From: Elusimicrobia bacterium GWB2_63_16
GTDB lineage: Bacteria > Elusimicrobiota > Elusimicrobia > Elusimicrobiales > UBA9959
DNA: 56,440 bases
Direction of reading: 5' to 3'
Assembly: GCA_001799715.1 (NCBI GenBank)
Contig: MGTZ01000061.1
Location: 1 to 56,440 of the forward strand
Shown: positions 1 through 56,440 of the stretch, one piece after another
How positions within the stretch are numbered: the stretch's first letter is position 1
How the letters are laid out: every line of letters starts with the position of its first letter
Program-made: the position numbers and the translations under genes
Notes under the pieces: generated by a model
The model's input: only the letters and a program-made list of their open reading frames with translations
Told to the model about the DNA's origin: nothing
The model's database searches: none

Positions 1-89
1 GCACCAATATCGACCTGGTGATAGTGCCCGACCTGGCCCTGGCCGCGGTACAGCGCATGCTGCCCGCCCTGAGCTCGATGAACGAATAA
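1..89 (+). CDS. C-terminal end of an unidentified protein (5' truncated)
   Basis: An open frame enters from the left edge (first full codon at base 3) and stops with TAA at 87-89. The 28 visible residues begin TNIDLVIVPDLALAAVQRML and finish in LSSMNE. That is too little to name a family. The stop lies 13 bases before the next gene, which is on the same strand, so the two are probably co-transcribed. Confidence 0.6.
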   Translation, partial: TNIDLVIVPDLALAAVQRMLPALSSMNE

Positions 90-102
90 CAGGGGATAAA
101 TA

Positions 103-846
103 ATGAAAAGGCTGATCTTAATCCTTTTGGGTCTTTTTTTGGTCAAAAGTCCCGCCTTTGCCAGCATAGACTGGGAATCCAAAGGCATGCAGATGGTAGG
201 CGAAATAATGGCCAACCCGGCCGGCTTCTTCTACGACTTCCAGCAGGACCTGGAAGGCACCACCCCGCTGCCCCCCGGCAAGCGGTTCGGCGTGCAGACC
301 TCGCTGTTCCCGACCACCATACCGATGACGTATACCAACGTCTCGGCCAAGGTGCGCCTGCACGGCGAGGGCCGCATAGCCCCCGGCGTGCCGCAGCTGG
401 ACCTCATCGGCGGCTACTGGGACATGCTGGCGGCCAAGATGGCCACCAAGGACTCCGACACCATAGACAGCGCCAAGTTCGGCGGCTACTATGCCGGCGC
501 CATCATGAGCACCTCGGTCAGCCCGCGCGTGCGCACGTTCTGGGGCTATAAACACAGCGTGCTCAAGGCCAAGCTGGACTTCAAGGCCGGCGAGGAGCCC
601 GAGCTGCTGGGCACCCAGGTAAACAGCTTCGACACCGGCTTCAAGGACGACTTCTTTGTGGCCGGCATAGAGACGCCCAAGGGCATAGGCAAGCTGTGGA
701 GCATACAGCTCAACTACGGCCTCAAGACGCAGACCTTCTCGAGCAAGGTGAGCTGGTACGGCAAGTACTTCGAGCTGGGCCTCAACATCTTCCCGGAGGG
801 CGTGCTGGTGTTCCACCCCGTCTGGAATTTCCACCTTAACTTTTAA
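103..846 (+). CDS. Secreted protein, probable small outer-membrane beta-barrel, unknown function
   Basis: 247 residues. The N-terminus (MKRLILILLGLFLVKSPAFA) is a clear Sec signal peptide with an AFA cleavage site. The mature part is rich in alternating aromatic and glycine strands and ends in HLNF with a terminal Phe, the usual last-strand signature of proteins inserted by the BAM machinery. I recognise no family. The ATG follows a purine-rich AGGGG at suitable distance. The gene lies 10 bases before another beta-barrel gene, so they probably share an operon and the outer-membrane location. The barrel assignment is inference from the composition and C-terminus. Confidence 0.75.
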   Translation: MKRLILILLGLFLVKSPAFASIDWESKGMQMVGEIMANPAGFFYDFQQDLEGTTPLPPGKRFGVQTSLFPTTIPMTYTNVSAKVRLHGEGRIAPGVPQLDLIGGYWDMLAAKMATKDSDTIDSAKFGGYYAGAIMSTSVSPRVRTFWGYKHSVLKAKLDFKAGEEPELLGTQVNSFDTGFKDDFFVAGIETPKGIGKLWSIQLNYGLKTQTFSSKVSWYGKYFELGLNIFPEGVLVFHPVWNFHLNF

Positions 847-856
847 GGGATAAAAC

Positions 857-2059
857 ATGAAAAAACTGATCTTAAGCGCTTTTATAGCGGCAAGCATGGC
901 CGGCGGGGCCTGGGCGGCCGTGGCCGAAGATTCCAAAGTCTTCACGCCTTTCTTCGACATGACCCTCTCCGAGGCGGCTTTCCTGCCCTCGGAGGGCAAT
1001 ATCTTCAGCGGCGGCAACATCAATACGCAGGTGGGCCTGCTGGCCAATGTGTCGCAGAAGGACCAGCTGTTCGGCCTGTACAACTTCGGCTACGTCGGCC
1101 AGAGCTTCACGCCGCAGGACAGCAAGCAGTTCACGGACCGCTCCATGTCCCACGGCTTCAACCTGGAGTACCGCCGCGCGCTGGGCGAGAAATTCCGGCT
1201 GCGCCCCGGCGTGGCCCTGACCAAGGAATACCGCCGCAGCGGCGCCAACGAGGCCTGGGAGACCGGCCTGTACAACATGGACTCGGCGGGCGGCCAGCTG
1301 GCCGCGGACTACACCTTCGACAGGGAGCGCAACGGCTACGTGACGCTGCAGTACCTGTACCGCAAGGTGGAATTCCCGAACTATACCGACCTACTGGCGG
1401 AGTTTCAGAGCGCCGGCAGCCAGGGCAATATCGACGGCGGCCTGAACGACCAGACCATGAGCCAGGTCAGCCTGCGCCCGGCCTGGAACAAGTTCTTCGG
1501 CGGCGTCACCTACACGATGCAGAACTACAAGAACCAGAAGGTCGTGGAACTGACCGGCGTGTACGGCGACACCAAACAGGAGGACACCGACACCATGCTG
1601 GACTTCGGTTTCCACCACCGGCTGTGGATCTTCGAGATCTACCCCATGGTGTCCTACACCATGCACAAGTCCAACCAGAACTTCATGAAGTACAAGTTCC
1701 TGGGTGACACCCTCCCCGAGGCCGCCGAGAACTACTACAGCTTCAAGGAGATGAACCTGAGCGTGCCGGTGGACCTCAACATCACCAGCAAGTGGGCCAT
1801 AGGCGGCTCGCTGAACCTCACCCGCCGCGCCTACGACGCGCGCCTGGCCCGCGACGCGGACAATAACTTCACCACCGAGAAGCAGGTGAACACCATGAGC
1901 ACGCTGACCGGCTCCATCCGCAAGCGCATCAACGAAGTGGCCATGGTGCGGCTGTTCGGCTCGATGATAGTGGCCAGCTCCAACAGCAAGTTCGAGAAGT
2001 ACATGCCTTATAACTATACCGGCAACAGCTTCGGTATCGCCTACAGCCTGTCCTACTAG
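857..2059 (+). CDS. Outer-membrane beta-barrel protein, paralogue of the one at 34640-35857
   Basis: 400 residues. Signal peptide MKKLILSAFIAASMAGGAWA, then amphipathic strands with many aromatic residues, ending in AYSLSY with an aromatic last residue. It looks like a monomeric outer-membrane barrel. The same size, layout and a shared PNYxxLLxxxQS stretch (here EFPNYTDLLAEFQS) occur in the protein at 34640-35857, which also sits beside a PorV gene and a protein with a sorting-type C-terminal domain. A strong hairpin follows the stop, so this gene probably ends its transcription unit. Substrate or partner unknown. Confidence 0.75.
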   Translation: MKKLILSAFIAASMAGGAWAAVAEDSKVFTPFFDMTLSEAAFLPSEGNIFSGGNINTQVGLLANVSQKDQLFGLYNFGYVGQSFTPQDSKQFTDRSMSHGFNLEYRRALGEKFRLRPGVALTKEYRRSGANEAWETGLYNMDSAGGQLAADYTFDRERNGYVTLQYLYRKVEFPNYTDLLAEFQSAGSQGNIDGGLNDQTMSQVSLRPAWNKFFGGVTYTMQNYKNQKVVELTGVYGDTKQEDTDTMLDFGFHHRLWIFEIYPMVSYTMHKSNQNFMKYKFLGDTLPEAAENYYSFKEMNLSVPVDLNITSKWAIGGSLNLTRRAYDARLARDADNNFTTEKQVNTMSTLTGSIRKRINEVAMVRLFGSMIVASSNSKFEKYMPYNYTGNSFGIAYSLSY

Positions 2060-2074
2060 GGAAGGCCGAAGGGG

Positions 2075-2100
2075 GAAGGCCCGGGACAGCCCGGGCCTTC
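2075..2100 (+). terminator. Hairpin terminator after the 857-2059 gene
   Basis: Perfect 11-bp stem GAAGGCCCGGG / CCCGGGCCTTC with a four-base loop (ACAG), followed by a short T-rich run (TTCATTT). The T-run is imperfect, so Rho may assist. Confidence 0.7.
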
Positions 2101-2117
2101 TTCATTTCCCCGGAGAA

Positions 2118-2128
2118 TATAATATAAT
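2118..2128 (+). promoter_or_regulatory. Overlapping TATAAT -10 boxes before the PorV-HEAT gene
   Basis: TATAATATAAT contains two overlapping consensus -10 boxes (2118-2123 and 2123-2128). The downstream box ends 12 bases before the ATG at 2141. No good -35 is visible, and no Shine-Dalgarno sequence lies between box and start, so the leader would be only about 5 bases. Confidence 0.5.
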
Positions 2129-2140
2129 CTAGGTTCCGTT

Positions 2141-3541
2141 ATGAGCATCACAATGCGAGGATTGCTGTTGACCGCCGCCTGCGCCCTGGCGGCCGGTTCC
2201 TCAGCGGCCGCAGGGCCGGGCACCACCGCGGCTAATTTCCTGAAGATCCCGGTCGGCGCACGCGAGACCGCCCTGGGCGGGGCCATGACCGCCGCAGCGG
2301 CCGGCCCCGGGGCGGTCTTCTATAACCCGGCCGGCCTGGGCTCGCTGACGGCTCCCGAAGTCTCGTACTCCTACAATAATTATTTCTCCGGCCTCTCGCA
2401 GCAATGGCTGGCCGCCGCGTACCCGCTGAAGTACGGCGCGCTGGGCCTGGGCCTGAACTATTTCAACGTAAAGGCTTTCCCGGCCTATGACGGCGCTGGC
2501 GCCGGCATAGGCTCGGTCTCGGCCTACGACGCGGCGGCCTACCTGGGCTACGGCGCCGGCCTGCGCACCGGCCTGGGCTTCCTGCCGGACATACGCCTGG
2601 GCGCGGCCGTGAAATATATACGGAGCCGGCTCGACGACGCCTCGGCCTCCGGCTACGGCGCCGACGCCGGCCTGGTGCTGTTGCCCGCCCTGCGCGGCCT
2701 CAGCCTGGGGCTGGGCGTGGAAAATCTGCTGGGCAGCCGCATGGAATATATTGATGCCGGCGCGCGACCGGCCCGCAAGGTAAAAGCCGGCGCCGCCTAC
2801 CTGTTGCGGCGCCTGCCGATTTCCGCCCTGCTCACCGCCGACTTCAATTTCCCCGAGGACGGCGGCAGTTACCTCTCCGCCGGCATAGAGAACACGCTGT
2901 ACGGCGCGCTGGCGCTGCGGGCCGGCTATACGGCTTTCGGCGACGTTTCCAACGGCCTCAGTTTCGGCCTGGGGCTGGCCCTGCCGCGGCGCTACGCCGG
3001 TGACATGACCCTGGATTATTCCTACGGCTCCACCTACGACCTGGGCAATGTGCATAAATTCGGCCTCTCCTACCGTTTCGCCCGGGTCTCAGGACCGGCA
3101 CCGGCGCAAGCCGAGGCGGCGCCCGCTGCCGCCTCAGCCCCCGCGCCTGTCCCCGAACCCGCGGAGCCCCGTGATTTTAACCTCAGCCTGGAAGCCCTGT
3201 ACGGGCCGGACCCGGCCGCCGCCATGGCGGCGGCGGAGGCCATAGCCGGCGAACCCCGGGCCCTGGAACATTTCTCGGCCCTGCTCTCCTCAGGCAAGAC
3301 GGAGTGGCGGCGGACGGCCGTGGCCGGCCTGGCCCGCAGCCGGGACCCGCGCGCGCCAGCCGAACTTATCAAGGCGCTGGGTGACCCCGAGCCCGAAGTG
3401 CGCGCCGCGGCGGCCCTGGCGCTGGACGGGCGCGGCGGCGCGGCCGCGGCCGAACGCCTGCAGGAACTGCTGCGCTCGGAAGAGTCTGAAACGGTAAAGA
3501 ACGCTTTTATGGAGGCGCTGGGCAAGGCGGGCGGCCTATGA
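2141..3541 (+). CDS. PorV/PorQ-like outer-membrane protein with a C-terminal HEAT-like repeat domain
   Basis: 466 residues. After the signal peptide the GTTAANFLKIPVGARETALG segment and the FYNPAGLGSL motif are hallmarks of the PorV/PorQ (UPF0164-type) barrel family, which in type 9 secretion accepts or shuttles cargo at the outer membrane. The barrel occupies about residues 28-315. A Pro/Ala-rich linker (about 316-345) leads to helical HEAT-like repeats (about 350-466; for example DPEPEVRAAAALAL). The block B PorV lacks this extension. The ATG at 2141 has no clear ribosome-binding site; the ATG at 2153 (MRGLLL...) would give an equally good signal peptide. The stop overlaps the next start by 4 bases (ATGA), so translation is coupled. 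Confidence 0.8.
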   Translation: MSITMRGLLLTAACALAAGSSAAAGPGTTAANFLKIPVGARETALGGAMTAAAAGPGAVFYNPAGLGSLTAPEVSYSYNNYFSGLSQQWLAAAYPLKYGALGLGLNYFNVKAFPAYDGAGAGIGSVSAYDAAAYLGYGAGLRTGLGFLPDIRLGAAVKYIRSRLDDASASGYGADAGLVLLPALRGLSLGLGVENLLGSRMEYIDAGARPARKVKAGAAYLLRRLPISALLTADFNFPEDGGSYLSAGIENTLYGALALRAGYTAFGDVSNGLSFGLGLALPRRYAGDMTLDYSYGSTYDLGNVHKFGLSYRFARVSGPAPAQAEAAPAAASAPAPVPEPAEPRDFNLSLEALYGPDPAAAMAAAEAIAGEPRALEHFSALLSSGKTEWRRTAVAGLARSRDPRAPAELIKALGDPEPEVRAAAALALDGRGGAAAAERLQELLRSEESETVKNAFMEALGKAGGL

Positions 3542-4083
3542 AATTAAAGAGTGCATCTTGTTGCCTGTTGGCCGCCGCCCTGGCGGCGCTGCCGCCGGCC
3601 CTGCGCGCTGCGGCCATGAGCGGCGGTTCTTTCACCGTGCCGCTGGTCTTCTCGGTTTCCGGCGGCGCCCCGTCCGCGGGCGGGGCCTTCTCGATTTCTG
3701 CCGTGAGTATGGGCGGCCCCGTGGCCCCGTCCGCGGCCCTGACCGGCGGCTCTTTCAGCCTGGCCGCCGGCGGCGCCCCGGCCGTGGTCATCATAGAAGC
3801 CGCCAATGCCACGCTGGGCGCGGCGCACTGCTACCCGGTGCCCTTCAAGCCTTCGGCCGGCCACACGCGTATAACATTTACGGGCCTCACGCGCCAGGCT
3901 CGGGTGCGGGTCTACACGGTGAGCGGCGAGCTGGTGCGCACGCTGGAAAAGAACGACGGCGGCGAGACTCTGGACTGGGATGTGCGCAATTCCCGGGGAC
4001 AGAACGTGGCCAGCGGCGTCTACGTCTTTACGGTCAAGAGCGGCGGCGAGTCCGCCACCGGCAAATTGATGGTGATCTGGTGA
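3538..4083 (+). CDS. Small secreted protein with FlgD-Ig/type-9-like C-terminal domain
   Basis: 181 residues. A signal peptide is followed by Gly/Ser/Ala-rich segments with repeated GGSF motifs (GGSFTVPLVFS, GGSFSLAAGG), a linker, and from about residue 100 an Ig-like C-terminal domain. That domain contains VRVYTVSGELVRTLE, LDWDVRNSRGQ, ASGVYVFTV and a final GKLMVIW. This matches the FlgD-Ig/type A C-terminal domains used as secretion and anchoring signals in type 9-like systems. The 3033-residue protein at 35918-45019 carries a related domain. Coupled by a 4-base overlap to the PorV-like gene, which could be its export partner (inference). Confidence 0.75.
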   Translation: MKLKSASCCLLAAALAALPPALRAAAMSGGSFTVPLVFSVSGGAPSAGGAFSISAVSMGGPVAPSAALTGGSFSLAAGGAPAVVIIEAANATLGAAHCYPVPFKPSAGHTRITFTGLTRQARVRVYTVSGELVRTLEKNDGGETLDWDVRNSRGQNVASGVYVFTVKSGGESATGKLMVIW

Positions 4084-4099
4084 TCCTATGGAGAGACTT

Positions 4100-5323
4100 A
4101 TGAAAATCAAAGCCCTTTATCTCGCGCTGGCCTGCGCCGCGCTGCTGCCCTTTCTCCCGGCCGACCTCAGCGCCGGCGCCCCGCTTAAGATAGGCTTCCA
4201 GGGCCGCCTTGACGAGAGCGGCCAGCCGGCCGAAGGCACCAAGAACTTCGTATTCAAGCTCTACGACGCGGTTTCCGGCGGCAATTTGGTCTGGACCGGC
4301 GACGCCCAGGCGGTAGCACTGGCTAACGGCGTGTTCAACGCCACCCTCGCGGCCGGCACCCCGGCCCTTTCCACCGCCGCTTTCGCCGGGGCCAGCTACA
4401 TAGAGATAACCGTGGACGGCGTGCCGCTCTCGCCGCGCCAGGAGCTCGTTTCCGCCCCTTACGCTATGGTGGCGCAGGCGCTGGCCCCCGACGCGGTTTT
4501 CTCCCTTTCCACGGCTTCCGTCACCTCCGGCAAGTTCGGCGACGACCGAGTGCAGATCAGCACCGCGGTCATCAGCGGCCTGGGCTCCATGGCCCTGGCC
4601 GGCTCCGAAACGGACCCGCTTTTCGTGGTCAGCGTTTCCTCGCTTATAGTCGCCGGAGATATAACCAACTGGGATAGCGCCTACGGTTGGGGGGACCACG
4701 CTACGGCAGGGTACGCCACTGGCGGCGACATTACTGCCGCCCTGGCGGACTATGAGACCACTGCCGCCCATCAGGCCGACCTGGCCTCCTACGCGGCCCT
4801 GGCGGCCACGCAGGCTTTTACCGGCGCCAATACCTTTACTTCAAGCGCCGCTTTCACTTTCCAGCACGCCACCGCCCCGGGCGTCAGGGTCTCCTCGGGC
4901 CTGGTGGTGGCCGCCGGCCGCACCGGCCTGGGTACGGCCTCGCCCAATTCGATCTTGAGCGTCAACGGGTCCTTGTCGCTGGCAGTAAAGACCATTACTG
5001 TCGCGGATAGCCCTTACTCGCTTACGGACCAGGACAGCACCGTTCTGGTGGACGCTGCGGGCGGGAATGTGAATGTAGTTCTGCCGCCGGCCGCTGGCGT
5101 AACCGGCCGGGTCTATACCGTTAAGCGGATAGACCTTGGGGCTACTTTTGTGACTTTGCTTCCCTATGGCTGGGATATCCCGTTGAACGAGACCATTGAG
5201 GGACAAGACAATATGGACTTGAGCGGCCAATTCCAGTACGCCATGGTGCAGAGCGGCGGATTACTGGACTATGATGGCGATACTGTCGCGACCCCCGTTT
5301 GGGTGATACTGGCGAGCAATTAG
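4100..5323 (+). CDS. Secreted fibre-like protein of unknown function
   Basis: 407 residues from the ATG at 4100, chosen because GGAGAG lies 5 bases upstream and the protein then begins with a clean signal peptide (MKIKALYLALACAALLPFLP); an in-frame ATG at 4088 would add four residues. The N-terminal half has a widespread secreted-protein module: IGFQGRLDESGQPAEG, FKLYDAVSGG, SPRQELVSAPYAMVA. The middle has NWDSAYGWGDHATAGY, a motif common in phage tail-fibre and adhesin shafts. The C-terminal part is probably a beta-rich tip. It follows the sorting-domain gene by 16 bases and is closed by a terminator. An exposed fibre or adhesin is an inference; no phage genes are nearby. Confidence 0.7.
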   Translation: MKIKALYLALACAALLPFLPADLSAGAPLKIGFQGRLDESGQPAEGTKNFVFKLYDAVSGGNLVWTGDAQAVALANGVFNATLAAGTPALSTAAFAGASYIEITVDGVPLSPRQELVSAPYAMVAQALAPDAVFSLSTASVTSGKFGDDRVQISTAVISGLGSMALAGSETDPLFVVSVSSLIVAGDITNWDSAYGWGDHATAGYATGGDITAALADYETTAAHQADLASYAALAATQAFTGANTFTSSAAFTFQHATAPGVRVSSGLVVAAGRTGLGTASPNSILSVNGSLSLAVKTITVADSPYSLTDQDSTVLVDAAGGNVNVVLPPAAGVTGRVYTVKRIDLGATFVTLLPYGWDIPLNETIEGQDNMDLSGQFQYAMVQSGGLLDYDGDTVATPVWVILASN

Positions 5324-5346
5324 GCGCAGGCCTTCGCGGCGGCGCG

Positions 5347-5377
5347 GGCCCGGGCAGACACCCGGGCCTTTTTATTT
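5347..5377 (+). terminator. Rho-independent terminator closing surface block A
   Basis: Stem GGCCCGGG / CCCGGGCC (5347-5354 and 5361-5368) with loop CAGACA, followed by TTTTTATTT. It ends the 2141-5323 transcription unit. Its loop overlaps the proposed -35 of the smc promoter. Confidence 0.85.
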
Positions 5378-5384
5378 ATATAAT
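5355..5384 (+). promoter_or_regulatory. Candidate smc promoter
   Basis: A consensus -10 TATAAT at 5379-5384 lies 18 bases after CAGACA (5355-5360; 4 of 6 matches to the -35). The -35 falls inside the loop of the preceding terminator. Transcription would begin near 5391, giving a leader of about 67 bases. Confidence 0.45.
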
Positions 5385-5395
5385 TGTCTTTCTAG

Positions 5396-5420
5396 CGTTC
5401 CCGCCAGGCAGGCGGGAGCG
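5396..5420 (+). repeat. Inverted repeat in the smc leader
   Basis: CGTTCCCGCC / GGCGGGAGCG, 10 bp with one G-T wobble, loop AGGCA. If the TATAAT at 5379 is used, this hairpin forms at the extreme 5' end of the smc mRNA, where it could protect the message or help terminate read-through. It has no U-run of its own. Confidence 0.55.
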
Positions 5421-5457
5421 GCCGATTTTGTATTACTCACCCAAGGGGAACTCTTAA

Positions 5458-8400
5458 ATGTACCTCAAAGCGCTTGAAATCTACGGTTTCAAATCCTTCG
5501 CCAACAAGGTGAAGATGCCGCTCAAACCCGGCATTACCTGCATAGTCGGTCCCAACGGCTGCGGCAAGTCCAACGTGGTGGACTCGCTGAAATGGTGCAT
5601 AGGCGAAATGAGCTGGAAGTCGCTGCGCATGCCGTCCATGATGGACGTCATCTTCGCCGGCACCACCAAGCGCCAGCAGCTGAACATGGGCGAGGTCTCG
5701 ATGACGTTCGACAACGACAGCCGCAAGCTGCCGCTCGACTTCAGCGAGGTCACCGTGACCCGCAAGATCTACCGCTCCGAGGAGAGCGAATATTTCATCA
5801 ACAAGGTGCAGTGCCGCCTCAGGGACATCCGCGAGATGTTCCTTGACACCGGCATCGGCACGGACGGCTACGCCATCATCGACCAGGGCGAGGTGGAGAC
5901 CGTGCTCTCCGCCACCGCCGAGCAGCGCCGCGAGCTGTTCGAAGAGGCCGCCGGCGTGAGCAAGTACAAGGCCAAGCGCGAAGAGGCCGGCCGCAAGCTC
6001 GAGAAGGTGGAGGCCGACCTGAACCGCCTGGCCGACAGCATGATCCTGCTCGACGAGCAGATCAAGAAGCTCGACAAGGAGGCCGCCAAGGCCCGCCTGC
6101 AGCAGAAGTACAAGGAAGAGCTGACCGGCGCCGAAGTGGCCCTGCTGCTCAAGGAAGGGGACGCCTTCGCCGCCCGCAGCGCCGAGGCCTCAGCCCGCCT
6201 GGAGCCCGTCAAGAAGGAACTCTCCGAGATAGCCGTGGCCATCACCGGCCTGGAGGGCGAGATCGCCGCCCTCAACCTGACCCTTACCCAGAAAGTGGAA
6301 GAGCAGCGCGTGCTCAAAGAGGCCGTCACCAACGTCAAGATCGACAAGAACCAGGCCGAGGGCAAGATCGTGGGCGGGCAGGAGATGCTCGCCGAGATAG
6401 CCCGCAACCGGGCCCAGCTCGAGACCTCCGAGCGCCGCAACGCCGAGCAGCTGGCCGCCATCGAGCCCCGCATGGCCGAGCTGCGCGCCAAGCTTTCCTC
6501 CGACGAGGGCGGCCTGCCCGCCCTGCAGGCCGAGTGCGACGCCGCCGCGGCCGCGCTGGCCGAGGTCAGCACGCAGATGCAGGCTACGGACGCGGAGGTG
6601 GACAAGCTGGCCGCCGAGATGAACGCCGCCTACACGCGCGAGATGGAAATTTCCAGCAAGATAGCCGTCACCGGCTCCAACATCGGCCATTTCAACGACG
6701 CCAAGGCCGGCCTGGAGAAGGACATAGCCGACATCACCGGCGCCGCTACCTATATCGGGGCCCGCATAGCCGAGCTGAAGGCCCGCTCCGCCTCGCTGAC
6801 CGGCGAGCTCAACGCCGAAAAGGAAAAGGCCGCCGCCGCCGAGGCCCAGGCCGGCACCCTCGCCGCCCGCCTCGAGGAGATAGACTCCCGCCAGGCCAAG
6901 ATCCGCGAGGAGAAAGCCTGGGACCAGAGCCGTCTGGAGGCCATCCTGGCCCAGGGCGAACACGATTCCTACTGGGTGGGCATCAACGGCGTGCTGAATT
7001 CCGGCGTCGCCGGGGTCAAGGGCACGCTGCGCCACCTGCTCTCGATACGCAAAGAGGACCGCATGGCCGTGGACGAGGCGCTGGGCCGCTTCCTGGATTC
7101 CATAGTCTGCGAGAACGAGGCCGCCGCGCAGGAGGCCATAGGCTACCTCAAGCATATCGGCAAGGGCCGCTGCCGTTTCCTCATCCTCGACAAGGCCCCG
7201 GCGCAGGGCGCGCAGGCCGAAGGCTGGACGGCCCCGGGCGCGCAGCGCGTGCTGGAAAAAATTTCCTGCGAGCCGCAGTACCTGCCGCTCGTGACCGCGC
7301 TGCTGGCCGGGGTGTACGCCTCGGGCGGCTCGGTGCACGGGCCGTTCTGGGTGACCGGCGGCGTGGACGAGATCGTCTCCAACGAGCCGTACTGGGAGGA
7401 GGCCGACGACCTGAAGGCGCAGATCGCCAGGTTCGACGAGGAAAGCGCCGCCCTCGAGACCGAGAAGGTTTCGCTGCTGCCGCAGCTCGACGGCGCCCGC
7501 GCCGCGGCGGCCGCCGCCGGCGACAGGGCCGCCGCCCTGAACGTGGATTTCCATAAGAACGAGACCGAGGTCTCCGGCGCCGAGGACGGCCTGCGCGTCA
7601 AGCACGAGAGCCTGGCGCTGTCCCAATCCGAACTGGAGAAGGCCGAGGCCGGCATAAGGCAGGCCGAGGCCGAGTTCGCCGCGCTGGTGGAGGACAAGGC
7701 CGCCGCCAACGCCGCCACCGAGTCCCGCCGCGCGGAGCAGGCCGCGCTGGGCGAGAAGAAGGACGCGCTGCATCAGGACTACGCCCACAAGAAAGAGGAA
7801 GTGGGCGCCCGCCGCGCCAACCTGGAGAATTACCGGGCTACCCTGGAGGCGCTCAAGAGCGAGCTCGCCCGCGCCGAGGGCGACCTGGCCGCGATCACGG
7901 AGGAGCGCTCCCACTTCGAGGAGCGCCGCGCCGAATACGCCGCCCGCGAGGCCCGCTACAACGAGGAGATCTCCTCGTTCCGCGGCCGCCTGGCCGAGCT
8001 GATGCACGACCTGGCCGAGAAGGAGATCATCGACCGCGCCATGGAGGACGAGCTCAACGAGATGCGCGGCACGCTGGCCCGCCTGGGCGCGAACCTGCGC
8101 GACAACCGCGACGTGGCGCAGGAGAACGAGCGCTCCCGCTACCAGATCGAGACCGAGCTGGCCACCATAGCGGCCCGCGCCGAAGAGACGGCCCGCCGCA
8201 TGGCCGAGGAATTCAACCTCACCCCGGAGGAGGCGCGCGAGCGCTACGCCGGCATCGAGACGGACCACGACCGCGTGCAGTTCCTGCGCCGCCGCGTCAA
8301 CGAGATGGGCAACGTCAACATGACCGCTCCCGAGGAGTACGAGGCCCTGACGCAGCGCTACAACTTCATGAACTCCCAGGTGGAGGACCTCAACCGCGCC

Positions 8401-8940
8401 AAGGCCGACCTGCGCTCGGCGATCAACAAGATCAACGACACCACCCGCGAGAACTTCAAGAACACCTTCGACAAGGTGCGCGGCTACTTCAAGGAACTCT
8501 ACTCGCTGCTGTTCAACGGCGGAGAGGCGGACCTGGTGCTGACCATGCCCGAGAACCTGCTGGAGACCGGCGTGGAGATCCTGGCCCACCCGCCCGGCAA
8601 GAAGCTCGTGAGCATCTCGCAGCTGTCGGGCGGCGAGAAGGCCCTGACCGCGCTGGCCCTGCTGTTCAGCTTCTTCCGCGTCAACCCCTCGCCCTTCTGC
8701 GTGATGGACGAGGCCGACGCCCCGCTGGACGAGGCCAACGTGGAGCGCTTCGTGCGCCTGATCAAGGAATTCTCCGCCACCACGCAGTTCATCGTGATCA
8801 CGCACAACAAGCGCACGATGGAAGCGGCCGACACGCTTTACGGGGTCACGATGGAGGAGCTCGGCGTCAGCAAGCTCGTCAGCGTGGACCTCAAGCGGGC
8901 CGCCCATATGGTGAACAACGAAGAGCCGGTGGGGGTATAG
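5458..8940 (+). CDS. smc: Chromosome segregation ATPase SMC
   Basis: 1160 residues, typical for bacterial SMC. Its dimer, with ScpA and ScpB, loops and compacts DNA. Walker A GPNGCGKSN is at residues 31-39, the signature LSGGEKA near 1056, and Walker B FCVMDEADAPLDEAN near 1080. Between them lie two long coiled-coil arms rich in Ala/Glu/Lys/Arg, interrupted by a hinge at about 510-640 (SYWVGINGVLNSG onward). The N-terminal MYLKALEIYGFKSFANK is diagnostic. An AGGGGA ribosome-binding site precedes the ATG. scpA and scpB are not in this window. The phosphoesterase gene follows after 9 bases, so they are probably co-transcribed. Confidence 0.97.
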   Translation: MYLKALEIYGFKSFANKVKMPLKPGITCIVGPNGCGKSNVVDSLKWCIGEMSWKSLRMPSMMDVIFAGTTKRQQLNMGEVSMTFDNDSRKLPLDFSEVTVTRKIYRSEESEYFINKVQCRLRDIREMFLDTGIGTDGYAIIDQGEVETVLSATAEQRRELFEEAAGVSKYKAKREEAGRKLEKVEADLNRLADSMILLDEQIKKLDKEAAKARLQQKYKEELTGAEVALLLKEGDAFAARSAEASARLEPVKKELSEIAVAITGLEGEIAALNLTLTQKVEEQRVLKEAVTNVKIDKNQAEGKIVGGQEMLAEIARNRAQLETSERRNAEQLAAIEPRMAELRAKLSSDEGGLPALQAECDAAAAALAEVSTQMQATDAEVDKLAAEMNAAYTREMEISSKIAVTGSNIGHFNDAKAGLEKDIADITGAATYIGARIAELKARSASLTGELNAEKEKAAAAEAQAGTLAARLEEIDSRQAKIREEKAWDQSRLEAILAQGEHDSYWVGINGVLNSGVAGVKGTLRHLLSIRKEDRMAVDEALGRFLDSIVCENEAAAQEAIGYLKHIGKGRCRFLILDKAPAQGAQAEGWTAPGAQRVLEKISCEPQYLPLVTALLAGVYASGGSVHGPFWVTGGVDEIVSNEPYWEEADDLKAQIARFDEESAALETEKVSLLPQLDGARAAAAAAGDRAAALNVDFHKNETEVSGAEDGLRVKHESLALSQSELEKAEAGIRQAEAEFAALVEDKAAANAATESRRAEQAALGEKKDALHQDYAHKKEEVGARRANLENYRATLEALKSELARAEGDLAAITEERSHFEERRAEYAAREARYNEEISSFRGRLAELMHDLAEKEIIDRAMEDELNEMRGTLARLGANLRDNRDVAQENERSRYQIETELATIAARAEETARRMAEEFNLTPEEARERYAGIETDHDRVQFLRRRVNEMGNVNMTAPEEYEALTQRYNFMNSQVEDLNRAKADLRSAINKINDTTRENFKNTFDKVRGYFKELYSLLFNGGEADLVLTMPENLLETGVEILAHPPGKKLVSISQLSGGEKALTALALLFSFFRVNPSPFCVMDEADAPLDEANVERFVRLIKEFSATTQFIVITHNKRTMEAADTLYGVTMEELGVSKLVSVDLKRAAHMVNNEEPVGV

Positions 8941-8949
8941 GCTGAACTT

Positions 8950-9681
8950 GTGAGATACGGCGTTTTCTCCGACGTGCACGGGAACTACGTGGCCCTGAAG
9001 GCCGTGCTGGCTTTCCTGCGCGCCAACGGCGTGGAGAACTTCGTCTGCTGCGGGGACATCGTGGGCTACGGCCCCCAGCCGCAGGAATGCGCGCAGGAGC
9101 TGATGGCCATGAAGAACCTGACGGCCGTGATGGGCAATCACGACGCGGCCGCCGTGGGCAGGATGGACGTGAAGTGGTTCAACCCCAACGCCGCCTGGGC
9201 CATAGATTTCGCCCGCAAGCAGCTGAGCGGCCAGGCCATGGACTTCATCGCCCGCCTGCCGGAGCGCGCCGAGAACGCCGATTTCACGCTGGTGCACGGT
9301 TCGCCGCGCAAGCCGCTGACCGAATACCTGCTCAGCGAGGGCCAGTTCACCGACAATGCCAAAGGCTGGCAGGTTTCGCCCTGCTTTATAGGCCACAGCC
9401 ATATGCCTCTCTATTTCAGGGAGGGGGAATTCGGGGTCCCCGAGACCGATTTCCTCAAGCCCGCGGTGAAGATCTTCGTGAAGGGCAAGCTGATGCTCAA
9501 CCCCGGCTCCGTGGGCCAGCCGCGCGACGGCGACACCCGCGCCGCCTGCGGGATCTACGATTCGCAGCTGAAATGTTTCGAGCTGTTCAGGGTCTTTTAC
9601 GACGTGGGAGCCGTCCAGAACCTGATGGCGGGGCTGAAGATGCCCTCGATACTCGCGGAGCGGCTCAGTTTCGGATTTTAA
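8950..9681 (+). CDS. Calcineurin-like metallophosphoesterase (YfcE/MJ0936 type)
   Basis: 243 residues with a GTG start. All metal-binding motifs of the family are present: SDVHGN (residues 7-12), CCGDIVGYGP (34-43), MGNHD (61-65), LVHGSPR (about 115) and GHSHMP (about 151). The late NPGSVGQPRD is also typical. These small cytoplasmic enzymes hydrolyse phosphodiesters using two metal ions. The physiological substrate cannot be told from sequence. It lies 9 bases after smc and 2 bases before the response regulator. Confidence 0.9.
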   Translation: MRYGVFSDVHGNYVALKAVLAFLRANGVENFVCCGDIVGYGPQPQECAQELMAMKNLTAVMGNHDAAAVGRMDVKWFNPNAAWAIDFARKQLSGQAMDFIARLPERAENADFTLVHGSPRKPLTEYLLSEGQFTDNAKGWQVSPCFIGHSHMPLYFREGEFGVPETDFLKPAVKIFVKGKLMLNPGSVGQPRDGDTRAACGIYDSQLKCFELFRVFYDVGAVQNLMAGLKMPSILAERLSFGF

Positions 9682-9683
9682 CT

Positions 9684-10091
9684 ATGCCCATGACCATACT
9701 GATAGTGGACGACGACAAGAATTTCATAGAGACGCTGGAGGACGGCCTCAAGCTCAAGAACGTGGAGGCCGTGGTGAAGGTGGCCAAAAGCGCCCGGGAG
9801 GCGCTGGACCAGCTGGCGGCCGTGCTGCCCTCCGTCATCATCCTCGACATACAGCTGCCCGACATGCACGGCGTGGAGTTCCTGCGCCTGATCCGCGAGT
9901 CGGCGCGGCTCAAGAAAGTGCCGGTAGTCTTCATCTCCGCCAAGTACACGGAGCCGGCGGACCGCTCGGAGGCGATGCTGGCGGGCGCCGGCGCCTTCTT
10001 CTCCAAGCCCATAGACATCGATGAGCTCTGGAAGGAGCTCAGCTACCTGCTCGGCCGCTCCGGCGGCGCCGGGCTTGACAATAAAAAATAA
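9684..10091 (+). CDS. Single-domain response regulator (receiver only)
   Basis: 135 residues: MPMTILIVDDDKNF carries the acidic pocket, IILDIQLPDMHG the phosphorylatable Asp, VVFISAKY the switch Ser and FFSKPID the conserved Lys. There is no output domain, so it probably acts by protein contact, like CheY or a phosphorelay intermediate. The ATG at 9684 follows the preceding stop by 2 bases; ATG 9690 is an alternative. No histidine kinase is nearby, so its partner is unknown. The end of this gene contains a TTGACA that is probably the -35 of trxA. Confidence 0.9.
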   Translation: MPMTILIVDDDKNFIETLEDGLKLKNVEAVVKVAKSAREALDQLAAVLPSVIILDIQLPDMHGVEFLRLIRESARLKKVPVVFISAKYTEPADRSEAMLAGAGAFFSKPIDIDELWKELSYLLGRSGGAGLDNKK

Positions 10092-10103
10092 GTCTTATAC
10101 CAT
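10075..10103 (+). promoter_or_regulatory. Candidate trxA promoter inside the end of the response-regulator gene
   Basis: A perfect -35 TTGACA (10075-10080), a 17-base spacer and TACCAT (10098-10103; 4 of 6). Transcription would start near 10110, leaving a leader of about 48 bases before trxA. Confidence 0.55.
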
Positions 10104-10157
10104 TAGGCTGTTCCCTTACAGCCGGCGATCCAGAGAACTATAAAAGCGAGGCCAAAC

Positions 10158-10481
10158 ATGTCAAACGAGATACAGGTTACCGATGAGAATTTTGAACAGG
10201 AAGTGATCAAGAGCGCGCAGCCCGTGCTCGTGGACTTCTGGGCCCCCTGGTGCGGCCCCTGCCGCATGATAGGCCCCGTGATAGAGGAACTGGCCAAGGA
10301 GTACGCCGGCAAGGTGAAGGTCTGCAAACTCAATACCGACGAGGCGCAGGACACCGCCGGCAAGTACCAGATCTCGGCCATCCCCACCATCCTGCTCTTC
10401 AAGGGCGGCAAGGTGGTGCAGCAGCTCGTGGGCCTGCAGCCCAAGGAAGAGCTGAAGAAGCACCTCGACGAGCTGATCTAA
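10158..10481 (+). CDS. trxA: Thioredoxin
   Basis: 107 residues, the usual thioredoxin size. The redox motif WCGPC is at residues 31-35 in the context [13 protein letters not shown]. The cis-proline is in SAIPTILLF, followed by [11 protein letters not shown]. It reduces disulfides of cytoplasmic proteins, recycled by thioredoxin reductase (not in this window). It appears monocistronic: its own promoter lies upstream and a hairpin follows. GCGAGG serves as a modest ribosome-binding site. Confidence 0.97.
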
Positions 10482-10493
10482 GAAGTTCCCGCG

Positions 10494-10521
10494 GGCCCGC
10501 CGCCGTAAAACGCGGCGGGCC
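10494..10521 (+). terminator. Hairpin after trxA
   Basis: 10-bp stem GGCCCGCCGC / GCGGCGGGCC with an 8-base loop (CGTAAAAC). The following sequence is C/T-rich with no true T-run, so termination may need Rho. Confidence 0.55.
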
Positions 10522-10549
10522 GTTCCCCTCTCCCGGTCCCCTATAAAAA

Positions 10550-13123
10550 ATGCCGACCAAGCGCGTTTTCATCATAGACGCACACGCCTTCCTGCACAGG
10601 AGCTACCACGCCCTGCCAAAGTTCTCCACCTCGAAAGGGGAGGAGGTGGGAGCGCTGTACGGCTTCACGCGCGTGCTGCTGAAGATCCTGCGCGAGCGCA
10701 AGCCGGAGTACGTGGCCGTCTGCTTCGACTCCAAGGGCGGCACTTTCCGCGACGAGATGTTCGCCGAGTACAAGGCCAACCGCAAGGAGACCGAGCCGGG
10801 GCTGGTGGGCCAGCTCAACACGGCGCGCGACCTGGTATCGGCGCTGGGCCTCAAGGGCGTTTACCTGAAAGGCTATGAGGCCGACGACATCATCGCCACG
10901 CTGGCGCGCCGCGCCGCGGCGGCCGGCCTGGAGGCCGTGATAGTTTCCGGCGACAAGGACGCGGCCCAGCTGGTGGGGGAAGGAGTGAAGATGTGGGACG
11001 GCAGCGCCCCCGACTTTTCCGGCCCCGAGGCCGTTGAGAAGAAGTACGGCTTGCCGCCCTCGCTGCTGCCCGACTATTTCGCGCTGACCGGCGACTCCTC
11101 CGACAACGTGCCCGGCGTGGCCGGCGTCGGACCCAAGAGCGCGGTAAAACTTATACAGACCTACGGCCCGCTGGAGAAGATCCTGGCCGCGGCCATGGAC
11201 CCGGCCCTGGCGGCCGCCGACAAGGCCCTGGCCAAGGTGGCCAAAGACATGGAGAACGCCAGGCTGTCCCGCCGCCTGGTCTCGCTGGCCGCCGACGCGC
11301 CGGTGGAGGAGGGGCTGGACATCTTCAAGCCCGCCGCTCCCGGGGGGCCGGAGCTGGAAGAGATGGCCCGCCGCCTGGAATTCAAAGAGCTGCTGGCGCT
11401 GGCCGGCGGCGCCCCGGCGGAGCACAAGGCCGCCCCGCTGCCGCCCCTGCGCACTCCCGAAGAGGCGCTGGCCGACTTGAAAGGGGAAGCCGCTTTCGCC
11501 GCTTTCGCCGACGGCCTGGCCATAGGCAACAAGCACGGCGTCTGCGTGCTGCGCCCCGGCTTCTTCGGCCCCGAACAGGCCGCCCTGGCGGTGAAGCTGC
11601 TGGAAGACAAGGCCCTCCCCAAAGTCACTTTCGGCCTGAAGGCCGCGCTGCGCCTGCTGGACCTGCCGGCCGGCTTCGTCCCCGTGAATTATTACGACGC
11701 CGACACGGCCGCCGCGCTGCTGACGGCCGGTACGCGCCGCACCGAACTGCCGCAGCAGCTCTTCGAGCGCCTGGGCCTGCCGCTGCACCTGCCCGGCTCC
11801 GACGAGGAGAAGGCGCAGGCCTGCGCCGGGCTGCCGGCGCTGTGGCACCTTTTGAAGGCGGAGCTGGAGCAGGCCGGGATGCTGGGTGTCTACGAGGAGC
11901 TGGAGCTGCCGCTGCTGCCCGTAGTCTACTCCATGGAGCGCACCGGCGCCGCCGCCGACACCGCGCTGCTGGGCGAGCTGTCCACCCGCTTCGAGCGGCA
12001 GATGGCCGAACTGCAGGCCGAGTCGCAGCGGCTCACCGGGATGGAAGTGAACCTGAATTCCCCCAAGCAGGTGGCCGCGCTGCTCTACGAGAAGCTCAAC
12101 CTCGGCCTGGGCGAGGCGCAGAAGAAGCAGTTCAAGACCAAGGACGGCTATACCACCGGCGAGGAGGCCCTGCAGTACCTCAAGGCCGCGCATCCCGTGG
12201 TGCCGCTGCTGATGGAGTTCCGCGAGGTCTCCAAGCTCAAGTCCTCTTTCGTGGACAATTTGCTGGCCGCCGCCGGCCCCGACGGGCGGCTGCACACCAC
12301 TTTCGACCAGTTGGGCGCGGCCACCGGCCGCTTCTCCAGCTCCAGGCCCAACCTGCAGAACATCCCGGTGCGCTCCGAGGCCGGCCTGCTGGTGCGCAAA
12401 TGTTTCGTGGCGCGAGAGGGCTTCGAACTGCTGAGCGCCGACTATTCGCAGATAGACCTGCGCGTGCTGGCGCACCTCTCCGGAGACCGCAACCTGACCG
12501 AGGCCTTCCGCAGCGGCGAGGATATACACCAGCGCACCGCCTCCGAGATCTTCCACTGCGCGCCGCAGCTGGTGACGCCCGAGATGCGCCGCGCGGCCAA
12601 GGCCATAAATTTCGGCATAGTGTACGGCAAGACGGCGCAGGGCCTGAGCCAGGACCTGGGCATCAGCCGCGCCGAGGCGGCCGGCTACATCAGGCATTAT
12701 TTCGAGGCCTGCCCCGGCGTGAAGGAATGGAGCGAGCGCACGGTGGCCGAGGCCAAGAAGACCGGTATGGTCGCCACTTTCACCGGCCGCCGCCGCCACC
12801 TGCCCGAGCTGACGGCCACCAACCCGCACCTGCGCAGCTTCGCCGAGCGCGCCGCCGTGAATACCCCGGTGCAGGGCGGCTCGGCCGACATTATAAAGAA
12901 GGCCATGATAGGCTTGTTCCGAGAGTTCAGTGGCTCCAAGGACGTGTATATGCTGCTGCAGGTGCACGACGAACTGGTGTTCGAGGTGCGCAAGGGCCAC
13001 CTGCGTCAGGCCGCAGCCGTCATCAAGCGCGGCATGGAAGGCGCCTACGCCCTCTCGGTGCCGCTGGTAGCCGACTTCAAGTCCGGCCCCAACTGGCGCG
13101 ACATGACCAAATATGAAGTATAG
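10550..13123 (+). CDS. polA: DNA polymerase I, proofreading site apparently lost
   Basis: 857 residues. It fills gaps and removes RNA primers in replication and repair. The N-terminal 5' nuclease (about 1-290) has IIDAHAFLHRSYHALP, VSGDKDAAQLV and LTGDSSDNVPGVAGVGPK. The middle domain (about 300-480) keeps the exonuclease fold length, but the DxE metal site of proofreading enzymes is replaced (FAAFADGLAIG), as in Thermus-type enzymes. The polymerase domain has motif A DYSQIDLRVLAH (Asp631), motif B RRAAKAINFGIVYG and motif C QVHDELVF (Asp807). No Shine-Dalgarno sequence is visible before the ATG, which is preceded by CTATAAAAA. Confidence 0.96.
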   Translation: MPTKRVFIIDAHAFLHRSYHALPKFSTSKGEEVGALYGFTRVLLKILRERKPEYVAVCFDSKGGTFRDEMFAEYKANRKETEPGLVGQLNTARDLVSALGLKGVYLKGYEADDIIATLARRAAAAGLEAVIVSGDKDAAQLVGEGVKMWDGSAPDFSGPEAVEKKYGLPPSLLPDYFALTGDSSDNVPGVAGVGPKSAVKLIQTYGPLEKILAAAMDPALAAADKALAKVAKDMENARLSRRLVSLAADAPVEEGLDIFKPAAPGGPELEEMARRLEFKELLALAGGAPAEHKAAPLPPLRTPEEALADLKGEAAFAAFADGLAIGNKHGVCVLRPGFFGPEQAALAVKLLEDKALPKVTFGLKAALRLLDLPAGFVPVNYYDADTAAALLTAGTRRTELPQQLFERLGLPLHLPGSDEEKAQACAGLPALWHLLKAELEQAGMLGVYEELELPLLPVVYSMERTGAAADTALLGELSTRFERQMAELQAESQRLTGMEVNLNSPKQVAALLYEKLNLGLGEAQKKQFKTKDGYTTGEEALQYLKAAHPVVPLLMEFREVSKLKSSFVDNLLAAAGPDGRLHTTFDQLGAATGRFSSSRPNLQNIPVRSEAGLLVRKCFVAREGFELLSADYSQIDLRVLAHLSGDRNLTEAFRSGEDIHQRTASEIFHCAPQLVTPEMRRAAKAINFGIVYGKTAQGLSQDLGISRAEAAGYIRHYFEACPGVKEWSERTVAEAKKTGMVATFTGRRRHLPELTATNPHLRSFAERAAVNTPVQGGSADIIKKAMIGLFREFSGSKDVYMLLQVHDELVFEVRKGHLRQAAAVIKRGMEGAYALSVPLVADFKSGPNWRDMTKYEV

Positions 13124-13145
13124 CGGGACGAAATCGTGGGTTCCG

Positions 13146-13276
13146 CCGGGACGGACGGCTCGGGTTAGCAAAACCCTGTCGGAGGCCGAGGCTTGCGTAA
13201 GCGCCGAGGCCGAGACGGGGAGTGGCGAGCACGGTGTGCGAGACCACGTTTTTGCGTTCCGGGCCGTCCGGCACGG
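13146..13276 (+). repeat. Structured intergenic repeat element, copy 1
   Basis: Fills the gap between polA and the rhomboid gene. The outer arms 13146-13163 and 13259-13276 are an imperfect 18-bp inverted repeat (15 of 18). Inside, in order: GGGTTAGCAAAACCC (a small hairpin), GAGGCTTGCGTAAGCGCCGAG (13188-13208) and the hairpin GCACGGTGTGC around 13230-13238. Then TTTTGCG is followed by the right arm. The same order and spacing recur at 25134-25263 and, inverted and expanded, at 55673-55874. No protein-coding signal was seen. Confidence 0.75.
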
Positions 13277-13288
13277 CAGGAGCGTGCG

Positions 13289-14041
13289 ATGAGGCTAGGT
13301 GCTGCGCCGCTGAGGGAGTTGCCGCCGGTGACGCGGTGGCTGGCGGCGGCTTTCCTGGCCGGCTGGGTATTGAAGCTGGCCTTCGGCTTCAAGGTCAGTT
13401 TTTATTTCGGCCTGGTGCCGTACCAGTTCCTGGGCGGCTGGCTGTGGCAGGCTTTCACCTACATCTTCCTGCACGCCGACTTCTGGCATTTCCTGTTCAA
13501 CGCCTTCATGCTCTGGATGCTGGGCAGCGCGGTGGAGCAGGTAATGGGCTCGCGCCGTTTCCTGCTCTATTTCCTGGGCTGCGGGGCCGCCGCGGCGCTG
13601 CTGACCGTGGCCTGGCAGCCCGGCTCCATCAGGCCGGTCATAGGCGCCTCCGGGGCGGTCTTCGGCCTGCTGGGCGCTTTCGCCTTCCTGTTCCCTGACG
13701 CCAAAGTCTATTTTTATTTCCTTTTCCCCATGAGCGCCAGGACCATGGCGGCGCTGCTGGGCGGGCTGGAACTGGTGATGACGCTCTCACGGCCCGGTTC
13801 CGGCATCTCCAATATCACCCACCTGGGCGGGCTGGCGGCCGGCCTGGCCTGGCTGTGGGCCGAGCGCCGCTGGCAGGAGCGGCCCGCGCGGCCGGAGCGG
13901 GAAACGCCGGACCCCGCGGCGATAGAGCGCGAGGAGATAGACCGCCTGCTGGAGAAGATCTCCAGGCAGGGGCAGGGGGCCCTGAGCCGCGCCGAGCTGG
14001 AGCGTCTCGACGAGTATTCCAGGCGCGGGGGCAGGGCATGA
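13289..14041 (+). CDS. Rhomboid family intramembrane serine protease
   Basis: 250 residues from the ATG at 13289, chosen because AGGAG lies 6 bases upstream; a longer in-frame ATG at 13193 would run through the repeat element and has an unlikely Arg-rich start. Rhomboids cut membrane proteins within the bilayer. The catalytic Ser121 is in GASGAVFG and His178 in NITHLGGLAAG. HADFWHFLFNAFMLW matches the conserved HxxxxHxxxN helix. About six membrane segments are followed by a charged cytoplasmic tail (about residues 195-250). The stop overlaps the coaE start by 4 bases. Substrates unknown. Confidence 0.93.
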   Translation: MRLGAAPLRELPPVTRWLAAAFLAGWVLKLAFGFKVSFYFGLVPYQFLGGWLWQAFTYIFLHADFWHFLFNAFMLWMLGSAVEQVMGSRRFLLYFLGCGAAAALLTVAWQPGSIRPVIGASGAVFGLLGAFAFLFPDAKVYFYFLFPMSARTMAALLGGLELVMTLSRPGSGISNITHLGGLAAGLAWLWAERRWQERPARPERETPDPAAIEREEIDRLLEKISRQGQGALSRAELERLDEYSRRGGRA

Positions 14042-14657
14042 AATTCCGGGTACCGCGGGGCAAGACCGTCATAGGCCTGACCGGCCCCATAGCCTCGGGC
14101 AAAAGCCTGGCGCTGGAGCTCTTTATTAAGGAGGGGGCGCTGGGCCTCTCGGCCGACGCTGTTTCAGCTTCCTTATTGACAGAACCCGCCTGCTATAATA
14201 AAATATTAAGGAAGTTTAACCCTGGTAAAATCCTCACAAACGGAAAACTGGACAAAAAGAAGCTGGCGGCCGAAGTCTTCGGTTCACCGGCGAAACGCAA
14301 ATGGCTTGAAGCCTTGCTGCACCCGCGGATCCTTAGAAGAATTCACTCCCTAATAACCAGCTCCCCCAAAAAGATAACGGTTGTCGAGGCGCCCCTGCTG
14401 TTCGAAGCGGGACTCGAGGAGTGTTTTACGTTCACGGTCTGCCTGTCCGCCCCCGAGCGGACGCTGGAAGAGAGGGCCCTGGAAAGGGGCTGGAGCAGGG
14501 CGCAGTACCTGGAGCGGGCGAGGGCCCAGCTGCCCGCCGCGGAGAAATACGCCAGGGCGGACATGACGCTGGATAATTCCGGCGCGCCGCGCGAGCTGGC
14601 GGAGAAGATAAAATTCATCTGCCGTTTCCTGAAGGAGACGGCTCAAGGAAAAAAGAC

Positions 14658-14661
<4 letters not shown>
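14038..14661 (+). CDS. coaE: Dephospho-CoA kinase
   Basis: 207 residues from the ATG at 14038, which overlaps the rhomboid stop (ATGA). It phosphorylates dephospho-CoA in the last step of coenzyme A synthesis. The P-loop GPIASGKS is at 16-23, preceded by VIGLTG. Further family motifs are LHPRILRRI and [16 protein letters not shown]. The middle of the gene is less GC-rich than its surroundings (AATAAAATATTAAGG near 14200), which may reflect mild relaxation and does not break the frame. The stop overlaps the rho start by 4 bases. Confidence 0.92.
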
Positions 14662-16126
<1,465 letters not shown>

Positions 16127-16127
<1 letters not shown>

Positions 16128-17053
16128 TGACGGGAGGGCGCTGGAAGATAGCCGCGGGGCTGGGGGTGCTGCTGGGAACGGCGGCGCTCTCTTCGGCCGT
16201 GGCGCCCGGCGTCTCGCCCTTCTACTACGCCCGCTTCTCCGTGCTGACGCCCCCGGGGCCGGCCGAGCCGCCCCCGGAGGCCTTCCGCCTCATCCCCCGC
16301 CTGATCCACGCCCGCCACAAAGTGGCCAAGGGCGACAACGTGCGCGCGCTGGCCTCGGCCTACGGCACGGACGTGCGCTCCCTGCAGAGCACCAACTCCA
16401 ACGAGTTCATCTTCATGAGCCGCGGCGGCTACATCCGGGTGCACAACGGCAAAGGCCTGCTCTACGAGGTGACGGTCAACGGCGAGAGCCTGAACTCCAT
16501 CTCCTCGCGCTACGTGGGCAAGGGGCGCGACCTGCGGGCCTTCAGGGCCGAGATCGTGGAGGAGAACGGCCTGCCGCCCTCCGCGCTGCTGCTCAACCAC
16601 AAGTTCAAAAAAGGCGACAGGGTGTACCTGCCCTCGGTCTACGTGGACCTGGACACCTACCGCATGCCGCTGCGCAGCTTCGGCCGCATCAGCGGACGCT
16701 TCGGTTCGCGCTACCACCCCGTGCTCAAGCGCCGCATCTTCCACAACGGCACCGATATCCCCATGCCTATCGGCACCCCGGTGTACCCTTCCCGCTCGGG
16801 CACCGTCACCTTCTCCGGCTGGCGGGGCGGCTACGGCAATCTGGTGGAGGTGCAGCATAAGGACGGTTCGCGCTGCCGCTACGGCCACCTGTCGGTGCTG
16901 AAAGTGACCGCCGGCCAGACCGTGCAGAAGTCAAAGACCCTGCTGGGCAAGGTGGGTTCCACCGGCATGTCCACCGGGCCGCACCTGCATTTCGAGATCC
17001 TGACCCCGTCCGGCAAGTCGGTCAACCCGCTGGCCAAGATAGGCAAGAAATAG
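16127..17053 (+). CDS. M23-family peptidoglycan endopeptidase with LysM-like N-terminal regions
   Basis: 308 residues from ATG 16127, which shares its A with the rho stop (TGATG). An N-terminal hydrophobic segment (WKIAAGLGVLLGTAALSSAV) is a signal peptide or anchor. Two LysM-like stretches follow (HKVAKGDNVRALASAYGTDV; YEVTVNGESLNSISSRYVG). The C-terminal M23 domain has its zinc ligands: His206-x3-Asp210 (HNGTD) and His286-Leu-His288 (HLHFE), so it should be an active lysostaphin-type cross-link hydrolase in the periplasm. It is last in the rhomboid-coaE-rho run. Family sure; target bond inferred. Confidence 0.92.
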
Positions 17054-17092
17054 GGGGGCGGGCCGGAAACGGCTGAACAAGCGCCCCCGTTT
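17054..17092 (+). terminator. Candidate terminator after the rho/M23 run
   Basis: Outer stem GGGGGCG / CGCCCCC with an inner stem GCCG-GAAA-CGGC, followed by GTTT. The T-run is short. Its 3' half contains the proposed -35 of rpmE. Confidence 0.5.
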
Positions 17093-17102
17093 ATGCTATA
17101 AT
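17074..17102 (+). promoter_or_regulatory. rpmE promoter
   Basis: Consensus -10 TATAAT (17097-17102) 17 bases after TGAACA (17074-17079; 4 of 6). Transcription would begin near 17109, leaving a short leader containing AGAGGAAGG as ribosome-binding site. Confidence 0.65.
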
Positions 17103-17133
17103 TTATATTCGGAAGCAACTTTAGAGGAAGGCT

Positions 17134-17499
17134 ATGAAAAACGACATACACCCCAAATACACTCTCTGCGAGGTCTCCTGCGTCTGCGGTAACGCTTTCC
17201 AGACCCGCTCCGTGAAACCCTCGATCAAAGTCGAAATGTGCTCCGCTTGCCACCCGTTCTACACCGGCAAGCAGAAGATGCTCGACACCGCCGGCCGCGT
17301 GGAGCGCTTCAACAAGAAGTTCGCTTCCACCGAAGGCAAGATGGTAGAGCGCAAGGCCAAGAAGATAGCCGTGAAGGCCGTCTCCCCGCGCCACACCGTC
17401 AAGCGCAAGCTCTCCTCCGCCGCCACCGTGGCCAAGAAGGACGAGAAGCCCGCGGCGAAGGCCGCTCCCAAGGCCGCGCCGAAAGCCGAGACGAAGTAG
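17134..17499 (+). CDS. rpmE: Ribosomal protein bL31, zinc-binding form, long basic tail
   Basis: 121 residues, against about 70 for common bL31. The N-terminal core is canonical: [45 protein letters not shown]. The Cys residues form the zinc site of the C+ type. From about residue 70 a Lys/Ala/Pro-rich tail ([19 protein letters not shown]) is added, resembling rRNA-binding or histone-like tails. A good promoter, a GAGGAAGG ribosome-binding site and a strong terminator make it a single-gene unit. The rpmE-prfA-prmC order is common in bacteria. Confidence 0.95.
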
Positions 17500-17510
17500 C
17501 TTCGCTCCAG

Positions 17511-17546
17511 AAACGGGCGTTCCATTGCATGGGGCGCCCGTTTTTT
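17511..17546 (+). terminator. Strong Rho-independent terminator of rpmE
   Basis: A 15-bp stem made of AAAC + GGGCGTTCCAT paired with ATGGGGCGCCC + GTTT (two G-T wobbles), with a 3-base loop (TGC) and a T6 run. Confidence 0.9.
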
Positions 17547-17552
17547 CATATT

Positions 17553-17648
17553 AGGGGACGCTGCTTCCTATCTTCCTAACTCGGTAGGAACAGCATCCCA
17601 ATGGACGCAGTAAAATCTAAGTTAGGAAGATAGGAAGCAGCGTCCCCT
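17553..17648. repeat. Long palindromic element (MITE/REPIN-like) immediately before prfA
   Basis: Two 29-base arms (17553-17581 and 17620-17648) are exact reverse complements, beginning AGGGGACGCTGCTTCC and ending GGAAGCAGCGTCCCCT. They flank a 38-base centre. There is no reading frame of note. GGGGACG-type termini of this kind are, from general knowledge, associated with IS200/REP-associated (Y1) transposases, so a non-autonomous element is the best guess. It lies between the rpmE terminator and the prfA ATG (2 bases away), so prfA has no normal ribosome-binding site. The centre contains a -10-like TAAAAT (17611-17616). Confidence 0.85.
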
Positions 17649-17650
17649 CT

Positions 17651-18724
<1,074 letters not shown>

Positions 18725-19541
18725 GGCCGCCGCCCGCCTGACCGCGGGGGGCGTGGAAGAGCCGGCGCTGAACGCGCAATGGCTGCTGGCCGACGCTACG
18801 GGCGTGGAGCGCCTGCGCCTGCTGGCCGAGCCGGACACGCAGGTGGCGCCCGCCGCGCTCAAGAAGTTCAAGGCGGGGCTGCTGCAGAAAGAGCAGGGGC
18901 TGCCGCTGGCCTATATACTGGGCTGGCAGGATTTCATGGGGCTGCGCATCAACGTCGACAAGCGCGTGCTGGTGCCGCGCCCCGAGACCGAGGAGCTGGC
19001 CGGCCACGCCGCCGACTTCCTGCTGGGCAGGAAGGGCGAGCTCTCGGCGCTGGATTACGGTTCCGGCTCGGGCGCGATAGGCCTGTGGCTGGCGCGCCGC
19101 TTCCCGGCGCTGCGGGTGACCGGGGTGGAGATCTCAGCCCGCGCCATAAACTGCTCCGCCGACAACGCCCTGCAGCTGGGCCTGGCGGACAGGGTGAAGT
19201 TCGTGAAGGGCTCCACGCTGGCCGCCGTGCGCGGGCCTTTCGACATTATAGTTTCCAACCCGCCGTATATCCCCACCGGCGTGATCCCGGGCCTGGCCCC
19301 GGAAGTGCTCAGCGAGCCGCGCGTGGCGCTCGACGGCGGCGGGGACGGGCTGGACGTGGCGCGCATGCTGGTGCGCCTGGCCCCGGCGCGGCTCAAGAAG
19401 GGCGGCGCGATGATCATGGAGCTGGGCGGCGGGCAGGCCCCCCGGCTGCTGGCGGCCATGCCGGCCGCCGTCTGGACCGGCAAGAGGACTTTCAAGGACC
19501 TGTGCGGCGTGGAGCGGTTCCTGTTCGCGAGGAAAAAATAA

Positions 19542-20798
19542 ATGGATAACTTCATCATACGCGGCGGCCGGCCTTTGAACGGGCAGACCACGATCAGCGG
19601 CTCCAAGAACGCCGCGCTGCCTATCCTGGCCGCCACGCTGCTGACCCGCGAAAAATGCGAGATCAAGAACGTCCCGGAACTGATGGACATCCGGTCCACC
19701 TTCGAGCTGCTCAACTACCTGGGCAAGAACTGCTTCTACGGCTACGGCAACTTCGTGGCCGAGGAACACGCGCAGCTGAAGCTGCACGCCCCCTACGACC
19801 TGGTGCGCAAGATGCGCGCCTCCATGCTGGTGTCGGGCCCGCTGCTGGCCCGCTTCAAGAAAGTGCGCTTCTCGCTGCCCGGCGGCTGCTCCATCGGCAT
19901 GCGCCCCATCGACATACACCTGGAAGGTTTCAAGAAACTCGGCGCGGTAGTTTCCTATGAGAAAGGCGACGTGATCCTCACGGCGAAGAAGCTGAAGCCC
20001 GGCCGCGTGAAATTCCGCTTCCCCAGCGTGGGGGCCACCGAGAACCTGATGATGTGCGCCGCGCTGATAGAAGGCGTGACCACTCTGGAGAACTGCGCCC
20101 GCGAGCCGGAGATAGAGGACCTCGCAAACGCGCTGACCAAAATGGGCGCCCTGGTGGAAGGCGCCGGCACCCCGACGATAAAGATACACGGGGCCGCCTC
20201 GCTGAAAGGCCTTAAATATTCAGTGATGCCCGACCGCATAGAGGCCGGCACCTTCATGCTGCTAGCCGCCGCCGTAGGGGGGAAGATAAAGCTGCTCAAC
20301 GCCGCCCCCAAAAACCTGGACGCGCTGATCCGCGCCATGAAGAAAGCCGGCATCAAGATCACGGCTTACAAGGATTCCTTGGAAGTAGAGGCGCCCCGCG
20401 GGCGGCCCAGGCCCGTGAGCGTGGTCACCAAGCCGCACCCCGGTTTCCCGACGGACCTGCAGGCGCCCTGGATGGCCTTTATGGCGCGCGCCAACGGCAC
20501 GAGCGAAGTGCAGGAGCATATTTTCGAGAACCGCTTCATGCACGCGCCGGAACTGGTGCGCATGGGCGCCGATATCACGGTGACGGACAAGAAGGCCGTG
20601 GTGCGCGGCGTGGCGGAGCTGCTGGGCGCTCCGGTGATGGCCTCCGACCTGAGGGCCGGCGCGGCCCTGGTGGTGGCGGCCGCCGCGGCCAAGGGCAAGA
20701 CGCTCATACGCCGCATATACCACATAGACCGCGGCTACGAGAAGCTGGAGCATAAGCTTAAAGACCTGGGCGTGGACGCGAGCCGGGTGAAAGCCTGA
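19542..20798 (+). CDS. murA: UDP-N-acetylglucosamine 1-carboxyvinyltransferase
   Basis: 418 residues. It transfers enolpyruvate to UDP-GlcNAc, the committed step of peptidoglycan synthesis. The N-terminus has the conserved ISGSKNAALPILAATLL with the catalytic Lys. The active-site loop is LPGGCSIGMRPIDIH with Cys116, the residue attacked by fosfomycin, so the enzyme is of the fosfomycin-sensitive type. The late HPGFPTDLQAPWMAFM and ENRFMHAPEL are typical. It begins directly after prmC and ends 3 bases before folC. Confidence 0.97.
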   Translation: MDNFIIRGGRPLNGQTTISGSKNAALPILAATLLTREKCEIKNVPELMDIRSTFELLNYLGKNCFYGYGNFVAEEHAQLKLHAPYDLVRKMRASMLVSGPLLARFKKVRFSLPGGCSIGMRPIDIHLEGFKKLGAVVSYEKGDVILTAKKLKPGRVKFRFPSVGATENLMMCAALIEGVTTLENCAREPEIEDLANALTKMGALVEGAGTPTIKIHGAASLKGLKYSVMPDRIEAGTFMLLAAAVGGKIKLLNAAPKNLDALIRAMKKAGIKITAYKDSLEVEAPRGRPRPVSVVTKPHPGFPTDLQAPWMAFMARANGTSEVQEHIFENRFMHAPELVRMGADITVTDKKAVVRGVAELLGAPVMASDLRAGAALVVAAAAAKGKTLIRRIYHIDRGYEKLEHKLKDLGVDASRVKA

Positions 20799-20801
20799 GG
20801 C

Positions 20802-22091
20802 ATGACCTTTAAAGAAGCCGAAAAACTGCTGGTCTCGCGCCAGGACTTCGTCAAGAAGGACGGGTTCGGCCGCGTCTGGGCCTGCCTGGGCAAGCTGGGC
20901 AACCCGCAGCAGCGGCTCAAGACCGTGCACGTGACCGGCACTAACGGCAAGGGCTCGGTGTGCGCGCTCTACGAGGCGGCCGCCCGCGCGGCCGGGCTGA
21001 AGACCGGCCTGTTCATCTCGCCCCACCTGCTCAGCATGACCGAGCGTATACAGGTCGGCGGCGTCAATATAGGCGAGGAGACTTTCGCCGCGCTGTTCGA
21101 GGAAGTGTTCGCGGCCGGGCCGGACCTGAGTTTCTTCGAGCTGCTCACCTGCATGGCCTTCCTGCATTTCGACCGGGAGCGCACCGACCTGGCGGTAGTA
21201 GAGGTGGGCATAGGCGGGCGCTACGACACTACCAACGTGCTGGCCAAGCCGGAACTTTCGGTCATCACCTCGGTGGACCTGGACCACGTGAAGTTCCTGG
21301 GCGGCACCATCGCCGAGATCGCCGCGCAGAAGGCCGGCATCATCAAGCCCGGCGGCATCTGCGTGGCCCCGCTGCTCCCGGCGGAGGCGCGCGGGGAGAT
21401 CTCCAGGGAAGCGGAGCTGCGCGCCGCGCAATGCCATTTTTTCGCGCCGTCTTTCGAGGTCGCGAACCGCGACTGGGAGAAGAGCCGCCTGCTGCTGCGG
21501 CACAAGAAGACCGGCGAGCTGTTTTCCTACGGGATCATGGGCGAGGGCCAGGTTTCCAACGCCACGCTGGCCTGGGAAGGGCTGGAGATCATGCGCGGCC
21601 TGGGCTGGCCCATCAGCCGCGCTCACGTCTCGGCCGGTTTCGCCGCCGTGCGCTGGCCGGCCAGGTTCCAGGCCGTTCGCGCCGGAGCGGAGTTCGGCGG
21701 CGCCCTTTTCGTCATAGACGGGGCCCACAACGAGGAGGCGGCCAGGGCTTTCGCCGCCACCTGGCGGGGGTCGCCGTTCGCGCGGCGCCCCGCGGCCTTC
21801 GTGCTGGGCATGCTGCAGGACAAGGAGCGCCGCGGCATACTGGAACTGCTGGCCCCGCTGGCGGCCAAGTTCATCCTTACGAAACCGGACTCGCCGCGCG
21901 CGGCCGATCCCTGCGCGCTGGCCGACGAGATTGCGGCCATCCGGCCGGACGCGGAGATAGAGGTGCAGGAGGATATAACGGCCGCGCTGGCGGCGGCCGC
22001 TCCGGGCGGCACGGCCGCCGTGGTGGGGTCCTTCTACCTCGCGGGCTCAGCGCTGAAAATACTCGGGGAAAAACAGGAGAGACCATGCTAG
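20802..22091 (+). CDS. folC: Folylpolyglutamate synthase / dihydrofolate synthase
   Basis: 429 residues of the Mur-ligase superfamily. It adds Glu to dihydropteroate or to folates using ATP. The P-loop VTGTNGKGSVCALYE is at about 44-58. Then come FISPHLLSMTERIQV, VEVGIGGRYDTTNVL, SVDLDHVKFLGGT and the C-terminal VIDGAHNEEA. Whether it has one or both activities cannot be told from sequence. It starts 3 bases after murA and overlaps the ROK gene by 7 bases. Confidence 0.94.
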   Translation: MTFKEAEKLLVSRQDFVKKDGFGRVWACLGKLGNPQQRLKTVHVTGTNGKGSVCALYEAAARAAGLKTGLFISPHLLSMTERIQVGGVNIGEETFAALFEEVFAAGPDLSFFELLTCMAFLHFDRERTDLAVVEVGIGGRYDTTNVLAKPELSVITSVDLDHVKFLGGTIAEIAAQKAGIIKPGGICVAPLLPAEARGEISREAELRAAQCHFFAPSFEVANRDWEKSRLLLRHKKTGELFSYGIMGEGQVSNATLAWEGLEIMRGLGWPISRAHVSAGFAAVRWPARFQAVRAGAEFGGALFVIDGAHNEEAARAFAATWRGSPFARRPAAFVLGMLQDKERRGILELLAPLAAKFILTKPDSPRAADPCALADEIAAIRPDAEIEVQEDITAALAAAAPGGTAAVVGSFYLAGSALKILGEKQERPC

Positions 22092-23029
22092 GCATAGGTA
22101 TAGACATAGGCGGGACCAATACCAAGCTCGTGGTGGTCAACAAGGCCGGCAAGGCCCTGGCGCACGAGCGCTTCAAGACCGAGGCCGACAAGGGCCCGGC
22201 TTCCTTTATTAAGCGGCTCGGCGCGGCGGTGGACGGCCTGCGCCGCGACTACGGCCGGCAGCTGGTGTCGGTGGGCATAGGCGCCGCCGGCGACGTGGAC
22301 CCCGAACGCGGCGTGCTGCGCTTCGCGCCCAACCTGGGCTGGCGCAACGTCAAGCTGACCGCGCCGCTGGAGAAACTGACCGGCCTGCCCTGCGCCATGG
22401 AGAACGACGCCAACATGGCCGCCTGGGGCGCCTACGAGATAGAACTCAAGCGCAAGCTCGACGACGTGCTGACGCTCACGCTGGGCACCGGCATAGGCTC
22501 GGGCATGGTGATAGACGGCAAGCTTTACCACGGCTCCTCCGGCTGCGCCGGAGAAGCCGGGCACATGAAGATAGTGCCCGACGGCAGGCTCTGCGGCTGC
22601 GGCGGCAAGGGCTGCCTGGAGGCCTATTGCGGCAGCGGCGCCATCATGCGGCGCGCCCGCGAGCTGGTTAAGAACGAAGCCGCCTACGTTAAAAAATTCG
22701 CGGACCCGGCCCGGCCCAGGTTCAACACGATCTGCCTGACCCGGGCGGCGGAAGCCGGCGACCCCGCCGGGCGCAAGGTCTGGGCCGAGACCGGCCATTA
22801 CCTCGGCATGGGTCTGGCCGGCCTGATACTGTTGATCAACCCCGGCTGCGTGGTCCTGACCGGCGGTGTGTCCAGGGCCAGGAAATGGTTCCTGCCCTCC
22901 ATGCTGGAAGTGCTGAAAGACCAGCAGATAAAGACCCCCTTCGCCAGGGTGAAGGTGAAGATCTCCGACGACGCCGACCTGGGCTCCCACGGGGCGGCCC
23001 TGTTCGGCCTGGAGCGGGCACTGAAATAA
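22085..23029 (+). CDS. ROK-family sugar kinase (glucokinase-like)
   Basis: 314 residues from ATG 22085, overlapping the folC stop. The phosphate-binding DIGGTNTK is at 7-14. The catalytic Asp lies in AMENDANMAAWG, the zinc-coordinating ROK signature in GEAGHMKIV and CGCGGKGCLEAYCG, and the adenosine region in LGTGIGSG. It has no DNA-binding domain, so it is an enzyme and not a repressor. Glucose is the most likely substrate, but N-acetyl sugars are also used in this family. Its position beside murA and before lptD would suit amino-sugar salvage (inference). Confidence 0.9.
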   Translation: MLGIGIDIGGTNTKLVVVNKAGKALAHERFKTEADKGPASFIKRLGAAVDGLRRDYGRQLVSVGIGAAGDVDPERGVLRFAPNLGWRNVKLTAPLEKLTGLPCAMENDANMAAWGAYEIELKRKLDDVLTLTLGTGIGSGMVIDGKLYHGSSGCAGEAGHMKIVPDGRLCGCGGKGCLEAYCGSGAIMRRARELVKNEAAYVKKFADPARPRFNTICLTRAAEAGDPAGRKVWAETGHYLGMGLAGLILLINPGCVVLTGGVSRARKWFLPSMLEVLKDQQIKTPFARVKVKISDDADLGSHGAALFGLERALK

Positions 23030-23042
23030 GGCTTTACTCTAA

Positions 23043-25121
23043 GTGAAAAACCTCCTGGCCGCCCTCCTGCTCGCCGCCGCCGCTCCCGCGGCGGCCTACG
23101 AGCTGCCGTCCTCGACCGGCGCGCACCGCGTGCGCTTCGAGGCGGACCAGGCCGGCTTCAACGAATATACCCGCGAGATACAACTGCAGGGCAACGTGCG
23201 CCTGGAGGAACTGTCCGAGGAGGGCAAGCAGCTCAAGCTGGTGCGCGCGCATGAGCTGAACGTCAGCATGTCGAGCCGCACCGTCTCGGCGCCCTCCGAC
23301 TTCGTGATAGACGACGACACCGGCACCGCCTACGGCAAGAGCGGCTTCTTCAGCTACGGCGAAAATCACGGCTACATCAACGACGGCCGCTTCCAGCACG
23401 GCAACTTCATCTTCCGCGGCCGCTCCATCAACTTCGACAAGGACGGCTACGTCTACAAGCGGGCCAGCCTGACCAGCTGCGACGAGGACCCGCCGCATTA
23501 CCGCATCAGGGCCTCGCGCATCCACCTCGCCCCCGAGCGCTATTTCGTGGCCTACAACACCGTCTTCTTCCTGGGGCGCGTGCCTATCTTCTACCTGCCG
23601 GTGCTCTACAAGCCGATGGGCCGCGGCACGCCTTTCGTCACCAGCCTGTTCCCCGGTTACGACGAGCGCAACGGCGCCTTCCTGAAGTCCAACTACATGT
23701 ACCGGGTCAACCCGCACATGCGGGTGAAGGCCTACCTGGACTATTTCTCCAAGCGCGGCCTGGGCACCGGCGGCGAGTTCGACTACCGGCAGGAGGGGAA
23801 GAACATCACCAACCTCTCGGCCTACCGCATCCGCGAGCATGGTCAGGCTACGGACCGCTGGGGCATGAACGGCGGTTTCTGGCACGCCTTCAACCGGTTC
23901 AGCGAGTCCGACCCGGCGCAGTATTACGGCCAGTCCTTCTTCCGGCTGCTCTCGGACCCGTCGTTCAACAACGATTTCTTCCGCACCAACCCTTTCGCCG
24001 TCAGCCCGGACAAGCAGGCGAGCCTCGCCTTCACGCGCAAGACCAATTACACGGTGACGCGCGTGAGCGCCTACGGCCGCGACGAGCGCTCCGCGGCCGA
24101 CCAGGAGAAGTTCGTGAAAGCCTACGAGTCCGCGCCGCGCCTGGACTTCAACACGGTGCCCTTCGCGATCCCAAAGGTGCCGGTGCTCAACACCTTCTCC
24201 GGCTATTTCGAGAACGTCCGGGAATACGGCACAGGTTACTACCAGAAGAAGGGCCGCGCCAACTGGGGCGTGTCCAAGACGGTGCCGCTGAGCCGCCGCG
24301 TGATACTTTCGCCCTCGGCCTTCTTCGACCAGTCCGTGGCGCTGTCCACGGCGCCGGCCGCCGGGGATATCTGGACCGGGCGCTACGGCGGCGCGGTGAA
24401 CCTGCGCTACGACCGCCTGTGGGGTTCCCTGGACCTGCGCTACGCCTCCACCCGGCGCATGCGGGAGAATGACTTCTCCGTGGACCTGAGCTCGACCGAC
24501 AAGGGACAGGAACTTGAGTCTTTCTACGCCGACCTGTTCATCATGCCGCGCCATAACGTTTATTTCCGGGCGCGCACCTCCTACGACCTGCGCAATTACT
24601 ACACCGCCTCTTTCGCGCGGCGCCTGTCCCCGCTGATCGCCGAGGCCTATTATTCGCCGCGCCCCACGCTGGACCTCTACGCGCAGAATTCCTACAGCTT
24701 CGCCACCGGCAACCAGGGTTTCGTCGGGCAGGCCACGGTGGGCGGGACCGGGTCCTATTTCAGCGCCGGCGTGGCCAATTACAGCACCGACCCCGAGGCC
24801 TGGGTGATCAGCAACACGCTGGGCTTCAAGCCGTGGCGGACCTCCAAGTGGCGGGCCGAGGCCGTGCTGCGCTACCGGTTGGTGCCCGACGGTTTCGGCA
24901 AGCTAGAGAGTTTCAGGTTCTTCGAGAAGGCCGTGACGCTGTTCCGCGACTTCCACGACTTCCGCACCAGCTGGGACTTCAGGGTGCGCTCCGGCGGCGT
25001 GAAGGAGTTCTTCTTCTTCGTGAACCTGAAGATGAACGACCCCGACCGCTACGACACCCTTGAGCAGAAGTCGCGCGCCTACTGGCACCCCTGGCGCCGC
25101 AGCGACGCCGTCAGGGATTAA
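23043..25121 (+). CDS. lptD: LPS-assembly outer-membrane protein LptD
   Basis: 692 residues from a GTG start; KNLLAALLLAAAAPAAA is the signal peptide. The OstA/LptA-like beta-jellyroll covers about residues 20-170 (IQLQGNVRLEELS, FVIDDDTGTAYGKSGFF). The LptD-type segment SLTSCDEDPPHYRIRASRIH and FFLGRVPIFYLPVLYKP lead into the beta-barrel (about 220-690). With LptE it inserts lipopolysaccharide into the outer leaflet. It shows the cell is diderm and probably makes LPS. It is the last gene of the prfA-lptD run and lies 13 bases after the ROK gene. The usual disulfide cysteines of the E. coli protein are not conserved as pairs here. Confidence 0.9.
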   Translation: MKNLLAALLLAAAAPAAAYELPSSTGAHRVRFEADQAGFNEYTREIQLQGNVRLEELSEEGKQLKLVRAHELNVSMSSRTVSAPSDFVIDDDTGTAYGKSGFFSYGENHGYINDGRFQHGNFIFRGRSINFDKDGYVYKRASLTSCDEDPPHYRIRASRIHLAPERYFVAYNTVFFLGRVPIFYLPVLYKPMGRGTPFVTSLFPGYDERNGAFLKSNYMYRVNPHMRVKAYLDYFSKRGLGTGGEFDYRQEGKNITNLSAYRIREHGQATDRWGMNGGFWHAFNRFSESDPAQYYGQSFFRLLSDPSFNNDFFRTNPFAVSPDKQASLAFTRKTNYTVTRVSAYGRDERSAADQEKFVKAYESAPRLDFNTVPFAIPKVPVLNTFSGYFENVREYGTGYYQKKGRANWGVSKTVPLSRRVILSPSAFFDQSVALSTAPAAGDIWTGRYGGAVNLRYDRLWGSLDLRYASTRRMRENDFSVDLSSTDKGQELESFYADLFIMPRHNVYFRARTSYDLRNYYTASFARRLSPLIAEAYYSPRPTLDLYAQNSYSFATGNQGFVGQATVGGTGSYFSAGVANYSTDPEAWVISNTLGFKPWRTSKWRAEAVLRYRLVPDGFGKLESFRFFEKAVTLFRDFHDFRTSWDFRVRSGGVKEFFFFVNLKMNDPDRYDTLEQKSRAYWHPWRRSDAVRD

Positions 25122-25133
25122 TATTTTCTTTTC

Positions 25134-25263
25134 GGGGCTGACGAGGGGATGCCCTCGCAGGGGCCTCACGAAGGCGAGGCTTGCGCAGCGCCGAGCCTGA
25201 GTGAAAGAGCGAGGCCACGGTGTGGCCGAGCGTACCCGGAGAGGGCGTCCCCTTGGCAGCCCC
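25134..25263 (+). repeat. Structured intergenic repeat element, copy 2
   Basis: Occupies most of the lptD-epimerase gap. The outer arms pair: GGGGCTG (25134-25140) with CAGCCCC (25257-25263), and GGGGATGCCCTC (25145-25156) with GAGGGCGTCCCC (25241-25252, one wobble). Inside are GAGGCTTGCGCAGCGCCGAG (25176-25195) and the hairpin GGCCACGGTGTGGCC (centre 25216-25224). Spacing of these parts nearly equals copy 1 (13146-13276; 131 bp against 130 bp here). The remaining 25264-25370 holds no obvious gene, only the short leader of the epimerase. Confidence 0.75.
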
Positions 25264-25370
25264 CTCCGAGGGCATACCCCAGGCGGCCTCGCAGAAGTTG
25301 GCCCTCTCCGTGCGGGCCGCTTCAACGCTGAATTTGAAAATGATAAACTTTAGGGATAGGGAAGGATAAT

Positions 25371-26324
25371 ATGACAAAACCGCTTTGGCTCGTTACCGGC
25401 GGGGCCGGGTTCATAGGCTCCAACATAGTGGAAGAACTGCTGCGGCGCGGCTGCCGCGTGCGCGTGTTCGACAATTTCTCCACCGGCAAGGAAGAGAACC
25501 TAGCCCCGTTCAAGGGCAAGTTCGAGCTGGTGCGCGGCGACCTGCGCGAGCCGGCCGACCTGAAGAAGGCCATGCGTGGCGTGACCTACGTGCTGCACCA
25601 GGCCGCCTTCCGCTCCGTGCCCAAGTCCGTGGACAACCCGCGCGCCGCCAACGACAATAACGCCACCGGCACCCTGAACGCCCTGATGGCAGCCAAAGAG
25701 GCCGGCGTGAAGCGCTTCGTCTACGCCGCTACCAGCTCCGCCTACGGCGAGTGCAAGGTATTCCCGCAGACGGAAAGCCTGCCCACGATGCCGGTTTCGC
25801 CCTACGCCGTCAGCAAGCTGGCCGGCGAGAATTACTGCCGCGTCTACGCCCGGACCTTCGGTCTGGAGACCGTGGCGCTGCGCTACTTCAACGTGTTCGG
25901 TCCCCGCCAGAACCCGGAGTCGATGTATTCCGCCGTGATCCCGCGCTTCATGGAGCTGCTGGTGCAGGGCAAGCCGCTGGAGATCCACTGGGACGGCAAA
26001 CAGTCCCGCGACTTCACCTACGTCGCCAACGTCGTGGACGGCAATATCCGCGCCGCCCTGGCTCCGTCCAAAGTCTCCGGCCTCACGATCAACGTGGCCA
26101 CCGGCACCAATATCTCGCTGCTCGACATAGCCCGCGAGCTGGAGAAGATCACCGGCCGGAAGACGGCAAAGCTCTTCTCGCCCAAGCGCAAGGGCGACAT
26201 CCGCAAGACCTATTCCGACATCACCCTGGCCCGCCGCCTGCTCGGCTACAAGCCGCTGGTGAAGTTCCCCGAGGGGCTGCGGCTGACCTGGGATTACTTC
26301 TCGGCCAAATGGGGGAAGAAATGA
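25371..26324 (+). CDS. NAD-dependent sugar epimerase/dehydratase (UDP-GlcNAc/UDP-Glc 4-epimerase type)
   Basis: 317 residues, an extended short-chain dehydrogenase fold. The NAD-binding GGAGFIG is at 10-16. The catalytic Tyr145-x3-Lys149 lies in SPYAVSKLAGENYC, with the Ser in AATSSAYGE. RYFNVFGPRQNPESMYSAVI and GKQSRDFTYVANVV are typical of the WbpP/GalE branch, which makes UDP-GalNAc or related sugars for surface polysaccharides. Exact substrate uncertain. GGGAAGGA is the ribosome-binding site. The stop overlaps tdk by 4 bases. Confidence 0.88.
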   Translation: MTKPLWLVTGGAGFIGSNIVEELLRRGCRVRVFDNFSTGKEENLAPFKGKFELVRGDLREPADLKKAMRGVTYVLHQAAFRSVPKSVDNPRAANDNNATGTLNALMAAKEAGVKRFVYAATSSAYGECKVFPQTESLPTMPVSPYAVSKLAGENYCRVYARTFGLETVALRYFNVFGPRQNPESMYSAVIPRFMELLVQGKPLEIHWDGKQSRDFTYVANVVDGNIRAALAPSKVSGLTINVATGTNISLLDIARELEKITGRKTAKLFSPKRKGDIRKTYSDITLARRLLGYKPLVKFPEGLRLTWDYFSAKWGKK

Positions 26325-26884
26325 TATTCAACGTCTCGGCTTCTTCCGGCTGGATAGAAGTTGTGTGCGGCAGCATGTTCTCGGGCAAGACGCAGGAACT
26401 GATACGCCGCCTGAAGCTGGCGAACATCGCCAAGCAGAAGGTGCAGGTGTTCAACTCGCACCTCGACGTGCGCTACGCCAAGGAGCATCTGGTCTCGCAC
26501 GACAAGTCCACGCTGGCCGCGCACCCGGTGAAGAGCGCCAGGGAGATCCTCAAGGCCGTGGATAAGGACGCGCAGGTGGTGGGCATCGACGAAGCTCACT
26601 TTTTCGGCCCCGAGATAGTGGAAGTGGCCCAGAAGCTGGCCAATTCCGGCCGCCGCGTCATCGTGGCCGGCCTGGACCAGGACTACCGCGGCGAGGCTTT
26701 CGACAACATGGCCAAGCTGATGGCGGTGGCGGAGTTTGTCACCAAGAACCTGGCCATCTGCATGGTCTGCGGCAACCCGGCGCATTTCAGCCAGCGCCTG
26801 ACCGATTCCGGCAAGCGCATCGTGGTCGGCGCCGGCGACAAGTACGAGGCCCGCTGCCGCAAGTGCTTCCAGCCGGAAAAATAA
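26321..26884 (+). CDS. tdk: Thymidine kinase
   Basis: 187 residues from ATG 26321, which overlaps the epimerase stop (ATGA). It phosphorylates thymidine for salvage. The P-loop GSMFSGKT is at 17-24, catalytic Glu91 in IDEAHFF, and the lasso-domain zinc site in CMVCGNPAHFSQRL and CRKCF. These are all the hallmarks of the type II (bacterial/cytosolic) enzyme. It is followed after one base by a lone transposase-type domain. Confidence 0.95.
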   Translation: MIFNVSASSGWIEVVCGSMFSGKTQELIRRLKLANIAKQKVQVFNSHLDVRYAKEHLVSHDKSTLAAHPVKSAREILKAVDKDAQVVGIDEAHFFGPEIVEVAQKLANSGRRVIVAGLDQDYRGEAFDNMAKLMAVAEFVTKNLAICMVCGNPAHFSQRLTDSGKRIVVGAGDKYEARCRKCFQPEK

Positions 26885-26885
26885 A

Positions 26886-27380
26886 ATGTACCGCTCCGAA
26901 AAATTCAACCCCACGCTGTTCGGCAAACTGTTCCACCTGGGCTCCAAGCTGGCGGAAGGCAACCGCTGGCTGCGCCTGGCCGAGGCCCTGCCCTGGGAGC
27001 GCCTCGACGAGGAATACGGCAAGCATTTCGCCGCCGGCCAGGGCCGCCCCGCCAAGGATTCCAGGCTGGTCTGCGGCCTGCTGGCCGTCAAGCAGCTCAA
27101 GAACCTCTCCGACGAGGACGCCGTAGCCGAGTTCATGGAGAGTCCGTACATTCAGGCTTTCTGCGGTCAGGAGTATTTCGCGGTGGAGGACGTCACCAAC
27201 CCCGGCATCCTGTCGGAGCGGCGCAAGCGCCTGGGGCCGGAGTTCCTCGCGCTGCTGGACGCCGAGCTGGCCGCCGCGCTGAAGGCCAACCGCGACCTGA
27301 AGTTCCGCTCCGCCAAGGCCGCGCAGGAAGGCGGGCTCTGGGCCGCGCTGCTGGAAAAACTGCGCTCTTTCTTCCCCTGA
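26886..27380 (+). CDS. Solitary transposase N-terminal (DUF772-type) domain protein, DDE domain absent
   Basis: 164 residues. Residues about 30-100 (WLRLAEALPWERLDEEYG, GRPAKDSRLVCGLLAVKQL, LSDEDAVAEFMESPYIQAFC, GQEYF) match the N-terminal domain of IS5/IS1182-type transposases, which end this segment with NPY.QxFCG.EYF. After it, the protein has only a charged tail and a stop. No DDE catalytic domain follows in any frame, and no terminal inverted repeats flank it. It is in-frame and in operon position, one base after tdk, with a terminator behind it. It may be a decayed IS remnant or a retained DNA-binding protein; the intact frame favours retention, weakly. Confidence 0.7.
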   Translation: MYRSEKFNPTLFGKLFHLGSKLAEGNRWLRLAEALPWERLDEEYGKHFAAGQGRPAKDSRLVCGLLAVKQLKNLSDEDAVAEFMESPYIQAFCGQEYFAVEDVTNPGILSERRKRLGPEFLALLDAELAAALKANRDLKFRSAKAAQEGGLWAALLEKLRSFFP

Positions 27381-27398
27381 ACGCCCGGTCCGGGCAAT

Positions 27399-27430
27399 AA
27401 AAAAAGCGGAACGCCTGTTCCGCTTTTTTT
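27399..27430. terminator. Bidirectional terminator between converging units
   Basis: A7 then stem GCGGAAC / GTTCCGC with loop GCCT and T7. It works in both directions, ending the epimerase-tdk unit on the plus strand and tolB on the minus strand. Confidence 0.92.
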
Positions 27431-27447
27431 GCGTCCCGCCGGCGCCC

Positions 27448-28734
27448 TTACGGGCCCCAGTTCGGGGTGAAAGAATTCCCCTTCATGTCGGTCAGAGGGT
27501 GCGGGGCGCTGCCGTCCGCGTCCATGACGAAGATCTCGCGCTTGCCGCGCCGCGTGGAGGTGAAGGCGATGAACCTGCCGTCGGGGGACCAGGACGGGTC
27601 TTCGTTGTCGCCGGCGCCGCTGGTAAGGCGGCGCACCTGGCTGCCGGTGGGGTCGGTGACGAAGATGTTGAGCTTCTCCTTGCGGGTCTCGCGGCCGGCG
27701 AACACTATCCACTCGCCGGAGGGGGACCAGGACGGGGAGTCGCACCAGTTGAAGCGGGTGAGCTTGCGGGTTTTGCCGGAGGCCATCTCCAGCACGAAGA
27801 TCTGCGGGTTGCCGGCGCGGTCCGAGACGAAAGCCGCCTCCTTGCCGTCGGGGGACCACGTGGGCGAGGAGCTGACGCCGAAGCCCTTGAGCAGTTTCTT
27901 GGCCTTCTTGGTGACGATGTCCAGCGCGTAGATGCTGGGATCGTCTCCGCGGGACATGGTCATCAGCATCGTCATGCCGTCGGGGGAGACGCCGCCGGGG
28001 ATATTGAGCCCCTGGAAGGTGGTGAACGGCTTTATCTTGCCGGCCTTCAGGTCTATCTCGAACATGTCCGGGTTGCCCCAGCGGTAGGTGGTGAAATAGA
28101 TGCGGTTGCCGTCCTGCGACCAGCGCGGCAGCAGGCTGATGCTGTTGTCGGAGGTGAGCCGGGTCAGGCTTTCCCCGTCGTAGTCGGCCATGTAGATCTC
28201 TTTGCGGCCGGTGGAGTTGTTGGCGAAGGCCAGCTTGGAGGCCGCTATGCCGCGCTTGCCGGTCAGGCGCAGCACCACGTCGTCGGAGAACATGTGGGCG
28301 GCGCGGCGCAGGGCGCGCTTCTCGCCCTGATAGAACTTTTCCGTCAGTTTTTTGCCGGTGGAAAGGTCGTAAAGGACGGCGGTGAGGGTCCAGATATTCC
28401 CGGCGTCGCGGACCCGGCCGGTAACAAGGTGGCCAGCCAGCCCTTTCCACCAGGCCAGCGACTCCTTGGAGGCGTCGAGGTTGGCGGGGGACAGGGCGTC
28501 CTCCTTGAGGTCGAAATAGCGGGAGTAGAGGAGGTCGGCGCGGATGATGTCCCTGAAGGTCTCTGCCAGGGCGAGGTCCTCGGGGCTCTGCGGCCGGGCC
28601 GGGAGGAACTGCGCCAGGCCCAGCGCGGCCTTTTTAGTTTCCTGGCCGCCGGCGACGCCTATGTAGACGTCCGCTCCGGCCGCGGCGCCTGGAGCGGCCG
28701 CGAGCAGGGCGGCGAGCAGCAGCGGCCTGAGCAT
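27448..28734 (-). CDS. tolB: Tol-Pal system beta-propeller protein TolB
   Basis: 428 residues. Signal peptide (MLRPLLLAALLAAAPGAAAG), an N-terminal alpha/beta domain (about 20-160; FRDIIRADLLYSRYFDL) and a C-terminal propeller of TolB blades with repeated PxWSPDGxxIxFxS motifs (LLPRWSQDGNRIYFTTYRWG, SPTWSPDGKEAAFVSDRAG, PSWSPDGRFIAFTSTRRG). It is periplasmic and binds Pal in outer-membrane constriction during division. It is last of pal-cpoB-tolB and overlaps cpoB by one base. tolQ, tolR and tolA are not in the window. Confidence 0.95.
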   Translation of the reverse strand: MLRPLLLAALLAAAPGAAAGADVYIGVAGGQETKKAALGLAQFLPARPQSPEDLALAETFRDIIRADLLYSRYFDLKEDALSPANLDASKESLAWWKGLAGHLVTGRVRDAGNIWTLTAVLYDLSTGKKLTEKFYQGEKRALRRAAHMFSDDVVLRLTGKRGIAASKLAFANNSTGRKEIYMADYDGESLTRLTSDNSISLLPRWSQDGNRIYFTTYRWGNPDMFEIDLKAGKIKPFTTFQGLNIPGGVSPDGMTMLMTMSRGDDPSIYALDIVTKKAKKLLKGFGVSSSPTWSPDGKEAAFVSDRAGNPQIFVLEMASGKTRKLTRFNWCDSPSWSPSGEWIVFAGRETRKEKLNIFVTDPTGSQVRRLTSGAGDNEDPSWSPDGRFIAFTSTRRGKREIFVMDADGSAPHPLTDMKGNSFTPNWGP

Positions 28735-29510
28735 CAGCCTTTCTTGGCGGGGGCCTTGGCCGGGGCTTTAGCCGGAGCCTTGGCGGGGGCCGCGGGTTTG
28801 GGGGTCAATTTGGCTATCTGGTCCTTGGCCGTTTTGGCTTCCTGGGACTGGGGGAAATCCTTTACCACCGACTTCAGGTATTTGAGGGCTTCGTCCTTCT
28901 TGTCTTCGGGCAGCTTCAGCAGGGCCATGGCGTACTTGAGGCGCGCGGACGGCACGCGGGGGCTGGTCGGGAACTTCTCGAGCACGGTGGCGTAGGCCAG
29001 CGCCGACTCCTGCCAGCGCTCCTTGAGGTAGAGCGATTCGCCCAGGTGAAAGTAGGCGCCTTCGGCCATTTCTCCGCCGGGGAACTTGGCCAGGTAGGCC
29101 TTGAAGCCGGTGGCCGCGCCGTCGAAGTTATTGTTGAGGAAGGCGTTGTAGGCGTCGTTGTAGAGCTTGGCGGGCAGCAGCGAGGCTTCCACCTGCTCCT
29201 GCTGTTTGCGGATGGTCTGGCCTATGGCGTTGACCCGCTTGCCCATGGACGAGTCCATCTCGTCGAGGCGGGCGCCGAGGCGGTCCATCTGGCCGGAGAA
29301 GTCCTTCATGCTCTCGGAGGAGGAATTGAGGCTCCTGGAGAGCTCCTCCATCTTTACGGCCAGCTCGGCCTGGTTCTTCTGCATGTTGGTCAGGCTGGTG
29401 TTGAGGTCGTCCATCTGGCTCTGCATCTGCAGCATGTCCTGCTGCGTGGCTACGCAGCCGGTGGCCAGCAGGCAGGCCGGGATCAGGAATAAGACTTTTC
29501 TGAAAGACAT
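28734..29510 (-). CDS. cpoB: Cell division coordinator CpoB/YbgF-type lipoprotein
   Basis: 258 residues. The lipobox LATGC predicts an outer-membrane or periplasmic lipoprotein, whereas E. coli CpoB is soluble. A coiled coil (about 22-115, the trimerising region) is followed by TPR repeats (about 120-235; YNDAYNAFLNNNFDGAATGF, AYFHLGESLYLKERWQESAL). The tail is an unusual KAPAKAPAKAPAKKG repeat, possibly contacting peptidoglycan. It links Tol-Pal to cell-wall synthesis. It sits immediately after pal with no gap. Confidence 0.9.
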   Translation of the reverse strand: MSFRKVLFLIPACLLATGCVATQQDMLQMQSQMDDLNTSLTNMQKNQAELAVKMEELSRSLNSSSESMKDFSGQMDRLGARLDEMDSSMGKRVNAIGQTIRKQQEQVEASLLPAKLYNDAYNAFLNNNFDGAATGFKAYLAKFPGGEMAEGAYFHLGESLYLKERWQESALAYATVLEKFPTSPRVPSARLKYAMALLKLPEDKKDEALKYLKSVVKDFPQSQEAKTAKDQIAKLTPKPAAPAKAPAKAPAKAPAKKG

Positions 29511-30056
29511 TTAGTTGGCCTTGACCTTGGTTTCGGCGCGGCGGTTCTGCAGCCAGCAGGCGTCGGAGGCCTCGCCGCAGACCGGCTTTTCTTCGCCGTA
29601 GGAGATGGTGCCCATGACGCTCTCCGGCACGCCGAGGCGCACGTAGTAGTCGCGCACGGACTTGGCGCGCTTCTGGCCCAGGGCGAGGTTGTATTCCACG
29701 GTGCCGCGGTCGTCGCAGTGGCCTTCCACCACCACGGTCCAGTCCTTGCGGGCCTTGATCAGCTCGGCGTTGGCCTGCAGCACGGCGCGGGTCTCTTCGG
29801 AGAGCTCGTAGCGGTCGTAATCGAAGTTGACGGTCTTTATCGTCTCCAGGGCGGCGAATTCGCCGCCGCGGATGTCGCCCTCGGTGGAGGCGTCGGCCCC
29901 TTCCTGTATGTCGAGCGTCGGGATGGTGGCGGTTTCGGCGGTCATGTCCGGATTGTCCCCGGCCGCGCCCTTTACGTTCTTCTTGTTGCAGGAAGACAGG
30001 GTGAAAGCCGCGAGCAGCGGCAGGGCGAAAGCGAGGAGCAGGTGCTGTTTCTTCAT
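29511..30056 (-). CDS. pal: Peptidoglycan-associated lipoprotein
   Basis: 181 residues. The lipobox LSSC (Cys23 of MKKQHLLLAFALPLLAAFTL...) anchors it to the outer membrane. After a spacer comes the OmpA-like domain (about 70-181) with VNFDYDRYELSEE, VVEGHCDDRGTVEYNLALGQ and RAETKVK, which bind diaminopimelate in peptidoglycan. It is first in the pal-cpoB-tolB unit, the order differing from E. coli tolB-pal-cpoB. GGAGG is the ribosome-binding site. Confidence 0.96.
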   Translation of the reverse strand: MKKQHLLLAFALPLLAAFTLSSCNKKNVKGAAGDNPDMTAETATIPTLDIQEGADASTEGDIRGGEFAALETIKTVNFDYDRYELSEETRAVLQANAELIKARKDWTVVVEGHCDDRGTVEYNLALGQKRAKSVRDYYVRLGVPESVMGTISYGEEKPVCGEASDACWLQNRRAETKVKAN

Positions 30057-30090
30057 TACTGGGACCTCCGTAAACTTTGTATCAACCTAT

Positions 30091-30119
30091 AATCTATAAT
30101 AATTTTCGCGCCTTTACAA
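30091..30119 (-). promoter_or_regulatory. Candidate pal promoter
   Basis: On the minus strand TTGTAA (30119-30114), a 17-base spacer and TAGATT (30096-30091) lie in the AT-rich gap between menA and pal. Several other AT-rich -10-like words overlap, so the exact box is uncertain. Confidence 0.4.
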
Positions 30120-30131
30120 TAAGGAGTAGTT

Positions 30132-30983
30132 TCAGGCCGCTATGTAGAGACCGGCGGAGAGCAGCAGGCCGAAGACGGCCACCAGTTTCCCCGTTTCCGG
30201 TACCAGGACGGAATAGTCCCCGCGCGCGGCCATCCGGAACAGCCGCAGGGCCAGCGGCACCGAAACCGCGCAGAAGACCGGGGGCCAGATGCTGCCGAAA
30301 GTGAGGGAGAAGAAATAGGGCAGGGCTATCAGCGCGTAATAGAATTTCAGCGCCCCGCCCGGCCCCAGCGCCGCGGCCAGGGTGGTAAAGCCGGCTTCGC
30401 CGTCGCCCCTGGCGTCGCGCATGTTGTTGGCGTGCAGGATGCCCACTATCAGCAGGCCGAGCGGGATGGAGGCCCACAGCGCCTCGGGCAGGAAGGCCCG
30501 CGCCTGTATCAGGGCCGTGCCGGTAACTATGAAGGGGCCGAAAGCGAAAAAGATGCCGATATCCCCGAGCGTCCTGTACTTGTAGGCGAAGCCGGTGCCG
30601 GTGTAGAACCAGGCCAGGGCGAAGCCGGCCGCGCCCAGCCATACCAGGCCGGGCACGCCGTTCTTGAAGGCCAGCAGAAAGCCGATGGCGCCTCCGGCGG
30701 CGAACAGGCCGAGGGCCGTCAGCAGCATGGCCCGGGGCGTCATCAGACCGTCCACCAGGCCGCGGTCGTCCGCAGTTTCGGGGCGGTCCACGCCGTTCTT
30801 GAAGTCGAAATAGGTGTTGGCCAGGTTGGACGCCGAGTGCACGACGAAGGCCGCGACGAAGGTCAGCGCGAAATCCAGCCAGGAGAACGCGCCGTGGCGC
30901 CAGGCCACCACCGAGCCGAGAACTACCGGCGCCAGCGAGGCCGGCCAGGAATAGGCGCGCAGTATGATGAACCATTTCTTCAT
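30132..30983 (-). CDS. menA: UbiA-family prenyltransferase, probably MenA
   Basis: 283 residues with about eight or nine membrane helices. The two Asp-rich Mg-binding motifs are NLANTYFDFKNGVD (about 53-66) and NNMRDARGDGEAG (about 186-198). The N-terminus WFIILRAYSWPASLAPVVLG resembles MenA (1,4-dihydroxy-2-naphthoate polyprenyltransferase). It lies 28 bases after a polyprenyl diphosphate synthase, which would supply its substrate. This implies menaquinone synthesis. UbiA or another aromatic prenyltransferase remains possible. Confidence 0.8.
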   Translation of the reverse strand: MKKWFIILRAYSWPASLAPVVLGSVVAWRHGAFSWLDFALTFVAAFVVHSASNLANTYFDFKNGVDRPETADDRGLVDGLMTPRAMLLTALGLFAAGGAIGFLLAFKNGVPGLVWLGAAGFALAWFYTGTGFAYKYRTLGDIGIFFAFGPFIVTGTALIQARAFLPEALWASIPLGLLIVGILHANNMRDARGDGEAGFTTLAAALGPGGALKFYYALIALPYFFSLTFGSIWPPVFCAVSVPLALRLFRMAARGDYSVLVPETGKLVAVFGLLLSAGLYIAA

Positions 30984-31011
30984 ATTCGTAGTCCTCTTTA
31001 TATATGCGGAA

Positions 31012-31977
31012 TTAAGCGGTGCGCGCGCAGAGCGCGGCCAGGAAATCCTTGAGCGCGGCCCCGCCCTCCGGGGAGGGAAAGCCGTCTATGACGGGCGCCA
31101 GGTCGGCGATCTTGCCGGCCGCCGCCTGCCTGGCGGCCGCGGCGAAACCGCCCTTGCGAACCAGATCGGCCAGCGCCAGCGCCGGCGCCAGGTCGGCTCC
31201 GGACCCGGCTCGCGTGGCGGCAAGCAGCCGCTCTGCTTCGGGGCCCGCAGCGGGGTCGTTGAGGGCGAGGATAAGCGGCAGGGTGAACTTGCCTTCCCGC
31301 ACGTCCTTGAGGGTTTCCTTGCCGCAGGCTTCGGCGTCACCCTCGAAATCCAGCACGTCGTCTATGATCTGGAAGGCGCAGCCGGCTTCCTCGCCCACGC
31401 GGGCGCAGCCGGCCAGCAGGGCCGGCTTGTCGGAGAGCCGCCCGGCGGCCAGGGCGCACCAGCGGAACAGGGCACCGGTCTTGAGCGTCACTATGCGCTC
31501 GGCGGCGGCGGCGGAGATCTTTTTGCCTTTGGAGGCTTCCTCTATGAGCGCGCCCTCGGTCATGCGCCGTACGGCCTGCATCAGGCTTTCGCCGAGGTCG
31601 GGAGAGGCCAGGCGCGCCGAGTCCATGGCCATGGCTATCAGCAGGTCGCCCACCAGTATGGCGGAATTGACGCCGGCCTGGTCGTAAAGGGTAGGCAGCC
31701 CGCGGCGGTAGCGGGCTTCGTCTATGCAGTCGTCGTGGAGCAGCGAGGCGGTATGGGCCAGTTCGGCGGCCGCCGCGGCCTTTTCGGCCCTGGCGGCGTC
31801 GGAACCCAGCGCGCCCGCCATCAGCAGCGTGAAGCGCGCCCTGGCGGCCTTGCCCAGGAAGCTGAAGGGGTATTTGCCGAAGTCGAAGATCTCCTTGTCC
31901 ACGGCGGCCAGCTCGGCGGCGATGGCCGCCTTCACCAGGCGCAGGGACTCTTCGATATTTCCGACAGTTTTTGTCAT
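31012..31977 (-). CDS. Polyprenyl diphosphate synthase
   Basis: 321 residues from the ATG whose first base is 31977 (MTKTVGNIEESL); an upstream in-frame ATG at 32031 would lie across the divergent promoter region. The first Asp-rich motif is in LLHDDCIDEARYRRG, where DDxxD reads DDCID. The second is FQIIDDVLDFEGD. The basic motif before the first is degenerate (GKAARARFTLL, where GGKR..RP is usual). It is a trans-prenyl chain elongating enzyme, probably heptaprenyl or octaprenyl, feeding menA 28 bases downstream. Chain length cannot be told safely. Confidence 0.88.
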   Translation of the reverse strand: MTKTVGNIEESLRLVKAAIAAELAAVDKEIFDFGKYPFSFLGKAARARFTLLMAGALGSDAARAEKAAAAAELAHTASLLHDDCIDEARYRRGLPTLYDQAGVNSAILVGDLLIAMAMDSARLASPDLGESLMQAVRRMTEGALIEEASKGKKISAAAAERIVTLKTGALFRWCALAAGRLSDKPALLAGCARVGEEAGCAFQIIDDVLDFEGDAEACGKETLKDVREGKFTLPLILALNDPAAGPEAERLLAATRAGSGADLAPALALADLVRKGGFAAAARQAAAGKIADLAPVIDGFPSPEGGAALKDFLAALCARTA

Positions 31978-32007
31978 ATAACCACGATATTCTAGCATTA
32001 AAATTAA

Positions 32008-32013
32008 TATAAT
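32008..32013 (+). promoter_or_regulatory. TATAAT box of the CDF gene, probable leaderless start
   Basis: A consensus TATAAT ends 7 bases before the ATG at 32021, so transcription should begin at or next to the start codon. No ribosome-binding site can exist upstream. No convincing -35 was found. Confidence 0.6.
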
Positions 32014-32020
32014 CCCTATC

Positions 32021-33022
32021 ATGGAAAACACCGGCGGGCATCACTGCGAACACCACCATGAAGACCCCCACGGGCACGGTCGCAAGGACCGCCATGAGCA
32101 CCGGCGTGAGGAGCTCCACGGGCACGGCTGCGCCCATGGCCACGTCCACGGGGCGGGCGCGCAGCGCGGCGCCCTGAAAGCCGCCTTCTTTATCACCGCC
32201 GGCTTCATGGTGGCGGAGGCCGCCGGCGGCCTGCTGACGGGCAGCATGGCCCTGCTCAGCGACTCGCTGCATATGATGACCGACGCCGCCGCCCTGGGCA
32301 TGAGCTTTTTCGCCTCCCGGCTGGCCTCGCTGAAGCCGGATTCTTCCCGCACCTACGGTTACCGCCGGGCCGAGGTGGTGGCCGCCCTGGCCAACGCCAT
32401 GCTGCTCTGGATCCTTTCAGGCTATATGCTGCGCGAGGTGTACGAGCGCTTCCATAACCCGGTGGCCGTGCTCTCCGGCCCCATGCTGGCGGTGGCCGTC
32501 CTGGGCCTGCTGGCCAACCTGGCCAGCGCCTGGATACTGCACGGCCACAGCGCCGACAATATCAACATCCGCGGGGCCTTTCTGCACGTGGTCAGCGACC
32601 TGGCCGGCTCGGTGGCGGCCATAGCGGCCGGCCTGATCATCTATTTCACCGGCTGGTACCGGGCTGACACCATAGTCTCCCTGCTGATAATAGCCCTCAT
32701 CCTCTTCAGTTCCACCCGCCTGCTCAGGGAGGCTTTCCACATCCTCATGGAGGGGGCCCCCCGGGACCTCTCCCTGCCGGAGCTGGAAAAAGCCCTGCGG
32801 GGCATAGACGGGGTCTCGGACGTGCACGAACTGCACGCCTGGAGCCTCTCCACGGGTTTCAACGCGGTCAGCGCCCACCTGGTGGTCCGGGACCCGGCCA
32901 GGCAGCAGGCCGCGCTTAAGGCCGCCACCTGCGGCGTGGCGGCCGCCTTCGGCATACGGCATACCGTGTTCCAGGTGGAGGCCGAACCTGTGGAAAACTC
33001 CTCCTGCGACATCTGCTCCTGA
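32021..33022 (+). CDS. Cation diffusion facilitator metal exporter (ZitB/CzcD type)
   Basis: 333 residues. A cytosolic N-terminal tail (1-48) holds 14 His and two Cys (HHCEHHHEDPHGHG...), a metal buffer or sensor. Six membrane helices follow. The transport site is HxxxD in LLSDSLHMMTDAAAL (TM2) and HVVSDLAGS (TM5), the pattern of Zn/Cd/Co exporters. A C-terminal ferredoxin-like domain (about 240-325; LHAWSLSTGFNAVSAHLVV) is the dimeric metal-sensing part. It divides from the prenyl synthase gene, and no metal-responsive regulator is adjacent. Confidence 0.95.
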   Translation: MENTGGHHCEHHHEDPHGHGRKDRHEHRREELHGHGCAHGHVHGAGAQRGALKAAFFITAGFMVAEAAGGLLTGSMALLSDSLHMMTDAAALGMSFFASRLASLKPDSSRTYGYRRAEVVAALANAMLLWILSGYMLREVYERFHNPVAVLSGPMLAVAVLGLLANLASAWILHGHSADNINIRGAFLHVVSDLAGSVAAIAAGLIIYFTGWYRADTIVSLLIIALILFSSTRLLREAFHILMEGAPRDLSLPELEKALRGIDGVSDVHELHAWSLSTGFNAVSAHLVVRDPARQQAALKAATCGVAAAFGIRHTVFQVEAEPVENSSCDICS

Positions 33023-33050
33023 ACCGTATCATAAGTCACATACTTTCGGA

Positions 33051-33079
33051 TTGACTTAGTCCTACATCAAACCTATAAT
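33051..33079 (+). promoter_or_regulatory. Strong promoter of surface block B
   Basis: TTGACT (33051-33056), a 17-base spacer and TATAAT (33074-33079), one mismatch from consensus overall. Transcription would start near 33086, giving a leader of about 67 bases before ATG 33153. The leader contains GCCCG/CGGGC pairing near 33108-33122. Confidence 0.85.
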
Positions 33080-33152
33080 CTTGGTAATGGTTAAGGGGAC
33101 CTTTTTCGGCCCGCCCCGCGGGCTATATCGTGCTATACAGACAGGAGTTCTT

Positions 33153-34604
33153 ATGCGTTATCTATTTTCTTTGATACTGCTGGCCGCCCTTTGTCCCGGC
33201 CTGCGCGCCGCCTACATAGACTCCGTGCGCGGCAACGTGGACCTGAAAAAGTCCGGCGCCCCGGACTGGACGCGGCTGGCCGACGGGGAGAAGACCCGCC
33301 TGGCGCCGGGCGACGAGCTGCGCACCGCCCGCGCCTCTACCGCCGACATCTTCATGGACGACGGCTCGCGCGTGAAACTGGCGCCGCTCTCCGCCTTCAA
33401 GATGACCGCCGAGAACAAGGATTCGGTCTCGCTCGGCCTGTATTTCGGCCGCGTGCGCTCGTGGGTGAAGAAGTTCTCCAAGAAGTTCGAGGTCCGCACC
33501 CCGTCGGCCGTCTGCGCAGTGCGCGGCACCGATTTCATGGTGTCGGCCGACGCCGACGGCAACAGCCGCGTGGAGGTTTACGAGGGCAGCGTGCTGGCCG
33601 GTGACAGCCGCGGCAACACCGCGCTGGTGCGCGAGGGGCAGTTCTCCGACATCCCCAACGGCGGCAGCATGCGCGAGCCGGGCGACAACCCCAACGAGCC
33701 CGGCGACATGAACTCCGCCGTAGGCGACCCCCGCCAGGCGGCCCGCGCCGAGATCTACGGCGAGATCTCTAAAGAGGACGTGCTGGCCCGCGCGCAGGAG
33801 GAGATGCAGTCTGCCGAGTACCAGATGCGCAAGACCGCCATCGACGCCTTCGGCAACCGGGTACGCATGGAGGAGTACACCATCCGCCCCGCCGACAACC
33901 AGTTCAAGTACGTGGTGCTCAACACCCGCGGCGACCGCTTCGATTTCGGCAAGATCCTCTTTACCTTCAACGCCGCTCTCCCCGCGGACCTCTCGCAGGC
34001 CACGGCCAACATGATCACCTCGCCCGGCGCCACGGCCCCGGCCTGGTACCTGACCGAGATGAACAGCGTGATGAGCAACACCCTCGACAAGGTCACCGAG
34101 GACGCCGCGGGCGGCAGCATGGAGTATAACGGCAGTCTTACCAACCCCGCTTACAACCTGGTCTTTAATAATTATTCCTTTTACGCCGCCGGCCCGGCCG
34201 AGGCCAACGACAACGGCGGCCTGGGCAAGTGGCTCTGGACCAAGACCAACTACAACGTGGGGACCAACACCACGGGCGGGCTGACCTACCTGGGCCAGCC
34301 GACGGCCATAATCACCGACCAGTCCTCGCCCTCCGGCTCCGACGTCTTCCACACCTTCACCAAGAACACCTACGGAGACGGCACCTGGATAGGCGCGCAG
34401 GACTTCGTGCTGTTCGACGACGGGGATATCCTTTCCCTGGGCGACTTCAGCAGCGGCCTGGGCGCGGGGGAGACCGTGGACCAGGTCACCGACCGGCTCA
34501 ATTTCGAGCGCGTCTATACCAGCTCGCTGTTCGGCGGGCGCACGATAGACGTGATGTACTCGGCCAAACTGCTCAAGGACGCCGGCCTGCTGCGGTTCGA
34601 GTGA
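33153..34604 (+). CDS. Secreted FecR-domain protein of unknown function
   Basis: 483 residues from ATG 33153, chosen for the AGGAG 6 bases upstream and the clean signal peptide (MRYLFSLILLAALCPGLRA). An upstream ATG in the same frame lies in the promoter leader. Residues about 20-165 form a FecR domain (LAPGDELRTARASTADIFMD, VRTPSAVCAVRGTDFMVSAD, VYEGSVLAG). There is no transmembrane anti-sigma segment and no sigma factor gene nearby, so it is not a classical FecR regulator. The rest (about 170-483) is unrecognised and probably beta-rich. It heads the block that includes an OMP, the giant propeller protein and a PorV. Confidence 0.8.
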   Translation: MRYLFSLILLAALCPGLRAAYIDSVRGNVDLKKSGAPDWTRLADGEKTRLAPGDELRTARASTADIFMDDGSRVKLAPLSAFKMTAENKDSVSLGLYFGRVRSWVKKFSKKFEVRTPSAVCAVRGTDFMVSADADGNSRVEVYEGSVLAGDSRGNTALVREGQFSDIPNGGSMREPGDNPNEPGDMNSAVGDPRQAARAEIYGEISKEDVLARAQEEMQSAEYQMRKTAIDAFGNRVRMEEYTIRPADNQFKYVVLNTRGDRFDFGKILFTFNAALPADLSQATANMITSPGATAPAWYLTEMNSVMSNTLDKVTEDAAGGSMEYNGSLTNPAYNLVFNNYSFYAAGPAEANDNGGLGKWLWTKTNYNVGTNTTGGLTYLGQPTAIITDQSSPSGSDVFHTFTKNTYGDGTWIGAQDFVLFDDGDILSLGDFSSGLGAGETVDQVTDRLNFERVYTSSLFGGRTIDVMYSAKLLKDAGLLRFE

Positions 34605-34639
34605 GCCGGACCGCTTTATAAGGATATAACCGTAAACTT

Positions 34640-35857
34640 ATGATAAAGAACCTTAAACTCTCCGCCGCGCTCCTCGCCTGCTGCCTGTCGCCCCTGCAAG
34701 CCGAAATGAAGATCACCCCCGTGGCCAGCGTCAATTTGCTGGGCGGCAAGTATTTCCTGGATTCCGACGCGGCCTCCTTCCAGGGCCGCGTGGACGCCTT
34801 CGTTTCCCCGGTGATAAACCTCGCCGAGGGCCGCGACCTGATCCCGGTCTACTCCGGCAACTACTCCGGCACGCAGGATATACAGGAACTGGCGGGCGGC
34901 GGCGTGCTGACCCGCAAGCGCCAGACGCATACCTTCTCGCTGAAGTACGTGCATACCAACGAGTTCAATAAGTACAAGCCCCGCCTCTCCTACTCGCTGG
35001 CCCGGATCAAGGAGACCAACGACGAGGATTGGGGGGACGGCCTGTTCGACTATAACACGCTGTCCGCCGGCTTCGAGGCCGAACAGGAGCGCCCGCACGG
35101 CACCTTCACCGAGTCCTACGACTTCTACAGCGTGGCCTACCCCAACTACAGCACGCTGCTCAGCGACTCGCAGTCCGTTTTCAACGACACCACCACCTTC
35201 AACGAACTGTCCACCAACGCCGGCGAGAACCCGATGGACAACATGAGCCACCGGCTGGCCTTCGGCTACGCCTGGTTCCCGGAGCCGCTCAATATGAAGG
35301 CCGGCTACGATATCACTTACCGCACCTACGGCGACCAGGCCGTGACGGCCAGGCCCGTCACCGGTCAGTCGCCGTTCAAGAGCGACACGCGCGCCGACAT
35401 AGCCCAGAACTTCAGCCTGAAGGCGGCCCGCGTGGTAAAGCCGCTGTTCCTCAACGTCGGGGCCAGGGCCGGCTGGCTGAGCTCCAACCAGGGCTCCTAC
35501 GATTCGGCCCGCAGCAAGTACATGGAAGACTATTACAGCTACGTGGACGTGCAGGTGAGCCCGTCGATGACGCTGGCCCTCAAGAACGGGGTGCAGTTCG
35601 GCTTCAGCCTCGACTGGCGCCGGGTGTTCTACCTGGGCCGCCTCAAGCAGGACGCCGCCGGCAATTACGGCTCGGACGAGATAGACCAGACCTACTGGCT
35701 CACCTCCATCTCGGCCAGGTACCCCCTTTTCAGCAGGTTCTTCGCGCGCGCGGCGTACAACTACCAGGTATCTTCTTCCAACATGCGCTACGAGGACAAT
35801 TACAGGTACAACTACCGGGCCAGCACCTACCTGATGGGCCTGGAGTGGGAGTTTTAA
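34640..35857 (+). CDS. Outer-membrane beta-barrel protein, paralogue of the one at 857-2059
   Basis: 405 residues. Signal peptide (MIKNLKLSAALLACCLSPLQA), then aromatic-rich amphipathic strands ending in GLEWEF with terminal Phe, as expected for a barrel. Size, layout and the motif YPNYSTLLSDSQS match FPNYTDLLAEFQS of the block A protein. It lies 35 bases after the FecR gene and 60 before the giant protein gene. It may be a pore or anchor for those products (inference). Confidence 0.78.
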   Translation: MIKNLKLSAALLACCLSPLQAEMKITPVASVNLLGGKYFLDSDAASFQGRVDAFVSPVINLAEGRDLIPVYSGNYSGTQDIQELAGGGVLTRKRQTHTFSLKYVHTNEFNKYKPRLSYSLARIKETNDEDWGDGLFDYNTLSAGFEAEQERPHGTFTESYDFYSVAYPNYSTLLSDSQSVFNDTTTFNELSTNAGENPMDNMSHRLAFGYAWFPEPLNMKAGYDITYRTYGDQAVTARPVTGQSPFKSDTRADIAQNFSLKAARVVKPLFLNVGARAGWLSSNQGSYDSARSKYMEDYYSYVDVQVSPSMTLALKNGVQFGFSLDWRRVFYLGRLKQDAAGNYGSDEIDQTYWLTSISARYPLFSRFFARAAYNYQVSSSNMRYEDNYRYNYRASTYLMGLEWEF

Positions 35858-35873
35858 GCCGCGGGGCTGTCAC

Positions 35874-35906
35874 TAGCGTCGTATACGAGGCAAGTTAGCG
35901 GTCGTA
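35874..35906. repeat. Short direct repeat with palindrome before the giant gene
   Basis: TAGCGTCGTA (35874-35883) and TAGCGGTCGTA (35896-35906) repeat 22 bases apart. The first overlaps the perfect palindrome TCGTATACGA (35879-35888). This could be an operator, or chance. Confidence 0.3.
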
Positions 35907-35917
35907 CGGAGACTATT

Positions 35918-38900
35918 ATGCTCAAGATGAACAAACTTTCTATTTTTCTGGGTGGCCTGCTGGCCCTGGCGCTGTCGCCCTCGGCCGCGCTGGCCCAGAT
36001 GCCCGGAGCGCTGAACATGCAAGAGCTGGCCAACGGCTCCACGGTCTTCCTGACCCCGGCCTATACCTGGCAGAGCGACGACTGGAGCAAAGAGAGCAAT
36101 ATCGTCCGCGACCCCGCCGGCAACGTCTACCTGGCCGGCACTTTCTCGCCCGACGGCGGCAGCACGCAGCGGCCCTTCATACGCAAGATCTCCCCGGCCG
36201 GCGTCACCCTCTGGACCAGCACGGTCTCCAATACCGCCAATCCCTCCAGCTACGCCGATTACGGCCGCGGCGTGGCCCTGAGCCCCGATTTCGCCTACGT
36301 CTACCTGCTTAGCGTCAGGGACAACTCCGGCAACGTCGAGGTTGTGGTCAATAAGTATTCCGCCGCGGGCGTGGAGCAGTGGGCCGCTGGCGGTGTGGTT
36401 TACAATTCCGATTGGGGCAACAACGCCTACGACATCACGGCCGACGCCGGCTACGCCTATGTGGCCGGTACCAGCAAGAACGACATCGCTATCTTCCAGT
36501 TTCCGGTAGGCGGCGGCGCCGCATCGGCTACTATTTTTAACGGCGGCGACAACTTCAACACCGCCTACGCCATACACCAGAACACGGATTATCTCGCCGT
36601 GGCCGGCACCGTCTACGACGGCAAGGACTATAACGACCCCGCCGACCTGGAGTACGGCAACGAAATCTGGGTGGCCAAGTACCAAAAATCCAATATGGCC
36701 CAGGTGTGGGCCAGCACCTATACCTCCGCCAGTCACCCCGAATGGGGCTACGACGAGGCCCATGCCGTGAAGATAGACTCGGTGGGCAACGTCTACGCTG
36801 CCGGCTTCTACTATAGCTACGACTCCGGCTCCGACATCTGGCTGGGCAAGTTCGACTCCGCCGGCAATTTGGTTTTCGCCAAGACCAAGAACGGCCTCTC
36901 CAACGGTTACGACAAGGCCTTCGGCCTGGCGCGCGACGCTGCCGGCAATATCTACGTTACCGGCAAGATGGAGGCCTATACCCTTAACCAGGGCGACAAC
37001 GTGTGGCTGGGAAAATATTCGCCCGCCGGCGCGCTCCTTTCCGAGGTAACGACGCACCGCAACCAGGAGACGGGTTACGACGTGGAGGCGGCCAGCGACG
37101 TAGTGGTGGTGGGCGGCGCCTTCGACCAGGATTACGGCGTGCTGGTGGTGGCGCAGGAGCAGTTCGGCGCGCCGCAGCAGCTGATGGCCGGCCCCGGCTG
37201 GTACACCGGCTCTGTCAACCTGTTCTGGACCTTCGACAGCCCCGGCGACTATGACTACAGGGTGCAGTACGCCACCTACCCGGCCTACGCCTGGAACGTG
37301 AACACCCCCGGCCTGCCCGCCGGCACTTTCACCGGCATGACCGCCGGCCAGACCGTAGACACGCCCGTGAACGGCCTGCCGGTGCGCCTCGACCATACCG
37401 TCTGGTCGAATACGCCGGAACCGGTATATTATTTCAGGGTCTGGACCAGCCCGGCCGGGGCCAATACCTGGACCGCGCTGACCAATACGGCCAGCGCCGC
37501 GCCCAACGCTCCTTATAACTATTGGAACTATAGTTCCCGCGGGCAGGACAGTTTCTGGGTGTTCAACAGCGCCCTGGCCCCTTCCGCGGCCATAGCCAGG
37601 GACGTTTCCAGCAACACCTATATCGCCTACGGCAACAGCATGGGCGGCGTGGCCATAGTCAAGATGGACCAGTACGGCTCCGCCCAGTGGACCAGTTTCT
37701 ACAACCACGCCTCCATCAACGGCCGCTTCGTGGTCAACCGCCTCAAGCTCGACCTCGACGGCAATATCTATGCCGTCGGCATGATAGCCGACCAGATGAC
37801 GCCAGACCAGCACGACGCCTGGATAGCCAAGTTCAATCCGCTGGGCGTGAAGGTCTGGGACGACGTGATGGCGGGCTTTGCCGGAGAGTCCGACAGCTTC
37901 TCCGCCATCGCTTTCGACTCGCTGGGCAAGGTTTACGCCGGCGGTGAAAAAGCCATGGATGCGGGCGACGACGACGCCATGGTGCTGGCGAAGTACGAGC
38001 CGGCCCGCATGGCCCCGGCCCCGCAGATCATCGACAGCATTACTTACAAGGGGTCCACCCCGGCCGGTTCTCCCGCCTCTATCTGGGGCCTGGCCGTGGA
38101 CGGCTCCGACAATATCTACGCCGGCGGCTATTTCTCTTCGCTGAGCGGCACGGCGATCGACCGCGACGCCGCCATAGTGAAGTTCAATACCTCGCTGGGC
38201 ATAACCGGTACGGCCTCCTACGCCAACGCGCAGAACGCGGACGTGGAGGGTTGGGATATCATCGCTGACCTGCTGGTCAACGGCTCGGATATCTACGTGG
38301 CTGGCCAGAAGAACATGAACGTCGCGCTGTCCACCACCAGCTTCTGGTTGGCCAAGCTCGGCGCCGCGTCGCTGGATACGATAGCCTGGAGCGACGCCTA
38401 TAATTCCGCCGACGACCTGGACGCCGCCGCTTACGGCCTGCGCCTGCGCAACGGCTACCTGTACGCGGCCGGCTACGAGAACCGCCTGTACCCGCCTGAC
38501 GGCCAGAAGAACATGGTGCTGCGCAAGTACGACATCGGCAACCTCGCCGGCGGCGCCGTCTGGACCAAGGCCATAGACGGCACCTACCAGAACGAGAGCG
38601 CGCTCTCCTACGGCCTGGAAGTGGGGGGCGACGGCTACTTCTACCTGGCCGGCGTCTTCAATATCTGGGGCATGAACGACGAAGGCAACCCAGGCATAGC
38701 CAGGGTGACCGAGCCGCAGAGCGGCCTGATGGCCCAGCCCGGTTATAAGCCCTCCTCCGTGCGCCTTTCCTGGGTGGCCGAGGCCGAACTGCCGCAGGGC
38801 ACCACGTTCTACGTGCACTATGCCACCTATTCCGGCGTGGCCTTCAACGCCGCCGCGGCCCAGTACTCCTTCTATACCGACTACACGCTGTTCAACGGCG

Positions 38901-41900
38901 ACTACCTGGACCGCATCGTCCCCGGCCTGGAGTCCGGCAACGGCGCTCCCGTGCCCGGTGTGAACAACATGGACTCGCCGGTGCATTACTTCCGCATCGG
39001 CTTCCGGCGCCCCGGCGAGGGCTCGGTCACCGAGGTGGCCGCCTCCACCTACACGGTGCCCAATACCCCCGGCGCCTGGGACCGCAGCGACCGCTATCCC
39101 AACGGCAACCTGTTCCTCATCAACAACGCCCACGGCGGCAGGAATCCGCTCGTCCGGGACGCCGACGGCAATATCTACACGGCCGGCACCTTCAGCCCCT
39201 GGGGCCAGGGGTCGGCGGTGGCCTTTGTGCGCAAGTTCACGCGCCTCGGCCTGCCGGTGTGGACCCGCTTCTGGTCCGACCAGTACGAGAATTCGCAGCC
39301 GGTCATCAACGCGCTGGCGCTGGACGCGCAGGGCAACCTGTACGCGGCCGGCACCGCCGGTTCCGACGGCTACGTCTATTACCCGGTCTACAGGCCCGAA
39401 TCCGAGACCAAGCGCGACGCCCTGCTGATAAAGTACAACGCGGACGGACGCATGGTCTGGGCCAGGACCTACGACCTGGAGAATTCCAAGGGCAACGACG
39501 AGATCAACGGCGTGACCGTCGGGCCGGATTACGTCTATGTCGCCGGCAAGTTCCAGAACGTCTCCAATACCACCGAGGACGGCATAGTGGTCGCCCTGAC
39601 CCCGGCCGGCGTTCCCGCTTACTCTTTCTTCACTGATCTGTCCGGCGACGACGTGTTCCACGCCGTGGCTTTCGACAGCGTCAATAACTGGGTTTACGCC
39701 GGCGGCCGCTACCATAACGGCGCGGACTTCGACGGCCTGGTCAAGAAACTGAATATCAGTATGGGCGACACGACCGACGATATTATCGTGTCCAAAGGCT
39801 ACGAGGACGAGATCTACGACGTGGAGGTGGACACCGCCAACGCCAAGCTCTACCTGGCCGGCGCTGTTTCCGACGATAACCTGGCGCAGGACGCCTGGCT
39901 GGCCAGGTACACTGCCGGCGTGAAGGACTGGGAAAGCCGTTATAATTCCGCCAATGAGAACGACGACGAAGCCTATGGCGTGGCGCTGGACGGCCTCGGC
40001 GGCGTCTACCTGGCCGGCGTGGAATCCCGCTACGATATCAACCAGGGCAAGAACGTCTTCCTGCGCAAGCACAGCGCGGAGACCGGCGACCTGATCTGGT
40101 CGCAGGCACTCAACAGCTCCGGCAGCAACGACGACAACGCCGGCGGCATAGCGGCCGACTCCATAGGCGGCGTTTACGCCGCCGCGGACGCCGGGGCCAT
40201 GATGACCGCGGTCTCTTACAACACCTATGACACTATAAACGGGGCAGGCTTCTTCAAGCATACCCAGTTCAATATGAGCGTGACCAACCCGCGCCTGACG
40301 GTGCGCGTCAACAGCGGGCCCAACGCGGGCCTGCAGGGCGTGCGCGTGGCCGTGATGGGCTTCAGCTCCACCGGCGGCATAGACCCCAACGGCATATCGA
40401 TGAACGTCACGGACTCCTCCGGAGCCTATACGTTCTCCCTGCCCGGCGGCAAGTCCTACTTCGTGGCGGTTTCCAGCCATAACATGGTCCCCACCATCAA
40501 AGACCAGTTGTCCGACCCTGGCGCGAACTTCTTCGTGGACCTCAACGCGGACACTACCCGGCAGTACTATATAACGCCCCGCGCGGCCGCCGCGGACGCT
40601 GTCTACAAGATGACCCTGAACGTCTCTACGTTCACCGGCACGGTAGAGGCCGGCGACTACCTGATGGGCGAGGTGTTCATCATGCAGACCGGCGAGCGCG
40701 TAGCCTACAGCGTGATCAGGGCCGTGGACGCGCTGATCAATCCCATGGAGATCTATAACCTGCCGGCCGCCGCCGACGGCGTCTACGGCATGGCCGTCAG
40801 CGTGCCGGCCAGGAACAAGGTGCTGCAGCTGTTCATGAACGGGCCTTTCCCGTCCACCAGCACCTATCTCGCCGACATGTCGCTGGCCTCGCAGCTGGCC
40901 GCCTCTTTCGAGGTGGGCGGTTCCACCGTGCCGCCCTCAGTGGCAGGCATGGTTCTGGACGCCAACTGGTCCCCGCTGACCGGCGCCCGCGTGCGCCTGG
41001 AACGGTGGACGTGCACCGAGTATAGCGATCCGCCGACCAATACTATGTGCAGCCAGTCCCAGACCGTCTTCAGCAAGGAGACACTGACGGACGCCGGCGG
41101 CAGTTTCTCGTTCTATAATGTGCCCTATTCCAACTGCGCCAATATGCTGGCTTTCCCGGCGAACTGCACGCCTTCAGAACTGATGAACATGAATTACAGT
41201 CTGAACGTGGGCAAGGCCGGCTACGAGAGCGGCTACCGCAACTTCCCGCTGCCTGAAGGGACCCCGCTGCCCTACATGGGCGACCCGATGAACCCCGGGA
41301 TGTCCACCACCTTCAACCTGGCGGTGGCCACTTATACGCTCACCGGCATACTGAAGTACAACGGCGTGCCGCTGCCCAACGCCACCATCATGGTCAACCC
41401 GGACTGGAACAGTTACAACTACGACAGTATCAGCGCCACCGACTCCTACCGGCAGGGAGAGTGGGGCAACGGCCTGGGCATACGCTCCAACGCCAGCGTG
41501 CGCACCGCGGCCGACGGCAGCTTCACCGTGACCGGCCTGACGGACGGCAACGCGCGCATAGAGGCCGCCTTCGAAGGCGGCTGGCGCTCGCTTAACGAGG
41601 GCAACGATCCGGAATCCTGGAGCGACAATATACGCGTCACGATCTCCTCGCAGGGCGCGAGGGGGCCCGGCCTGCCTTTCAACAATGCCTGCCGCCCCGG
41701 CCGCGTCTGGGTGATCAACAGTTCCGGCACCTGCGTGACGGCCGGCAACGTGGCCTTCAATATAGTGCCCGAGGGCGCCAACGGCGCCGGCCTGCTGTAC
41801 GGCGACGTGATGTTCATAACCACGTATACCGTCAGCGCGCTGGAACCGCTGGTGATCTCCACCTCCTCGCCGCTGACGCTGATGGCGCAGGAGCGCTGCG

Positions 41901-44900
41901 ACGGCGACTGCAAGAACCAGCAGATGAGTTTCACCTCGCTGGCCGGCACGTTCACGTCCAACACCACGAGTTACTCGATGGTGCTGTCCACCGGCGTCTC
42001 TTACTACACCCGCATCTTCTCCACCGCCTGGGCCAAGGCCAACTCCTTCGAGTCGGAGGTCAGCCCGTCAGAGGAGGTGCCCACGGTGCGCCAGGACATG
42101 TCGGTGCTGCGGGCCGGCGGCCTGCGCGGCGTGCTGAAGATGCCCGACGGGACCAACTTCAAGCCCTCCTGCAACGAGAGCGGCTGCGCCTACTCGGCCG
42201 ATGTGCAGGTGAACGGCGTCAACGTGGACTTCAGCGACGGCCGTAACGTGGACGATTACGGCGAATTCAACTTCCCCAACATCGCCCCCGGCTCCTACGA
42301 GGTGACGATACGCCCCGATGGCGACGGCTTCGTCTGGGTGGTGGCCAACCCGCCCACGGTTTCCGTGACCGAAGGCAGGACCACCGAGGTAAAACTGCAG
42401 CTGGAGGCCGGCCTGGCCGTCAAGCCGCAGATCTATGGCCTGCCCGAAGTCTCCACCCCTACCTGGCGCTACCTCATAGTGGGCGTAGAGTCCGGCACGG
42501 AAATGAACCAGAAATCCGTGACGGAACTGTTCTTTGATAAGGACCTGGACTACGCTTTCGAGTACAGCACCAGCACGGGCTGGAACACCATGTACATGCC
42601 GCCCGGCCAGTACGACTTCTACCTGCTGCTGGCCTCCAGGTACAATCCCGGAGACGGCAACGAGGATCCCGAGAGCTACGACCAGTTCGGCAACTTCATC
42701 GGCCGCGTCAAGGGCGTGGCGGTGCAGAAGTCCGACAGCAACCCCCTGATCGGCACCCCGGCGCAGCCTATCGCCATCAACGTGCTGGGCGCTGTGGGCC
42801 AGGGTGAGCTGACCGGCACGGTGCAGGGCTCCAACATCTTCACCGACTCCGACCTGGACCGCATCTTCGCCAGTTTCGAGGAGATATACCCGCTGATCCC
42901 GGCGGTAATGCTCTACGACTCCGCCGGCGACCTGCGGGGCTTCACCAACGGCATGCCCGACCAGGACGGCTTCCCGGCGTTCTGGGCCGCCATCATGAAC
43001 CGCGACAAGCAGGCCATGCGCGACTACCTGGCCGCCAACCCGCTCGGCTACGGCGTCTGGGGCCTGCCGCCCGGCCGCTACACCGCGGTCTTCAATAATC
43101 CCAACTACCCGCCCGTCGCGAAGGAAGTGCTGGATATCACCGCCCCCGGCGCCGATATCACCGCCTTCAACTTCGACAACGAGGAAGTGGTGACGGCCGG
43201 CATCTCCGGCGTGGTGAAGAGCAGCGCTACCGGCGAGGCCCTGTCGGGCGCCCGGGTGTACCTGCGGCACCGCACGGTGGAGAAGTTCACGCTGACGGAT
43301 TCCTCCGGCGCGTTCTCCTTCTCCAACCTGCCTACCGGCATCTTCCGCCTGGAGGTTTCGCGCAACGGCTACGTGACCGCGGGCCGCAAGACCAGCCTGG
43401 CGGCCAACGACGCCGAGGCGTTCACGCTCTACATGCTGCCCTCCGAGTCCAAGATCACGGGCCGCATCTTCATGAGCAAGTTCCCGACGCAGGTGACCCG
43501 CGAAGGCGTGGACATAGTGGTCTACGACGAGACGCTTAACGTCCAGGCCCCGGAGTCCTACCTGCCCAAGACCGAGTCGCAGACCGACTCCGCCGGCAAC
43601 TTCGAGATCACCGGGGTGGTGCCCGGCCATATCTACAAGCTGTCGGCGTTCTACTCCGGCAAGCTGCCCGAGGTGCTGGAGGTCACGGCGCAGGAGGGGA
43701 ATACCGTCCTGAGCGACCTGACCCTCAAGGACATCCCGCCGCAGATCTCCATAAAGGTCAAGCGGTCGGCCGATTCCGCCAGCAAGGTGGACGTGGTCAT
43801 CAAGTCGCCCAAGCAGCTGATCACGGCGCCCAGCTGCAGCTATAACCCCGGCGAAACGTTCAACGAGACGAGCGCCGTCACGCTGGCGCTGGTGCCGGGT
43901 CCGAACCGCACCTACCTGGGTCAGTTCACCGTGAGCAGCAGCCAGCAGTACTACACGGTAAAGGTCACGGCCGGCGACGCGGGCAACAAGATGGAGAAGC
44001 TCTTCGTCTACGATCAGGTCAGCAACGCCAAGACCGAACAGTACATACAGCAGGAGTCGCTGGCCGGCGGTTCCGTGCAGATGGATAAGGAAAGCGAGGA
44101 ATACTCCGGCATCGAGCTGGACCCCGGCGCCCTGTCCTACTCCACGGTCACCGCGGGCGCGGTGGACTACTCCAACCTGGTCGGCGGCTTCTTCAGCGCG
44201 CTGCCGTCGGTGCGCACCGTCAAGACGGATAAGGGCAGCCTGACGATCAGCGCCGCGATACAGGACCTGATGGCGTCCGAGGTCTACAACATGGACCTCT
44301 CCAACGCCTCGGCCAACAAGCCGTTCACGCTGACGCTCAAGTACGACAAGGAGCGCGGCGCGGCCCACAGCCAGCGCCTGCGCATCTACCAGCAGGACGG
44401 CAACGGCAACTGGAACGAGGTGCCCGGCAACTACACGGTGGACCCCATGCTGGGCGTGCTCAGCGTCGACGTGGCCAGCCTTACCAACGCCACGGAAGGG
44501 ACCAGCGCGGCCTCCACGCCGCTGGGCCGCAAGCGCTACGGCATGAGCGCCGTGGTCAACGGCCGCTACCGGCCGTCCACTACCGCCGCCACCAGCCAGT
44601 CGGGCAAGTTCGCCGTGTTCACGGCCAACCCGCCCACCGGCGTCGCGGCGTACGGCACGGGCTACGAGGTGGTCAACCTGCCCAACCCGTTCAGCCTCAA
44701 GAGCAAGAACGTGGACCTGAGCACGGACATCGGCACCTCCGGGGTTTCCGACCCCTACCCGACCAACGGCACGGTGATCAAGTACAACCTGCCGGCGGGC
44801 AAGTCCGGTAGCCTGAAGTTCGTGATCTACAACCTGGCCGGCGAGAAGGTGCGCACCATCGACGAGGGGCACCGCGACGGGAACCAGATCCTGTACTCCG

Positions 44901-45019
44901 AGTGGGACGGCAAGAACGACGCCAACCAGGACTGCGCGTCCGGCGTCTACTTCATGCTGACCTACCTGGACGGCAAGAAGCTGGGCAACAAGGCCCACAA
45001 GATGGCGATCATAAAGTAG
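35918..45019 (+). CDS. Giant secreted protein: three seven-bladed propellers, prealbumin-like repeats, sorting-type C-terminus
   Basis: 3033 residues. Signal peptide (LSIFLGGLLALALSPSAALA). Three SBBP-type propellers lie at about 40-420, 540-930 and 1060-1430. Each has seven blades marked by N(V/I)Y(L/V/A)AG-like motifs (NVYLAGTFS, NIYVTGKME, NIYAGGYFS, GVYLAGVES). Two Fn3-like modules separate them (about 421-531 and 936-1050), each with a YATY motif. From about 1458 come carboxypeptidase-regulatory/prealbumin-like repeats (SGVVKSSATGEALSGARVYL and others), then a ZU5-like segment near 2720. From about 2915 comes a FlgD-Ig/type-9-like domain (FVIYNLAGEKVRTIDEG, ASGVYFMLTY, KMAIIK). A surface adhesin or matrix protein exported with PorV is inferred. 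Confidence 0.9.
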   Translation: MLKMNKLSIFLGGLLALALSPSAALAQMPGALNMQELANGSTVFLTPAYTWQSDDWSKESNIVRDPAGNVYLAGTFSPDGGSTQRPFIRKISPAGVTLWTSTVSNTANPSSYADYGRGVALSPDFAYVYLLSVRDNSGNVEVVVNKYSAAGVEQWAAGGVVYNSDWGNNAYDITADAGYAYVAGTSKNDIAIFQFPVGGGAASATIFNGGDNFNTAYAIHQNTDYLAVAGTVYDGKDYNDPADLEYGNEIWVAKYQKSNMAQVWASTYTSASHPEWGYDEAHAVKIDSVGNVYAAGFYYSYDSGSDIWLGKFDSAGNLVFAKTKNGLSNGYDKAFGLARDAAGNIYVTGKMEAYTLNQGDNVWLGKYSPAGALLSEVTTHRNQETGYDVEAASDVVVVGGAFDQDYGVLVVAQEQFGAPQQLMAGPGWYTGSVNLFWTFDSPGDYDYRVQYATYPAYAWNVNTPGLPAGTFTGMTAGQTVDTPVNGLPVRLDHTVWSNTPEPVYYFRVWTSPAGANTWTALTNTASAAPNAPYNYWNYSSRGQDSFWVFNSALAPSAAIARDVSSNTYIAYGNSMGGVAIVKMDQYGSAQWTSFYNHASINGRFVVNRLKLDLDGNIYAVGMIADQMTPDQHDAWIAKFNPLGVKVWDDVMAGFAGESDSFSAIAFDSLGKVYAGGEKAMDAGDDDAMVLAKYEPARMAPAPQIIDSITYKGSTPAGSPASIWGLAVDGSDNIYAGGYFSSLSGTAIDRDAAIVKFNTSLGITGTASYANAQNADVEGWDIIADLLVNGSDIYVAGQKNMNVALSTTSFWLAKLGAASLDTIAWSDAYNSADDLDAAAYGLRLRNGYLYAAGYENRLYPPDGQKNMVLRKYDIGNLAGGAVWTKAIDGTYQNESALSYGLEVGGDGYFYLAGVFNIWGMNDEGNPGIARVTEPQSGLMAQPGYKPSSVRLSWVAEAELPQGTTFYVHYATYSGVAFNAAAAQYSFYTDYTLFNGDYLDRIVPGLESGNGAPVPGVNNMDSPVHYFRIGFRRPGEGSVTEVAASTYTVPNTPGAWDRSDRYPNGNLFLINNAHGGRNPLVRDADGNIYTAGTFSPWGQGSAVAFVRKFTRLGLPVWTRFWSDQYENSQPVINALALDAQGNLYAAGTAGSDGYVYYPVYRPESETKRDALLIKYNADGRMVWARTYDLENSKGNDEINGVTVGPDYVYVAGKFQNVSNTTEDGIVVALTPAGVPAYSFFTDLSGDDVFHAVAFDSVNNWVYAGGRYHNGADFDGLVKKLNISMGDTTDDIIVSKGYEDEIYDVEVDTANAKLYLAGAVSDDNLAQDAWLARYTAGVKDWESRYNSANENDDEAYGVALDGLGGVYLAGVESRYDINQGKNVFLRKHSAETGDLIWSQALNSSGSNDDNAGGIAADSIGGVYAAADAGAMMTAVSYNTYDTINGAGFFKHTQFNMSVTNPRLTVRVNSGPNAGLQGVRVAVMGFSSTGGIDPNGISMNVTDSSGAYTFSLPGGKSYFVAVSSHNMVPTIKDQLSDPGANFFVDLNADTTRQYYITPRAAAADAVYKMTLNVSTFTGTVEAGDYLMGEVFIMQTGERVAYSVIRAVDALINPMEIYNLPAAADGVYGMAVSVPARNKVLQLFMNGPFPSTSTYLADMSLASQLAASFEVGGSTVPPSVAGMVLDANWSPLTGARVRLERWTCTEYSDPPTNTMCSQSQTVFSKETLTDAGGSFSFYNVPYSNCANMLAFPANCTPSELMNMNYSLNVGKAGYESGYRNFPLPEGTPLPYMGDPMNPGMSTTFNLAVATYTLTGILKYNGVPLPNATIMVNPDWNSYNYDSISATDSYRQGEWGNGLGIRSNASVRTAADGSFTVTGLTDGNARIEAAFEGGWRSLNEGNDPESWSDNIRVTISSQGARGPGLPFNNACRPGRVWVINSSGTCVTAGNVAFNIVPEGANGAGLLYGDVMFITTYTVSALEPLVISTSSPLTLMAQERCDGDCKNQQMSFTSLAGTFTSNTTSYSMVLSTGVSYYTRIFSTAWAKANSFESEVSPSEEVPTVRQDMSVLRAGGLRGVLKMPDGTNFKPSCNESGCAYSADVQVNGVNVDFSDGRNVDDYGEFNFPNIAPGSYEVTIRPDGDGFVWVVANPPTVSVTEGRTTEVKLQLEAGLAVKPQIYGLPEVSTPTWRYLIVGVESGTEMNQKSVTELFFDKDLDYAFEYSTSTGWNTMYMPPGQYDFYLLLASRYNPGDGNEDPESYDQFGNFIGRVKGVAVQKSDSNPLIGTPAQPIAINVLGAVGQGELTGTVQGSNIFTDSDLDRIFASFEEIYPLIPAVMLYDSAGDLRGFTNGMPDQDGFPAFWAAIMNRDKQAMRDYLAANPLGYGVWGLPPGRYTAVFNNPNYPPVAKEVLDITAPGADITAFNFDNEEVVTAGISGVVKSSATGEALSGARVYLRHRTVEKFTLTDSSGAFSFSNLPTGIFRLEVSRNGYVTAGRKTSLAANDAEAFTLYMLPSESKITGRIFMSKFPTQVTREGVDIVVYDETLNVQAPESYLPKTESQTDSAGNFEITGVVPGHIYKLSAFYSGKLPEVLEVTAQEGNTVLSDLTLKDIPPQISIKVKRSADSASKVDVVIKSPKQLITAPSCSYNPGETFNETSAVTLALVPGPNRTYLGQFTVSSSQQYYTVKVTAGDAGNKMEKLFVYDQVSNAKTEQYIQQESLAGGSVQMDKESEEYSGIELDPGALSYSTVTAGAVDYSNLVGGFFSALPSVRTVKTDKGSLTISAAIQDLMASEVYNMDLSNASANKPFTLTLKYDKERGAAHSQRLRIYQQDGNGNWNEVPGNYTVDPMLGVLSVDVASLTNATEGTSAASTPLGRKRYGMSAVVNGRYRPSTTAATSQSGKFAVFTANPPTGVAAYGTGYEVVNLPNPFSLKSKNVDLSTDIGTSGVSDPYPTNGTVIKYNLPAGKSGSLKFVIYNLAGEKVRTIDEGHRDGNQILYSEWDGKNDANQDCASGVYFMLTYLDGKKLGNKAHKMAIIK

Positions 45020-45027
45020 AGCCCGCT

Positions 45028-45052
45028 CCGGGCCGCGCCCAGCGCGGCCCGG
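45028..45052 (+). terminator. Hairpin after the giant gene
   Basis: Perfect 11-bp stem CCGGGCCGCGC / GCGCGGCCCGG with a 3-base loop (CCA). No T-run follows, so it may attenuate, stabilise the 3' end or act with Rho before the PorV gene 40 bases on. Confidence 0.5.
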
Positions 45053-45091
45053 AAGCGGAACTGCGGACAGCCTGGTAGGCGAGAGGTACTT

Positions 45092-46021
45092 ATGAGAAAA
45101 TCAATTTTAATAGCGCTGCTGGCGGCCTTGCCGGCCGGGGCTTACGCCTCCGGCGCCGGCACAACGGCCGCGCCGTTCCTGAAGGCGGCCATGAGCCCGC
45201 GGGCGGTGGCGCTGGCCGGCGCTTACAGCGCCATGGCCGACGACTCCGGCTCGGTGTTCGTAAACCCGGCCGGCCTGGCGCAATTCGAGGAGCAGGAGGC
45301 CGCGCTGGACTTCAGCACCTACCTGCAGGACGCTAAAATGGGGAATTTCTCCTACGCCGGGCGGATCAAAGAGAACCGCTTCGGCCTGGGCCTGACCTTC
45401 ATGACGGTTGGGGGGATAGAGCGGCGCGGCCTGACCGACTCCGTGGGCTACGTGCCCGAGCTGGGCTCCTTCGACGCCAGCGACATGGCCGTCACGCTGT
45501 CCTACGCCCGCAGGGAGATCTCTCCGGAACTGATGCCCCGCCTGGACGGCGGTTTCTCCGTAAAGTTCATACGTTCCGGCATCGACGACGAGACGGCTTA
45601 CGCTTTCGCCCTGGACGCGGGCGCCATCTACCGCGCCACCGAGCGGATGAACTTCGCCATGGCGGTGCAGAACCTGGGCACCAAAATGAAGTTCGTGGAG
45701 GAATCAGACCCGCTGCCGCTCAGCATCCGCGCCGGCGGCGCGTTCCGGGTGTCCGACCGGTTCACGGTGGCCGCCGAGATCAACGAATACCTGCAGGACG
45801 AGAAGTTCTATCCCTCGGTGGGCGCCGAATACTGGTTCCGCGACGCGCTGGCGCTGCGCGGCGGCTACAAATTCGGCTACGACACGTCCAACCTGGGCGG
45901 CGAGGTGGGGATGAGCCTGGGCTTCGGCATAAAGGTGCAGGGGCTGGGCATAGACTACGCCTTCCTGCCCTTCGGCGACCTGGGCAGCGTGCACCGCTTC
46001 GGTATGTGGATGCAGTTCTAG
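45092..46021 (+). CDS. PorV/PorQ-like outer-membrane protein
   Basis: 309 residues. Signal peptide MRKSILIALLAALPAGAYA, then GTTAAPFLKAAMSPRAVALA and FVNPAGLAQFEEQEAALDF, the conserved start of the PorV/PorQ family. The barrel runs to the end (HRFGMWMQF, terminal Phe) without the HEAT-like extension of the block A relative at 2141-3541. In type 9 systems PorV carries cargo with C-terminal sorting domains; such a cargo candidate lies directly upstream. GAGAGG is the ribosome-binding site. No other type 9 genes are in the window, so a full T9SS is not shown. Confidence 0.85.
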   Translation: MRKSILIALLAALPAGAYASGAGTTAAPFLKAAMSPRAVALAGAYSAMADDSGSVFVNPAGLAQFEEQEAALDFSTYLQDAKMGNFSYAGRIKENRFGLGLTFMTVGGIERRGLTDSVGYVPELGSFDASDMAVTLSYARREISPELMPRLDGGFSVKFIRSGIDDETAYAFALDAGAIYRATERMNFAMAVQNLGTKMKFVEESDPLPLSIRAGGAFRVSDRFTVAAEINEYLQDEKFYPSVGAEYWFRDALALRGGYKFGYDTSNLGGEVGMSLGFGIKVQGLGIDYAFLPFGDLGSVHRFGMWMQF

Positions 46022-46037
46022 GTCCCCGCCGGCAGGC

Positions 46038-46075
46038 AAAGAAGAAGGGCCGCCCGCGCGGCCCTTCTTCTTTTT
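46038..46075. terminator. Bidirectional terminator between PorV and the minus-strand unit
   Basis: AAA then stem GAAGAAGGGCCGC / GCGGCCCTTCTTC (13 bp) with loop CCGC and T5. It serves the plus-strand PorV gene and the minus-strand gene whose stop codon overlaps it. Confidence 0.92.
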
Positions 46076-46694
46076 ACCTGAGGAAGTCGTCGCCGGGCCA
46101 GTCGCCCGGAGTTCCCGGCACCGAGTTGAGCCGGGGGTCTTCGGTAGCGGGGGCGTTCATCTTCTGGAAGGATTCCTTCAGTTCGGTGAGCGAGATGTCT
46201 GATTTCTTGATGCGCATCAGTACCAGGTACCCGACCGCCCCGGAAACCAGGCCGACCGGCAGCACGTAGGTCCAGGCCGCTGCCTTCAGGGTCAGGATCA
46301 GGACCGCGCAGAGAACGATCCAGAATGAAACGGTCATGCTGACCCCGCAGAGGGTGTAGCCGACTATGAGGTTGACCTCGTCGCTGCGGGGCATGGCGAG
46401 GATGATGGCCAGCAGGGCTATGTTGATCAGCGTCAGGTACAGGGCGCGCGTGACCCAATTGCGCCAGCGGTACTTGGAGAGCACTATGGTGCCGTAGACC
46501 GGGTGGTTGACTATTTCCGCGTCCTCGAACGTGACTTCCGCGGGCGATGCTTTTACTTTCTCCGCCGCGGCGGCGCCGGGATCGTAGTCGAAGGTCTGCT
46601 CCTCCGCCCTGGAACCCAGTTGGGCGGAGGCGGGCGCGGGCAGCAGGGCGGCCAGGGCCAGGCCGGCGGCGAGCAGCGGGAGGGCCTTATTCAT
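46074..46694 (-). CDS. Membrane protein of unknown function
   Basis: 206 residues. Signal peptide or first helix (ALPLLAAGLALAALLPAPASA), a periplasmic stretch, then about three hydrophobic helices between residues 80 and 160 (YLTLINIALLAIILAM, VSFWIVLCAVLILTL, YVLPVGLVSGAVGYLVLM) and a polar tail. No family recognised. Its start overlaps the end of the 96-residue gene by 8 bases. It is last in the hemW-valS unit, and its stop lies in the terminator. Confidence 0.75.
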   Translation of the reverse strand: MNKALPLLAAGLALAALLPAPASAQLGSRAEEQTFDYDPGAAAAEKVKASPAEVTFEDAEIVNHPVYGTIVLSKYRWRNWVTRALYLTLINIALLAIILAMPRSDEVNLIVGYTLCGVSMTVSFWIVLCAVLILTLKAAAWTYVLPVGLVSGAVGYLVLMRIKKSDISLTELKESFQKMNAPATEDPRLNSVPGTPGDWPGDDFLR

Positions 46695-46977
46695 CGTCGC
46701 CCAGCCTCGGCATGGCGGGGAGGGTGTCCTCTTCCATGCGGTAATATTTGGTGGCGCCGGAGCGAAGCCTGGAGGGGGATAACTGGGTGTCCCGCAGTTT
46801 CTTGATCTCCGCCTCTTTTGTGAGATTACTCTTGAGCTTTATCTTCTGCCTAACCGAGATGCGGTCCTGGAAATGCCAATAGGAGGAGACGAACCCGCCT
46901 ATGCTGCAGGCGATAACCACTCCCGCCAGGAAGTAGGTGGTCCTGTCCTGGCGTATCCAGAACTTGGGCGCGCTCAT
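46687..46977 (-). CDS. Small single-helix membrane protein of unknown function
   Basis: 96 residues from ATG 46977, which overlaps the valS stop (ATGA on the minus strand). A longer frame upstream is only the shadow of valS. A short basic N-terminus (MSAPKFWIRQDRT) precedes one hydrophobic helix (YFLAGVVIACSIGGFVSSYW). A charged, partly helical region follows. No family recognised. It is tightly coupled to valS and to the next membrane-protein gene, so the two unknowns probably work together. Confidence 0.75.
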   Translation of the reverse strand: MSAPKFWIRQDRTTYFLAGVVIACSIGGFVSSYWHFQDRISVRQKIKLKSNLTKEAEIKKLRDTQLSPSRLRSGATKYYRMEEDTLPAMPRLGDDE

Positions 46978-49667
46978 CCCAGCTCCTCCAGGATGGCGGT
47001 CAGGCGCGAGATCTTGCCGCCGCATTCCTCGGAGCGGGCCTTGATCTTGTCGATCTCGGCCTTGGGGGCCCGGGCCATGAAGGCCGCGTCGCCCAGGCGC
47101 TGCCGGCACTGGTCGCTGTCGCTGCGGGCCTTGTCCAGCTCCTTGGCCATGCGGACTTTTTCCTTCTCCAGATCCACGGTGCCGTCCATCGGCACGTAAA
47201 GGTTGAAGGCGCCGGCGATGGCGCTGATGGCCCGGGGCGGCTTGGGCAGGTCCCTGCCCACGGCGAGGTCCTCCACCTTGGCCAGCAGGCTTACGTAGGC
47301 CGCGCCGGCCTTGAGGCGGTCCAGCGCGGGCGCGTCGCCCGAGACGGCCAGGGCTTTTATCAACTTGCCCGGCGGGATCTCGAACTGGGAGCGCACCACG
47401 CGCAGCTGCGTGATGACGCCCATCAGCTCCTGCATGGCCGCCGTAGCCGCGCCGTCGGTGGCGGGGGCTTCGGGCCAGGCCTCGTTGAGCAGGTAGCCGC
47501 CGGGCTTGGGCAGGTAGACCTTAAGGCTGGAGTAGAGCTCCTCGGTGACGTAGGGCATGAACGGGTGCAGCGCCTTGAGCGCGCCGGTGAAGAGCTCCAG
47601 CATCAGCGCGAGCACCTTGTCCTTGTCCGGGCCCTGCAGGCGCGGCTTGGCCAGCTCCAGGTACCAGTCGCAGAACTCGTCCCAGATGAAGCCGTACAGC
47701 GCGTCCTGAGCCTTGGGCAGGTCGTATTCGGCCATCGCGGCCCGCGACTTGCGCAGCGCCTCGGCGTAGCGCTCGGTGATCCAGCGGTCGGCCAGCTCGG
47801 CCGGCTTGGCCGCAGTAACGGGCGCCGGGGTTTCGGGCAGGTACATCTGCATGAAGCGCGCGGCGTTGTAGAGCTTGTTGACGAAGTTGCGTCCACCGAC
47901 GATACCTTCCTCGGAGAAAGGGATATCGCGGCCGCCCATCGTCTGCGCCATCAGCGAGAAGCGCAGCGCGTCGGTGCCGTACTTGTCGACCATAACGAGC
48001 GGGTCCACCACGTTGCCCAGCGACTTGGACATCTTCTTGCCGTGCTTGTCGCGCACGATGCCGTGCACGTAGACCTGGCTGAACGGCGGCCGGCCCATGT
48101 GCTCGATGCCGCTCATCACCATGCGGGCGACCCACAGGTAGAGGATCTCGTAGCCGGTGACCAGCACCGAGGTCGGGTAATAATAGTCCAGTTCCTTCGT
48201 TTTCTCCGGCCAGCCGAAGACGGAGAAGGGCCACAGGGCCGACGAGAACCAGGTGTCGAGCACGTCGGGGTCCTGCAGCAGGTCGTGGCCGCCGCACTTC
48301 GGGCAGGAGGACGGCTTGTCCTGCGAAATGACGGGCAGCGCGCCGTCCTCGAAAGAGACGCGGGACAGCTCGCCCTTGTCGTCGAACTTCATGCCGGCGC
48401 CCGAGCAGGCGCGGCAGTACCAGACGGGGATGCGGTGGCCCCACCAGATCTGCCGTGAAATGCACCAGTCCTGTATCTTGCCCAGCCACTGCGTGAACGG
48501 CTTCTTCCAGGAGGCGGGGTAGAACTTCACGTCCTCTTTTTCCGCGGCCGCGATGGCGGGGGCGGCCATGTCCTTCATTTTGACGAACCACTGCTCGCTG
48601 ACCAGCGGCTCTATGTGGCTGCTGCAGCGGGAGCATTTGCTGACGGAATGCTTGTAATGTTCCTCTTTCTCCAGCAGGCCGGCGGCGCTCAGGTCCTCCA
48701 CCACGGCCTTGCGGGCGGCCTGCACGCTTAAGCCCGCGTACTTGGCGGGGCAATTGACCATCTTGCCCTCGTAGGAGATCACGCGGAGCACTTCGAGGCT
48801 GTGGCGCTCGCCTATCTCGAAGTCCAGCGGGTCGTGCGCCGGGGTGATCTTCACCGCGCCGGTGCCGAAATCCTTCTCCACGCCCTCGTCGGCCACCAGC
48901 GGGATGACCCTGTCGGTGAGCGGGAGTTTGAGTTTCTTGCCGTGCAGCCCTTTGTAGCGGGTGTCCTCCGGGTTCACGGCCACGGCCGAGTCGCCCAGCA
49001 TGGTCTCGGGGCGGGTGGTGGCCACCGTGACGGAGCCGGTGCCGTCCTCGAAAGCGTACTTGATATGCCAGAGCTTGGACTTCTCGTCCTCGTATTCCAC
49101 CTCGATGTCGGACAGGGCGGTGCCGCAGCGCGTGCACCAGTTGATCATGCGCTCGCGGCGGTAGATCTGGCCCTTCTCCCACATGTAGCGGAAAGCTTCG
49201 AAGACGGCGGCCGCGCGCGGCTTGTCCATCGTGAAGCGCACGTTGCTCTTGTCGAGGTCGAGCGCGCAGCCCAGGCGCCGCAGCTGGCCGAGTATGGTGC
49301 CGCCGCATTCCTCGTACCAGGCCCAGGTGCGCTTTATGAATTCCTCGCGGCCCAGGTCGTGGCGGGTCTTGCCCTCGGCCTTGAGCTGCTTCTCCATGAC
49401 GTTCTGCGTGGCTATGCCGCCGTGGTCGGTGCCGGGCACCCAGTAGGCCTCGCGGCCCATCATGCGGGCGTAGCGGATCAGCACGTCCTGCAGCGTGTTG
49501 TTGAGGGCGTGGCCGATATGCAGCGCGCCGGTGATATTGGGCGGGGGGATAACCACCACGAAAGGCTTCTTGTCCGGGCTGGGGGTGGAAATGAAGAGCC
49601 TTTCTTTCTGCCAGGTATCGGCCCACTTGGCCTCTACCGGCTTGGGGTCGTAAGCTTTGCTTAGCAT
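46974..49667 (-). CDS. valS: Valyl-tRNA synthetase
   Basis: 897 residues, usual for class I ValRS. It charges tRNA-Val, with editing of Thr. HIGH is at 50-53 (PPPNITGALHIGH) and KMSKS near 545 (GKKMSKSLGNVVDP). The editing domain (about 190-340) has TTRPETMLGD and LVADEGVEKDFGTGAVKITP. The C-terminal coiled-coil arm is typical (LEKEKVRMAKELDKARSDSD). A CxxC pair (WCTRCG; CSRCSSH; CPKCGGH) suggests structural zinc. It lies 13 bases after hemW. Confidence 0.97.
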   Translation of the reverse strand: MLSKAYDPKPVEAKWADTWQKERLFISTPSPDKKPFVVVIPPPNITGALHIGHALNNTLQDVLIRYARMMGREAYWVPGTDHGGIATQNVMEKQLKAEGKTRHDLGREEFIKRTWAWYEECGGTILGQLRRLGCALDLDKSNVRFTMDKPRAAAVFEAFRYMWEKGQIYRRERMINWCTRCGTALSDIEVEYEDEKSKLWHIKYAFEDGTGSVTVATTRPETMLGDSAVAVNPEDTRYKGLHGKKLKLPLTDRVIPLVADEGVEKDFGTGAVKITPAHDPLDFEIGERHSLEVLRVISYEGKMVNCPAKYAGLSVQAARKAVVEDLSAAGLLEKEEHYKHSVSKCSRCSSHIEPLVSEQWFVKMKDMAAPAIAAAEKEDVKFYPASWKKPFTQWLGKIQDWCISRQIWWGHRIPVWYCRACSGAGMKFDDKGELSRVSFEDGALPVISQDKPSSCPKCGGHDLLQDPDVLDTWFSSALWPFSVFGWPEKTKELDYYYPTSVLVTGYEILYLWVARMVMSGIEHMGRPPFSQVYVHGIVRDKHGKKMSKSLGNVVDPLVMVDKYGTDALRFSLMAQTMGGRDIPFSEEGIVGGRNFVNKLYNAARFMQMYLPETPAPVTAAKPAELADRWITERYAEALRKSRAAMAEYDLPKAQDALYGFIWDEFCDWYLELAKPRLQGPDKDKVLALMLELFTGALKALHPFMPYVTEELYSSLKVYLPKPGGYLLNEAWPEAPATDGAATAAMQELMGVITQLRVVRSQFEIPPGKLIKALAVSGDAPALDRLKAGAAYVSLLAKVEDLAVGRDLPKPPRAISAIAGAFNLYVPMDGTVDLEKEKVRMAKELDKARSDSDQCRQRLGDAAFMARAPKAEIDKIKARSEECGGKISRLTAILEELG

Positions 49668-49680
49668 GATGTCCTTTGAT

Positions 49681-50772
49681 TTACACGAATTCGCGGAAAA
49701 CGGCGTTGGAGACGTAAAGGCGGTCCTCTTTGATCCGGATGACGGGGCCGCTTTTCTCTATGAGGCCGGCCTGCAGCAGCCGGTCTATCTCGCCTCTAAA
49801 TTCTATAAATATATCGTCCGGCAGTTCAATTCCGGCCGTCCGGCGCAGCCCCAGCATTATCCTCTCGGCGTCTTTGGCCCGGCCTTCCAGCTTTTCGCTG
49901 TACTGGAGGGGAATGCAGCCGCCGGCAGCCGCCGCAGCGACATATTCCCCGGTGGAGGCCGTGTTGGCTCGGCGCTCGCCGCCCAGGTAGGAGGCGGCCG
50001 CCGGGCCTAAACCCAGGTATTCGCCCTGGTCCCAGTAGTTGAGGTTGTGCAGCGACTCGCGGCCGGGCCGGGCGAAATTCGAGATCTCGTAGCGCCGCAG
50101 GCCGGCCAGGTCCAGCGCCGCCGCCCCGGCCTCGTACATGCCGGCGGCCGCGTCCGGCTCTTCCTGCACGCCGGCGGCCGAGAACGGGGTGCCGTCGTGC
50201 ACTTCCAGCGCGTAGAAGGAGACATGCTCGGGCTTGAGCGCCAGCAGCCAGTCCAGCGAGTCCGCGAAATCTTTCAGCGATTGCCCCGGCAGGCCGCACA
50301 TCAGGTCCGCGTTGATGTCGCGGAAGCCCGCGGCCCGCAGCTGCCCGTAGGCGCGCAGGAAGTCTTGCGGTGTCGCTATCCTGCCCAGTTTTTTGAGCAG
50401 CCGCTCCTGCGAGGACTGCAGGCCGAGGCTGACGCGGTTCACTCCGGCCGCCTTCAGCAGCGCGGCTTTCTCCGCGTCCAGGCTTTCCGGGTTGGCCTCG
50501 AAGGTGCTCTCCCGCAGGCTCTCCAGCGGGCCGGTCAGGGTTTCAATGATGCCGCACAGCCGCCGGAGCTGTTCCGGCGAGAGCAGGCTGGGCGTGCCGC
50601 CGCCCGCATAAAGGGTGTCGAAGCTGCCCGCCAGGGCGTCGTAGCGCGCCGACTCCGCCGCCAGCGCCCCCAGGAAAGCGTCGATCTCCGCCGGCGCGCC
50701 GGGGGCGGAGGCGAAGTCGCAGTAGCCGCATTTGGCCCTGCAGAACGGGATATGTACGTAAAGTCCGCGCAT
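49681..50772 (-). CDS. hemW: Radical SAM protein HemW (coproporphyrinogen oxidase-like)
   Basis: 363 residues. The radical SAM cluster motif CRAKCGYC has Cys11, Cys15 and Cys18 in the context YVHIPFCRAKCGYCDF. FDTLYAGGGTPSLL, TFEANPESLD and VSLGLQSSQERLL follow. The extra N-terminal cysteine and motifs of true HemN are missing, which favours HemW, a haem chaperone. The TATAAT 6 bases before the ATG suggests a leaderless message. It is followed by valS. Confidence 0.93.
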   Translation of the reverse strand: MRGLYVHIPFCRAKCGYCDFASAPGAPAEIDAFLGALAAESARYDALAGSFDTLYAGGGTPSLLSPEQLRRLCGIIETLTGPLESLRESTFEANPESLDAEKAALLKAAGVNRVSLGLQSSQERLLKKLGRIATPQDFLRAYGQLRAAGFRDINADLMCGLPGQSLKDFADSLDWLLALKPEHVSFYALEVHDGTPFSAAGVQEEPDAAAGMYEAGAAALDLAGLRRYEISNFARPGRESLHNLNYWDQGEYLGLGPAAASYLGGERRANTASTGEYVAAAAAGGCIPLQYSEKLEGRAKDAERIMLGLRRTAGIELPDDIFIEFRGEIDRLLQAGLIEKSGPVIRIKEDRLYVSNAVFREFV

Positions 50773-50778
50773 GGTCCT

Positions 50779-50784
50779 ATTATA
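50779..50784 (-). promoter_or_regulatory. TATAAT box of hemW, probable leaderless start
   Basis: On the minus strand TATAAT is followed by AGGACC and then ATG, so the start point should coincide with the start codon. Its first T is part of the T-run of the preceding slipin terminator. No -35 is recognisable. Confidence 0.55.
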
Positions 50785-50813
50785 AAAAGAAGGGGCGGCC
50801 GGGCCGCCCCTTC
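50784..50813 (-). terminator. Terminator of the slipin gene
   Basis: On the minus strand, stem GAAGGGGCGG / CCGCCCCTTC (10 bp) with a five-base loop and a T5 run that merges into the hemW TATAAT. Confidence 0.88.
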
Positions 50814-50831
50814 CGTCGGCGGCCGCGCCGC

Positions 50832-51575
50832 CTAGTTCTGGCTCTTCTTGAGGAACTGGCTGATCATGTCTATCGGTATCGGGAAGATGGTGGTGGAATT
50901 CCTCTCGGTGGCCACCTCGGTGAGCGTCTGCAGATAGCGCAGCTGTATGGCGGCCGGCTCGCTGCCGATGATCTTGGCCGCGTCCGCCAGCTTCTGGGAG
51001 GCCTGGAATTCGCCCTCGGCGTGGATGATCTTGGCGCGGCGCTCGCGCTCGGCTTCGGCCTGGCGGGCGATGGCGCGCTGCATTTCCTGGGGCAGGTCCA
51101 CGTTCTTCACCTCTACGCTGGACACCTTGATGCCCCAGGGCTCGGTGTGCTGGTCGAGGATCTGCTGCAGGTTCTGGTTGATCTTGTCGCGCTGCGCGAG
51201 CAGGTCGTCGAGTTCCTGCTGGCCGAGCACGCTGCGCAGCGTGGTCTGGGCCAGCTGGCTGGTGGCGTACATGAAATTCTCCACGTTCAGCACGGCCGAC
51301 TGCGGGTTGACGACGCGGAAGTAGACCACGGCGTTGACCTTTACCGAGATGTTGTCCCGGGTGATGATGTCCTGCGGCGGCACGTCCATGACCACTACGC
51401 GGGTGCTGATGCGGAACATCTGCTGCACGCCGGGGATCAGGATGATCAGGCCGGGGCCCTTCACGCCGGTGAAGCGGCCGAAGGTCAGCGTGACGCCGCG
51501 CTCGTACTCGTTAAGCACCTTGATGCTGGCGAACAGGATGACCACTGCGATTATTATTAAAGGAGCGAAACCCAT
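50832..51575 (-). CDS. Slipin (SPFH/stomatin-family membrane protein)
   Basis: 247 residues. One N-terminal membrane helix ([18 protein letters not shown]), then an SPFH domain ([48 protein letters not shown]) and a coiled-coil region ([20 protein letters not shown]). Slipins form membrane microdomain scaffolds and often pair with an NfeD protease-like partner, which is not seen here. It is transcribed alone, divergently from nusB, with its own promoter and terminator. GGAGG is the ribosome-binding site. Confidence 0.92.
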
Positions 51576-51616
51576 TTGAACCTCCGTATGCTTGCGCTTT
51601 TCCCTTACCTGTGGCT

Positions 51617-51645
51617 AGTCTACAAAAGACGGAGCGCCGTGACAA
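51617..51645 (-). promoter_or_regulatory. Candidate slipin promoter
   Basis: On the minus strand TTGTCA (51645-51640), a 17-base spacer and TAGACT (51622-51617), in the divergent gap with nusB. Confidence 0.5.
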
Positions 51646-51700
51646 CATTTTATACCCGTCGTAAATTTAGTATTATATCCGTGCAAGGTCTTTTTAAATT

Positions 51701-54117
<2,417 letters not shown>

Positions 54118-54158
54118 GTCTTTCCGGATAAGCCGCCCGGCGGGCCGACAAAATAATC

Positions 54159-55658
54159 ATGGACAAGACCGCTTACCTCAGCGTTTACGACAAGACCGGC
54201 GTAGAGGACTTCGCGCGCGGCCTGGCCGAGCTGGATTTCGAGATCTACGCCTCGGGGTCCACCTATAAGCTGCTGGCCGAGGCCGGCATAGAGGCCGAGG
54301 AGGTGAAGTACTCGCCGCCCGTGCCCTCGGCCGTGCTCAAGGCGCTCGCCGGCCGTTTCCCTGCCGTCTCCGAGAACGGCGTGGAACTGCCGCGCTTCCG
54401 CGTGGTGGTCGCCAACCTTTACCCTATAGCCGCCGTCATGGGGCAGCCGGAGTTCGCCATAGAGGAACTGCCCGGCTATCTGGACCAGGCCAACTCCGCC
54501 GTGCTGCGCGCGGCGGCGCGGGATTTCGTCAGCGTCATCTCCGTCTGCTCGGCGGCCGATTACGCCCCCGTGCTCGCCGCGCTCAAGGAAGCCGGCGGCC
54601 TGGAGCCGGGCGTGCAGAAGCAGCTGGCCGCCAGGGCCTGGCAGTACCTGGCCGCCTACGACGCCACCGTGGCACAGTACCTCTCCGAGACCGGCAATTT
54701 ACTGGGCGACGAGGTGGTGATGAGCCTGCGCAAGGTGGCCGACCTGGACTACGGCGAGAACCGCCACCAGAACGCGGCCTTCTACGCCCTCAGCGGCGCG
54801 CGCCCCCGCGGCCTCAACGCCGCCCGGCTGCTGTCAGGCGGCGACTTTAATTTCAATCATTACCTGGACCTCGACACCGCCTTCGAGCTGGCGCAGGAAT
54901 TCGAGGAACCGGTCTGCGTCATAGTTAAGCACGACCGGCCGGCCGCGGTCTGCTGCGGCAGCACCCAGGCCGAGAGCCTGCGGGGCGCGTTGCGCAGCGA
55001 GCCGGCCGGTTCGGTGGGCGGCACGGCCGCTTTTAACCGCCAGGTGGAGCCGGAGACGGCCGCGGCGCTGGCGGAGACTTTCATAGAGAGCGTGGTGGCC
55101 CCGGACTACGCGCCGGAGGCGCTCAAGGCGCTGAAGTCCAAGGCCGGCCTGCGCGTGGTGGCGCTGCCGGCGCCGGTGCTTTCGCCCTACGAGGTGAACC
55201 TGCGCTCGGTGGCGGGCGGGGTGCTGATAGAGTCCAGGGACAACCGGCTTTTCTCGGCCGAGCCCGCCTGCGCTACGAAGCGCAAGCCCACTGAAGCCGA
55301 GGCGGCCGCGCTGCGGCTGGCCTGGAAGACGGTGAAATACGCTAAGACCTACGCCGTGGCGCTGGCCGAAGGGCGCTGCGTGACGGCGATCAGCGCCTCC
55401 GAGAGCTCTACCTACGACGCGGTGCGCAACGCCTTGTGGAAAATGCGCGAGAAGCGCTCCATCCTGCCGGGCGCCGGCCCGCTGGTGATGGCGGCCGACG
55501 CCGCGCTGCCGCTGAAGACGCTGCAGGCCGCCCTGGCCGGCGGCGTGACGGCCGTGATACAGCCGGGGGGCTGGCAGGACGACGAGGACTGCGCCCGGTT
55601 CTGCGACGAAAGGAATGTCGCCATGCTGTTCGCCGGTATCCGCCATTTCCGGCACTAG
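54159..55658 (+). CDS. purH: Strongly diverged PurH-like protein (IMP cyclohydrolase/AICAR transformylase fold)
   Basis: 499 residues, aligned with PurH from start (AYLSVYDKTGVEDFARGLAE) to end (GVTAVIQPGGWQDDEDC, IRHFRH). The cyclohydrolase half lacks the usual GRVKTLHPxIHGG loop, and the GGPxMxRxAAKN region is replaced (LDQANSAVLRAAARD). In the transformylase half YGENRHQ, VKHDRPA (with the catalytic Lys-His) and LRSVAGG remain, but SAFGG reads GSVGG and the IGAGQxSR region reads ISASESS. It may be a divergent purine enzyme that keeps only part of the activity, or a repurposed paralogue. There is no ribosome-binding site of note. Confidence 0.75.
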   Translation: MDKTAYLSVYDKTGVEDFARGLAELDFEIYASGSTYKLLAEAGIEAEEVKYSPPVPSAVLKALAGRFPAVSENGVELPRFRVVVANLYPIAAVMGQPEFAIEELPGYLDQANSAVLRAAARDFVSVISVCSAADYAPVLAALKEAGGLEPGVQKQLAARAWQYLAAYDATVAQYLSETGNLLGDEVVMSLRKVADLDYGENRHQNAAFYALSGARPRGLNAARLLSGGDFNFNHYLDLDTAFELAQEFEEPVCVIVKHDRPAAVCCGSTQAESLRGALRSEPAGSVGGTAAFNRQVEPETAAALAETFIESVVAPDYAPEALKALKSKAGLRVVALPAPVLSPYEVNLRSVAGGVLIESRDNRLFSAEPACATKRKPTEAEAAALRLAWKTVKYAKTYAVALAEGRCVTAISASESSTYDAVRNALWKMREKRSILPGAGPLVMAADAALPLKTLQAALAGGVTAVIQPGGWQDDEDCARFCDERNVAMLFAGIRHFRH

Positions 55659-55672
55659 CTTTCAAACCATAC

Positions 55673-55874
55673 GCGGCCTGCCAGGTGGCCCGGAGCGCAA
55701 AACGCGCAAGAAAGTGTCGCTGTGCTCCACGCGCGCACACCGTGCGCTCGCTCATCAATCGGGCAAGAAAGTGTCGCTTCGCTCCACGCGGCGAATTAAC
55801 AAGCCTCGCTCGAGAAAGTGTCGCTGCGCTCCACGCATGAAGGTTTTGTTAACCCGGGCCCCCTGTCAGTCCGC
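55673..55874 (-). repeat. Structured intergenic repeat element, copy 3 (inverted, expanded)
   Basis: The gap between the purH-like gene and glnS (55659-55985) holds this element. Outer arms 55673-55693 and 55854-55874 are an imperfect 21-bp inverted repeat (18 of 21). Read on the minus strand it has CGGGTTAACAAAACC, GAGGCTTG, GCGCACGGTGTGCGC and TTTTGCGCTCCGGGCC, in the same order as copy 1. Three extra modules with the plus-strand core GAAAGTGTCGCT..GCTCCACGC lie at 55706-55733, 55763-55790 and 55811-55836. The third is flanked by TTAACAAGCCT / AGGTTTTGTTAA (55796-55806, 55841-55852). No gene was seen in the gap. Confidence 0.7.
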
Positions 55875-55973
55875 AGCGGCCCTTGGCCCTGCGCCCTAAA
55901 ATCGCTCACGGCAAGCCGGGCTATGCCGGCCGCCCTCACGCAGTTGGCCTGAAACTGGCGGAGGGGAAATTGT

Positions 55974-55979
55974 TATAAT
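55974..55979 (+). promoter_or_regulatory. TATAAT box of glnS, probable leaderless start
   Basis: Consensus TATAAT, then TAACAT, then ATG at 55986. The start point should fall on or next to the start codon. GGAGGGG at 55960-55966 is 19 bases away from ATG, too far to act as ribosome-binding site. Confidence 0.6.
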
Positions 55980-55985
55980 TAACAT

Positions 55986-56440
55986 ATGGAAAACACGGAG
56001 CCCAAGAGCAACTTTATTCGCGAGATTATCGATAAGGATATGGAGAGCGGCCGGTTCGACGGCCGGGTGCATACGCGCTTTCCCCCGGAACCCAACGGCT
56101 ACCTGCATATCGGCCACGCCACCTCCATCATCCTCAATTCCGGCATAGCCGCCGCCTACAAGGGCAAGTTCAACCTGCGCTTCGACGACACCAACCCCGC
56201 CAAGGAAGAGCAGGAGTACGTGGATTCCATCGTGGAGGACGTGAAGTGGCTGGGCGGTAACTTCGAGGACAGGCTGTTCTTCGCCTCCGACTATTTCCCG
56301 CAGATGTACGACTGGGCCATGCAGCTGGTGAAGACCGGCAAGGCTTTCGTCTGCGACCTGAACGCCGACCAGATCCGCGAGCACCGCGGCGCCCCCGGCA
56401 CGCCCGGCAAGGATTCCCCGTTCCGCAACCGCTCCATAGA
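55986..56440 (+). CDS. glnS: Glutaminyl-tRNA synthetase, N-terminal part (cut by window end)
   Basis: The first 151 residues are visible. The start [20 protein letters not shown] and [18 protein letters not shown], with HIGH at 41-44, are diagnostic of GlnRS. Next come [20 protein letters not shown] and VKWLGG. It charges tRNA-Gln directly, so this organism need not rely wholly on the Glu-tRNA amidotransferase route. The frame is open to the last base. The ATG follows the TATAAT by 6 bases, with no leader. Confidence 0.95.

Follow-up and report, generated by a model that had tools for sequence, protein, structure and literature searches.

Three gaps between genes in the window, that is, the whole 56,440-nucleotide stretch of DNA analysed here, carry short motifs in the same order, and the question was what kind of element these gaps have in common. 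The first-pass annotation of this DNA had proposed a new family of structured intergenic elements, without deciding between non-coding RNA and palindromic DNA. The motifs that it had quoted were found in all three gaps, and the family stands, with 51 covariance model matches in the genome. As to its nature, the evidence speaks more for a palindromic element that is dispersed, folds on one strand and is probably mobile. This reading is preferred because the element is present in some species and absent from others, lies at intergenic sites, occurs in both orientations at orthologous sites and forms divergent pairs. A role as RNA is possible; the strand bias and the positions behind genes, both described below, would fit either.

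The coordinates of the three window copies and their parts are given in Table 1. Four subfamilies, A to D, were separated by eye. From their translations, we take the flanking genes to be polA (10550-13123, before copy 1), an lptD-like gene (23043-25121, before copy 2), an epimerase-like gene (25371-26324, after copy 2) and a purH-like gene (54159-55658, adjoining copy 3).

Table 1. Positions and parts of the element copies in the window (CM, covariance model).
Feature	Position	Strand	Evidence and remarks
Copy 1, subfamily A	13144..13283	+	CM 145.6 bits, third best match in the genome; gap between polA and a + gene downstream
Copy 1, 5' arm (helix 2)	13152..13164	+	RNA fold; partner 13258-13270
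Copy 1, inner stem GCAAAA	13168..13173	+	Partner TTTTGC 13250-13255; fold and covariation in own copies
Copy 1, hairpin 1 (GA internal loops, TT bulge, apex GC-GTAA-GC)	13174..13220	+	Fold; covariation in own and foreign copies
Copy 1, hairpin 2 (tandem GA loop, apex CAC-GGT-GTG)	13222..13247	+	Fold and covariation
Copy 1, inner stem TTTTGC	13250..13255	+	Partner of 13168-13173; fold and covariation in own copies
Copy 1, 3' arm (helix 2)	13258..13270	+	RNA fold and covariation
Copy 2, subfamily B	25134..25268	+	CM 55.2 bits; between lptD-like and epimerase-like genes
Remnant-like sequence at the end of copy 2	25264..25297	.	Matches right arm of the inverted G005 element, by eye
Copy 3, subfamily A-like	55669..55873	-	CM 26.7 bits, E 0.0011 (298,155 bases searched); after purH-like gene
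Nested mini-hairpin GTGGAGCACAGCGACAC in copy 3	55714..55730	-
Nested mini-hairpin GTGGAGCGAAGCGACAC in copy 3	55771..55787	-
Nested mini-hairpin GTGGAGCGCAGCGACAC in copy 3	55818..55834	-

Judging from its match, the remnant-like sequence is likely a leftover of an earlier occupant of the gap of copy 2. Copy 3 contains three nested mini-hairpins of the form GTGGAGC..GCGACAC, and probably because of them it is absent from the whole-genome model matches at E<=0.01 and was seen only in the smaller search. A smaller module consists of GTGGAGCGNAGCGACAC and, after it, CGCAGTG or TTTCT, and has a GCGNAGC mini-hairpin and tandem G·A; it sits inside elements at several places (window 55714-55834; L029-L035, L222, L224-L226) and is present in one other repeat region too.

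A DNA search with copy 1 gave 45 matches in the 2.87 Mb genome. As the first-pass annotation had advised, a covariance model was built and run against the genome and its relatives. The model (R1, 139 positions) was made from 19 of 41 copies of this genome (own copies), omitting 12 with nested inserts and 10 of subfamilies B/C. The annotation had allowed that further copies might be lacking; R1 gave 51 matches in the own genome at E<=0.01, all but one of which reached E<=1.8e-4. Of the 59 genomes sampled in the family, 48 had matches (1 to at least 55 each) and the other 11 had none. The genus of the window was represented by 32 genomes, all of which matched (8 to at least 55 copies each), and 16 of the 27 family genomes outside the genus did so. 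Stricter filters were used in this census than in the own-genome search, and copy counts of 55 are lower bounds. In a sample of 198 genomes of the phylum, 14 matched; among those listed were 13 of 18 family members, membership being read from the listing order, and a single genome outside the family with one weak match (2.9e-6).

Among at least 112 stretches fitting the search pattern, the named records that bear the element are Elusimicrobia or Elusimicrobiales MAGs, and a few labelled just ‘bacterium’; Elusimicrobiales STB_10 (L062) and Elusimicrobiota E14 (L120) are included, and their model matches coincide in position and score with those of the genus members G018 and G234, respectively. 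Eleven records with other labels fit the pattern, and of these only the end of a Candidatus Magasanikbacteria contig scored with the model (partial element, L060 4252-4331, 49.7 bits); this contig may be a binning error. Carriage by viruses was rejected, as the one pattern match in viral contigs reached a model E of 0.34 only. The element is also not a known Rfam family: Rfam 15 gave no match at gathering score in the window, and permissive scans gave only H19_2 beside copy 1 (8.7 bits, E 8.3) and anti-hemB in one of eight loci (20.9 bits, E 0.85), both far below gathering score. In the open-access literature on Elusimicrobia repeats and palindromes and on elements with compensatory changes, none of the titles and abstracts among the matches listed deals with this family; most subscription literature lies outside that scope. 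The word ‘Elusimicrobi’ is absent among the matches listed for structured-RNA covariation and from the main text of the RepRanger paper (PMC12306157), and nothing relevant was found on GCGAAGC hairpins with transposition.

As RNA, copy 1 folds at -90 kcal/mol (shuffles -63.8 +/- 4.2, z -6.3) and copy 2 at -87.1 kcal/mol (shuffles -62.8 +/- 4.3, z -5.7). The outermost part of the fold is a long arm that differs from copy to copy. Inside it follow an internal loop, which is TTA/GT in copy 1 and GCA/GGA in copy 2, and a short stem, which reads GCAAAA/TTTTGC in subfamily A; innermost is a three-way junction, and its two hairpins carry G·A loops. Hairpin 1 has GA internal loops, a TT bulge and the apex GC-(G/A)N(A)A-GC; hairpin 2 has a GA loop in many copies and the apex CAC-GGT-GTG. 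Two apices are near-constant, GCTTGC(G/A)N(A)AGCGC and CACGGTGTG. In hairpin 1, GCTTGC and AGCGC were without variation in 29 collected copies. The invariance of the hairpin 2 apex among those 29 is no proof, since they were gathered by the same motif; in 66 model-found copies of other genomes (foreign copies), its three apical pairs were preserved in 64 to 66.

The remainder of the fold varies in a compensatory way. Core stems read GCAC-GGT-GTGC in copy 1, GGCCAC-GGT-GTGGCC in copy 2 and GCGCAC-GGT-GTGCGC in copy 3, and the compensatory change that the annotation had noticed there was confirmed. It had also remarked that the arms differ between copies while each fits its own partner; the median arm score was 26 with the own partner vs 13 with the partners of other copies, and in 88% of 154 copies from several genomes the own-partner score lay above the 95th percentile of foreign pairings. 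Covariation was scored on a 48-pair structure taken from copy 1. In an alignment of the 19 own copies without nested inserts, 29 of the 48 pairs changed on both sides, with a score of 0.383 (0.061-0.101 with slid partners, 0.118 shuffled). The 66 foreign copies, none of them in the model, were drawn from the at least 112 pattern-matching stretches, of which 80 were searched with the model and 54 used, chosen for strong matches (E<=1e-12). They were aligned to the model, which favours its pairs. Here 40 of 48 pairs changed on both sides, the score was 0.523 (0.048-0.083 slid, 0.143 shuffled) and 93.4% of 3055 cells were paired. In helix 2, both sides changed in 11 of 13 pairs among the own copies and in 12 of 13 among the foreign ones. 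These results bear out the proposal that selection acts on structure. Chance similarity of GC-rich sequence, which had been considered, is unlikely in view of the weaker shuffled folds, the covariation and the phylum sample, and was rejected.

The fold is preferred on one strand. That carrying CACGGTGTG gave the better fold in 149 of 158 copies with RNA parameters and in 148 with DNA parameters; random windows have a mean absolute strand difference of 8.3, close in size to the mean of -9.7 kcal/mol seen here, and only the consistent sign is unusual. The complement also folds strongly (copy 1 -68, copy 2 -73.9 kcal/mol as RNA). Isolated arm mismatches were G·T in 70 and A·C in 31 cases (158 motif-found copies), and in the foreign copies, with their model-leaning alignment, G-U was counted in 125 cells and A-C in 28. 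As a double-stranded cruciform would predict neither a G·T nor a strand bias, it is a single strand, RNA or DNA, that appears to fold. The element is probably defined by the shape of one strand more than by its letters. The strand preference would equally fit a functional RNA.

Placement was examined on copies found by motif (CACGGTGTG plus the upstream GCTT motif, variants being allowed for pair counts), a search that misses copies with altered cores, including copy 3 of the window; the 51 own copies found in this way are not the same list as the 51 model matches. The motif search also supplied the copies used for the arm scores, the strand preference, the pairs of orthologous sites and the tag counts. 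Genes were predicted by a simple codon score and all gene orientations were used. None of the 51 lay inside a predicted gene. The flanking genes, in element orientation, were -- in 19 cases, +- in 13, ++ in 12 and -+ in 6, one copy having no called upstream gene. Many copies end about 20 bases or less from the stop codon of a converging gene, and of 25 single own copies in tandem gaps, 20 have the stop codon nearer to them than the start that follows. This last bias would suit a functional RNA at mRNA 3' ends, in which case the element would be kept for a transcript that is a strong 3' stabiliser or terminator, and would spread by duplication and recombination; the G-U excess and the strong fold of the complement agree with this, but in the tandem gaps antisense copies (16) outnumber sense copies (9), and a terminator could do without a three-way junction whose apices are near-constant. 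Beyond the 3' arm, several copies share a conserved tail like CCCCGACTnnGCATCTCGCGG (L207, L208, L213, L217, L058, L105, L196), and the commonest 4-mer there is GACT (26 of 152).

Close copies are arranged in one way. Among 166 motif-found copies from several genomes, pairs less than 1 kb apart were divergent in 21 cases and convergent in none, the 5' ends of the halves being together; one tandem pair at 55 bp is taken for an artefact. The halves belong to different subfamilies in 11 of the 14 pairs in which both could be classed. Element-like sequence beyond the motif-found copies adjoined 12 of them at the 5' side and 3 at the 3' side (reversed control 0), and 8 of the 12 stretches on the 5' side were longer than 100 bases and are partners missed by the motif, which suggests that many single copies may be broken pairs. 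Nested insertion into old copies was rejected as the main route, as just a few truncated remnants were found. A divergent pair might instead be two independent small RNA genes transcribed outward from a promoter in the spacer, in line with the joined 5' ends of close pairs, with the RNA-like fold and wobble bias and with spacers that look related by eye in four own pairs (L209, L210, L212, L214). Most other spacers look unrelated, a copy that ends some 20 bases from a converging stop codon leaves little room for a terminator, and copy number runs from 0 to at least 55 between relatives; we consider such genes quite improbable.

The sites themselves were compared between related genomes. The polA gap is filled in 3 of the 18 genus genomes that were compared (G000, G005, G024); in the other 15 no motif-found element was present and the flanks lie at most 68 bases apart, the end of polA overlapping the next start codon in unfilled gaps (e.g. 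L163, L164, L174; G012). Since both gene ends are kept in the filled site, a target duplication of about 13 bp can tentatively be suggested; at the other sites examined no clear duplication was seen. By eye the empty polA site has no hairpin, and an origin of the arms from a pre-existing palindrome of the target was therefore rejected. The lptD gap holds a + copy of subfamily B in G000, a - copy of B in its sister G005, a - copy of A in G022 and a + copy of A in G012, and no element in G014, G003, G024 and G009.

At another junction (L241; 14 of 16 searched relatives looked at, 13 of them with both flanks readable), 7 of 14 readable genomes are filled, namely the own genome, G016, G005, G021, G024, G018 and G003 (degenerate in the last), and G011, G008, G022, G015, G006, G014 and G012 are unfilled. 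Five filled genomes have the element in the same orientation with differing arms, and over a 12-bp arm stretch, chosen by eye because it is paired and with the two + copies (G000, G016) excluded, 60 of 60 pairs are Watson-Crick and 6 of 12 positions vary, so that compensatory change is visible also between copies at one orthologous site. These stretches are perfectly paired and have no wobble intermediates, as would be expected if template switching at replication forks kept the arms of passive palindromes identical, with no selection on the fold. That process would leave unexplained the near-constant apices and the covarying three-way junction, the bias of G·T over A·C (70 to 31) and some 50 dispersed copies, and we give it the least credence, hardly any.

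At a fourth site (L228; 16 of 16 relatives looked at, 15 readable) the element of G000 stands where G005, with flanks 93% identical, and 8 others have a GC-rich terminator-like hairpin, for example AGAACGCCCGG...CCGGGCGTTC (by eye). This replacement again fits an RNA at mRNA 3' ends. However, among 49 pairs of orthologous sites 29 have the element in the same orientation and 20 in the reverse, and sites can be empty, so that the neighbouring genes seem not to depend on it; overall such an RNA is unlikely. Cis-regulation locked to one orientation was ruled out by the mixed orientations, both to genes and at orthologous sites. Of the 49 pairs, which come from single-element gaps only and are non-independent, 38 do not exceed in likeness the 95th percentile found for random pairs of the family (0.77), with flanks 71-97% identical; rates of occupancy cannot be read from them, since the presence of an element was the reason for fetching these loci. 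That related species have different occupants at the same sites points to a mobile or fast-turning-over element. No transposition event was seen in the compared genomes. Near window position 30120, the gap holds a divergent element pair in G009 and G024 and none in the window, and in G022 the orthologous place (L194, near 1600-1750) has a different long palindrome, GGCGGGGGTATCCCTCCGCTAACCC...

We think it probable, though well short of certain, that the family is a non-autonomous, probably mobile, REPIN-like intergenic palindrome recognised as a folded single strand by a putative enzyme; its mobility and that enzyme are what we infer. Supplied in trans, the enzyme would recognise the folded strand, as TnpA-REP does REP hairpins, and move the element. 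The divergent pair may be the original mobile unit, as proposed for REPINs, with single copies as its decay products. New copies would often replace older ones where a gap tolerates hairpins, for the most part shortly after a stop codon, and once the element would have taken the place of a terminator-like hairpin.

By analogy, the nearest known kind is the REPIN. As described in passages of PMC3116915, PMC3733652 and PMC8266576, REPs are 20-40 bp long, mostly with a GTAG or CGTC tag, and are handled as single strands by TnpA-REP; REPINs are inverted REP doublets, extragenic, with compensatory changes and thought to move as folded single strands. Passages of the first two papers (PMC3116915, PMC3733652) place both in inverted pairs, in intergenic DNA and near gene ends, with compensatory changes. 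The present element likewise is a high-copy extragenic palindrome with close pairs in inverted orientation, and its hairpins, like REPs, show compensatory changes and often lie downstream of genes. Unlike REPs, each half is about 130 nt long with a three-way junction and variable arms, the arm bases bear no GTAG or CGTC tag, and there is no consistent link to Y1 (RAYT) transposases; because of tag, size and transposase link, it was filed under small mobile palindromes and not as a REPIN. Integron attC sites, too, are variable in sequence and have a conserved folded single strand that is recognised by shape, much as variable letters and a kept single-strand fold are combined here; we know of no attC counterpart for the three-way junction. 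A MITE would have fixed terminal inverted repeats and a short target duplication; here the arm sequences differ between copies, and a duplication of about 13 bp is hinted at in the polA gap only. The ERIC/IRU repeat of enterobacteria, in the parts of PMC2229807 that treat it, is about 127 bp long and non-autonomous, with structured transcripts in some cases. The present element is similar in length and would likewise be non-autonomous. ERIC copies are known to share sequence over their whole length, whereas the arms here share little and no fixed terminal inverted repeat was seen. Double-hairpin elements and repetitive hairpin-forming elements of organelle DNA are also small and dispersed in intergenic DNA, but in those of the sponge paper (PMC2800124) the stems are conserved and the loops vary, whereas here the loops are near-constant, the stems vary and the host is bacterial.

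More tentatively, and with real doubt, the family could be a new mobile class known by three-dimensional shape over sequence, a folded single strand marked by its three-way junction and tandem G·A motifs. The putative enzyme that serves it would belong neither to the RAYTs nor to the reverse transcriptases, and the occupants of its fixed intergenic sites would be exchanged and inverted at a faster pace than the genes beside them diverge. With this family, the REPIN-like kind would come to include a fold that is much larger, has a junction and lets its arms change almost freely. Its compensatory changes, which run into the hundreds (602 cells in the 66 foreign copies), would serve as a natural record; the family would also explain part of the variable intergenic DNA in this bacterial family and give a handle for finding the shape-recognising mobilisation enzyme.

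Two kinds of enzyme were searched for in the family genomes. Reverse transcriptase (RVT_1) was not found in the own genome nor in 31 of the 48 element-bearing genomes, and dependence on it was rejected on these grounds. All 17 family genomes with RVT_1 bear elements, and none of the 11 element-free genomes has RVT_1; this co-occurrence perhaps reflects lineage or genome size. Y1_Tnp was present in 49 of the 59 family genomes, 41 of 48 with elements and 8 of 11 without, and was absent from G003, G015 and G174, each with 45-46 copies. That the elements are REPINs proper, with mobilisation by the Y1 (RAYT) transposases that these genomes encode, would fit their inverted pairs, compensatory arms and intergenic places near gene ends, as well as the wide presence of Y1_Tnp. 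Against this, Y1 presence is not associated with elements, and 20 Y1 neighbourhoods from 9 genomes, a selection among the Y1 matches with three cut by contig ends and one with a masked stretch, gave no model match below E 0.25. The tags are lacking as well: GTAG stood outside the arm in 6 (5') and 2 (3') of 152 copies and CGTC in 4 (5') and 1 (3'), which is roughly what we estimate for chance. RAYT dependence was rejected on the presence data and the element-free neighbourhoods, and we regard REPINs proper as very unlikely. Nine of the 20 Y1 neighbourhoods hold long inverted repeats of another kind. Those with long perfect arms (GGGGACGCTGATTCCTAAATTCC..., GGGGTCAGGTCTTGAATCTTGACA...) lie no more than a few kb from Y1_Tnp genes (L249, L250, L252, L254, L256, L257, L258, L263), and these Y1-adjacent repeats are perhaps the true cognate REPs of the transposases.
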